From: Allobosea sp.
GTDB lineage: Bacteria; Pseudomonadota; Alphaproteobacteria; Rhizobiales; Beijerinckiaceae
Assembly: GCF_017308075.1 (NCBI RefSeq)
Contig: NZ_JAFKFX010000058.1
Location: 1-33,672 of the forward strand
Length of the DNA stretch: 33,672 bases
Direction of reading: 5' to 3'
The stretch's first letter is position 1. Every line of letters begins with the position of its first letter. Shown piece by piece: positions 1 to 33,672 of the stretch. A program made the position numbers and the translations under genes. Below the pieces are notes generated by a model. That model saw only the letters and a list, made by a program, of their open reading frames with translations. It did no database searches and was not told where the DNA came from.

Positions 1-68
1 CGCGAATGACCAGCCTCGACAAAGCCGGCAACACGCACGCGAAGATCGTCCGAATAGCTGCGACCCAT
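1..68 (-). CDS. IS630-type transposase, N-terminal fragment (cut by window edge)
   Basis: Reading the minus strand from an ATG at 68 gives about 22 residues beginning MGRSYSDDLRVRVAGFVEAG. This is the usual opening of the helix-turn-helix domain of IS630/Tc1-mariner-type transposases (family starts such as 'M-[AG]-R-[AS]-Y-S-x-D-L-R'). A strong Shine-Dalgarno GGAGGTGG lies just upstream, at about 71-78 on the plus strand. The remainder, including the catalytic DDE residues, is outside the window, so I cannot say whether the element is intact. The identification rests on a short N-terminus only. Confidence 0.7.
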   Translation of the reverse strand, partial: MGRSYSDDLRVRVAGFVEAGHS

Positions 69-145
69 GATCCACCTCCCCAAACGGTGAATCACAAAGC
101 CGCTCTCAGGGGAATCCCACAGATTCCGATTTCAGGTCCGACGCT
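69..145. mobile_element. Probable terminal, non-coding part of the IS630-like element
   Basis: This gap between the transposase start and the GntR stop codon contains a perfect dyad, GGAATC (111-116) and GATTCC (122-127), with a 5-nt spacer. It could be part of the element's terminal inverted repeat. The exact end and the TA target duplication expected for IS630 elements cannot be fixed without the other end. Confidence 0.3.
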
Positions 146-808
146 CTAGAGCACATAATCCTTGTAGCGCTCGATATAGTCACGGGCGCTGCGGTTGAGC
201 TCGCGTATGCGTTGTTCGGCCGCATCCGCATCGCCGCGGATGATCGCCTCGAGCACGGCCCGGTATTGCGTGATGCCCATCGCGGCCCGGCCGGGCAGCA
301 AGGCGACGCGCCGGATGGTGACGCGTGTGCGGTCATAGACGCGCTCGAGCAGGTCGCTCAGCACGGGGTTGCGCGCGGCGGCGGTGATCCGGGCCCGGAA
401 GGTCTCGATCGCCTCGACATGCCGGTCGATGTCGCCGGCCTTGAGGCTTTCCTCGAAGGAGGGGCCGAAGAGCTCGCTGACATCGTCCCAGTCGGACGGC
501 TTGGTGTTCAGCGTCGCGAGCCGGACCGCCAGCCCGTCGAGCGCTTCCCGGACCTCGTAGAGCCGGTAGGTCGTTTCCATGTCGACCGCGCTCACCACCG
601 CGCCCTTGTTGGGCTCGCGCGTGATCAGGTTGCGGTCTTCGAGCGTCGCGAGAACCTCGCGCGCCTTGGCGCGCGGCAGGTCGTAGGCCTGGGCGAGGTC
701 CTCTTCAGGAAGGCGACTCCCCGGGCTCAGCGCCCGCGAGGAGATTTTCCGGCGCATGTCGACGATGGCGGCCTCGACCGTCGTGGGCTGTCTCTTCTGC
801 CTCGGCAT
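146..808 (-). CDS. GntR-family (FCD subfamily) transcriptional regulator
   Basis: The product is about 220 residues with an N-terminal winged helix-turn-helix (a stretch with 'SRLPEEDLAQAYDLPRAKAR' followed by 'EPNKGAVVS') and a helical C-terminal FCD-type ligand domain, the usual length for FadR-like GntR proteins. I chose the ATG at 808 (MPRQKRQ...) because it fits the family N-terminus. An in-frame ATG at 841 would add 11 residues and has no clearer ribosome site. The gene is divergent from the aminotransferase-led catabolic series, with about 160 bp between starts that contain short palindromes. By analogy with other FCD regulators it probably represses that series and is released by a pathway metabolite. 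The ligand is unknown. Confidence 0.9.
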   Translation of the reverse strand: MPRQKRQPTTVEAAIVDMRRKISSRALSPGSRLPEEDLAQAYDLPRAKAREVLATLEDRNLITREPNKGAVVSAVDMETTYRLYEVREALDGLAVRLATLNTKPSDWDDVSELFGPSFEESLKAGDIDRHVEAIETFRARITAAARNPVLSDLLERVYDRTRVTIRRVALLPGRAAMGITQYRAVLEAIIRGDADAAEQRIRELNRSARDYIERYKDYVL

Positions 809-868
809 TGCTGCGATCCCAAATTCTGCTGACACCGGCATAGAGGGAAGCCGCAGTCAGATCAATCG

Positions 869-890
869 TGTCGACAAAATATTGTACAAT
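869..890. promoter_or_regulatory. Candidate GntR operator: two small palindromes
   Basis: The GntR/aminotransferase intergenic region holds two perfect palindromes, TGTCGACA (869-876) and ATTGTACAAT (881-890). The second fits the loose 'TTGT..ACAA' form common to FCD-type GntR operators. They lie just upstream of a promoter-like -35 on the plus strand. Binding is inferred from position and symmetry only. Confidence 0.35.
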
Positions 891-904
891 CGATTGCATC
901 ATAG

Positions 905-933
905 TTGACACACGAAAATGTACAGAGCTAGGT
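905..933 (+). promoter_or_regulatory. Candidate sigma-70 promoter for the catabolic operon
   Basis: A consensus -35 TTGACA (905-910) is followed after 17 bp by CTAGGT (928-933), a plausible weak -10. This lies about 35 bp upstream of the chosen aminotransferase start and just downstream of the palindromes at 869-890. It is a hexamer and spacing match only. Confidence 0.4.
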
Positions 934-966
934 TGCCTCCACCTGAACGAAGGCGGAGACGGCATC

Positions 967-2322
967 ATGGCGCTCGAGCGAGAACTGGAAGTTCCCGGCC
1001 GGGAGGGGAGTGCGCTACTGGCGCGGCGCAATGCGGCGGTGGCTCGCGGCGTTGCCAATGGGCCGCCGGTCTTCGCCGCCACGGCCTCGGGCGCCGGGCT
1101 CAACGATGTCGATGGCAACGCGTTCCTGGATTTCGCCGGCGGCATCGGCACGCTCAATGTCGGCCATGCCCATCCCGAGGTGGTCGCCGCCGTGAAGGCG
1201 CAGGCCGACCGCTTCCTGCACACCTGCTTCAACATCGTCATGTATCCCGGCTACATCGAGCTGGCCGAGAAGCTGATCTCGCTGGTTCCGGGCGCCTGGC
1301 CGAAGAAGGTCATGCTGCAGACGACCGGCGCCGAGGCGATCGAGAACGCGATCAAGGTCGCGCGCAGCGCCACCGGACGTCAGGCGGTGGTGGCCTTCGA
1401 GGGGGCCTTCCACGGTCGCACCTATATGGCGCTGTCGCTGACGGCGAAGGCGCCGGGCTACAAGAGCGGCTTCGGGCCGTTCGCCTCGGAAATTTATCGC
1501 GCGCCGTTCCCGGTCCTCTTCCGCTCGCCCCAGCAGAGCGAGGAGGCTTGCGCCGACGTTGCCTTCGCCGAATTCACCCGCCAGATCGAGATGGAAGTCT
1601 CGCCGGAAGCGGTTGCGGCGGTGGTGATCGAGCCGATCCAGGGCGAGGGCGGCTTTCACGTCGCCCCGGCCTCCTTCCTCCGCAAGCTGCGCGAATACTG
1701 CACCCGCCATGGCATCGTCCTGATCGCGGACGAAATCCAGTCCGGCTTCTGCCGGACCGGCGAATGGTTCGCGACTGAGCATTCAGGCGTCGAGGCCGAT
1801 CTCTATACTCTCGCCAAATCGATGGGCGGCGGCATGCCGATCGCCGCGCTGGTGGGCCGTGCCGATCTGATGGATGTGCCGAAGGTCGGTGGCCTCGGCG
1901 GCACCTATGGTGGCAACCCGCTGTCCTGCGCGGCTGCGCTCGCGACCATCGCGGTGATGGAGCGCGATGACTATCGCGAGAAGGCGCGCCGCATCGGGGC
2001 CATCGTCGAGCAACGGTTCGCCGCCTGGGCTCAGCAATACGCCGTCGTCGGCGATGCTCGCGGACTGGGAGCGATGCGCGCCATCGAGATCGTGCGCGAC
2101 CGGCGCTCACAGGAGCCGGCCGGCGACATCGCGGCCGAGATCGTCGATGCCGCCTATCGCAGGGGGCTGATCCTGGTGAAGGCGGGCTTCCACGGCAATG
2201 TGATCCGCTTCCTCGGCCCGCTCTCGCTCGAACATGACCAGCTCGAACGCGGTCTCGACATTCTGGGCGAGGCGATCGCGCTCGTCGAAGCGCGCCACAA
2301 GCCGCTCGCCAGGAGCGCCTGA
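967..2322 (+). CDS. Class III (omega) aminotransferase, GabT-like
   Basis: A 451-residue PLP-dependent aminotransferase of the 4-aminobutyrate aminotransferase type. It would move the amino group of an omega-amino acid to an oxo-acid acceptor, giving a semialdehyde. Visible landmarks are 'TTGAEAIENAIK' (119-130) for phosphate binding, 'GAFHGRT' (146-152), 'IADEIQSG' with Asp255 and Gln258, the PLP lysine in 'LAKSMGGG' (Lys284) and 'GGTYGGNPL' for the distal phosphate loop. The frame is open upstream to 868, but the ATG at 967 follows a GGAG-like site and gives the normal family N-terminus. It is first in a long co-directional series, ahead of an M29-like protein, CoA enzymes and an importer. 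This suggests it deaminates an intermediate of the imported substrate rather than GABA itself; that role is inferred. Confidence 0.9.
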   Translation: MALERELEVPGREGSALLARRNAAVARGVANGPPVFAATASGAGLNDVDGNAFLDFAGGIGTLNVGHAHPEVVAAVKAQADRFLHTCFNIVMYPGYIELAEKLISLVPGAWPKKVMLQTTGAEAIENAIKVARSATGRQAVVAFEGAFHGRTYMALSLTAKAPGYKSGFGPFASEIYRAPFPVLFRSPQQSEEACADVAFAEFTRQIEMEVSPEAVAAVVIEPIQGEGGFHVAPASFLRKLREYCTRHGIVLIADEIQSGFCRTGEWFATEHSGVEADLYTLAKSMGGGMPIAALVGRADLMDVPKVGGLGGTYGGNPLSCAAALATIAVMERDDYREKARRIGAIVEQRFAAWAQQYAVVGDARGLGAMRAIEIVRDRRSQEPAGDIAAEIVDAAYRRGLILVKAGFHGNVIRFLGPLSLEHDQLERGLDILGEAIALVEARHKPLARSA

Positions 2323-2329
2323 GGTTTCC

Positions 2330-3310
2330 ATGAATACGCTGCTCAAACTCGCCAATGCGCGCAAAGTCGTGCAACTGCTCGGCGCCGCCGGGCCGGACAG
2401 CCAGGTCCTGGTCCTCTACGATCTCTACACCGACCACAATGTCGAGCCGCTGGCGATCGCCCTGTCCGAGGTCGGCGCGGCCATCCATCTCATGCAGGTG
2501 GAGGGCTCGGCCCGCCATGGCCGCCAGCTCTCGACCATCGCCGCGGAGGCGATGAAGGCGGCCGATCTGGTCATCGGGCTGACGCGCGCCAACATCGCCC
2601 ATACCCAGGCACGTCAGGAGGCGACGCGCGCCGGCACGGGCGTGATCGTGCTGCCGGAATCGCATCAGCCCGATTTCTTCCTGGCCGAGGGCTGGGAGGC
2701 TGATTTCGTCGGCCTCCGCCCGGAGATCGAGGCGCTGGCTGCGGCTTTCACGGCCGCCTCGACGGCGCGGGTCACAAGCCCCGCCGGCACCGACGTGACC
2801 ATGAGCATCGCCGGCAGGCGCGGGCGGGCGCTGCACGGCTTCGCGAACACGGTCGACATTTCCGCGGGCTACTGCCTCGAGGCCAGCCTGGCCCCGGTCG
2901 AAGGCACGGCCGACGGTGTGATCGTCGTCAATGCCAGCATTCCAGGCGTCGCGCTGATCGGTAGCGAGCCCGTCCGGATCCATATGGAAAAGGGCATGGC
3001 GGTCGCGATCGAGGGTGGTGCGGAAGCGCGCCAGTTCCGCGATCTGCTGGCGAGCTTCAACGACCCGCTGGTCTACAATCTCGGCGAGCTCGGCGTCGGC
3101 ATGAACCCGAAATGCGTCCTCGACGGCACCATGCTCTCCGATGAAAGCGTCTATGGCTCGATCCAGCTCGCGCTCGGGACCAGCGCCTATATCGGCGGCA
3201 CCGTGAAGGCGGCCGCCCATTACGACACCATCCTCACCGATGCCACGCTCGAACTCGACGGGAAGCCGGTGCTGCGCGGCACCGAGCTGCTGCTGGAAAC
3301 CGCGTCATGA
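2330..3310 (+). CDS. M29 aminopeptidase-like / 2,5-dihydroxypyridine dioxygenase (NicX)-like metalloprotein
   Basis: A 326-residue protein resembling the thermophilic-metalloprotease (M29) superfamily, which holds both leucyl aminopeptidases and the NicX ring-opening 2,5-dihydroxypyridine 5,6-dioxygenases. The conserved C-terminal segment is present: 'NLGELGVGMNP' (Glu253), 'SVYGSIQLALG' (274-283) and the metal-ligand motif 'HYD' (His297, Asp299). The histidine common in the 'GTVHIALG' segment of true M29 peptidases is Gln279 here, so peptidase activity is doubtful. The start 7 bp after the aminotransferase stop is chosen over the longer open frame. It overlaps the next gene by 4 bp (ATGA). 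Context with an aminotransferase, amidase and CoA enzymes fits ring or amide catabolism; whether it oxidises or hydrolyses is open. Confidence 0.7.
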   Translation: MNTLLKLANARKVVQLLGAAGPDSQVLVLYDLYTDHNVEPLAIALSEVGAAIHLMQVEGSARHGRQLSTIAAEAMKAADLVIGLTRANIAHTQARQEATRAGTGVIVLPESHQPDFFLAEGWEADFVGLRPEIEALAAAFTAASTARVTSPAGTDVTMSIAGRRGRALHGFANTVDISAGYCLEASLAPVEGTADGVIVVNASIPGVALIGSEPVRIHMEKGMAVAIEGGAEARQFRDLLASFNDPLVYNLGELGVGMNPKCVLDGTMLSDESVYGSIQLALGTSAYIGGTVKAAAHYDTILTDATLELDGKPVLRGTELLLETAS

Positions 3311-4080
3311 GCATCGATCTCAGCCGCGACGACCAGGGCGTGGTGACGGTTCTGATCAACCGCCCCGCCAAGCGGAACGCCTTCACCATGGAGATGTACC
3401 GCGCCTTCGGGGCGGCCTTCGCCGAGCTGGAGGCGGATGACGGGGTGCGTTGCGTCGTCGTGCGCGGGGCAGGCGGGCATTTCTGCGCCGGAAGCGACAT
3501 CGGCGGCTTCGGCGAGGATCGCGACGGGCGCCAGCAGGCGCGCGATTACGCCGATTTCACGCTCGAGATGACCGATCGGCTGAAGGACCTGCGCCATCCG
3601 ACCGTCGCCTGCATCGAGGGCGTGTGTGTAGGGGGAGGTCTGGAGATCGCGGCGATGTGCGATGTCCGCATCGCCGCCCGCTCGGCTCGCTTCGGCGTGC
3701 CGATCAACCGGATCGGCCTGACGCTCGATTATCGCGAACTGGCCGACATCGCCGCCGTGATCGGCCATGCGGCCGCGCTCGAAATGCTGATCGAAGGGCG
3801 AGTGTTCGGGGCGGAGGAGGCGTTGGCCAAGGGGCTGGTGACACGGCTCGCCGATGATGCCGATATCGCCGAGGAGGCCTTCGCCGCAGCCTCGCGCATC
3901 GCGGCCGCTGCCCCGCTCGTCAACCGTTGGCACAAGAAATTCATACAGCGACTGCGGCTGAGCGAGCCGCTGAGCGAGGCGGAGAAGGACGAGGCCTATG
4001 CCTGCTTCGACACCGAGGATTATCGGCTCGGTCGCGACGCCTTCGCCCGCAAGCTGAAGCCGGCCTTCGTCGGACGCTGA
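3307..4080 (+). CDS. Enoyl-CoA hydratase/isomerase (crotonase) family protein
   Basis: A 257-residue crotonase-fold protein. The oxyanion hole segments are present: 'HFCAGSDI' (58-65) and 'GGGLEIAAMCD' (109-119). Glu113 stands where classical hydratases have their first catalytic glutamate. The second glutamate, normally in a 'QPE' context, is missing: this protein has 'FGVPINRIG' (129-137). It may therefore be an isomerase, hydrolase or lyase of the superfamily rather than a hydratase. Its ATG overlaps the preceding stop (ATGA), and the CoA-transferase follows after 3 bp, so it is clearly translated as part of the catabolic operon. It would act on the CoA thioester made by the next gene product, an inference from order. 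Confidence 0.88.
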   Translation: MSIDLSRDDQGVVTVLINRPAKRNAFTMEMYRAFGAAFAELEADDGVRCVVVRGAGGHFCAGSDIGGFGEDRDGRQQARDYADFTLEMTDRLKDLRHPTVACIEGVCVGGGLEIAAMCDVRIAARSARFGVPINRIGLTLDYRELADIAAVIGHAAALEMLIEGRVFGAEEALAKGLVTRLADDADIAEEAFAAASRIAAAAPLVNRWHKKFIQRLRLSEPLSEAEKDEAYACFDTEDYRLGRDAFARKLKPAFVGR

Positions 4081-4113
4081 GCCATGACCTCAGAGAACAC
4101 AGGTTCGAACACT

Positions 4114-5313
4114 ATGAGCAATCGTCCTCCCCCGCTCGCGGGCATGAAGGTCCTCGACCTCTCCCAGATCATGGCGGGGCCTTACTGCACTATGGTGCTG
4201 GCGGATCTCGGCGCCGAGGTGATCAAGGTCGAGAAGCCGGTCACCGGCGATGATTCCCGCGAGATGGGACCCTATGTGAACGGCGAGTCCAGCTGCTTTG
4301 CCCACATCAACCGGAACAAGCAGGGCGTTTCGCTCAACCTCAAGGATCCCGAGACCCGCGAGATCCTCTACGACATGGTCCGCTGGGCCGACGTCGTCGT
4401 CGAGAACTATCGCGTCGGCGTGACCAAGTCGCTCGGCGTCGACTACGAGACGCTGAGCGCCATCAATCCGCGCCTGATCTATTGCTCGATCTCCGGCTAT
4501 GGCCAGACCGGGCCGTATTCCCGCAAGGGGGGATTCGATCTCGTCGCACAGGGGCTGACCGGCATCATGAGCATGACAGGCGAGCCTGGCGGCCGTCCGC
4601 TCAAATCCGGCATCGCGATCTATGATGTCGGCGCCGGCCTGACCGCCGCCTATTCGATCATGGCGGCCTATGTCCACCAGATCCGCAGCGGCGAGGGCCA
4701 GCAGATCGACATCTCGCTCGCCGAATGCGGCCTGCCCTGGTTCGTCTGGGAGGCGGCGGCTTATTTCGCCGAAGGCACCGTCGCCCAGCCGACCGGCAGT
4801 CGCCATCGCGTTTCGGCGCCGTATCAGGCGCTGCGCACGGGCGACGGCTTCATCGTCATCGGTGCAGCCAACCAGCGCACCTGGGAGAAGCTCTGCCGCG
4901 ACGTGATCGGCCGGCCGGATCTCATCGACGATCCGCGCTTCCTCACCAACATGGACCGGATGACGAATATCGAGGCGCTCGAACCGCTGCTCGAGGAGGC
5001 TTTCGCCTCGGCCGACGCCGCGACCTGGATCGCGCGCTGCGAGGCGGCGAGCGTGCCCTGTGGCCCGATCAACGATTTCGGCGATGCGATGAACGATCCG
5101 CATTATCTTGCGCGGGGCATGGTCGAGCAGATCGAGCATCCCAAGCTCGGTGCCATGAAGATGATCGGCATCCCGACGAAGTTCTCGAAGACCCCCGGCG
5201 CGATCCGCAAGGCTGCACCGCTGCTCGGCGAGGACACCGATCTCGTGCTGCGCAATTTCGGGGTGCCGGAAGACCAGATCGCGAGCCTGAGGGCACGCGG
5301 CGCCGTTCAATAA
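4114..5313 (+). CDS. CaiB/BaiF (family III) CoA-transferase
   Basis: A protein of about 399 residues that would transfer CoA from a donor acyl-CoA onto a carboxylic acid, activating it for beta-oxidation-like steps. The family N-terminus 'LAGMKVLDLSQIMAGPY' is clear, as are 'ADLGAEVIKVE' and the catalytic aspartate region 'GGFDLVAQG' (Asp142 from this start). The C-terminus 'LLGEDTDLVLRNFG' is also typical. An in-frame ATG at 4084 adds ten residues and lies 3 bp after the previous stop; neither start has a strong ribosome site, and I prefer 4114 on family length. It sits between the crotonase and the importer genes. A GC hairpin at 5324-5340 follows. Confidence 0.93.
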   Translation: MSNRPPPLAGMKVLDLSQIMAGPYCTMVLADLGAEVIKVEKPVTGDDSREMGPYVNGESSCFAHINRNKQGVSLNLKDPETREILYDMVRWADVVVENYRVGVTKSLGVDYETLSAINPRLIYCSISGYGQTGPYSRKGGFDLVAQGLTGIMSMTGEPGGRPLKSGIAIYDVGAGLTAAYSIMAAYVHQIRSGEGQQIDISLAECGLPWFVWEAAAYFAEGTVAQPTGSRHRVSAPYQALRTGDGFIVIGAANQRTWEKLCRDVIGRPDLIDDPRFLTNMDRMTNIEALEPLLEEAFASADAATWIARCEAASVPCGPINDFGDAMNDPHYLARGMVEQIEHPKLGAMKMIGIPTKFSKTPGAIRKAAPLLGEDTDLVLRNFGVPEDQIASLRARGAVQ

Positions 5314-5323
5314 GGCGGTATCC

Positions 5324-5340
5324 GGGGCCGCTACGGCCCC
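5324..5340 (+). terminator. GC-rich hairpin between CoA-transferase and binding-protein genes
   Basis: GGGGCCG (5324-5330) and CGGCCCC (5334-5340) form a perfect 7-bp stem with a 3-nt loop in the 72-bp gap. No T-run follows, so it is more likely an mRNA-stabilising or attenuating structure that raises expression of the binding protein over upstream genes than a full terminator. Confidence 0.4.
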
Positions 5341-5385
5341 CAATAACAAAAACGAGCCGGAACAACCAACCACAAGGGAACGACG

Positions 5386-6621
5386 ATGAGACAGCCATAC
5401 GACCTATCGCGGCGCGGCTTCCTGATTTCCGGAACGGCCGCGGCGACATTGGGGGCCCTGCAGGCCCCGGTGTTGGCGCAGGAGAAAGTGTTCCGCCTCG
5501 GAGCGCTGAACTCGATCACCGGGATCGGCGGCCCCTACGGCCCCTACATGCTCGAGGCGATCAAGATCGCGGTCAACGAGGTCAACGAGGCCGGCGGCGC
5601 CGCCGGGCGCAAGTTCCAGCTCTTCGCCGAGGACGACCAGACCAAGCCGGAAGCTGCCGTGCTCGCCGTGAAGAAGCTGGTCGAGATCAACAAGGTCGAG
5701 GCGGTGGTCGGCATCTGGCCGTCCTCGGTCGGCTTGGCGACCATGCCGATCACTAACGACGCCAATGTGATCACCATGAACACCTGCGGCGCGCCGGAGA
5801 TGTTGACCGAGAACAAGAAGGGGCTCGCCTGGATGTTCCAGGCCTCCAACGCGATCTTCGGCAACGCCTTCGCCGAGGTCGCCCGTCAGCGCGGCTTCAA
5901 GCGCCCGGCGGTGATGGCCTTCAACAACTCGACCTTTGTCGGCCAGGCCAACTACTTCAAGAACGCCTGGGAGAGCGGCGGCGGCAAGGTCGAGGCCTTC
6001 GTGATCTACGAGCCCAACCAGAGCAGCTACCGGACCGAACTGGCGCGCGTCCTCGCCACCAAGCCCGACGTGATCTCGCTGAGCGCCTACCGCCCCGACG
6101 CCACGATCATCCTGAAGGAATGGTTCCAGACCGGGCAGGACTGCAAGTTCATCATGCCCGGCTGGACGGCCAATGAAGACCTCGTCAAGGCGCTCGGCAA
6201 GGAGGCGACCGAGGGTCTGATCTCGATCTCCAACGTCGCAGCCGACAAGCACGAGGCCTATAAGCGCTTCGCGGCCGCGTTCAGGAAGGTGGCCAAGCGC
6301 GAGCCGGACATCTTCGCCGCGCAGAGCTACGACATGGTGATCACGCTGGCGCTGGCGCTCGAGGCTGCCGGGCCGCAGGCCGATGTCGCCGGGGTCAACG
6401 GCAAGATCCGCAGCGTCACCGGCGTCGGTGGGACAAGGGTCAATGGCTTCGCCGAGGGGCGCGACCTGCTGAGGAAGGGCGAGAAGGTCGACTATGAAGG
6501 CGCCTCGTCCCGTCTCGACTTCGGCAAGCACGGCGAGACCGTTCCCGATTTCGGGGTCTCCGACATTCGGGACGGCAAGCTCGTCCTGAAGGAGACCATC
6601 CCCGGCAAGCTGCCGGCATAG
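5386..6621 (+). CDS. Branched-chain amino acid-type ABC transporter, periplasmic binding protein (LivK-like)
   Basis: A 411-residue type I periplasmic binding protein. The N-terminus has a twin-arginine signal, 'SRRGFLISG', followed by a hydrophobic stretch and an Ala-x-Ala-like cleavage site near 'PVLAQ'. The mature part starts with the usual 'FRLGALNSITG' and contains 'VNEVNEAGGAAGRKFQLFAEDDQ', here cited only for its VNEVNEAGG core, typical of Liv/amide-type binding proteins. An AAGGGA ribosome site precedes the ATG. Permeases and ATPases follow directly, completing a Liv-type importer. Such proteins bind amino acids, short amides, urea or aromatic acids; the ligand here is presumably the substrate degraded by the surrounding enzymes. 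Confidence 0.93.
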   Translation: MRQPYDLSRRGFLISGTAAATLGALQAPVLAQEKVFRLGALNSITGIGGPYGPYMLEAIKIAVNEVNEAGGAAGRKFQLFAEDDQTKPEAAVLAVKKLVEINKVEAVVGIWPSSVGLATMPITNDANVITMNTCGAPEMLTENKKGLAWMFQASNAIFGNAFAEVARQRGFKRPAVMAFNNSTFVGQANYFKNAWESGGGKVEAFVIYEPNQSSYRTELARVLATKPDVISLSAYRPDATIILKEWFQTGQDCKFIMPGWTANEDLVKALGKEATEGLISISNVAADKHEAYKRFAAAFRKVAKREPDIFAAQSYDMVITLALALEAAGPQADVAGVNGKIRSVTGVGGTRVNGFAEGRDLLRKGEKVDYEGASSRLDFGKHGETVPDFGVSDIRDGKLVLKETIPGKLPA

Positions 6622-6633
6622 GAAAGCTCTCCG

Positions 6634-7509
6634 ATGGACTTGATCTCGATCGCCAATGCCGTGATCAACGGCGTCGTGATCGGAATGCTTCTGGCGCTGC
6701 CGGCACTCGCGATCACGCTTGTGTTCGGCATCGCCCGCTTTCCGAACGCCGCCACCGGCGACTACATGACCCTCGGCGCCTACACCACCATGGCCTCCCA
6801 GCTCGTGCTGGGCGGTTCGATCGTGGCCGCGGTGCTGGCGGCGATGACGGCGACCGCCGCCATCTCGCTGCTGATGTATTTCTGGGTCTTCCGGGCGCTC
6901 TCGGAGCGCTCCCATGTCTCGCGCCTGATCGCGTCCATCGGAGTGGCCTTCGCTGTCCGCAGCACGATCACCTTCTTCGCCGGCCAGGATCAGTATGTCA
7001 TCGACGTTCCGCTCGTCCGGGCCTGGAACTTCGGCGGCCTGCGGATCCTGCCGACGGACCTCTACATCGTCGGCGCGGCGCTGACCGCGCTCTTCGTCGT
7101 CTTCTTCATCATGTATCTGACGCCGACCGGCCGGCGCATGCGCGCCATCGCCGACAGCGCCGAGCTCGCCGCCGCCAGCGGCATCCGTGCCCGCCGCGTG
7201 ATGATCTTCCTGTGGACCATCGCCGGGGCCTTCTGCGGGCTAGGCGGCGCCCTGCTCGGCATCAAGGCCGTGGTGCTGCCGGAACTGGGCTGGGAACTGC
7301 TGATGCCGATGTTCGCCGGCGTCATTCTCGGGGGCATCGGCAGCCCGGTCGGGGCGGTGCTCGGGATCGTGACCTTCAGCATCGCGCAGGAAGTCGCGAG
7401 CCTCTATGTCGGCCCCGCCTACAAGATCGTCCTCGCCTTTTTCATTCTTCTCGTCGTGCTGCTCCTGCGTCCGCAGGGCATGCTCGGCCGTCCCATCGCT
7501 GCGAGGTGA
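6634..7509 (+). CDS. Liv-type ABC transporter permease (LivH-like)
   Basis: A 291-residue polytopic inner-membrane protein beginning 'MDLISIANAVINGVVIGML', a classic LivH opening, with about eight hydrophobic segments. The cytoplasmic coupling region 'GRRMRAIADSAELAAASGI' (about 166-184) and 'GALLGIKAVVLPELGWELL' are family hallmarks. It starts 12 bp after the binding-protein stop, behind a GGAAAG ribosome site. It forms the membrane channel with the LivM-like partner encoded next. Confidence 0.95.
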   Translation: MDLISIANAVINGVVIGMLLALPALAITLVFGIARFPNAATGDYMTLGAYTTMASQLVLGGSIVAAVLAAMTATAAISLLMYFWVFRALSERSHVSRLIASIGVAFAVRSTITFFAGQDQYVIDVPLVRAWNFGGLRILPTDLYIVGAALTALFVVFFIMYLTPTGRRMRAIADSAELAAASGIRARRVMIFLWTIAGAFCGLGGALLGIKAVVLPELGWELLMPMFAGVILGGIGSPVGAVLGIVTFSIAQEVASLYVGPAYKIVLAFFILLVVLLLRPQGMLGRPIAAR

Positions 7510-7513
7510 TGTC

Positions 7514-8407
7514 ATGGAAGGCTATTTCATCGCCATCGCCATCAGCGTGCTGGTCTACCTGCTGATGGCCAGCGGCCTGGCGCTCCAATACGGCTTCACC
7601 GGGCTCGTCAATTTCGGCCATGTCGGCTTCTTCGCCATCGGCTCCTATGCCTCCGCGCTGCTCGCGCTGAAGGGCGTGCCGGTGCCGGTCTCCCTGGCGG
7701 CGGCGGCGCTGCTGGCGGCGCTGGCGGCCTATCCGATCGGCATCATCGCCTTGCGTCTGGGGGGCGACTACCTCGCCATTGTCACGCTGGGCTTCTCCGA
7801 AGCGGTACGCATGACGCTGCAGACCGAGGAGTGGCTGACGCGCGGCATGCATGGCTTGCCCGGCATTCCGCGCCTGTTCGCCGGCTGGGTCGAGCCGCGC
7901 TATATCGACCTGTGCATCCTGTTGCTGCTGGTCGTGGTCTGCGTCGCGGTGTTCTTCGCGATCCACCAGATCATCAAGAGTCCGTTCGGCCGCGTCATCG
8001 AGGCGATCCGCGACAATGAGGTGGCGGTGCGCGCACTGGGCAAGAACCCGGCCCAGTTCAAGACCCGCTCGCTGATGATCGGTGCCGGCATCGCCGGGCT
8101 CGCCGGCGGCCTCCAGGCCCACTATCTGACCTTCATCAGCCCCGAGCAATACGTCCCGCTGATCACCTTCTACATCTGGATCGCGATCGTGCTGGGCGGG
8201 GTCGGCTCGCTGCGCGGCGTCGTCATGGGGACGGTGCTGCTGGTCGGTTTCCTGGAAGGCTCGCGCTTCCTGCGCGACATCTTCACCGGGATTTCCGAGG
8301 TCCAGCTCGCGAGCGTCCGCATCTGGATCATCGGCATGGCCCTGATCTGCGTCGTGCTCTACCGGCCCCAGGGCCTGTTCGGCAAATCCGCTGAGAGGAA
8401 GCACTGA
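7514..8407 (+). CDS. Liv-type ABC transporter permease (LivM-like)
   Basis: A 297-residue polytopic permease with the LivM signature 'ALQYGFTGLVNFGHVGFFAIGS' (cited core: GFTGLVNFGHVGFF) and the coupling segment 'SPFGRVIEAIRDNEVAVRALG' (core GRVIEAIRDNE). The frame is open upstream to 7406, overlapping LivH, but the ATG at 7514 gives the family N-terminus 5 bp after the LivH stop. It overlaps the ATPase gene by one base in TGATG, so the two are translationally coupled. It pairs with the LivH-like subunit in the import channel. Confidence 0.95.
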   Translation: MEGYFIAIAISVLVYLLMASGLALQYGFTGLVNFGHVGFFAIGSYASALLALKGVPVPVSLAAAALLAALAAYPIGIIALRLGGDYLAIVTLGFSEAVRMTLQTEEWLTRGMHGLPGIPRLFAGWVEPRYIDLCILLLLVVVCVAVFFAIHQIIKSPFGRVIEAIRDNEVAVRALGKNPAQFKTRSLMIGAGIAGLAGGLQAHYLTFISPEQYVPLITFYIWIAIVLGGVGSLRGVVMGTVLLVGFLEGSRFLRDIFTGISEVQLASVRIWIIGMALICVVLYRPQGLFGKSAERKH

Positions 8408-9168
8408 TGGCCCTCCTCTCCGTGACCGACATCACCGCGCGTTTCGGTGGCTTCAAGGCGCTGAGCTCAGTTTCCCTCGAAGTCGGCGAGGGAGAGCTCG
8501 TCGGGCTGATCGGCACCAACGGTGCCGGCAAGAGCACGCTGTTCTCCGTGGCCACCGGCTACATCCCGGCCGGGTCCGGCAGCGTGGTCTTCCGTGGCGA
8601 GGACATCACCGAGCTCGCGGTTCACCAGAGGGTCCGGCGCGGGCTGGCGCGCACCTTCCAGGTGCCGCGCGAGTTCAGCCAGATGACCGTCTTCGACAAC
8701 ATGATGGTGGCGGCGCGCGACCAGCGCGGCGAGAAGCTCGCAAACCTGCTCTTCGCCCGGGGCGCGATCCGCGAGGAGGAGGAGAGGCTGGCGCAGCGCG
8801 TGCGCGAAGTCCTCGCCTTCCTCAATCTCGCCCGCGTCACCGACGAGCTCGCCGGCAAGCTTTCCGGCGGCCAGAAGAAGCTCCTGGAAATCGGGCGACT
8901 GCTGATGCTCGAGCCGAGCTGCATCATGCTCGACGAGCCCTTCGCCGGGGTGAATCCCGTGCTGATCGGCCAGCTCTGCGAGCGCATCGTCGAATTGAAC
9001 CGGCGCGGCATCGCCGTGCTGATCATCGAGCACAATCTCGCCGAACTCGCGCGGCTGGTGCCGCGACTCTACGCGATGGACCGCGGCCAGGTGATCGCCA
9101 GCGGAACGCCCGAGGCGGTGCTCGCCGATGCCGGCGTCCGCGAAGCCTATATGGGAGGGGTGATATGA
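8407..9168 (+). CDS. Liv-type ABC transporter ATPase (LivG-like)
   Basis: A 253-residue ABC ATPase with Walker A 'GTNGAGKST' (36-44), signature 'LSGGQKK' (152-158) and Walker B 'CIMLDEP' (172-178). The 'ARTFQVPREFSQMTVFDN' segment and the end 'VREAYMGG' are typical of LivG. Its start overlaps the LivM stop and its stop overlaps the LivF start (ATGA), giving stoichiometric expression. It powers import together with the LivF-like subunit. Confidence 0.96.
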   Translation: MALLSVTDITARFGGFKALSSVSLEVGEGELVGLIGTNGAGKSTLFSVATGYIPAGSGSVVFRGEDITELAVHQRVRRGLARTFQVPREFSQMTVFDNMMVAARDQRGEKLANLLFARGAIREEEERLAQRVREVLAFLNLARVTDELAGKLSGGQKKLLEIGRLLMLEPSCIMLDEPFAGVNPVLIGQLCERIVELNRRGIAVLIIEHNLAELARLVPRLYAMDRGQVIASGTPEAVLADAGVREAYMGGVI

Positions 9169-9902
9169 GTCTGCTCAGGATCGCCGGGCTCTCCGGCGGC
9201 TATGGCGATGTCGACATCATCAGCGGCATCGACATGGTGGTGGCCGAGCGCGAGATCGTCACCATCGCCGGCACCAACGGCGCCGGCAAGTCGACCCTGA
9301 TCAAGGCGGCGATGGGTCTCCTCCCGCGCCTCTCGGGGGAGATGAACTTCAACGGCATCGACCTGATGCGGCTGGCGATCGAGGATCGCATCCGCGTCGG
9401 CATCTCCTATGTCCCGCAGGTCCGCAACGTCTTCGGCACGTTGACGGTGCTGGAGAATCTCCAGGTCGTCGAGCACGTCACCGGCAAGCCGCAGCGCATC
9501 CGCGAGATGTTCGAGCTCTTTCCGGCCCTCGCCGGGCGGCGTGGCACCTATGCCGAGAATCTCTCGGGCGGCGAACGCCAGCAGCTCGCCTTCGCCCGCG
9601 CCCTGATGTCGTCCCCCCGGTTGATCCTGCTCGACGAGCCTTCGGCGGCGCTGTCGCCGGCTTTGACTGACCAGGTCTTCGCCGAGGTGCGCAAGCTGCC
9701 CCAGGCCGGCGTCGCCGTGCTGATGGTCGAGCAGCGCGCCCGGCAGGCGCTCGCCTTCAGCGACCGGGGCTACATCCTCGATTCAGGGCGCATCGTCCTG
9801 ACCGACACCGGCGCCAATCTGCTCGCCAACGAGGAGATGGGCGACGTCTACATCGGCCGGGGCCATGGCGCCGGCTCTCCTGGCACCCACGCGCAGATCT
9901 AG
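9165..9902 (+). CDS. Liv-type ABC transporter ATPase (LivF-like)
   Basis: A 245-residue ABC ATPase: Walker A 'GTNGAGKST' (36-44), signature 'LSGGERQQ' (133-140), Walker B 'LILLDEPSAALSP' (153-165). The 'SYVPQVRNVFGTLTVLENL' segment (core VPQVRNVFGTLTV) and 'NEEMGDVYIGR' near the end are typical of LivF. It is the last of the five importer genes; an amidase gene follows after 15 bp, tying import to hydrolysis of an amide bond. Confidence 0.96.
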   Translation: MSLLRIAGLSGGYGDVDIISGIDMVVAEREIVTIAGTNGAGKSTLIKAAMGLLPRLSGEMNFNGIDLMRLAIEDRIRVGISYVPQVRNVFGTLTVLENLQVVEHVTGKPQRIREMFELFPALAGRRGTYAENLSGGERQQLAFARALMSSPRLILLDEPSAALSPALTDQVFAEVRKLPQAGVAVLMVEQRARQALAFSDRGYILDSGRIVLTDTGANLLANEEMGDVYIGRGHGAGSPGTHAQI

Positions 9903-9917
9903 AACAGGACACGCCCA

Positions 9918-11267
9918 ATGAACGATATGACTGTCGGCACCCGTCCCGTCGCGCCGCGACGGCCGGCTGCAAGCGCCACGGCCATGCTCACCGTCGCCGA
10001 GGGCCTGCGCGCCCTGGATCAGGGCAGCCTGACCTGCGAGGCCTGGGTCCGCGCCTGCCTCGAGCGCATCGAGGAGCGTAATTCCGGTGTCCGGGCCTGG
10101 GTCCATGTCGGGGCCGAGGCGGCGATCGAACGCGCCCGCCTGCTCGACCGCAACGGCCGCAGCAAGCCGTTCGACGGCGTCCCCCTCGGCCTCAAGGACA
10201 CGATCGACACCGCGGACATGCCGACTGAGCTCGGCGATCCCGAGATCTTCCCGGGGCGCCAGCCGAAGCTGGACGCGCCGGTCGTGACGATGGCGCGCAA
10301 TCTCGGCTTCAACGTGCTCGGCAAGAACACCGTGTCGCGCCACGCCATCATGCTGCCGGGGCCGGCGCGCAACCCGCATGACCTGACGCGTACGCCCGCC
10401 GCCTCCTCGGCCGGCTCGGGCGCGGCGGTCGCGGACTTCATGACGCCGCTGTCGATCGGCACCCAGACGGCCGGCTCGATCCTGCGCCCGTCCGCCTTCT
10501 GCGGCGCCGTCGGCTTCAAGCCGACGCTCGATGCGATTCCCTATGTCGGGATCAGGACCTATTCGCGTCCGCTCGATGTGATCGGGCCGATCTGCCGCTC
10601 GGTCGAGGACGCGACCCTGTTCATGAAGGGTTTCACCGGCGATCCGCGCTTCGACACCACTGCCACGCTGCGGCGCGACCTTCGCGTCGGCGTCTGGCGC
10701 ACCAAGGATTTCGATCAGGCCGATCCTGCTGCCCTGGCGATCTTCGAAGGCCATCTGCGCAAGCTGGAGGCCGCGGGTGCGACGGTCCGGACGCTCGCCA
10801 TGCCGGCGGTCTTCGATGGCATCGGCGAAGCGCAGGACGTGATCATGGCCTATGATCTCGCCCGCGAATATGCCGACATCAAGCGCAATCATGCCGAGAA
10901 ATGCGACCGCGAGCTGATCGAGTATCTCGAACTGGGCGAGAGCTATACCGCGGCAGACTACGCGCAGGCGCTCGATGCCGCGGATCGCTGCCGGCGCGCC
11001 TATTACGACGTCGCCGGCGATGTCGACGTCATCGTCATGCCCTCGACGCTCGGCGAGGCGCCCGAGGCGACGAGCACGGGAAGCTCCGCCTTCATCCGCA
11101 TCTGGTCGCTGCTCCACAACCCCTCGATCACGCTGCCGGCGGCGCGTGGCCCGTCCGGGCTGCCGCTGGGCTTCCAGGTCGTGGGCTGCGTCAAGGAGGA
11201 TGCGCGCCTGCTCTATGATGCGCGCTGCATCGAGAGCATCCTCGGCAGCACCGCGCATATGGCCTGA
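9918..11267 (+). CDS. Amidase-signature family hydrolase
   Basis: A 449-residue amidase-signature enzyme with the full Ser-cisSer-Lys triad: Lys93 in 'LGLKDTID', the cis-serine Ser163 in 'AASSAGSGAAV' and the nucleophile Ser187 in 'GTQTAGSILRPS'. The 24-residue spacing of the two serines matches the family. The usual Gly-Gly before the Ser pair is Ala-Ala here, a mild departure. An AGGA ribosome site precedes the ATG, 15 bp after the LivF-like stop. It probably hydrolyses an amide formed in, or imported for, this pathway, releasing ammonia or an amine and an acid for the CoA-transferase. The natural substrate cannot be read from the sequence. Confidence 0.92.
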   Translation: MNDMTVGTRPVAPRRPAASATAMLTVAEGLRALDQGSLTCEAWVRACLERIEERNSGVRAWVHVGAEAAIERARLLDRNGRSKPFDGVPLGLKDTIDTADMPTELGDPEIFPGRQPKLDAPVVTMARNLGFNVLGKNTVSRHAIMLPGPARNPHDLTRTPAASSAGSGAAVADFMTPLSIGTQTAGSILRPSAFCGAVGFKPTLDAIPYVGIRTYSRPLDVIGPICRSVEDATLFMKGFTGDPRFDTTATLRRDLRVGVWRTKDFDQADPAALAIFEGHLRKLEAAGATVRTLAMPAVFDGIGEAQDVIMAYDLAREYADIKRNHAEKCDRELIEYLELGESYTAADYAQALDAADRCRRAYYDVAGDVDVIVMPSTLGEAPEATSTGSSAFIRIWSLLHNPSITLPAARGPSGLPLGFQVVGCVKEDARLLYDARCIESILGSTAHMA

Positions 11268-11296
11268 GCCGGATCTCCCGGCGACGCGGAGCGACC

Positions 11297-12703
11297 ATGA
11301 TCGACACGCCACATCTCGATGCGCTCGCCGCGCTTGTCGGCGACCGCCATCTGCTCGTCGACCCGGCGGACAAGGCCCGCTACGAGATCGGGGCGCGCTA
11401 TGACGAGGGGCGCGCCGCCGCGGTGGTTCGCCCGGCGACGACGGCCGAGGTTTCGGCGGTCGTCGCCTATGCCGTCGCGCATGGGCTTGCGCTCGTACCG
11501 CAGGGCGGCAATACCGGGCTCGTCGGCGCGGCGACGCCGGACATCTCCGGGACGCAGCTCGTGCTCAGTCTCGACCGGCTCAACCGCCGGCCGGTCGTCG
11601 ACCCGACCAACCGCACGGTCGAGGTCGAGGCGGGCGTTCGTCTCTCGCAGCTCAACGGGCTGCTCGCCGAACATGAGCTGTTCCTGCCGATCGATCTGGG
11701 CGCCGATCCGATGATCGGCGGCATGATCGCCACCAACACCGGCGGAGCGCGTTATCTGCGCTATGGAGCCATGCGCCGGCAGGTGCTGGGGCTCGAGGTC
11801 GTGCTGCCCGATGCCGAGGGCACGGTCCTCGATCTGCGCAGCGGCCTGCGCAAGGACAATTCGAGGCTCGATCTCAAGCAGCTGTTCATCGGCAGCTGTG
11901 GCGCCCTCGGCATCGTCACCAGGGCTGTTCTCGATGTGCAGCGCCGCCCGCTGCAAGCGGCGACGGCGCTGCTCGTTCCCGCCAGCGACGACGCCATTCC
12001 CCATTTGCTCGGGCTGGTCGAGCGCGGCTGCGGCGAATATCTCAGCGCGCTGGAGGGCATGTCGCGCAATGCGATGGCGCGTGCGCTCGGCCATGTCGCG
12101 CAACTGCGCAATCCCTTCGCGCGCGGTGAGATCCCGCCCTATGCGATCCTCGTCGAGCTGACCCGGTCATGGCCGGCCCGCGAGGGCGAGGCGAGCCTCG
12201 AAACCGTGCTGGAGCAGGTCTTGGGCGAACTCTTCGAGCAGGAGGAATCGCTTTTGGCCGATGCGCTGATGGGGCGCGGCGAGGAACTCTGGGCCCTGCG
12301 CCATTCCCTGTCCGAGGGCTTGCGGGCCTCGGGACACGTCATCGGCTTCGACCTCTCCTTGCGCCGATCGGATCTCGTCGCCTTCCGGCGGGAAGTGGCC
12401 GGCGTGCTGGGGGCGGAGTTCCCCGAGCTCGCGATCTGCGATTTCGGCCACATCGCCGATGGCGGCATGCATTTCAATCTCGTGCATCCGGGTTCTCCCG
12501 ATGCCGGCGAAATCGCCAGGGTCAAGGACCGGGTCAACGATCTCGTCGTATCCAGCTATGGCGGGAGCTTCAGCGGCGAGCATGCGCTCGGGCGCGCGAA
12601 TGCCGCGCTCTACGCGCGCTATACCCCGGCGCGCGTCAGGACCCTGTCGCACGCGCTTCGGCAGGTCTTCGGAACAGGCTCGGTCGGATCGGTCGCGTAT
12701 TGA
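11297..12703 (+). CDS. FAD-linked oxidoreductase (GlcD / D-2-hydroxyglutarate dehydrogenase-like)
   Basis: A 468-residue flavoprotein with an N-terminal FAD-binding-4 (PCMH) domain, including 'PQGGNTGLVG' (68-77) and 'GGMIATNTGGARYLRYG' (core ATNTGGARYLRYG), and a C-terminal FAD-oxidase domain with the metal-site segment 'GHIADGGMHFNLV' and 'SGEHALGR' near the end. It would oxidise a D-2-hydroxy acid to the 2-oxo acid. It starts 29 bp after the amidase and is probably the last gene of the catabolic series. Converging transcription from the NMT1-type importer ends 150 bp downstream. The family also includes D-lactate and glycolate dehydrogenases, so the acid used is uncertain. Confidence 0.92.
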   Translation: MIDTPHLDALAALVGDRHLLVDPADKARYEIGARYDEGRAAAVVRPATTAEVSAVVAYAVAHGLALVPQGGNTGLVGAATPDISGTQLVLSLDRLNRRPVVDPTNRTVEVEAGVRLSQLNGLLAEHELFLPIDLGADPMIGGMIATNTGGARYLRYGAMRRQVLGLEVVLPDAEGTVLDLRSGLRKDNSRLDLKQLFIGSCGALGIVTRAVLDVQRRPLQAATALLVPASDDAIPHLLGLVERGCGEYLSALEGMSRNAMARALGHVAQLRNPFARGEIPPYAILVELTRSWPAREGEASLETVLEQVLGELFEQEESLLADALMGRGEELWALRHSLSEGLRASGHVIGFDLSLRRSDLVAFRREVAGVLGAEFPELAICDFGHIADGGMHFNLVHPGSPDAGEIARVKDRVNDLVVSSYGGSFSGEHALGRANAALYARYTPARVRTLSHALRQVFGTGSVGSVAY

Positions 12704-12772
12704 AGGGCGCTGGGCCAGGGCGCTGCCTGCTTGCAGCTGCACCGACCTTTCGCAGGATCCGCATCGGGATGG

Positions 12773-12805
12773 GCATCTCCGCGGATCGGCGAGGCGCGGA
12801 GATGC
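12773..12805. terminator. Perfect 11-bp stem-loop between convergent operons
   Basis: GCATCTCCGCG (12773-12783) pairs exactly with CGCGGAGATGC (12795-12805) around an 11-nt loop, in the 150-bp gap between convergently transcribed operons. A second GC-rich foldback (GGCGGC / GCCGCC) follows at about 12815-12835. No T-run is present on either strand, so a factor-dependent or bidirectional stop is more likely than a classical intrinsic terminator. Confidence 0.4.
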
Positions 12806-12853
12806 GCCGGCGACGGCGGCACTCGGTCGCCGCCGCCCGCCAATCGCGATAGG

Positions 12854-13915
12854 TCAGGGCTTGAATTCGTAGCCTGGGCCGATCGCGACATCCGCCGGGA
12901 TCGGCGGCAGGTCGTTGAACAGGGCAGGGTGCTCCTGCATCACCTTGAGGATGTGCTTGGGCTCGATGTGCTTGTTGACGTCGAAGGTCGACTTCAGGAA
13001 GCCGAGCCGGTTCAGCCGGTCGAGCGCCGCCCACATCGCCCGGTAGTTATTGGCCGAGAGGCGCCTGTCGGCCTGCTGGATGTTGAACTCCATCGCCGCC
13101 TCGGCGATCTCCTGCTTGAGGCCGGGGATCCAGCGCGTACCGACCTGTGCCGCGAGCTTCGGGTTCTTGCGCATCCACTGGTCGGCCTCGGAGACCGCCG
13201 CCAGAAACTTCTCGATCTTCGGCCCGTTCGCGGCGACCCAGGGCCGCATGCCGACATTGAAGCCGACATAGGCGATGACGTCGCCGCCGCGAATGATCTC
13301 GACCGCGCCCGGCACGTCCTTGAGCGCGATGATCGGCCAGGGGTCCCAGCCGACGAAGGCGTCGATGCCCTTGGCGAGGAGCGCGACCGTCATGTCCGGC
13401 GGCGGCGTGTTGACCAGCGTGACGTCGGCCGGCGTCAGCCCGCCCTTCTCGATCAAAGCGAGGATGTAGAGATGGTTGATCGTGCCGAAGGAGGCCGCGA
13501 TCTTCTTGCCCTTGAGCGAGGCGAGGTTGCCCTTGGCGATGCCGGAATCGGCGCGGGCGACCAGCGCCATGGTGGCGTCCGAGCCGCCGCGGTGGGCGTT
13601 GCCGCTATAGTTGCCGAGCGCCACCAGATCCATGCCGCGCACGACGGCGCCGATCATCGGCACGCCGACCTGGACGATCTCGCTCTCGCCGGCTTGAAGC
13701 GCGTTCAGCGCGTCGACGCCGGTCGCATAGGGCCGGGCGATGTCGACATCGAGACCCCATTTCTCGAAGAAGCCGCGCTCCAGCGCGATCGGCAGGCCGA
13801 GCTGGTCGATGCCGGTGACCATGCCGGCCTTCATCTTGACCAGCTGCTGCGCCCTGACGACAGCCGGCGCGGCGATGACCGCGGCTCCAGCTAGCATAGT
13901 CCTGCGTGTGATCAT
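12854..13915 (-). CDS. ABC transporter substrate-binding protein, NMT1/SsuA/TauA type
   Basis: A 353-residue periplasmic binding protein with an N-terminal export signal carrying an RR pair ('MITRRTMLAGAAVIAAPAVV'), cleaved near 'RAQQ'. Typical SsuA/NMT1 features follow: 'GIDQLGLPIALERGFF' (about 35-50), 'KGKKIAASFGT', 'GIDAFVGWDPWP' and 'WMRKNPKLAAQV'. A strong GGGAGG ribosome site overlaps the end of the upstream small gene, 3 bp away. It is the last gene of a minus-strand operon with two permeases and an ATPase. The family imports sulfonates, nitrate, bicarbonate, pyrimidine precursors or aromatic acids; the ligand here is unknown. Confidence 0.93.
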   Translation of the reverse strand: MITRRTMLAGAAVIAAPAVVRAQQLVKMKAGMVTGIDQLGLPIALERGFFEKWGLDVDIARPYATGVDALNALQAGESEIVQVGVPMIGAVVRGMDLVALGNYSGNAHRGGSDATMALVARADSGIAKGNLASLKGKKIAASFGTINHLYILALIEKGGLTPADVTLVNTPPPDMTVALLAKGIDAFVGWDPWPIIALKDVPGAVEIIRGGDVIAYVGFNVGMRPWVAANGPKIEKFLAAVSEADQWMRKNPKLAAQVGTRWIPGLKQEIAEAAMEFNIQQADRRLSANNYRAMWAALDRLNRLGFLKSTFDVNKHIEPKHILKVMQEHPALFNDLPPIPADVAIGPGYEFKP

Positions 13916-13918
13916 GCT

Positions 13919-14248
13919 CTATCCTCCCGGTTGCAAGGGCTCAATTCTGCTCACCCAGTAGTAGCGGGCGATGGCGTTGAGTTGGTTCTTGTCGATGTTC
14001 CTGACCTCGACGCTGTTGCCGTCGGTGCCCGAGACGCGTCCGAAGCGCTGGAATATCAGGATGTGGAAGCGCTCGGGCACGAAAGGCAGGGTGATCAGCG
14101 CGTTGACGCGCTGACGCTCGGGGAAGCCGCCCGCGACCTTGGACGGGGCGTGGAGCACTAGCCAGGCCTGCCAGGCGAGCCACGCGGCCAAGAGGCCGAG
14201 CAGGATGCGGCCCCGTCTCGATGAGAGCGCGGCGCGGGCCAGCTTCAT
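13919..14248 (-). CDS. Small single-span membrane protein of unknown function in the ABC operon
   Basis: I do not recognise this 109-residue protein. It has a basic N-terminus, one hydrophobic segment (about 16-33, rich in Leu, Ala and Trp) and then a soluble C-terminal part of about 75 residues that, by the positive-inside rule, should face the periplasm. It has no cysteine. Its ATG overlaps the ATPase stop (ATGA), and it ends 3 bp before the binding-protein start, so it is an integral part of the importer operon. A role as an accessory subunit or a membrane anchor for the binding protein is possible, but that is inference from position only. Confidence 0.75.
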   Translation of the reverse strand: MKLARAALSSRRGRILLGLLAAWLAWQAWLVLHAPSKVAGGFPERQRVNALITLPFVPERFHILIFQRFGRVSGTDGNSVEVRNIDKNQLNAIARYYWVSRIEPLQPGG

Positions 14249-15003
14249 GCCGCCCTCACCAGCGCCAGGACCTTGTTGGAAAGCTCCTTGAAGTCGTCAT
14301 CCTCAACCAGCTGGTCCCAGACGCGCGGTCGCGCCAGCGGGATCTCGACCTGTTCGAGGATATGGCCCTTCGACAGGACGACGACGCGGTTCGCCAGGAA
14401 GACGGCCTCGGGCACGTCATGGGTGATGAAGATCACCGTCGGGCGGCGCTCCTCCCAGATTCGGGTGAGCTCCTCCTGCAGGGTCATGCGGGTCTGGGCG
14501 TCGACGCTGGCGAAAGGCTCGTCCATCAGGAGGATGTCCGGCTTGTTGGCCAGCGCCCGGACCACGCCGACGCGCTGCTGCATCCCGCCGGAGAGCTCGT
14601 TCGGATAACGGTCGGCGGCGTGGGCCAGCCCGACCAGGTCGAGATATTCGCGCGCGATCGCGTCGCGCTCGGCCTTGGCGATGCCGCGCATCTTCGGCCC
14701 GAAGCCGACATTCTCCAGCACCGTCTTCCAGGGGAAGAGGGCAAAGGACTGGAACACCACCCCGCGGTCGGCGCCCGGCCCCTTGACCGGCTCGCCGCCG
14801 ACCAGGATCTCGCCGCTAGATTGCGGGATGAAGCCGGCGACCATGTTGAGGATGGTCGACTTGCCGCAGCCGGACGGACCGACGATCGAGACGAATTCGC
14901 CGGCCGGCACATCGAGCGAAATGTCGTGCAGCGCCGTGTGCTGCGAGCCGGCATAGAGGTCGAAATAGGTCTTAGAGAGCGATTTCAGGCTGAGCGATTT
15001 CAC
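14245..15003 (-). CDS. ABC transporter ATPase, SsuB/TauB/NrtD type
   Basis: A 252-residue ABC ATPase with Walker A 'GPSGCGKST' (42-50), signature 'LSGGMQQR', Walker B 'ILLMDEPF' and switch histidine in 'FITHDVPEAV'. The 'FQSFALFPWKTVLENV' Q-loop segment is typical of nitrate/sulfonate/taurine importers. The start is a GTG at 15003, which overlaps the upstream permease stop (GTGA). The longer open frame, reaching 15777, would run antiparallel through the permease reading frame in another phase and is not needed. It overlaps the small membrane-protein gene by 4 bp. Confidence 0.95.
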   Translation of the reverse strand: MKSLSLKSLSKTYFDLYAGSQHTALHDISLDVPAGEFVSIVGPSGCGKSTILNMVAGFIPQSSGEILVGGEPVKGPGADRGVVFQSFALFPWKTVLENVGFGPKMRGIAKAERDAIAREYLDLVGLAHAADRYPNELSGGMQQRVGVVRALANKPDILLMDEPFASVDAQTRMTLQEELTRIWEERRPTVIFITHDVPEAVFLANRVVVLSKGHILEQVEIPLARPRVWDQLVEDDDFKELSNKVLALVRAA

Positions 15004-15806
15004 TGTGTCACCAGTCCCCAGCGACGCCCCGTCGCCCGCTCGATCGGAGCCAGCACCCAAGCGTCGACAATGTACCAGAGGATGCCGAGCACGATCATGC
15101 CCAGCACGATTTCGACCACGGAGCCGGCCCGGCGCGCATCGAACATCATGAAGCCGATGCCGCTGGTGCCGACGATCATCTCCGCGGCGATCAGCGCGCG
15201 CCAGCCATAGCCGAGCCCGTTGCGCAGGCCGGTGATGATGTTCGGCAGCGCGCCGGGGATCACCACCTCGGTCAGCACCCGCGACGGCGTCGCGCCGAGG
15301 CTCTGGGCGGCCCGGTAGAGCTCGATCCGCACCGAGCGCACGCCGAGCACGGTGTTGAGCACCACCGGGAAGAGCACGGTGTAGACGATGATGATCGTCA
15401 TCGTCGTCATACCGAAGCCGAACCAGATGATCAGGATCGGCAGCCAGGCGATGTCGCCGATCGCCTGGAAGAACAGCAGGATCGGCCAGAGGGCGGTGTA
15501 GGCGCGCCGGCTCAGGCCGATCAGCAGGCCGAGCGGGATGCCGAGCGCGATGCCGACGGCCGCGCCCGCGGCGAGCCGGGCGACGCTGTCGCCGAGATAT
15601 TCCGGCAGGATGCCTTTGTAGACCAGGGCGCCGAAGGCGCGCACGACATCCATTGGCGACGGGAAGAAGGCCGGCGGGAACGGTCCCCAGGCGGCGACGC
15701 CCCACCAGAGCGCGACGACCGGAACGAAGGGGGCGAGCGTCTGCAGAACCGGCCATTTGGCGGAGGTGCGGACCCACCAGCTCCAGAGGACGAGGGCGGC
15801 GTTCAT
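15000..15806 (-). CDS. ABC transporter permease, SsuC/TauC type (second copy in operon)
   Basis: A 268-residue BPD_transp_1-type permease with about six hydrophobic segments and the EAA-like coupling loop around 'YRAAQSLGATPSRVLTEVVIPGALPNI' (core ASSIGNED by 'LGATPSRVLTEVVIPGALP'). It closely parallels the upstream permease, for example 'GWRALIAAEMI' here against 'AWRGLIAAEMI' there, suggesting an old duplication that now gives a heterodimeric channel. Its ATG overlaps the preceding stop, and its stop overlaps the GTG start of the ATPase. Confidence 0.95.
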   Translation of the reverse strand: MNAALVLWSWWVRTSAKWPVLQTLAPFVPVVALWWGVAAWGPFPPAFFPSPMDVVRAFGALVYKGILPEYLGDSVARLAAGAAVGIALGIPLGLLIGLSRRAYTALWPILLFFQAIGDIAWLPILIIWFGFGMTTMTIIIVYTVLFPVVLNTVLGVRSVRIELYRAAQSLGATPSRVLTEVVIPGALPNIITGLRNGLGYGWRALIAAEMIVGTSGIGFMMFDARRAGSVVEIVLGMIVLGILWYIVDAWVLAPIERATGRRWGLVTQ

Positions 15807-16579
15807 GCGCGCACCAGGCCCCAGCGTTCGATCGTCGCGCGTTCCAGGGGAGCGAGGATCAACCGGTCGATCAGCAGCCAGAGCGTGCCGATCACGATCA
15901 TGCCGAGGATGATCACCTCGGTCTGGTAGAAGTCACGGGCGACGAACAGCATGTAGCCGAGGCCGACATTCGTCGCGATCATCTCGGCCGCGATCAGGCC
16001 GCGCCAGGCAAAGCCGAGCCCGGTGCGGATGCCGGTGACGATGTTCGGCAGGGCGCCGGGCAGCAGCACGTCGCTCAGCATGGCGAGCCGGCCCGCCCCG
16101 AGCGACGCCGCCGCATTGCGGATCGGCATCGGGATCGTCGAGACCCCGAGCAGTGTGTTGTAGACGACGACGAAGAAGACGGCGTTGAAGATGACGAAGA
16201 CGATGGCGCCGAAACCATAGCCGAACCAGAGCGTCGCGATCGGGATCCAGGCGATGCCGGCAAGCACCGAGAAGAAGCGCAGCAGCGGCGTCAGGAAGGC
16301 CGAGACGCCCTTGCTGATTCCCATGAGTATGCCGAGCGGCACCGCGACGATGATCGCCAGCACGGTGCCGATAGCGACGCGCGCCAGGCTGGTCGCGACA
16401 TGGGTGAGCAGGGTGCCGTCACGCAGGCCGGCGATACCGGCGGCGAAGACGGAAGAAACGCTCGGGAAGATCTGCGGCCTGACCTCGAATACGGGAACGA
16501 CGATCGCCCAGATGACGACTAGGAAAGCCAAAGGCGCGACGAAAGTCAGCGCCCCCGCCAAGCGGTTGCCTGCGACCAT
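15803..16579 (-). CDS. ABC transporter permease, SsuC/TauC type (first gene of operon)
   Basis: A 258-residue polytopic permease with the coupling loop 'RNAAASLGAGRLAMLSDVL' and 'LPGALPNIVTGIRTGLGFAW' (core LPGALPNIV). I chose the ATG at 16579 because AGGGAGGA lies 6 nt upstream; the open frame extends to 16618, but that start lacks such a site. It is the first gene of the importer operon and would form a heterodimer with the neighbouring permease. The upstream region up to 17,098 is shared with the divergent regulator gene and contains a CTTG-CATA-CAAG dyad that may be an operator. Confidence 0.95.
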   Translation of the reverse strand: MVAGNRLAGALTFVAPLAFLVVIWAIVVPVFEVRPQIFPSVSSVFAAGIAGLRDGTLLTHVATSLARVAIGTVLAIIVAVPLGILMGISKGVSAFLTPLLRFFSVLAGIAWIPIATLWFGYGFGAIVFVIFNAVFFVVVYNTLLGVSTIPMPIRNAAASLGAGRLAMLSDVLLPGALPNIVTGIRTGLGFAWRGLIAAEMIATNVGLGYMLFVARDFYQTEVIILGMIVIGTLWLLIDRLILAPLERATIERWGLVRA

Positions 16580-16707
16580 GCATCCTCCCTGCGCGTGCGC
16601 CATCGGCCCACGAAGCAATCAATCCGCCCGCACCACGAAGGTGAGTGCATATTCCCTAGGCGCGTCTCTTGCGGCGGTTCGATCGAGCGAACCTTGAGAC
16701 TTCGCAT

Positions 16708-16719
16708 CTTGCATACAAG
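16708..16719. promoter_or_regulatory. Candidate operator dyad upstream of the NMT1-type importer
   Basis: CTTG (16708-16711) and CAAG (16716-16719) flank a CATA spacer, giving a form close to the TTGTATACAA-like sites of FCD-type GntR regulators. It lies about 130 bp upstream of the first permease start. The regulator is unknown; the GntR gene at 146-808 is a conceivable but untested candidate. Confidence 0.25.
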
Positions 16720-16915
16720 AACGTATAGGCGGGTTTCCCGAGCGGCAAGCCGGATCTTCCACCGGAACCATGTCGAGATCACCGCGGGCTGAGGCCGCCC
16801 TGGGGCCTTCGCCCCGGCTCGCTCGGCCTCTTCGCTGTCCGGCTCCTTGCAAATTCCGCCGCGACGGGCTCGACTCGACGGCCAGCAAGATCAGACGGGC
16901 GCGGGGCAGGGCGCC

Positions 16916-16959
16916 GAAACAATTTGTCACGATCGTATCGAGGCCGGCCGCGCTATAGC
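16916..16959 (+). promoter_or_regulatory. Putative response-regulator box and -10 upstream of the two-component operon
   Basis: The box GAAACAATTTGTCAC (16916-16930) is followed after 23 bp by TATAGC (16954-16959), itself preceded by CGC. The box matches 13 of 15 bases of GAAACAATATGTAAC at 19217-19231, in front of the copper operon, where the spacing to a -10-like TAATTT is 22 bp. This geometry fits an OmpR/PhoB-type activator covering the -35 region. Autoregulation is inferred. Confidence 0.5.
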
Positions 16960-17098
16960 ATCGGACCGAAAAGCGGGATCCACTGTTCGGAAAACTCCGA
17001 TGCGATAACAAAAAGATGGATCACCGTGACTGCGTCCGAACCGATGCGCGGTGATCTGGAAGAAGCCTTTGCCACGAACGACCAGGGACCAGCATGCC

Positions 17099-17845
17099 GT
17101 GAACGACACCGCCGCGAGCCCCGCGCCGCTCGGCTCGCCAGAGGCCCATATCCTCGTCGTCGATGACGATCCGCAGATCCGTTTTCTGGTCAGCCGCCTG
17201 CTCCGGGCCAATGGCTACCGCGTCAGCGCCGCCGCCGACGGCCGTGAGATGGCCGACAGCCTGAAGGGGGCGCCGGTCGACCTGATCGTGCTCGACGTCA
17301 TGCTGCCCGGAGCCTCCGGCTTCGAGCTCTGCCGCGAGCTGCGTCGCAGTTCCGCCGTCCCGGTGATCATGTTGACGGCGCGCGGCGAGGAAAACGAACG
17401 TATCTCGGGCCTGGATCTCGGCGCCGACGATTATCTCGCCAAGCCGTTCAGCCCCGGCGAGCTGGTCGCACGGATCAACGCGCTGATCCGGCGGGCCCGG
17501 CGGGCGGTCAGCCAGCCCGGTGCTGCCGCGGTGCGCAGCTATGGCTTCTCCGGTTGGACCCTCGACATCGTCCGCCGCGAACTGGTCGATCCGCAAGGCA
17601 GCGTCGTCGATCTCAGCACCGGCGAGTTCGACATGCTGCGCGCCTTCGTCGAGGCACCGGGCAAGGTGCTGTCGCGGGAGGCGCTGCTCGACATCGCCAA
17701 GAACCGCGTCGCCACCGGCTTCGACCGCGTCGTCGACGTGCAGATCAGCCGCCTGCGCAAGAAGATCGAGGCTGGCGGCGATGCCATGATCAAGACCGTG
17801 CGCGGCACCGGCTACATGTTCCTGCCGGAGGTCGAGCGTCGATGA
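17099..17845 (+). CDS. OmpR/PhoB-family response regulator
   Basis: A 248-residue two-domain regulator. The receiver has the acidic pocket (Asp22-Asp24), the phosphoacceptor Asp66 in 'LIVLDVMLPG', Thr93 in 'MLTAR' and Lys115 in 'YLAKPF'. The C-terminal winged helix ends with 'ISRLRKKIEAGG' and 'IKTVRGTGYMF'. The GTG at 17099 follows an AGGGA site; an upstream ATG at 17051 in the same frame would add 16 residues. It overlaps the kinase gene by 4 bp (ATGA). It lies immediately upstream of a copper operon that shares its promoter box, so I infer it activates copper-defence genes, analogous to CusR/CopR, although copper itself has not been shown to be the signal. Confidence 0.95.
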   Translation: MNDTAASPAPLGSPEAHILVVDDDPQIRFLVSRLLRANGYRVSAAADGREMADSLKGAPVDLIVLDVMLPGASGFELCRELRRSSAVPVIMLTARGEENERISGLDLGADDYLAKPFSPGELVARINALIRRARRAVSQPGAAAVRSYGFSGWTLDIVRRELVDPQGSVVDLSTGEFDMLRAFVEAPGKVLSREALLDIAKNRVATGFDRVVDVQISRLRKKIEAGGDAMIKTVRGTGYMFLPEVERR

Positions 17846-19218
17846 ATTGGCGCGCCGCGGATACGATCCAGTCGCGCACCATCGTCGTGCTGTTGCTGGG
17901 GCTGGGTCTTTTCCACCTGCTCAGCCTGTGGAGCTATCAGATCGGGCTGCGTTCCGAGGTCGATCTCGCCAATGAGAGCCGGTTGGCCGAACGGTTGGTC
18001 ACTATCAAGCGCGCCGTGCTGGCGTTGCCGGTCGAGGAGCGCGAGACGATCGCGCATTCGCTTTCGGGCGGCCCGATCGAAGTCCATTGGAGCGCGACGG
18101 AGCTCACTGCCGGGGGCGCCGGGGCCAGCGCCGGACCCGAGTTCGAGCCCCTGCGGGGCAGGCTGCTCGAACTTGCACCAGAACTCGCCCAGGAGCGCCT
18201 GATCCTCTCGGCGCCGCGCCTGCCGGATGGCGGCATCGACCCCCATCAGTTCCAGCTCTCGATCAGGGCGCCTGACGAGGGCTGGGTCAATTTCAGCGTG
18301 ACCAAGCTCAGCGGCCCGCATGGCAGCATGCACGGCATCGTCTGGTCGACGAGCCTGATGGGGCTCGGCGTCATCCTCGTCGCGATCCTGATGGTGCGCT
18401 GGCTGACAAGGCCGCTGCGCATGTTCGCCGATGCCGCGCGCCGCGCCTATGTCGGGGCGGAGGCACCGCAATTGCCGGTCGAGGGGCCGGCCGAGGTGCG
18501 CGAGCTCGCCAGTGCCTTCAACGACATGCAAAACCGCATCAAGCGTCTGATCGACGAGCGTACCCAGACGCTCGCTGCGATCTCGCATGATCTGAAGACG
18601 CCGCTGACCCGGCTGCGGCTGCGGGCGCAGGAGCTGCGCGAGGCGAAGGGCGCGCGGGACGAGGCGCTGCCGCCGGCGATCGATGCCGATCTCGACGAGA
18701 TGGAGGCGATGCTCGATGCCAGCCTGACCTTCCTGCGCGGCGAGCGCAGCGAGGAGCCACTGCGCGATTTCGATCTCGCCGCCCTGCTGGAGACGATCAA
18801 GGACGATGCGCTCGATGCCGGCCACGACGTCGTGCTGGAAGGGCCGGGCAAGCTGCGCTGGCGTGGCCGGCGCCTCTTGCTTAAGCGGGCTCTGACCAAT
18901 CTCGTCCACAATGCCGCGCGCTATGGCGGCCCGGTCCGGATCAGCCTGGCGCAGGACGCCGGCGGAGCGGAGATCCTGATCGACGATGACGGTCCAGGTC
19001 TGCCGGAGACGGAGCTCGAGCGGGTCTTCATGCCCTTCGTGCGCCTCGAAACCTCGCGCAGCCGCGAGACTGGCGGCGTCGGTCTCGGCCTGACGATCGC
19101 ACGCAGCGCGCTGCGCGGCCATGGCGGCGACGTCACCTTGCAGAACCGGCCCGAGGGCGGTCTGCGGGCGCGCGTCCGGCTGCCGCAGGCCGAGGTTTCG
19201 GCCCGTTCCGGCCGCTGA
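17842..19218 (+). CDS. Membrane sensor histidine kinase
   Basis: A 458-residue kinase: TM1 about 14-33, a periplasmic sensor domain of about 130 residues, TM2 about 170-188, HAMP about 189-241, and the HisKA phosphoacceptor His249 in 'AAISHDLKTPLTRL'. The catalytic domain has the N box 'NLVHNAARYG' (Asn357), 'IDDDGPGLP' and 'GGVGLGLTIA'. The organisation is EnvZ-like. The sensor region contains scattered His and Met residues (for instance 'HGSMHG' next to TM2) that could bind metal; this is only suggestive. The start overlaps the regulator stop (ATGA). The copper operon begins 81 bp downstream, and the operator box for it starts at the kinase stop codon. Confidence 0.95.
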   Translation: MNWRAADTIQSRTIVVLLLGLGLFHLLSLWSYQIGLRSEVDLANESRLAERLVTIKRAVLALPVEERETIAHSLSGGPIEVHWSATELTAGGAGASAGPEFEPLRGRLLELAPELAQERLILSAPRLPDGGIDPHQFQLSIRAPDEGWVNFSVTKLSGPHGSMHGIVWSTSLMGLGVILVAILMVRWLTRPLRMFADAARRAYVGAEAPQLPVEGPAEVRELASAFNDMQNRIKRLIDERTQTLAAISHDLKTPLTRLRLRAQELREAKGARDEALPPAIDADLDEMEAMLDASLTFLRGERSEEPLRDFDLAALLETIKDDALDAGHDVVLEGPGKLRWRGRRLLLKRALTNLVHNAARYGGPVRISLAQDAGGAEILIDDDGPGLPETELERVFMPFVRLETSRSRETGGVGLGLTIARSALRGHGGDVTLQNRPEGGLRARVRLPQAEVSARSGR

Positions 19219-19259
19219 AACAATATGTAACACCGCTCCGGAGGCCGTTTCGCTAATTT
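19217..19259 (+). promoter_or_regulatory. Putative response-regulator box and -10 upstream of the copper operon
   Basis: The box GAAACAATATGTAAC (19217-19231) starts within the kinase stop codon and is followed after 22 bp by TAATTT (19254-19259). It is 13/15 identical to the box in front of the regulator gene. If TAATTT is the -10, the box is centred near -42, as for class II activation by OmpR-type proteins. Confidence 0.5.
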
Positions 19260-19299
19260 CGCTTCGTCAGCCGATTCACCTCTGCGAAGCCAGCGAGCG

Positions 19300-19554
19300 A
19301 TGCCGACCGAGCCTCCACCGCATCCTTTCCGACGTTCCTTTCGGACGCGCAATGTCGCGGCCGTCCTGGCGCTCGCCGTATTGGCGGCGGGCTGCAGCCC
19401 GACCTATCCGCTCGCCGGTCGCCACCCGGCCGACCCGAGCGTCGCCGTGCCGGCGCCATCCTATGTCGCCGTTTCCGGCGCCAGGGCGCTGCGCCCGGCC
19501 GAGCCCAAGGGCTGGCAGGATCTCAACCGCCAAGTGACGCCGAAGGGGCAGTGA
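19300..19554 (+). CDS. Small outer-membrane-type lipoprotein of unknown function
   Basis: An 84-residue protein with a basic N-terminus, a hydrophobic stretch and a clear lipobox 'LAAGC' (Cys about 33), leaving a mature chain of roughly 50 residues rich in Pro and Ala. There is no Asp just after the cysteine, so outer-membrane sorting is expected. I do not recognise the family. It is the first gene of the copper operon, and its stop overlaps a GTG of the TolC-like gene, so it may accompany that protein in the outer membrane. That role is inferred from position. Confidence 0.75.
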   Translation: MPTEPPPHPFRRSFRTRNVAAVLALAVLAAGCSPTYPLAGRHPADPSVAVPAPSYVAVSGARALRPAEPKGWQDLNRQVTPKGQ

Positions 19555-19556
19555 TC

Positions 19557-21011
19557 GTGAAGCAGCGGAACCTGTCCCTCCATGGCCGCCGCGGCCTGCC
19601 GGTCGCGCTCGCCGTCCTTCTCGGAGGCTGCGCCTCATTCTCGCCCGATGCCGGGACCGGCGTCGCCCGTGACGTCGCCTTCGCCGAGCTCAACAAGGAT
19701 GTCGTCAAGATCACTGATGCGACCGGGGCGATCAGCGCCAAGGCGCGCGTCGACCAGCTTTTGAAGCAGCCGCTCAGCGCCGATGCCGCCGTCCAGGTCG
19801 CCCTGCTCAACAATCGTGGCCTGCAGGCCGCGTTCAACGAGCTCGGCATCGCCGAGGCACAGATGGTCGCTGCCAGCCTGCCGCCCAATCCGACACTCGG
19901 CATCTCCAGCCGCTCGGGGCGCTTCGCTCTCGAGATCGAGCGGCAGATCGCCGGCAGCATCTTCGCACTGGTGACGCTGCCGGCGCGGGCCGAGATCGCC
20001 CGCGAGCGCTTCCAGGCCGCGCAATTGCGTACCGCCGAGACGGTGCTGAAGCTCGCTGCCGACACGCGCCGGCAATATCACCGCGCCGTCGCGGCCAATG
20101 CCCAGGTCGGCTTCATCGAGCAGGCCAAGGGCTCGAGCGACGCGGCCGCCGAATTGTTCAAGCGCCTTGGCGAATCCGGCGGCGTCAACAAGCTCGACCA
20201 GGCCCGCGAATTCGCCTTTGATGCCGAGCTCGGAGCCCAGCTCGCCCAGGCGCGGCTCGTGCAGCGCCAGGAACGCGAGCGGCTGGTGCGCCAGCTTGGC
20301 CTCTGGGGCGACGAACTCAAGTTCAAGCTGCCCGGTATGCTCGCCCCGTTGCCGCGGCTGCAGAGCGTCAAGGCGATCGAATCCGAGGCGCTGCGCAAGC
20401 GCATCGATCTCAAGGTCGCCCGCGCCGATCTCGATGCGCTCGCCGGGGCGCTCGGCCTGACCAATGCGACGCGCTTCGTCAACGACATCGATCTGCTCGG
20501 CCGCCGCACCTATGACCGTGGCCGCAGCCTGTCACATGCCGGCGAAGTCGAGCGCGAGACCAGCCGCAGCCGCACGGTCGAACTGGAGATCGAGATCCCG
20601 ATCTTCGATTTCGGCCAGTCCAAGGTGGTGCAGGCCGAGCAGACCTACATGCAAGCCGCTAACAAGTTGGCGGAGAAGGCGGTCAACATCCGCTCCGAGG
20701 CGCGCGAAGCCTATGTCGGCTATCGCGCCACCTACGACATTGCCCGCCAGTACCAGAACAATGTCCTGCCGCTGCGCAAGATCATCCAGGACGAGTCGCT
20801 GCTGCACTATAACGGCATGCTGATCGACGTGACGCAGCTCATCACCGATGCGCGCGCCCGCATCCTCTCGAACGTCGCGGCGATCAATGCGCGGCGGGAT
20901 TTCTGGATCGCCCATACCGACCTCAAGCATGTCGTCATCGGCGGCGGGGCGGGCGGGGGCGGGGCCACCGTCGCTGCCGCGTCCGGCGGCGAGGCCGGCG
21001 GCGGCCATTAG
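19557..21011 (+). CDS. TolC-family outer-membrane efflux lipoprotein
   Basis: A protein of about 484 residues of the outer-membrane factor family, with a lipoprotein signal ('VLLGGCAS') and long alpha-helical repeats in both halves ('VQVALLNNRGLQAAFNELGI' core VALLNNRGLQAAF; 'EIEIPIFDFGQSKV' in the second repeat). The C-terminus is an unusual Gly-rich tail. I prefer the GTG at 19557, 8 nt after AAGGGG; a GTG at 19551 overlaps the previous stop but is too near that site. No adaptor or pump gene lies in this operon, which is odd for a TolC partner. The neighbours are a multicopper oxidase, cupredoxin and CusF-like protein, so it probably exports copper from the periplasm with a pump encoded elsewhere. 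Confidence 0.9.
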   Translation: MKQRNLSLHGRRGLPVALAVLLGGCASFSPDAGTGVARDVAFAELNKDVVKITDATGAISAKARVDQLLKQPLSADAAVQVALLNNRGLQAAFNELGIAEAQMVAASLPPNPTLGISSRSGRFALEIERQIAGSIFALVTLPARAEIARERFQAAQLRTAETVLKLAADTRRQYHRAVAANAQVGFIEQAKGSSDAAAELFKRLGESGGVNKLDQAREFAFDAELGAQLAQARLVQRQERERLVRQLGLWGDELKFKLPGMLAPLPRLQSVKAIESEALRKRIDLKVARADLDALAGALGLTNATRFVNDIDLLGRRTYDRGRSLSHAGEVERETSRSRTVELEIEIPIFDFGQSKVVQAEQTYMQAANKLAEKAVNIRSEAREAYVGYRATYDIARQYQNNVLPLRKIIQDESLLHYNGMLIDVTQLITDARARILSNVAAINARRDFWIAHTDLKHVVIGGGAGGGGATVAAASGGEAGGGH

Positions 21012-21029
21012 CGAGCGGGGAACGACAGC

Positions 21030-22466
21030 ATGACCATCTCACGCAGGGGCTTCATCGGCACCTCCGGCCTCGTCGTCGCCGCGGCCGGCGCGGTCTCCGG
21101 TCGCACCGCCTTCGCCTCGGTGCCGGAGGCGCCGACCATGAAGGAGGCGACGACCCAGGCGCCGCTCGTCCCGACCACGGGGCCGGACTACCAGCCGGTC
21201 GCGACGCTGAACGGCTGGACCTTGCCCTGGCGCATGAACGGCGACTGGAAGGAGTTCCACCTCGTCGCCGAGCCGGTCGAGCGCGAGCTGGCGCCCGGCA
21301 TGAAGGCCTATCTCTGGGGCTATAACGGCCAGTCGCCGGGGCCGACCATCGAGGCGGTCGAGGGCGACAAGGTCCGCATCTTCGTTACCAACAGGCTGCC
21401 GGAGAGCACCACGATCCACTGGCACGGCCAGCGTCTGCCGAACGGCATGGACGGCGTCGGCGGGCTGACCCAGCCGCATATCCCCACGGGCAAGACCTTC
21501 GTCTACGAGTTCGAGCTGCGGCGCTCGGGCACCTATATGTACCATCCCCATTCCGACGAGATGGTCCAGATGGCGATGGGCATGATGGGCTTCTTCGTCG
21601 TCCATCCCAGGGACCCGGCCTTTCGCCGCGTCGATCGCGATTTCGTCTTCCTGCTCAACGCCTTCGATATCGAACCCGGCTCCTATGTGCCGCGGGTCGC
21701 CGAGATGACCGACTTCAACATGTGGTGCTGGAACAGCCGTGTCTTTCCGGGCATCGACCCCTTCGTCGTGGGCAAGAATGACAAGGTCCGGATCCGCTTC
21801 GGCAATCTGACCATGACCAATCACCCGATCCATCTGCATGGCTACGAATTCAAGGTCTCGTGCACGGATGGTGGCTGGGTCGATCCGGCAGCGGCCTGGG
21901 ACGAGGTCTCGATCGACGTCGCCGTCGGCCAGATGCGCGCCTTCGACTTCGTCGCCGACGAGCTCGGCGACTGGGCGATCCACTGCCATAAATCGCATCA
22001 CACCATGAATGCCATGGGGCATTCGGTGAAGAACTATATCGGCGTCAGCAAGAAGGACCTTGCCAAGCGCATCGCCAGGATCGCGCCGGGCTACATGCCG
22101 ATGGGCTCGACCGGTATGGGCGAGATGGGCGCGATGGAGATGCCGCTGCCGGCCAACACCTTGCCGATGATGACCGGCTTCGCGCAGTTCGGGCCGGTCG
22201 AGATGGGCGGCATGTTCTCGGTGCTGAAGGTCCGCGAGGGGCTGGCGAAGAACGACTACAAGGATCCGGGCTGGTTCAAGCACCCCGAAGGCACCGTCGC
22301 CTATGAGTACAAGGGGCCGAAGCTCGTCGAGGCGCCGCGCACGGAGGGGCCCGACAGCGGTGCGCCTTCGGTCGACTGGCGTGCCAGGGATCCGCGCAAG
22401 CCGAAGCTCGGTCCGGACGGCAAGCTGCTTCCCCGGGCCAAATCCGGCGGACATTCCCATCATTGA
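21030..22466 (+). CDS. Periplasmic multicopper oxidase, CopA/CueO-like
   Basis: A 478-residue multicopper oxidase with a Tat signal ('SRRGFIGTSG'). All copper ligand motifs are visible: 'HWHG' (His130, His132), 'HPH' (His172, His174), 'HPIHLHG' (His265, His268, His270) and 'HCHKSHHTMNAM' (His318, Cys319, His320, His324 and axial Met329). A Met-rich stretch follows (about 354-386, with repeated 'MGxM' patterns) that could bind or relay Cu(I). It would oxidise Cu(I) to the less toxic Cu(II) in the periplasm. It starts 18 bp after the TolC-like gene, and the cupredoxin gene follows after 26 bp. Confidence 0.94.
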   Translation: MTISRRGFIGTSGLVVAAAGAVSGRTAFASVPEAPTMKEATTQAPLVPTTGPDYQPVATLNGWTLPWRMNGDWKEFHLVAEPVERELAPGMKAYLWGYNGQSPGPTIEAVEGDKVRIFVTNRLPESTTIHWHGQRLPNGMDGVGGLTQPHIPTGKTFVYEFELRRSGTYMYHPHSDEMVQMAMGMMGFFVVHPRDPAFRRVDRDFVFLLNAFDIEPGSYVPRVAEMTDFNMWCWNSRVFPGIDPFVVGKNDKVRIRFGNLTMTNHPIHLHGYEFKVSCTDGGWVDPAAAWDEVSIDVAVGQMRAFDFVADELGDWAIHCHKSHHTMNAMGHSVKNYIGVSKKDLAKRIARIAPGYMPMGSTGMGEMGAMEMPLPANTLPMMTGFAQFGPVEMGGMFSVLKVREGLAKNDYKDPGWFKHPEGTVAYEYKGPKLVEAPRTEGPDSGAPSVDWRARDPRKPKLGPDGKLLPRAKSGGHSHH

Positions 22467-22492
22467 GGCGCAATCGCGAACGGAGCACGCCG

Positions 22493-22981
22493 ATGAAGAC
22501 GCAGATCAGATCCATCGCCCTTGGCGCGGCCGCGGCGCTCGCCCTGTCGACGGCGGCCTTTGCCGGTCCCGGGGGCGCCGGCCACGGGCATGGCGACGAG
22601 ACCGCCTATGGCAAGCCGGGCGATCCGAAGAAGAAGGCGCGCATCGTCCAGGTCTCGATGACTGAGCGCGACGGCAAGATGCTGTTCATTCCGGACCGGA
22701 TCGAGGTGCGCCGCGGCGAGCAGGTCCGCTTCCAGTTGCGCAACAAGGGTGAGCTCGACCATGAGCTGGTGGTGGCGACGCTGGAGGAAAACCTCAAGCA
22801 CGCCATCGAGATGCAGAAAAATCCCGACATGGAACATGACGACCCGAACGCCAAGCGCCTTGCCCCGAAGAAAAACGGCGAAATCCTCTGGCAGTTCACC
22901 AAGGCCGGTGAGTTCGATTTCTCCTGCCTGATCCCCGGTCACCGCGAAGCCGGCATGACCGGCAAGATCATCGTCAAGTGA
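22493..22981 (+). CDS. Periplasmic cupredoxin (type 1 copper protein)
   Basis: A 162-residue protein with a Sec signal (about 1-24, 'ALSTAAFAG') and a His/Gly-rich start to the mature chain ('GHGHGDE'). The type 1 copper ligands are all there: His90 ('ELDHELVV'), Cys145, His150 and Met155 in 'FSCLIPGHREAGM'. The ATG at 22493 follows a CGGAG site; an in-frame ATG at 22463 overlaps the oxidase stop and would spoil the signal peptide. It probably carries electrons or copper for the multicopper oxidase encoded just upstream. The insertion between about 95 and 125, rich in Met, His and Asp, may be an extra metal site. Confidence 0.93.
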   Translation: MKTQIRSIALGAAAALALSTAAFAGPGGAGHGHGDETAYGKPGDPKKKARIVQVSMTERDGKMLFIPDRIEVRRGEQVRFQLRNKGELDHELVVATLEENLKHAIEMQKNPDMEHDDPNAKRLAPKKNGEILWQFTKAGEFDFSCLIPGHREAGMTGKIIVK

Positions 22982-23013
22982 ACCGCGACCCCTACGAAGA
23001 CAGGAGTTCTCCC

Positions 23014-23298
23014 TTGCGTATGACCATTTCCAGCTTGGCTCTCGCCACCTTGCTCGCCGCGCCGGCGCTCGCCCAGAACGCGCCGCTCGTCACCGGCACT
23101 GTCAAGAAGGTCGACACTGCCCAGGGCAAGCTCACCGTCGACCATGGCCCGATCAAGAACCTCGACATGGACGCGATGACGATGGTGTTCCGCGCCGGTG
23201 ATCCGGAGATGCTCAAGACCGTCAAGGCCGGTGACAAGATCAAGTTCACGGCCGAGCGGGTGAACGGTCAGATTACGGTCACAAAGATCCAGAAATGA
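23014..23298 (+). CDS. CusF-like periplasmic copper-binding protein
   Basis: A 94-residue exported protein (signal about 1-20, 'LLAAPALAQ') with the CusF core 'VDHGPIKNLDMDAMTMVFR' (43-60). CusF-type Cu(I) ligands His44, Met55 and Met57 are present; the Trp that stacks on copper in E. coli CusF is replaced, with Met52 in the neighbouring position. I favour the TTG at 23014, 7 nt after AGGAG; the ATG at 23020 is 13 nt away and the ATG at 22978 would spoil the signal. It overlaps the next gene by 4 bp (ATGA). It probably hands periplasmic copper to an efflux partner. Confidence 0.9.
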   Translation: MRMTISSLALATLLAAPALAQNAPLVTGTVKKVDTAQGKLTVDHGPIKNLDMDAMTMVFRAGDPEMLKTVKAGDKIKFTAERVNGQITVTKIQK

Positions 23299-23573
23299 GC
23301 CCTCGGCGCGCCCTGGCGCTCACCCGGCCGGCCTGCCTGGCCGCGGTGTGCGTCCTGGGTGCGCCGCAGGCAGGCTTCGGCAGCGACGGCAATCTGCAAG
23401 CCGTACTGCTCGAGGCCGGTTGCCCCCGTTTCCGGCTCGAGACGCTGTTCGACCGGGACGGGGTGACGAGCTATCGTGCGAATTGCTTCGGCTCGGCGCA
23501 CAAGCTCGTCATCGTCACTTGCATCAAGGGGGTATGCGTTCGCGAAAGGACGCAGGAGGAGCAGCCGGAATGA
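23295..23573 (+). CDS. Small exported four-cysteine protein of unknown function
   Basis: A 92-residue protein with a likely signal peptide (about 1-29) and a short mature chain with four cysteines (43, 64, 76, 81), arranged as C-x20-C-x11-C-x4-C, and a short charged tail. I do not recognise a family. It is translationally coupled to the CusF-like gene (ATGA) and precedes the DUF411 gene, so it belongs to the copper operon. The cysteines could form two disulfides or a metal site. Confidence 0.75.
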   Translation: MSPRRALALTRPACLAAVCVLGAPQAGFGSDGNLQAVLLEAGCPRFRLETLFDRDGVTSYRANCFGSAHKLVIVTCIKGVCVRERTQEEQPE

Positions 23574-23608
23574 GGGCTGCGGCTTCGCCCGCCAGAAGGA
23601 GAGTTGGA

Positions 23609-24058
23609 ATGCTTACGCGTCGTGGCCTGATCGCCGGAGCTCTTGCCTGTTCCGCGTCGCTGCCGCTCGCGGCCCAGGGGGCCGCTCCGGTCGTCACCGT
23701 CTATCGCAGCGCCTCCTGCGGCTGCTGCGGCGCCTGGGTCGACCACATGAAGAAGGCGGGCTTCGAGACCAAGGTGGTGATGACCGAGGAGTTGGCGGCT
23801 CGCAAGCGCGAGTTCGGCGTGCCCGATGCCGCCGAATCCTGCCACACGGCCATGGTCGACGGCTATTTCGTCGAAGGGCATGTGCCTGCCGCCGATGTCC
23901 GCCGCCTGCTGCGCGAGCGGCCGCAGGCCCGCGGCCTCGCCGTCCCGGAGATGCCGGTCGGTTCGCCCGGCATGGAAGTCCCCGGCGTCAAGGCGGATCG
24001 CTATGACACCTGGCTGATCGCCAAGGACGGCTCGCACACCGTCTTCGCCAGTCACTGA
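23609..24058 (+). CDS. DUF411-family metal-binding periplasmic protein
   Basis: A 149-residue exported protein (signal 1-24 with an RR pair, 'LTRRGLIAG'). It has the DUF411 hallmarks: thioredoxin-like 'VYRSASCGCCGAW' with Cys37, Cys39 and Cys40, 'SCHTAMVDGYFVEGHVP' with Cys78, His79 and His91, and 'MPVGSPGMEVPG' near the C-terminus. The family is widespread in copper and other metal operons, where it is thought to bind metal. An AGAAGGAGAG site precedes the ATG. It is the last gene of the operon and is followed by a strong hairpin. Confidence 0.93.
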   Translation: MLTRRGLIAGALACSASLPLAAQGAAPVVTVYRSASCGCCGAWVDHMKKAGFETKVVMTEELAARKREFGVPDAAESCHTAMVDGYFVEGHVPAADVRRLLRERPQARGLAVPEMPVGSPGMEVPGVKADRYDTWLIAKDGSHTVFASH

Positions 24059-24064
24059 GCGGCG

Positions 24065-24083
24065 GCCCGGACGCTGTCCGGGC
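24065..24083 (+). terminator. Likely terminator of the copper operon
   Basis: GCCCGGAC (24065-24072) and GTCCGGGC (24076-24083) form a perfect 8-bp stem with a GCT loop, starting 7 bp after the DUF411 stop and followed by ATTGCCTGTTT. The T-run is weak, but the position between convergent genes supports a terminator. Confidence 0.6.
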
Positions 24084-24150
24084 ATTGCCTGTTTCCTGCC
24101 GTGCCGTGCGTCCCGCCCCGAACTGGCGCGGAGCGCGCGGCACAGGTGTT

Positions 24151-25440
24151 TCAGTGCCCTGCGGCAGCCGGTTCGATCAGTTTGGCCAGATTGAGCAAGC
24201 GCTGATCCTGCCCGGTTATGGCGCTCAGCATCAGCCCGCCCGAGAGCTTGTCGCCGAGCGGCATCGGCAGCGAGATCGAGCACAGATCGAACAGGTTGCC
24301 GAAGGCGGCGTTGCGCAGCATCAGCCGGTTAGCGATGAAGAAGGCGTCGTCGCTGGCCTCCAGCGCGGCGATCGTCGGAGCCTCGATCGGCACGGTCGGG
24401 GCGAGGAAACCGTCGAGCCCGTCGAGAGCGGCGGCGAGCTTGGCGATCAGCCTGCGACGGGTCTGCATGCCCACAATATAGTCGGCGGCCTTGTAGGCGG
24501 TGCCGAGCGAGATGCGTGCCGCGACGCGCCGGTCGAAGGCGTCCGGCTTGCTGGCGATGGCGTCGCGATGCACGGCGGCGGCCTCGACGGCGACCAGCGG
24601 TACCGAGAAGGTCGCCATCATCTCCTGCCAGATGCCGTCAAGATCGACCGGCTCGAGCGCGACGCCGAGGCGCTCGACGCGCGCGATCGCCGCCTCATAG
24701 GCCTTGACCACCGAGGGGGAAGCTTCGGCGAGGAAGCCGCCGCGGGCGACGCCGACGCGGAAGCGGCGGGGGTTGAGCCCCTCGGCGAGCGTGAAGGGGC
24801 GCCCAGTCAGCACCGACAGCAGCCGGGCGCAGCCGGCGACGTCCTTCGCCAGCGGGCCGATCACGTCGAGGCTCGGCGCAAGCGGGAAGCAGCCTTCGTC
24901 CGGAACCGAGCCATGGCTCGGCTTCATCCCGACGATGCCGTTCAGCGCCGCCGGAATCCGACATGAGCCGCCGGTATCGGTGCCGACGGTCAGCTCCGAC
25001 GAGCCCTGCGCCACCGAGACGGCGCCCCCCGAGGAGGAGCCGCCGGGAATACGGGCCGCGTCCAGCGCATTGCCGGGCGTGCCGAAGGTGCCGTTGAGCC
25101 CGACCCCGGAGAAGGCGAACTCGCTCATATTGGTCTTGCCGATGATCACCGCGCCGGCCTGGCGCAGCCTTGCGACGATCGGCGCATCCTGCGCCGCGGG
25201 AGCGGCGCCCTTGAGCAGGCTGGAGCCGGCCCAGGTGGTCTCGCCGCGTACGTCGAACAGATCCTTGATCGAGACGATCGTGCCGTCGAGCGGGCTCAGG
25301 CTGAGCCCGGCTGCGCTGCGTGCATCGGCGGCGTCGGCCTCTGCGCGGGCCGTCCCGGCCAGGAGCCGGGTGAAGACGGGGGCGCCGTCGCCGATCCTTC
25401 CGAGAATGGCTTCGAGCTGGTCGCGGACGCTGCGTGACAT
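24151..25440 (-). CDS. Amidase-signature family hydrolase (second)
   Basis: A 429-residue amidase-signature protein with an intact triad: Lys59 in 'VSIKDLFD', Ser135 in 'PGGSSSGGAVSV' and nucleophile Ser159 in 'GTDTGGSCRIPA', 24 residues apart as in the family. It looks like the AtzF/GatA-like branch used on small amides. The ATG at 25440 is preferred over a GTG at 25464. It is separate from the catabolic series, convergent with the copper operon and downstream of the LysR gene, so it might be transcribed with that gene (84 bp gap). Substrate unknown. Confidence 0.92.
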   Translation of the reverse strand: MSRSVRDQLEAILGRIGDGAPVFTRLLAGTARAEADAADARSAAGLSLSPLDGTIVSIKDLFDVRGETTWAGSSLLKGAAPAAQDAPIVARLRQAGAVIIGKTNMSEFAFSGVGLNGTFGTPGNALDAARIPGGSSSGGAVSVAQGSSELTVGTDTGGSCRIPAALNGIVGMKPSHGSVPDEGCFPLAPSLDVIGPLAKDVAGCARLLSVLTGRPFTLAEGLNPRRFRVGVARGGFLAEASPSVVKAYEAAIARVERLGVALEPVDLDGIWQEMMATFSVPLVAVEAAAVHRDAIASKPDAFDRRVAARISLGTAYKAADYIVGMQTRRRLIAKLAAALDGLDGFLAPTVPIEAPTIAALEASDDAFFIANRLMLRNAAFGNLFDLCSISLPMPLGDKLSGGLMLSAITGQDQRLLNLAKLIEPAAAGH

Positions 25441-25523
25441 GGGGATAGACCTCGCTTCGGGCACCGCATGCGGCGGTGCCTCTGGTTAGCGCATTCCGAG
25501 GTCGAAGAAACCCCGCGCTGGGC

Positions 25524-26471
25524 TCAGGCCGCCTCGCCGCAGGAGCCGGGCAGGGTGGAGCGGCGCTGGATCAGGTCGTCCTGGGCAAAGAGCTCGGCCA
25601 GCCAGTCGACGAAGACCCGCACCTTGTTCGAGAGGTGCCGGTTCGGCGGGTAGACGATGTGCAGCGGTTTGGGCGAGGTGCACCAGCCGGTCAGCAGCGG
25701 CACCAGCCGCCCGGCGGCAATGTGCTCCTGCGCCATGAAGGTCGGCACCTGCATCACGCCGAGGCCTGCGAGTCCGGCGGCGAGATAGCCGGTGCCCTCG
25801 TTGAGCGAGACGACATGGTCGCCGCGCACCTCGATCGTCTCCTTTTTCGTCGCGAAGGTGAAGGGCAGGGGCCGGCTGGTCCCGGCGGCGCGATAGCCGA
25901 TCACCTTATGGCCGGTTTCGAGGTCGCGCGGATGCTGCGGCGTGCCGTGCCGGGCGAGGTAGGCCGGCGTCGCGCAGGTGACGAGCAGCATCTCGCCGAC
26001 GCGCCGGGCGATCAGGCTCTGGTCCTGAATCTCGCCCGCTCGCACGGCGAGATCGAGATTCTCACCGATCAGATCGGCCGGGCGGTCGCCGAGGCCGATA
26101 TCGATCTGGATTTCCGGATAGCGCGCCAGGAAGCCGGGCAGGGCGGGCAGGATCACCTCGATCGCCAGGGGGGCGGCGACGTCGAGGCGCAGGCGCCCGC
26201 TCGGCCGCGCCTGTGACGACGCCATGCTGGCATCGAGCTCGTCGATCTCGCCGAGCACGCGCAGCGCCCGCTCGTAATAGGCGGCGCCGTCCATGGTGAC
26301 CGTGACGCGCCGTGTCGTGCGGTTGAGCAGCTGCGCCCGCAAATGGCCTTCGAGCTGCTGGATCAGCTTGGTCACGGTCGGCTTGGGCAGGTCGAGCAGC
26401 TCCGCCGCACGGGTGAAGGTGCCGACCTCGACGACGCGCACGAAGGCGCGCATGGCGTTGAGCTGGTCCAT
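25524..26471 (-). CDS. LysR-family transcriptional regulator
   Basis: A 315-residue LysR protein: N-terminal HTH (1-60, 'MDQLNAMRAFVRVVEVGTFT' start and 'LPKPTVTKLIQQLE') and a C-terminal periplasmic-binding-like effector domain from about 92. AGGAGG lies 5 nt upstream of the ATG on the minus strand. It is divergent from the hydrolase-adaptor-pump operon, and a perfect dyad sits between the genes. This arrangement matches LysR control of RND pumps such as MexT on MexEF, so I infer it regulates the pump operon. The inducer is unknown. Confidence 0.94.
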   Translation of the reverse strand: MDQLNAMRAFVRVVEVGTFTRAAELLDLPKPTVTKLIQQLEGHLRAQLLNRTTRRVTVTMDGAAYYERALRVLGEIDELDASMASSQARPSGRLRLDVAAPLAIEVILPALPGFLARYPEIQIDIGLGDRPADLIGENLDLAVRAGEIQDQSLIARRVGEMLLVTCATPAYLARHGTPQHPRDLETGHKVIGYRAAGTSRPLPFTFATKKETIEVRGDHVVSLNEGTGYLAAGLAGLGVMQVPTFMAQEHIAAGRLVPLLTGWCTSPKPLHIVYPPNRHLSNKVRVFVDWLAELFAQDDLIQRRSTLPGSCGEAA

Positions 26472-26494
26472 CCGGCCTCCTGGCTGATCCGGGG

Positions 26495-26516
26495 ATTGTT
26501 TCCATACAGAAACAAT
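26495..26516. promoter_or_regulatory. Probable LysR operator: 8+8 bp perfect dyad
   Basis: ATTGTTTC (26495-26502) and GAAACAAT (26509-26516) are exact reverse complements around a 6-nt CATACA spacer. The dyad contains the T-N11-A pattern of LysR sites. It starts 24 bp upstream of the LysR ATG and ends 45 bp before the hydrolase ATG, an ideal place to control both directions. Confidence 0.65.
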
Positions 26517-26560
26517 GTGGGAGCGGATCGGCGGTTTATTGCGTTCGTACTATCTCCTAA

Positions 26561-27433
26561 ATGATGACGGATCGCAATATTCGTCAGTCGTCAGCCATGC
26601 TCGCTCCTTCGCTCCCCCAAAGCCGCTACCGCCGCGCCGTCTTCTGGCGCGAACAGGCCGTCAAGGCCGGGTCCGAGACGCTGTCCGGCCGGCTCTATGC
26701 CCCGGCCTCGGTGCCGGACGATGCCGGTCTCGTCCTGCATCTGCATGGCGGCACCTTCGACAGCGGCTCGCTCGCTTCCGGCGAGGCGGTCGCGACGACG
26801 CTGGCCGAGGCCGGCGCGATCGTGATCTCGCTGCCCTATCCGCTGGCGCCGGAATCGCGTTTCCCCCACGCGCTCGAGACCGCCTATGCGGCACTGGAGA
26901 CGATTGCCGGCGACAAGGCGCGCTGGGTCTCAAAGCGGGCGCCGCTCTATGTGGCGGGCGAGGAGGCCGGCGGCAACCTCGCCGCCGCGCTTGCCATGAT
27001 GGCGCGCGACCGGCACGGGCCGCCGCTCGCCGGCCAGATCCTGTTCTCGCCGATGCTCGATGCCTGCCTCGGCACCTATTCCTTCCGCCATGCCGAGGCC
27101 GGGCCGGTCGGTTGCCGCTGGGCCGATGGCTGGCACGCCTATCTCGGCTCGCCCGAAAAGGCCGCGCATCCCTATGCGACACCGGCCAACGCCTCGCGCC
27201 TGTCCGGTCTGCCGCCGGCGCTGATCGTCAGCGCCGAGGACGACCTCTTGCGCGACGAAAGCGTCAGTTACGGGCTTCGCTTGCGGGCTGCCGGGGGCGA
27301 GGCGACGGTGCACGTCCTCGGCGGGCCCAGCCATTGGCCGGAGGCTTTCGCCGAGGCGCCGCGGGACGGTTCCTGCCTCTGTTCGGCCTGTCAGAATGTA
27401 AGCGAGTTCTTCTCGATGACCGCGCCTCGCTAG
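26561..27433 (+). CDS. Alpha/beta-hydrolase (HSL/acetylesterase-type) with the nucleophilic serine replaced by Glu
   Basis: A 290-residue protein of the hormone-sensitive-lipase-like branch. The oxyanion motif 'HLHGGTF' (60-66), the acid in 'SAEDDLLRDE' (Asp228) and His258 in 'GGPSHWP' are present. The nucleophile motif GDSAGG is 'GEEAGG' (133-138), with Glu135 (GAG) in place of serine, so ordinary esterase chemistry is not expected. The rest of the frame is intact and shows no decay. No clear ribosome site precedes the ATG; a TACTAT -10-like hexamer at 26548-26553 would start transcription almost at the ATG, so it may be leaderless, or start at 26597. It leads the operon with the RND adaptor and pump and may act as a sensor, binding protein or divergent enzyme. 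Confidence 0.85.
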   Translation: MMTDRNIRQSSAMLAPSLPQSRYRRAVFWREQAVKAGSETLSGRLYAPASVPDDAGLVLHLHGGTFDSGSLASGEAVATTLAEAGAIVISLPYPLAPESRFPHALETAYAALETIAGDKARWVSKRAPLYVAGEEAGGNLAAALAMMARDRHGPPLAGQILFSPMLDACLGTYSFRHAEAGPVGCRWADGWHAYLGSPEKAAHPYATPANASRLSGLPPALIVSAEDDLLRDESVSYGLRLRAAGGEATVHVLGGPSHWPEAFAEAPRDGSCLCSACQNVSEFFSMTAPR

Positions 27434-27485
27434 GCGGCGCTGCCACCCCCGACTTTCGAATTTCAGCTCCAGGAAGGAATGACCC

Positions 27486-28703
27486 ATGATTCTGGGAACG
27501 ATCCGTCACGCCCTGTTGGGCACCGCCTTGGCCGCCGGCGTCTCGCTCGCGGCGCTCGCCATCGCCGTCAACGGCTCCGACAAGGCACAGGGCGATACTG
27601 CGCCTGCCGCTGCGCCGCCGACGGCGGTGTCCGTCGCCCTCGTCGAGCAGCACGATCTCGTCAGCTGGGCCGAGTTCTCCGGCCGGCTCGAGGCAATCGA
27701 GCGCGTCGAGATCCGTTCGCGCGTCACCGGCGTCGTCGAGCAGGTGCATTTCGCCCAGGGCGCGCTGGTCAAGCAGGGCGACCTGCTCGTCAGCATCGAC
27801 CAGGCTCCTTACCGGGCCGAGTTCGAGCGCGCGCAGGCGCAGCTTCTCGCCGCCGAAGCCCGTGTCGCCCTCGCCGCCAACGAGCATGAGCGCGGCCAGA
27901 AGCTGATGTCGTCGCAGAACGTCTCGCAGCGCGATCTCGACACGCGGCTGAACGCGCTGCGTGAGGCGCAGGCAAACGAGCGTGCCGCCCGCGCCGCTTT
28001 GCAATCGGCGCGGCTCAACCTCGACTACACCCAGATCCGCGCCCCGATCGGCGGTCGCATCGGCCGCCTCGAGGTTACCCTCGGCAACCTCGTCGCCGCC
28101 GGCGCAAATGCGCCGCTGCTGACGACGCTGGTCTCGGTCGATCCGGTCTATGCCGGCTTCAACGCCGATGAGGGCTCGCTCCTCAAGGCGCTGTCGACGC
28201 TGCCGGTAGAGCCCGGCAAGGCCCGCGATCTGAACCGCATCCCGGTGCAGATGACGACCGCCGCCAACGAGGCAGCGCCGGTCTCCGGCCATCTCAGCTT
28301 CGTCGACAACGGCATCGATGCCGCGACCGGCACGGTTCGCGTCCGGGCGATCTTCGACAACAAGGACGGCGCCCTGCTGCCCGGCCAGTTCGTGCGCCTG
28401 CGCATGGGCCAGGCGAAGAGCGAGCCGGCCCTCGTCATCAACGAGCGCGCTGTCGGCACCGACCAGAACAAGAAGTTCGTCTTCGTCGTCGGCAAGGATC
28501 ACAAGGCGGCCTGGCGCGAGGTCACGCTCGGCGCCGCGGCCGAAGGGCTGCGCATCGTCACCAGCGGGCTCGAAGCCGGCGAGCAGATCGTCGTCAACGG
28601 CCTGCAGCGCATCCGGCCCGGCGCGAGCGTTGCCCCCGAGCAGGTGCCGATGGCCGAGCGCTCCGAATTGAAGGAGCCCAGGACCGAGCTCGCGCAGCAC
28701 TGA
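27486..28703 (+). CDS. RND efflux periplasmic adaptor (membrane fusion protein)
   Basis: A 405-residue AcrA/MexE-type adaptor. It has an N-terminal hydrophobic anchor without a lipobox cysteine, a split lipoyl domain ('FSGRLEAIERVEIRSRVTG' core; 'YTQIRAPIGGRIGR'), a coiled-coil hairpin between about 105 and 180 and the beta-barrel and C-terminal domains ('DNKDGALLPGQFVRLRMG'). It starts 52 bp after the hydrolase. The pump gene follows only after 185 bp, which contain a palindromic repeat. It would join the pump to an outer-membrane channel not encoded in this operon. Confidence 0.94.
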   Translation: MILGTIRHALLGTALAAGVSLAALAIAVNGSDKAQGDTAPAAAPPTAVSVALVEQHDLVSWAEFSGRLEAIERVEIRSRVTGVVEQVHFAQGALVKQGDLLVSIDQAPYRAEFERAQAQLLAAEARVALAANEHERGQKLMSSQNVSQRDLDTRLNALREAQANERAARAALQSARLNLDYTQIRAPIGGRIGRLEVTLGNLVAAGANAPLLTTLVSVDPVYAGFNADEGSLLKALSTLPVEPGKARDLNRIPVQMTTAANEAAPVSGHLSFVDNGIDAATGTVRVRAIFDNKDGALLPGQFVRLRMGQAKSEPALVINERAVGTDQNKKFVFVVGKDHKAAWREVTLGAAAEGLRIVTSGLEAGEQIVVNGLQRIRPGASVAPEQVPMAERSELKEPRTELAQH

Positions 28704-28712
28704 GTCTCCGCC

Positions 28713-28808
28713 GTCATGGTCGGGCTTGTCCCGACCATCCACGTCTTCGCCTCGCCGATCGAGCGCGGTGCCCAAGACGTGGATGCTCGCCACAAGGGCG
28801 AGCATGAC
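28713..28808. repeat. Two-hairpin palindromic repeat, copy A
   Basis: The outer arms GTCATG (28713-28718) and CATGAC pair. Hairpin 1 (ATGGTCGGG / CCCGACCAT) and hairpin 2 (ATGCTCGCC / GGCGAGCAT) flank a central inverted repeat ATCCACGTCTT / AAGACGTGGAT around a 26-nt spacer. The whole can fold as a cloverleaf. Copy B (32095-32185) is its reverse complement, with a different spacer. It lies between the adaptor and pump genes. Confidence 0.85.
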
Positions 28809-28888
28809 GGGTGGAGCGATACTCCCCGTTTTCCGCCCCGCCGGCCGCTTCGGGACCGGCGGGGAAGCCGCCTTGAAGGGGCACCCCA

Positions 28889-31800
28889 ATGAACCTCTCG
28901 AAGTTCTTCATCGACCGGCCGATCTTCGCCGGCGTCCTCTCCGTCCTGATCCTGATCGCCGGCCTGCTCTCGCTGCGCGTGCTGCCGATCTCGGAATATC
29001 CCGAGGTCGTGCCGCCGACCGTGGTGGTGCGGGCCCAGTATCCCGGCGCCAATCCGCGCGTCATCGCCGAGACCGTGGCGACGCCGATCGAGGAGCAGAT
29101 CAACGGCGTCGAGGGCATGCTCTATATGTCGAGCCAGGCGACGACCGACGGCGTGATGACGCTGAACGTCACCTTCCGCCTCGGCACCGACCCGGACAAG
29201 GCCCAGCAGCTGGTCCAGAATCGCGTCTCCCAGGCGGAGCCACGCCTGCCGGAGGAGGTGCGCCGCCTCGGCGTCACCACCATCAAGAGCTCGCCCGACC
29301 TGACGATGGTGGTGCACATCACCTCGCCGAACGGCCGCTACGACATGACCTATCTGCGCAATTACGCCGTGCTCAACGTCAAGGACCGGCTGGCGCGCAT
29401 CGACGGCGTCGGCCAGGTCCAGCTCTTCGGCTCGGGCGACTATTCGATGCGCGTCTGGCTCGATCCGCAGAAGGTCGCCGAGCACGGCCTCTCGCCTTCC
29501 GACATCGTCCGCGAAATCCGCGCCCAGAACGTCCAGGCCGCGGCCGGCGTCATCGGCGCCTCGCCGAGCGGGCCGGGGCTCGACCTGCAGCTCTCGGTCA
29601 ATGCGCAGGGCCGTCTCGCCAGCGAGGAGGAGTTCGGCGAGATCATCGTCAAGACCGCCCCGAGCGGCGCCGTCGTCCGCCTGAAGGACGTCTCGCGCAT
29701 CGAACTCGGTGCCGCTGAATACGCGCTGCGCTCGCTGCTCAATGGCAAGTCGGCCGTCGCAGTGCCGGTCTTCCAGGCGCCGAACTCGAACGCCATCGCC
29801 ATCGCCGACCAGGTCCAGGCGACGATGCGCGAGATCAAGCAGAACATGCCGGAAGGCGTGGACTACTCGATCGTCTACGACACCACCCAGTTCGTCCGCG
29901 CCTCGATCAAGGCGGTGATCACCACGCTGCTCGAGGCGGTGGCGCTGGTCGTGCTCGTCGTCATCGTCTTCCTGCAGACCTGGCGCGCCTCGATCATCCC
30001 GCTCGCCGCCGTGCCGGTCTCCGTCGTCGGCACCTTCGCGGTGATGTATCTCTTCGGCTTCTCGATCAACGCGCTCTCGCTGTTCGGCCTCGTCCTGGCG
30101 ATCGGCATCGTCGTCGACGACGCCATCGTCGTGGTCGAGAATGTCGAGCGCAATATCGAGAACGGGCTTTCGCCGCGCGAGGCGACCTACAAGGCGATGC
30201 GCGAGGTCTCCGGCCCGATCATCGCGATCGCGCTCGTCCTCGTCGCGGTCTTCGTGCCGCTCGCCTTCATCTCGGGCCTGACCGGCCAGTTCTACCGCCA
30301 GTTCGCGCTCACCATCGCGATCTCGACGGTGATCTCGGCGATCAACTCGCTGACCCTATCGCCCGCGCTCGCCGCGCTGCTGCTGCGCGGGCACGACGCC
30401 CCCAAGGACGCGCTGACCCGCTTCATGGACAAGCTGTTCGGCTGGTTCTTCCGCGGCTTCAATCGCTTCTTCAACCGTTCCTCCGAGGCCTATGGCCGCG
30501 GCGTCACCCGCATCCTCGGCCGCAAGACGCTGATGATCGTGATCTATGTCGGCCTCGTCGCGTTGACCGGCGTGCTCTTCCGCGCCGTTCCCAGTGGCTT
30601 CGTGCCGGGCCAGGACAAGCAGTACCTCGTCGGCTTCGCCCAGCTCCCCGACGCGGCGACGCTCGACCGTACCGAGGACGTCATCCGCAAGATGGACGAG
30701 ATCGCGCTGAAGCATCCCGGCGTCGAGAACGCGATCTCCTTCCCGGGCCTGTCGATCAACGGCTTCACCAATTCGTCGAACGCCGGCATCGTCTTCGTCG
30801 GCCTGAAGCCCTTCGACCAGCGCAAGGACCCGTCGCTCTCGGGCAACGCCATCGCCATGCAGCTCAACAAGGAGTTTGCCGGCATCAAGGAGGCGTTCAT
30901 CGCGATGTTCCCGCCGCCGCCCGTCCAGGGGCTCGGTACCATCGGTGGCTTCAAGCTGCAGATCGAGGACCGCGCCGGCCTCGGCTACAAGGCGCTCGAC
31001 GAGGCGACCAAGGCCTTCATGGCCAGGGCCGCGACGGCGCCCGAGCTTGCCGGCATGTTCTCGAGCTTCCAGGTCAGCGTGCCCCAGCTCTATGCCGACA
31101 TCGACCGCACCAAGGCGCGCCAGCTCGGCGTCCCCGTCACCGATGTCTTCGAGACCCTGCAGATCTATCTTGGCTCATCCTATGTGAACGACTTCAACAA
31201 GTTCGGCCGCACCTACACGGTGCGCGTCCAGGCCGATGCGCCCTTCCGCGCCTATCAGGAGGACATCGGCAAGCTCAAGGTCCGTTCGCTCTCGGGCGAG
31301 ATGGTGCCGCTCTCGGCCGTGCTTAATGTCCGCACCGATGCCGGCCCCGAACGGGCCATGCGCTATAACGGCTTCCTCAGCGCCGACATCAATGCCGGCC
31401 CGGCCCCGGGCTATTCCTCGGGCCAGGCGCAGGACGCCGTCACCCGCATCGCTGCCGAGACCCTGCCCAAGGGTTTCGCCTTCGAATGGACCGAGCTGAC
31501 CTATCAGGAGATCCTGGCCGGCAATTCCGCCATCCTGGTTTTCCCGGTTGCGATCCTGCTCGTCTTCCTGGTGCTGGCGGCGCAGTATGAGAGCCTGACC
31601 CTGCCGGTTGCGATCCTGCTGATCATCCCGATGGGCCTGCTCGCGGCGCTGGCCGGCGTCTGGTGGAGCGGCGGCGACAACAACGTCTTCACCCAGATCG
31701 GCCTCGTCGTCCTGGTCGGGCTATCCGCCAAGAACGCCATCCTGATCGTCGAATTCGCGCGCGAGCTCGAATTCGAGGGCCGCACGCCGGTCGAGGCCGC

Positions 31801-32071
31801 GATCGAGGCCAGCCGCCTGCGCCTGCGGCCGATCCTGATGACCTCGCTCGCCTTCGTCATGGGCGTGGTACCGCTGGTGCTCTCGACCGGGGCGGGCGCC
31901 GAGATGCGCCAGGCCATGGGCATCGCGGTCTTCGCCGGCATGATCGGCGTCACCGCCTTCGGCATCTTCCTGACGCCGGTGTTCTACGTGCTGATGCGGA
32001 GGTTGTCGGGGAACAAGCCGCTGCGGCAGCATGGGGTGGAGGGGAGGGAGCACCTCGCCGAGGCGGCGTGA
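28889..32071 (+). CDS. RND multidrug efflux pump, HAE1 family (AcrB/MexF-like)
   Basis: A 1060-residue inner-membrane RND transporter, full length for the HAE1 family. It begins 'MNLSKFFIDRPIFAGVLSVL', shows the usual two six-TM halves with large periplasmic loops, and carries the proton-relay pair Asp410-Asp411 in 'GIVVDDAIVVVENVER'. The C-terminal half has 'GLSAKNAILIVEFAREL', including the conserved Lys. It would export drugs or solvents with the adaptor encoded upstream. The 185-bp gap to the adaptor holds copy A of the palindromic repeat, and copy B follows the stop by 24 bp. Confidence 0.96.
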   Translation: MNLSKFFIDRPIFAGVLSVLILIAGLLSLRVLPISEYPEVVPPTVVVRAQYPGANPRVIAETVATPIEEQINGVEGMLYMSSQATTDGVMTLNVTFRLGTDPDKAQQLVQNRVSQAEPRLPEEVRRLGVTTIKSSPDLTMVVHITSPNGRYDMTYLRNYAVLNVKDRLARIDGVGQVQLFGSGDYSMRVWLDPQKVAEHGLSPSDIVREIRAQNVQAAAGVIGASPSGPGLDLQLSVNAQGRLASEEEFGEIIVKTAPSGAVVRLKDVSRIELGAAEYALRSLLNGKSAVAVPVFQAPNSNAIAIADQVQATMREIKQNMPEGVDYSIVYDTTQFVRASIKAVITTLLEAVALVVLVVIVFLQTWRASIIPLAAVPVSVVGTFAVMYLFGFSINALSLFGLVLAIGIVVDDAIVVVENVERNIENGLSPREATYKAMREVSGPIIAIALVLVAVFVPLAFISGLTGQFYRQFALTIAISTVISAINSLTLSPALAALLLRGHDAPKDALTRFMDKLFGWFFRGFNRFFNRSSEAYGRGVTRILGRKTLMIVIYVGLVALTGVLFRAVPSGFVPGQDKQYLVGFAQLPDAATLDRTEDVIRKMDEIALKHPGVENAISFPGLSINGFTNSSNAGIVFVGLKPFDQRKDPSLSGNAIAMQLNKEFAGIKEAFIAMFPPPPVQGLGTIGGFKLQIEDRAGLGYKALDEATKAFMARAATAPELAGMFSSFQVSVPQLYADIDRTKARQLGVPVTDVFETLQIYLGSSYVNDFNKFGRTYTVRVQADAPFRAYQEDIGKLKVRSLSGEMVPLSAVLNVRTDAGPERAMRYNGFLSADINAGPAPGYSSGQAQDAVTRIAAETLPKGFAFEWTELTYQEILAGNSAILVFPVAILLVFLVLAAQYESLTLPVAILLIIPMGLLAALAGVWWSGGDNNVFTQIGLVVLVGLSAKNAILIVEFARELEFEGRTPVEAAIEASRLRLRPILMTSLAFVMGVVPLVLSTGAGAEMRQAMGIAVFAGMIGVTAFGIFLTPVFYVLMRRLSGNKPLRQHGVEGREHLAEAA

Positions 32072-32094
32072 AGTATGCGCCGTTATTCCAACTC

Positions 32095-32185
32095 GTCATG
32101 CTCGCCCTTGTGGCGAGCATCCACGTCTTGAACACCGCATTGCATTAGGGAAGACGTGGATGGTCGGGACAAGCCCGACCATGAC
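32095..32185. repeat. Two-hairpin palindromic repeat, copy B (inverted)
   Basis: It has the same arms as copy A in reverse: GTCATGCTCGCC...GGCGAGCAT, then ATCCACGTCTT, a 21-nt spacer, AAGACGTGGAT, and ATGGTCGGG...CCCGACCAT-GAC. It lies 23 bp after the pump stop and marks the last GC-rich sequence before the lower-GC gene. The arms match copy A essentially perfectly while the spacers do not. Confidence 0.85.
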
Positions 32186-32206
32186 GGAAAGCGCGGTCCT
32201 TGCCAC

Positions 32207-32229
32207 GGAGGGTTTGGGTGTCACCCTCC
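32207..32229. terminator. Stem-loop between the pump and the ParB-like gene
   Basis: GGAGGGT (32207-32213) and ACCCTCC (32223-32229) form a 7-bp stem with a 9-nt loop in the convergent gap. There is no T-run on the expected side of either strand, so termination is only possible. Confidence 0.3.
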
Positions 32230-32256
32230 TCGTTATCCGAAAAATCTAGGCGCTAG

Positions 32257-33525
32257 TTAAGTACGCAGGCAGGCAACAATGAATTCAGCCAAGCTGTCCC
32301 ACATCGATGCCAGATGTTCTGGTGAAGGTGCGAAATTTGGCGAGTGTACATAGCGGTTCATGGTGTCAGCAGATACAAGTTGATCTAACTGTTGAAATTT
32401 CTTGATCATTCCGAGTTGCTTGTCGTCAATATGACCTCCGACGTGAAGATGATTTGCGCATTTCAACGCCCTCACAGCGAGTTTGTCCCCGTCGTACACA
32501 GGCACCGGGCCTTGTTTGACGCAGTTTTCAATCGCCATCTCTAGAAGGACCCTTAGCAGAACCGAGATTGCATTCGGTTGCCGCTTAAGTTCCAGTCGAA
32601 ATTGGAGTTCCTCCCAGATTTGGTGGTGACGTTGGAGTCTGCCCGGCCAAACAATTCCATAGTCAGTGTGCGGAATTAGGGTCGCCCTTTGACTTGGATT
32701 TGCTGCGGCCGCCGGGCGAGATAGCTGGATTTTGTTGGATTTAGGCGCCGTTGCGGCACGTGTGAGCGCATTAACTGCCGACGGCAAAACCCCTTCGCGC
32801 TCAAGCTTGTCTAGATAGCTCCGCTTACCATCAACATCCCAAATGTCGCCCAGTACGAGCTCGCGAGCGGCAAGGTCTTGGGCTACACGAGCTATTGCTC
32901 GCATCGAGATATTCTCGTCGTGCGTAAACTCAAATTTCCCTCTGCTGACACTAAAGCCGAGGCGATTGCGAAATGGCTCCGCTGACAGAAGGCGGTTCAT
33001 GGTTGAACGAGGTATCTTGCGACGCGTGGGTAGCATATTTGCTTCTTGGAGACGCCGTTCGATTTCGTCAGCTACGTTTAGACCTCCGCCTTTTCCAGTG
33101 CGCGCAACGAAGATGGACTTCATGCGGTCATCCCACATGCTCTGGCCAACTCCGCCTTGAACACCCGTATGCCGCCGATAGAGAATTTCGTCGACCCGGT
33201 CTCGATCAGTTTCAACTTGGCAGTCGACTTTGCTAATAGGTGCGCCGGCCCATTGGCGACTAAGATCCTCAAAGTACGTTTGAAGCTGAGTGGTAGGTGC
33301 TCGACGTGGGTTTTCCAGGAGTTTGAGGCAGGTCACACGCCGGTTGCCGTCGAAAACGAGAAATTTGGAACCTTCGGGCGTCACGAGCGGCATTTCATAG
33401 AGCTGATTAGTAGTAACGATATCCTTGGCCAAACTCCGCATATGCTGTTCACGTTCATTGAACAGCCACGCAATGGCCGCAGTTTCGTTCTCCAGCTCGC
33501 CATGCCGGTCGTTCGTCCTGTTCAC
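32257..33525 (-). pseudogene. ParB/Srx-like 'DGNRR' protein, 5' end interrupted by an IS
   Basis: About 422 residues are readable. The ParB/sulfiredoxin-like nucleotide-binding core is seen in 'SLAKDIVTTNQLYEMPLV' (31-48) and 'FLVFDGNRRVTCLKLLENP' (55-73, key DGNRR). The C-terminal part, ending in 'NRYVHSPNFAPSP...WDSLAEFIVACL', resembles HEPN-like helical domains; that is a weak judgement. The GTG at 33525 is only the first possible start left: the 'NDRH' at 5-8 matches the middle of the usual N-terminal motif, and the frame stays open into the adjoining IS, so the original N-terminus is probably lost. Base composition is clearly lower in GC than the neighbours, pointing to transfer. Related proteins occur among defence and mobile-element genes. 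Confidence 0.65.
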
Positions 33526-33531
33526 TTGGCC

Positions 33532-33672
33532 TGCCCCCTGAAAAGTGGCCCTCCCTGAAGTAGGCTTTCGAGCCTTGGAGGATGCCCATTATGCCGCAGA
33601 AGAAGCACAAGCCTGAAGAGATCGTCGCGAAGCTGCGCCAGGTCGACGTGCTGTTGTCCCAGGGGCGCCCGG
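33532..33672 (+). mobile_element. IS3-family element, left end (cut by window edge)
   Basis: The sequence TGCCCCCTGAAAAGTGGCCC, starting at about 33532, resembles the TGACCCCCTGAAAAGTGG-type termini of IS407/IS511-like IS3 elements, and a transposase orfA starts 59 bp inside it. The boundary within the ParB-like frame is estimated by eye. The other end and the target duplication are outside the window. Confidence 0.7.
33591..33672 (+). CDS. IS3-family transposase OrfA, N-terminal fragment
   Basis: The 27 readable residues begin MPQKKHKPEEIVAKLRQVDV and continue 'LLSQGRP', the standard start of the OrfA helix-turn-helix protein of IS3/IS407-group elements ('KRHKPEEIxxKLREVEVLxxQG'). I chose the ATG at 33591, 10 nt after GGAG; an in-frame ATG at 33582 is too close to that site. 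The gene runs off the window. Confidence 0.8.
   Translation, partial: MPQKKHKPEEIVAKLRQVDVLLSQGRP

Follow-up and report, generated by a model that had tools for sequence, protein, structure and literature searches.

Among the closest described systems is UzcRS from Caulobacter crescentus, a two-component activator linked with uranium, zinc and copper, for which a site of the form CATTAC-N6-TTAA, located 43 or 53 bp upstream of the transcription start, and 57 binding regions genome-wide have been reported (PMC8963506). For EnvZ/OmpR from E. coli, direct repeats consisting of two 10-bp half-sites are described, and the same source presents AgrR as a Type II activator with autoregulation and the inverted-repeat site ATKACANNNNTGTMAT (PMC7380067). 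CenR from Rhodobacter sphaeroides is reported to have the site TGA-N8-TGA and an envelope regulon (PMC9275681).

The regulator-kinase pair considered here was found beside a copper operon in Allobosea sp. (Beijerinckiaceae), in a stretch of 33,672 nucleotides (contig NZ_JAFKFX010000058.1 of the assembly GCF_017308075.1), which was analysed as a whole and is called the window below. As far as the published account of UzcRS goes, the pair resembles it as an alphaproteobacterial two-component system and putative metal-linked activator with a similar site distance, but CATTAC-N6-TTAA is not found in its box, which reads GAAACAATWTGTMAC and stands at two promoters, the comparison being made by the published site alone. 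Both proteins have their best model scores with EnvZ and OmpR, and the box is a direct repeat like the site published for E. coli OmpR; however, that system is porin-linked, whereas copper genes are found here, and the scores remain below the curated cut-offs. With CopR, PcoR and AgrR, described as copper/silver regulators, the system shares a predicted two-component control of copper genes, but the published sites of these regulators are inverted repeats and the box is a direct one (0.58 for the inverted against 0.78 for the direct arrangement). This is in agreement with a preliminary description of the locus, made from its sequence, where the box was noted to be unlike the CusR-type palindrome. 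CenR, by its published description, is also an alphaproteobacterial OmpR-family regulator with a direct repeat of 10-bp period, and it differs in its site and in its envelope regulon. In our opinion, the system would work like other OmpR-family activators, and it stands outside the CztR/SilR/CopR subfamily by model score and box type. No recognized description of the box or the pair was met in the literature covered, outside which most subscription journals lie.

Regulator, kinase and copper operon of the window

The features of the locus are listed below, where tandem means the gene order regulator-kinase-box-operon.

16916-16930, + strand: box upstream of the regulator gene, GAAACAATTTGTCAC (pattern scan of window and genome)
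16954-16959, + strand: -10-like hexamer TATAGC of the putative regulator promoter (sequence; spacing conserved in tandem loci)
17099-17845, + strand: OmpR-type response regulator, GTG start probable (PF00072, PF00486)
17842-19218, + strand: EnvZ-like sensor histidine kinase (HAMP, HisKA, HATPase_c)
19217-19231, + strand: box upstream of the copper operon, GAAACAATATGTAAC (pattern scan of window and genome)
19254-19259, + strand: -10-like hexamer TAATTT of the putative operon promoter (sequence; all 7 tandem loci have TA at 22)
19300-19554, + strand: small lipoprotein-like protein of 84 aa (open frame; no family; homologues in the same place in relatives)
19551-21011, + strand: TolC-type outer membrane protein (PF02321)
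21030-22466, + strand: multicopper oxidase (PF07732, PF07731)
22490-22981, + strand: cupredoxin (PF00127)
22978-23298, + strand: CusF-like copper-binding protein (PF11604)
23295-23573, + strand: protein of 92 aa, no family found (open frame; homologues in relatives)
23609-24058, + strand: DUF411 protein, start read from the open frame (PF04214)

The regulator belongs to the OmpR/PhoB family, with PF00072 at 112.6 bits and PF00486 at 76.8 bits, both above the cut-off, and many OmpR-family structures were matched in a structure search with the whole protein. Its best NCBIfam model is the OmpR equivalog NF007005, with 231.9 bits against a cut-off of 331, and the best model of the kinase is EnvZ, with 205.7 bits against a cut-off of 415. 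The model of heavy-metal regulators CztR/SilR/CopR (TIGR01387) gives the regulator 144.9 bits, below its cut-off of 279.2. About 3.4 kb beyond the copper operon, at 27486-32071, the window also has an adaptor-like frame (405 aa) and a long pump-like frame (1060 aa), at which the window scan revealed no close box.

Boxes and promoter spacing in the genome and in the genus

The two boxes are identical at 13 of 15 positions and lie on the + strand; TATAGC follows the regulator box after 23 nt, TAATTT follows the operon box after 22 nt, and CGC stands directly 5' of both hexamers. The agreement, the distances and the CGC, first pointed out in the preliminary description, proved correct. The kinase stop codon TGA (19216-19218) shares its last two bases with the start of the operon box, the junction reading TGA-AAC.

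A scan of the window allowing up to 3 mismatches gave 2 matches against 0.33 expected, and two or more were also reached in 6 of 100 shuffles, so the window alone is weak evidence. In the genome (5.55 Mb), 4 matches were obtained at up to 2 mismatches against 0 for a reversed-pattern control, and the only places at 0-1 mismatch are the two boxes, 2.3 kb apart. An equal abundance of the box elsewhere in the genome, which would have spoken against the initial idea, is thus not observed. A looser pattern gave 12 places genome-wide against 5 for the control; among the 10 places besides the two boxes, a -10-like TA was found at 22 or 23 nt in none and at 33 nt in one. An open frame of at least 150 aa covers nine of the 10 places, which says little, because the operon box overlaps such a frame too, on the other strand. 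As for the separate copper-response regulon proposed earlier, the distinct type of the box holds good, but the word regulon was generous, since only two promoters here have a close box, and the regulon of this genome seems confined to those of the regulator and the copper operon.

At the range of the whole order, the box alone tells little because reversed-control matches are common: a match at one mismatch occurs in 97 of 297 genomes, and those of the reversed control in many genomes too. Zero-mismatch boxes outside the window's genome are present in three more distant genomes of the order (L179, L180 and L181 in G253, G143 and G236), where no homologue of the pair or the operon was found in the 16-17 kb around them.

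In the genus, taken to be Bosea, the channel protein is present in 40 of 67 genomes at 57 places, 53 of which were taken in, the four partial matches (two in G506 and two in G496) being left out. The box was expected at orthologous loci, and a match was found upstream in 53 of 53 operon promoters. Within 700 nt upstream, the match to GAAACAATTTGTAAC has 0 mismatches in 20 loci, 1 in 26, 2 in 3, 3 in 3 and 5 in one; accordingly, 52 of the 53 loci have the box with no more than 3 mismatches, and the remaining locus (L264, 5 mismatches) is unconvincing by sequence alone. The regulator is divergent from the operon in 46 loci, and the order is tandem in 7, the window included. A -10-like TA stands 22-23 nt past the operon box in all 53 loci, the distance being 23 in 43 of the divergent loci, 22 in the other 3 and likewise 22 in every tandem one. 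In addition, all 46 divergent loci have a second TA on the strand of the regulator, 33 nt out from the same box. Away from these offsets, TA is rare, occupying 0.2-0.5% of the operon-side positions and 1.3-1.6% of those on the opposite side. Because the genus rows are related, these results are given as counts and not as probabilities. When 18 divergent promoters less than 80% alike were compared, the box, GGAC after it and both -10 regions stood out, and the spacers drifted. Three genomes (G526 with L215, L250 and L260; G537 with L206 and L262; G524 with L210 and L263) combine a tandem copy of the operon with one or more divergent copies, each having its pair.

All 7 tandem loci have a separate box 5' of the regulator, and the best match in each is followed by TA at 22 or 23. 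The mismatches of this box number 1 (window), 1, 3, 4, 1, 2 and 2, the weakest case being that of G524, with 4 mismatches, about 260 nt upstream; outside the box, the upstream regions of the 7 regulators align poorly. These regulator-side boxes, together with the two-sided spacing at the divergent loci, support the autoregulation suggested in the preliminary description, and the geometry that it reported to be the same at both promoters recurs across the loci of the genus.

It is hardly credible that the similarity of the boxes results from chance or from a functionless local duplication. Chance can give at least 2 matches at 3 mismatches, as in 6 of 100 window shuffles, but the box and its spacing are conserved across the genus and the family while spacers and flanks have diverged.

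Direct repeat and distribution of the box across the family

The box is a direct repeat of 10-bp period, GNMAC-N5-GNMAC, i.e., the tandem direct-repeat site of about 10-bp period that is a trait of the OmpR/PhoB family. Across the bacterial family, a kinase homologue at E 1e-60 or better is present in 42 of 199 genomes; 40 larger regions were taken, 37 of them with the regulator-kinase pair, which together with the window make 38 loci. The 38 loci were searched for GNMAC-Nx-GNMAC in two stretches, one covering 450 nt on the upstream side of the regulator gene and the other running from 15 nt ahead of the kinase stop to 300 nt past it. A spacer of x = 5 gave 29 matches, and every other x from 0 to 12 gave between 0 and 9. 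The identity over 22 distinct boxes is 0.78 at period 10, at most 0.30 at other periods and 0.58 at the best inverted axis, below the direct repeat, with the reservation that these boxes were partly picked by similarity, which favours the period-10 result. Comparison of the sequences thus establishes the conservation of the box, its repeat structure, its spacing and its going with the regulator family, the last of which has the exceptions given below.

In 12 of the 38 loci, the box begins within the kinase stop codon TGA and takes in its last two bases (window, 19216-19231; L145, L147-L152, L166, L168, L169 and L183). In Bosea sp. 685 (L271, 3551-3949), a small annotated gene lies between the kinase and the operon box, and the box is off the kinase stop codon.

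In 9 of the 37 pairs, named the pump type, the box lies where the kinase gene ends and stands 5' of genes other than the copper operon. The genes after this box in L145-L149 and L157 are mostly those of an adaptor and a long RND-pump-like protein, only one of the two frames being cleanly picked in L147 and L146. The CusA/CzcA heavy-metal model scores the L145 pump at 764.7 bits, above its cut-off of 701.45, and the same domains were found in L149 and on the named plasmid of Peteryoungia desertarenae (L280). In eight loci of another clade, the box has the form GNCAC-N5-GTCAC. Of the 9 pump-type loci, 7 have the TA at 32 or 34, a looser placing than in copper loci, and 7 of the 8 loci of the GNCAC clade have it at 32; these distances of 32-34 are about one helical turn beyond 22/23. 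In Peteryoungia, one box is 5' of the regulator (TA at 33) and another after the kinase (TA at 32), and Methylorubrum extorquens AM1 has GACACACTTTGTCAC after the kinase with TA at 32. The sensor domain of the kinase (first part of 17842-19218) has a motif, AHxxS-x6-HWS, common to divergent, tandem and pump-type kinases; its residues could be metal ligands, which is a lead only.

Positions 3 and 13 of the 22 boxes are A/A in 13, C/C in 4 and mixed in 5. All four C/C boxes come from a clade with DTLVSRLR in the stretch that we take to be the recognition helix, which elsewhere reads DVQ[IV]SRLR, and the half-site changes from GNAAC to GNCAC in the clade with the changed helix. The rule is not simple, because L167, with the helix DTQISRLR and a GACAC box, breaks it.

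Upstream of 19 homologues of the operon outside the family, no match within 3 mismatches was found in the 1 kb scanned; one of them, L226, has a kinase homologue upstream, yet no box. Six plasmid operons, from Microvirga, Xanthobacter, Methylobacterium nodulans, Ancylobacter, Bradyrhizobium betae and Rhizobium etli, have no such pair annotated within 4 kb. The best match has 5 mismatches in five of these and, in Bradyrhizobium betae, 3 mismatches to the GACAC form, with no TA at 22, 23, 32 or 33. Since boxes are found at pump-facing pairs and none at the 19 outside operon homologues, it may be concluded that the box follows the regulator and not the operon.

The exceptions are as follows. The strict repeat is absent on both sides in 14 of the 38 loci; 6 of these (L144, L146, L161, L163, L171 and L175) have a nearer or looser form, and 8 (L154, L164, L172, L173, L176, L177, L178 and L182) gave no match with 3 or fewer mismatches in the scanned stretches, L172 showing a 3-mismatch match to a degenerate pattern in another scan. 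The divergent copper loci outside the genus have the box in 6 of 7 cases, and the seventh is L182, where the best candidate is GTTACGGTTTGTAAC, with 4 mismatches and TA at 32 towards the regulator. We consider L182 the most important exception, as it is a divergent copper-operon locus. Furthermore, 80 named relatives of the regulator (L064-L143, 39-54% identical) were scanned near the regulator for the strict direct repeat with TA at 22, 23, 32 or 33, and were dropped as support, with the repeat in 6 of 80 and most of these repeats unlike the box.

These distributions bear on the question of which protein binds the box. It seems unlikely that another OmpR-type regulator, such as a general envelope or osmotic one, is responsible and that the linked pair is only one of its targets: the only two close boxes in the genome are both at this locus, as would not be expected of a global regulator, the box accompanies the pair beside different targets, and operon homologues outside the family lack it. 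What speaks for such a regulator is that, according to the published sites, direct repeats are common to OmpR-family regulators, and that similar boxes occur at some unrelated OmpR-type loci (L092 and L113).

Predicted control of the copper operon and history of the pair

In our opinion, the linked OmpR/EnvZ-like pair most probably uses the box to activate both its own gene and the copper operon, as the comparative data suggest. Binding, phosphorylation, activation instead of repression, and copper as the signal are the parts of this scheme that we infer. The EnvZ-like kinase would sense a periplasmic metal, most likely copper, to judge by the target genes, and then phosphorylate the regulator, whose dimer would occupy both half-sites of GNMAC-N5-GNMAC in a head-to-tail arrangement, adjoining the -35 region on its upstream side. 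On the box, it would recruit RNA polymerase to its own promoter and to that of the seven-gene copper operon, so that the regulator would be under positive autoregulation and the genes for the oxidase, the cupredoxin, CusF and the outer-membrane protein would be induced. With the TA counted as -12/-11, the centre of the box is near -42/-43 in the 22/23 class or -52/-53 in the 32/33 class; this position, along with the head-to-tail binding reported for OmpR-family dimers, suits an activator abutting the -35 region.

Repression is possible for OmpR-family regulators, and we infer the direction of control here, so that the linked regulator might instead act from the box as a repressor, or mainly so, and be released by the signal. 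This is very unlikely, because the box is found 5' of the -35 region with two fixed spacings that differ by one helical turn, as suits an activator, and UzcR is reported to act from 43 or 53 bp upstream (PMC8963506). Moreover, no good TTGACA-like -35 was recognized by eye in the two promoters of the window.

Activation by the linked pair being the preferred reading, the history of the pair is also of interest. In its tree (38 rows), tandem pairs group with pump-type pairs with a support of 100/100, and a single clade of tandem and divergent copper pairs is rejected with p-AU 1.2e-6, a value to be taken with caution, as the two groups were named after a first tree. The copper pairs therefore form two lineages, which neighbour one kind of copper operon and have nearly the same box. 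A second exchange inside the tandem type was considered but is not claimed: a single tandem clade is rejected by a 12-row joint tree of channel and oxidase (p-AU 0.0075), but not by a 66-row tree of the channel (0.274). Plasmids carry both kinds of module: a tandem one was found in Bosea sp. 685, and a divergent one, which has GATACAATTTGTAAC, in Bosea sp. AS-1, where the plasmid is conjugative.

It may tentatively be proposed, with more doubt than confidence, that the pair is a portable control cassette, which carries the target promoter on the kinase stop codon, so that box and regulator move together and the targets are exchanged. If this is true, any operon landing downstream of the kinase would come under metal control.

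Summarizing the significance of these data, they provide a concrete predicted control circuit, with sites predicted to the base, for the copper operon of Bosea and its kin, which is not of the CusR/CopR type. They also represent a natural experiment in regulatory evolution, in which one box grammar, a 10-bp direct repeat with the -10 about 22/23 or 32-34 nt away, would serve related two-component systems at different metal-defence operons, and in which the half-site and the putative recognition helix change together in one clade.
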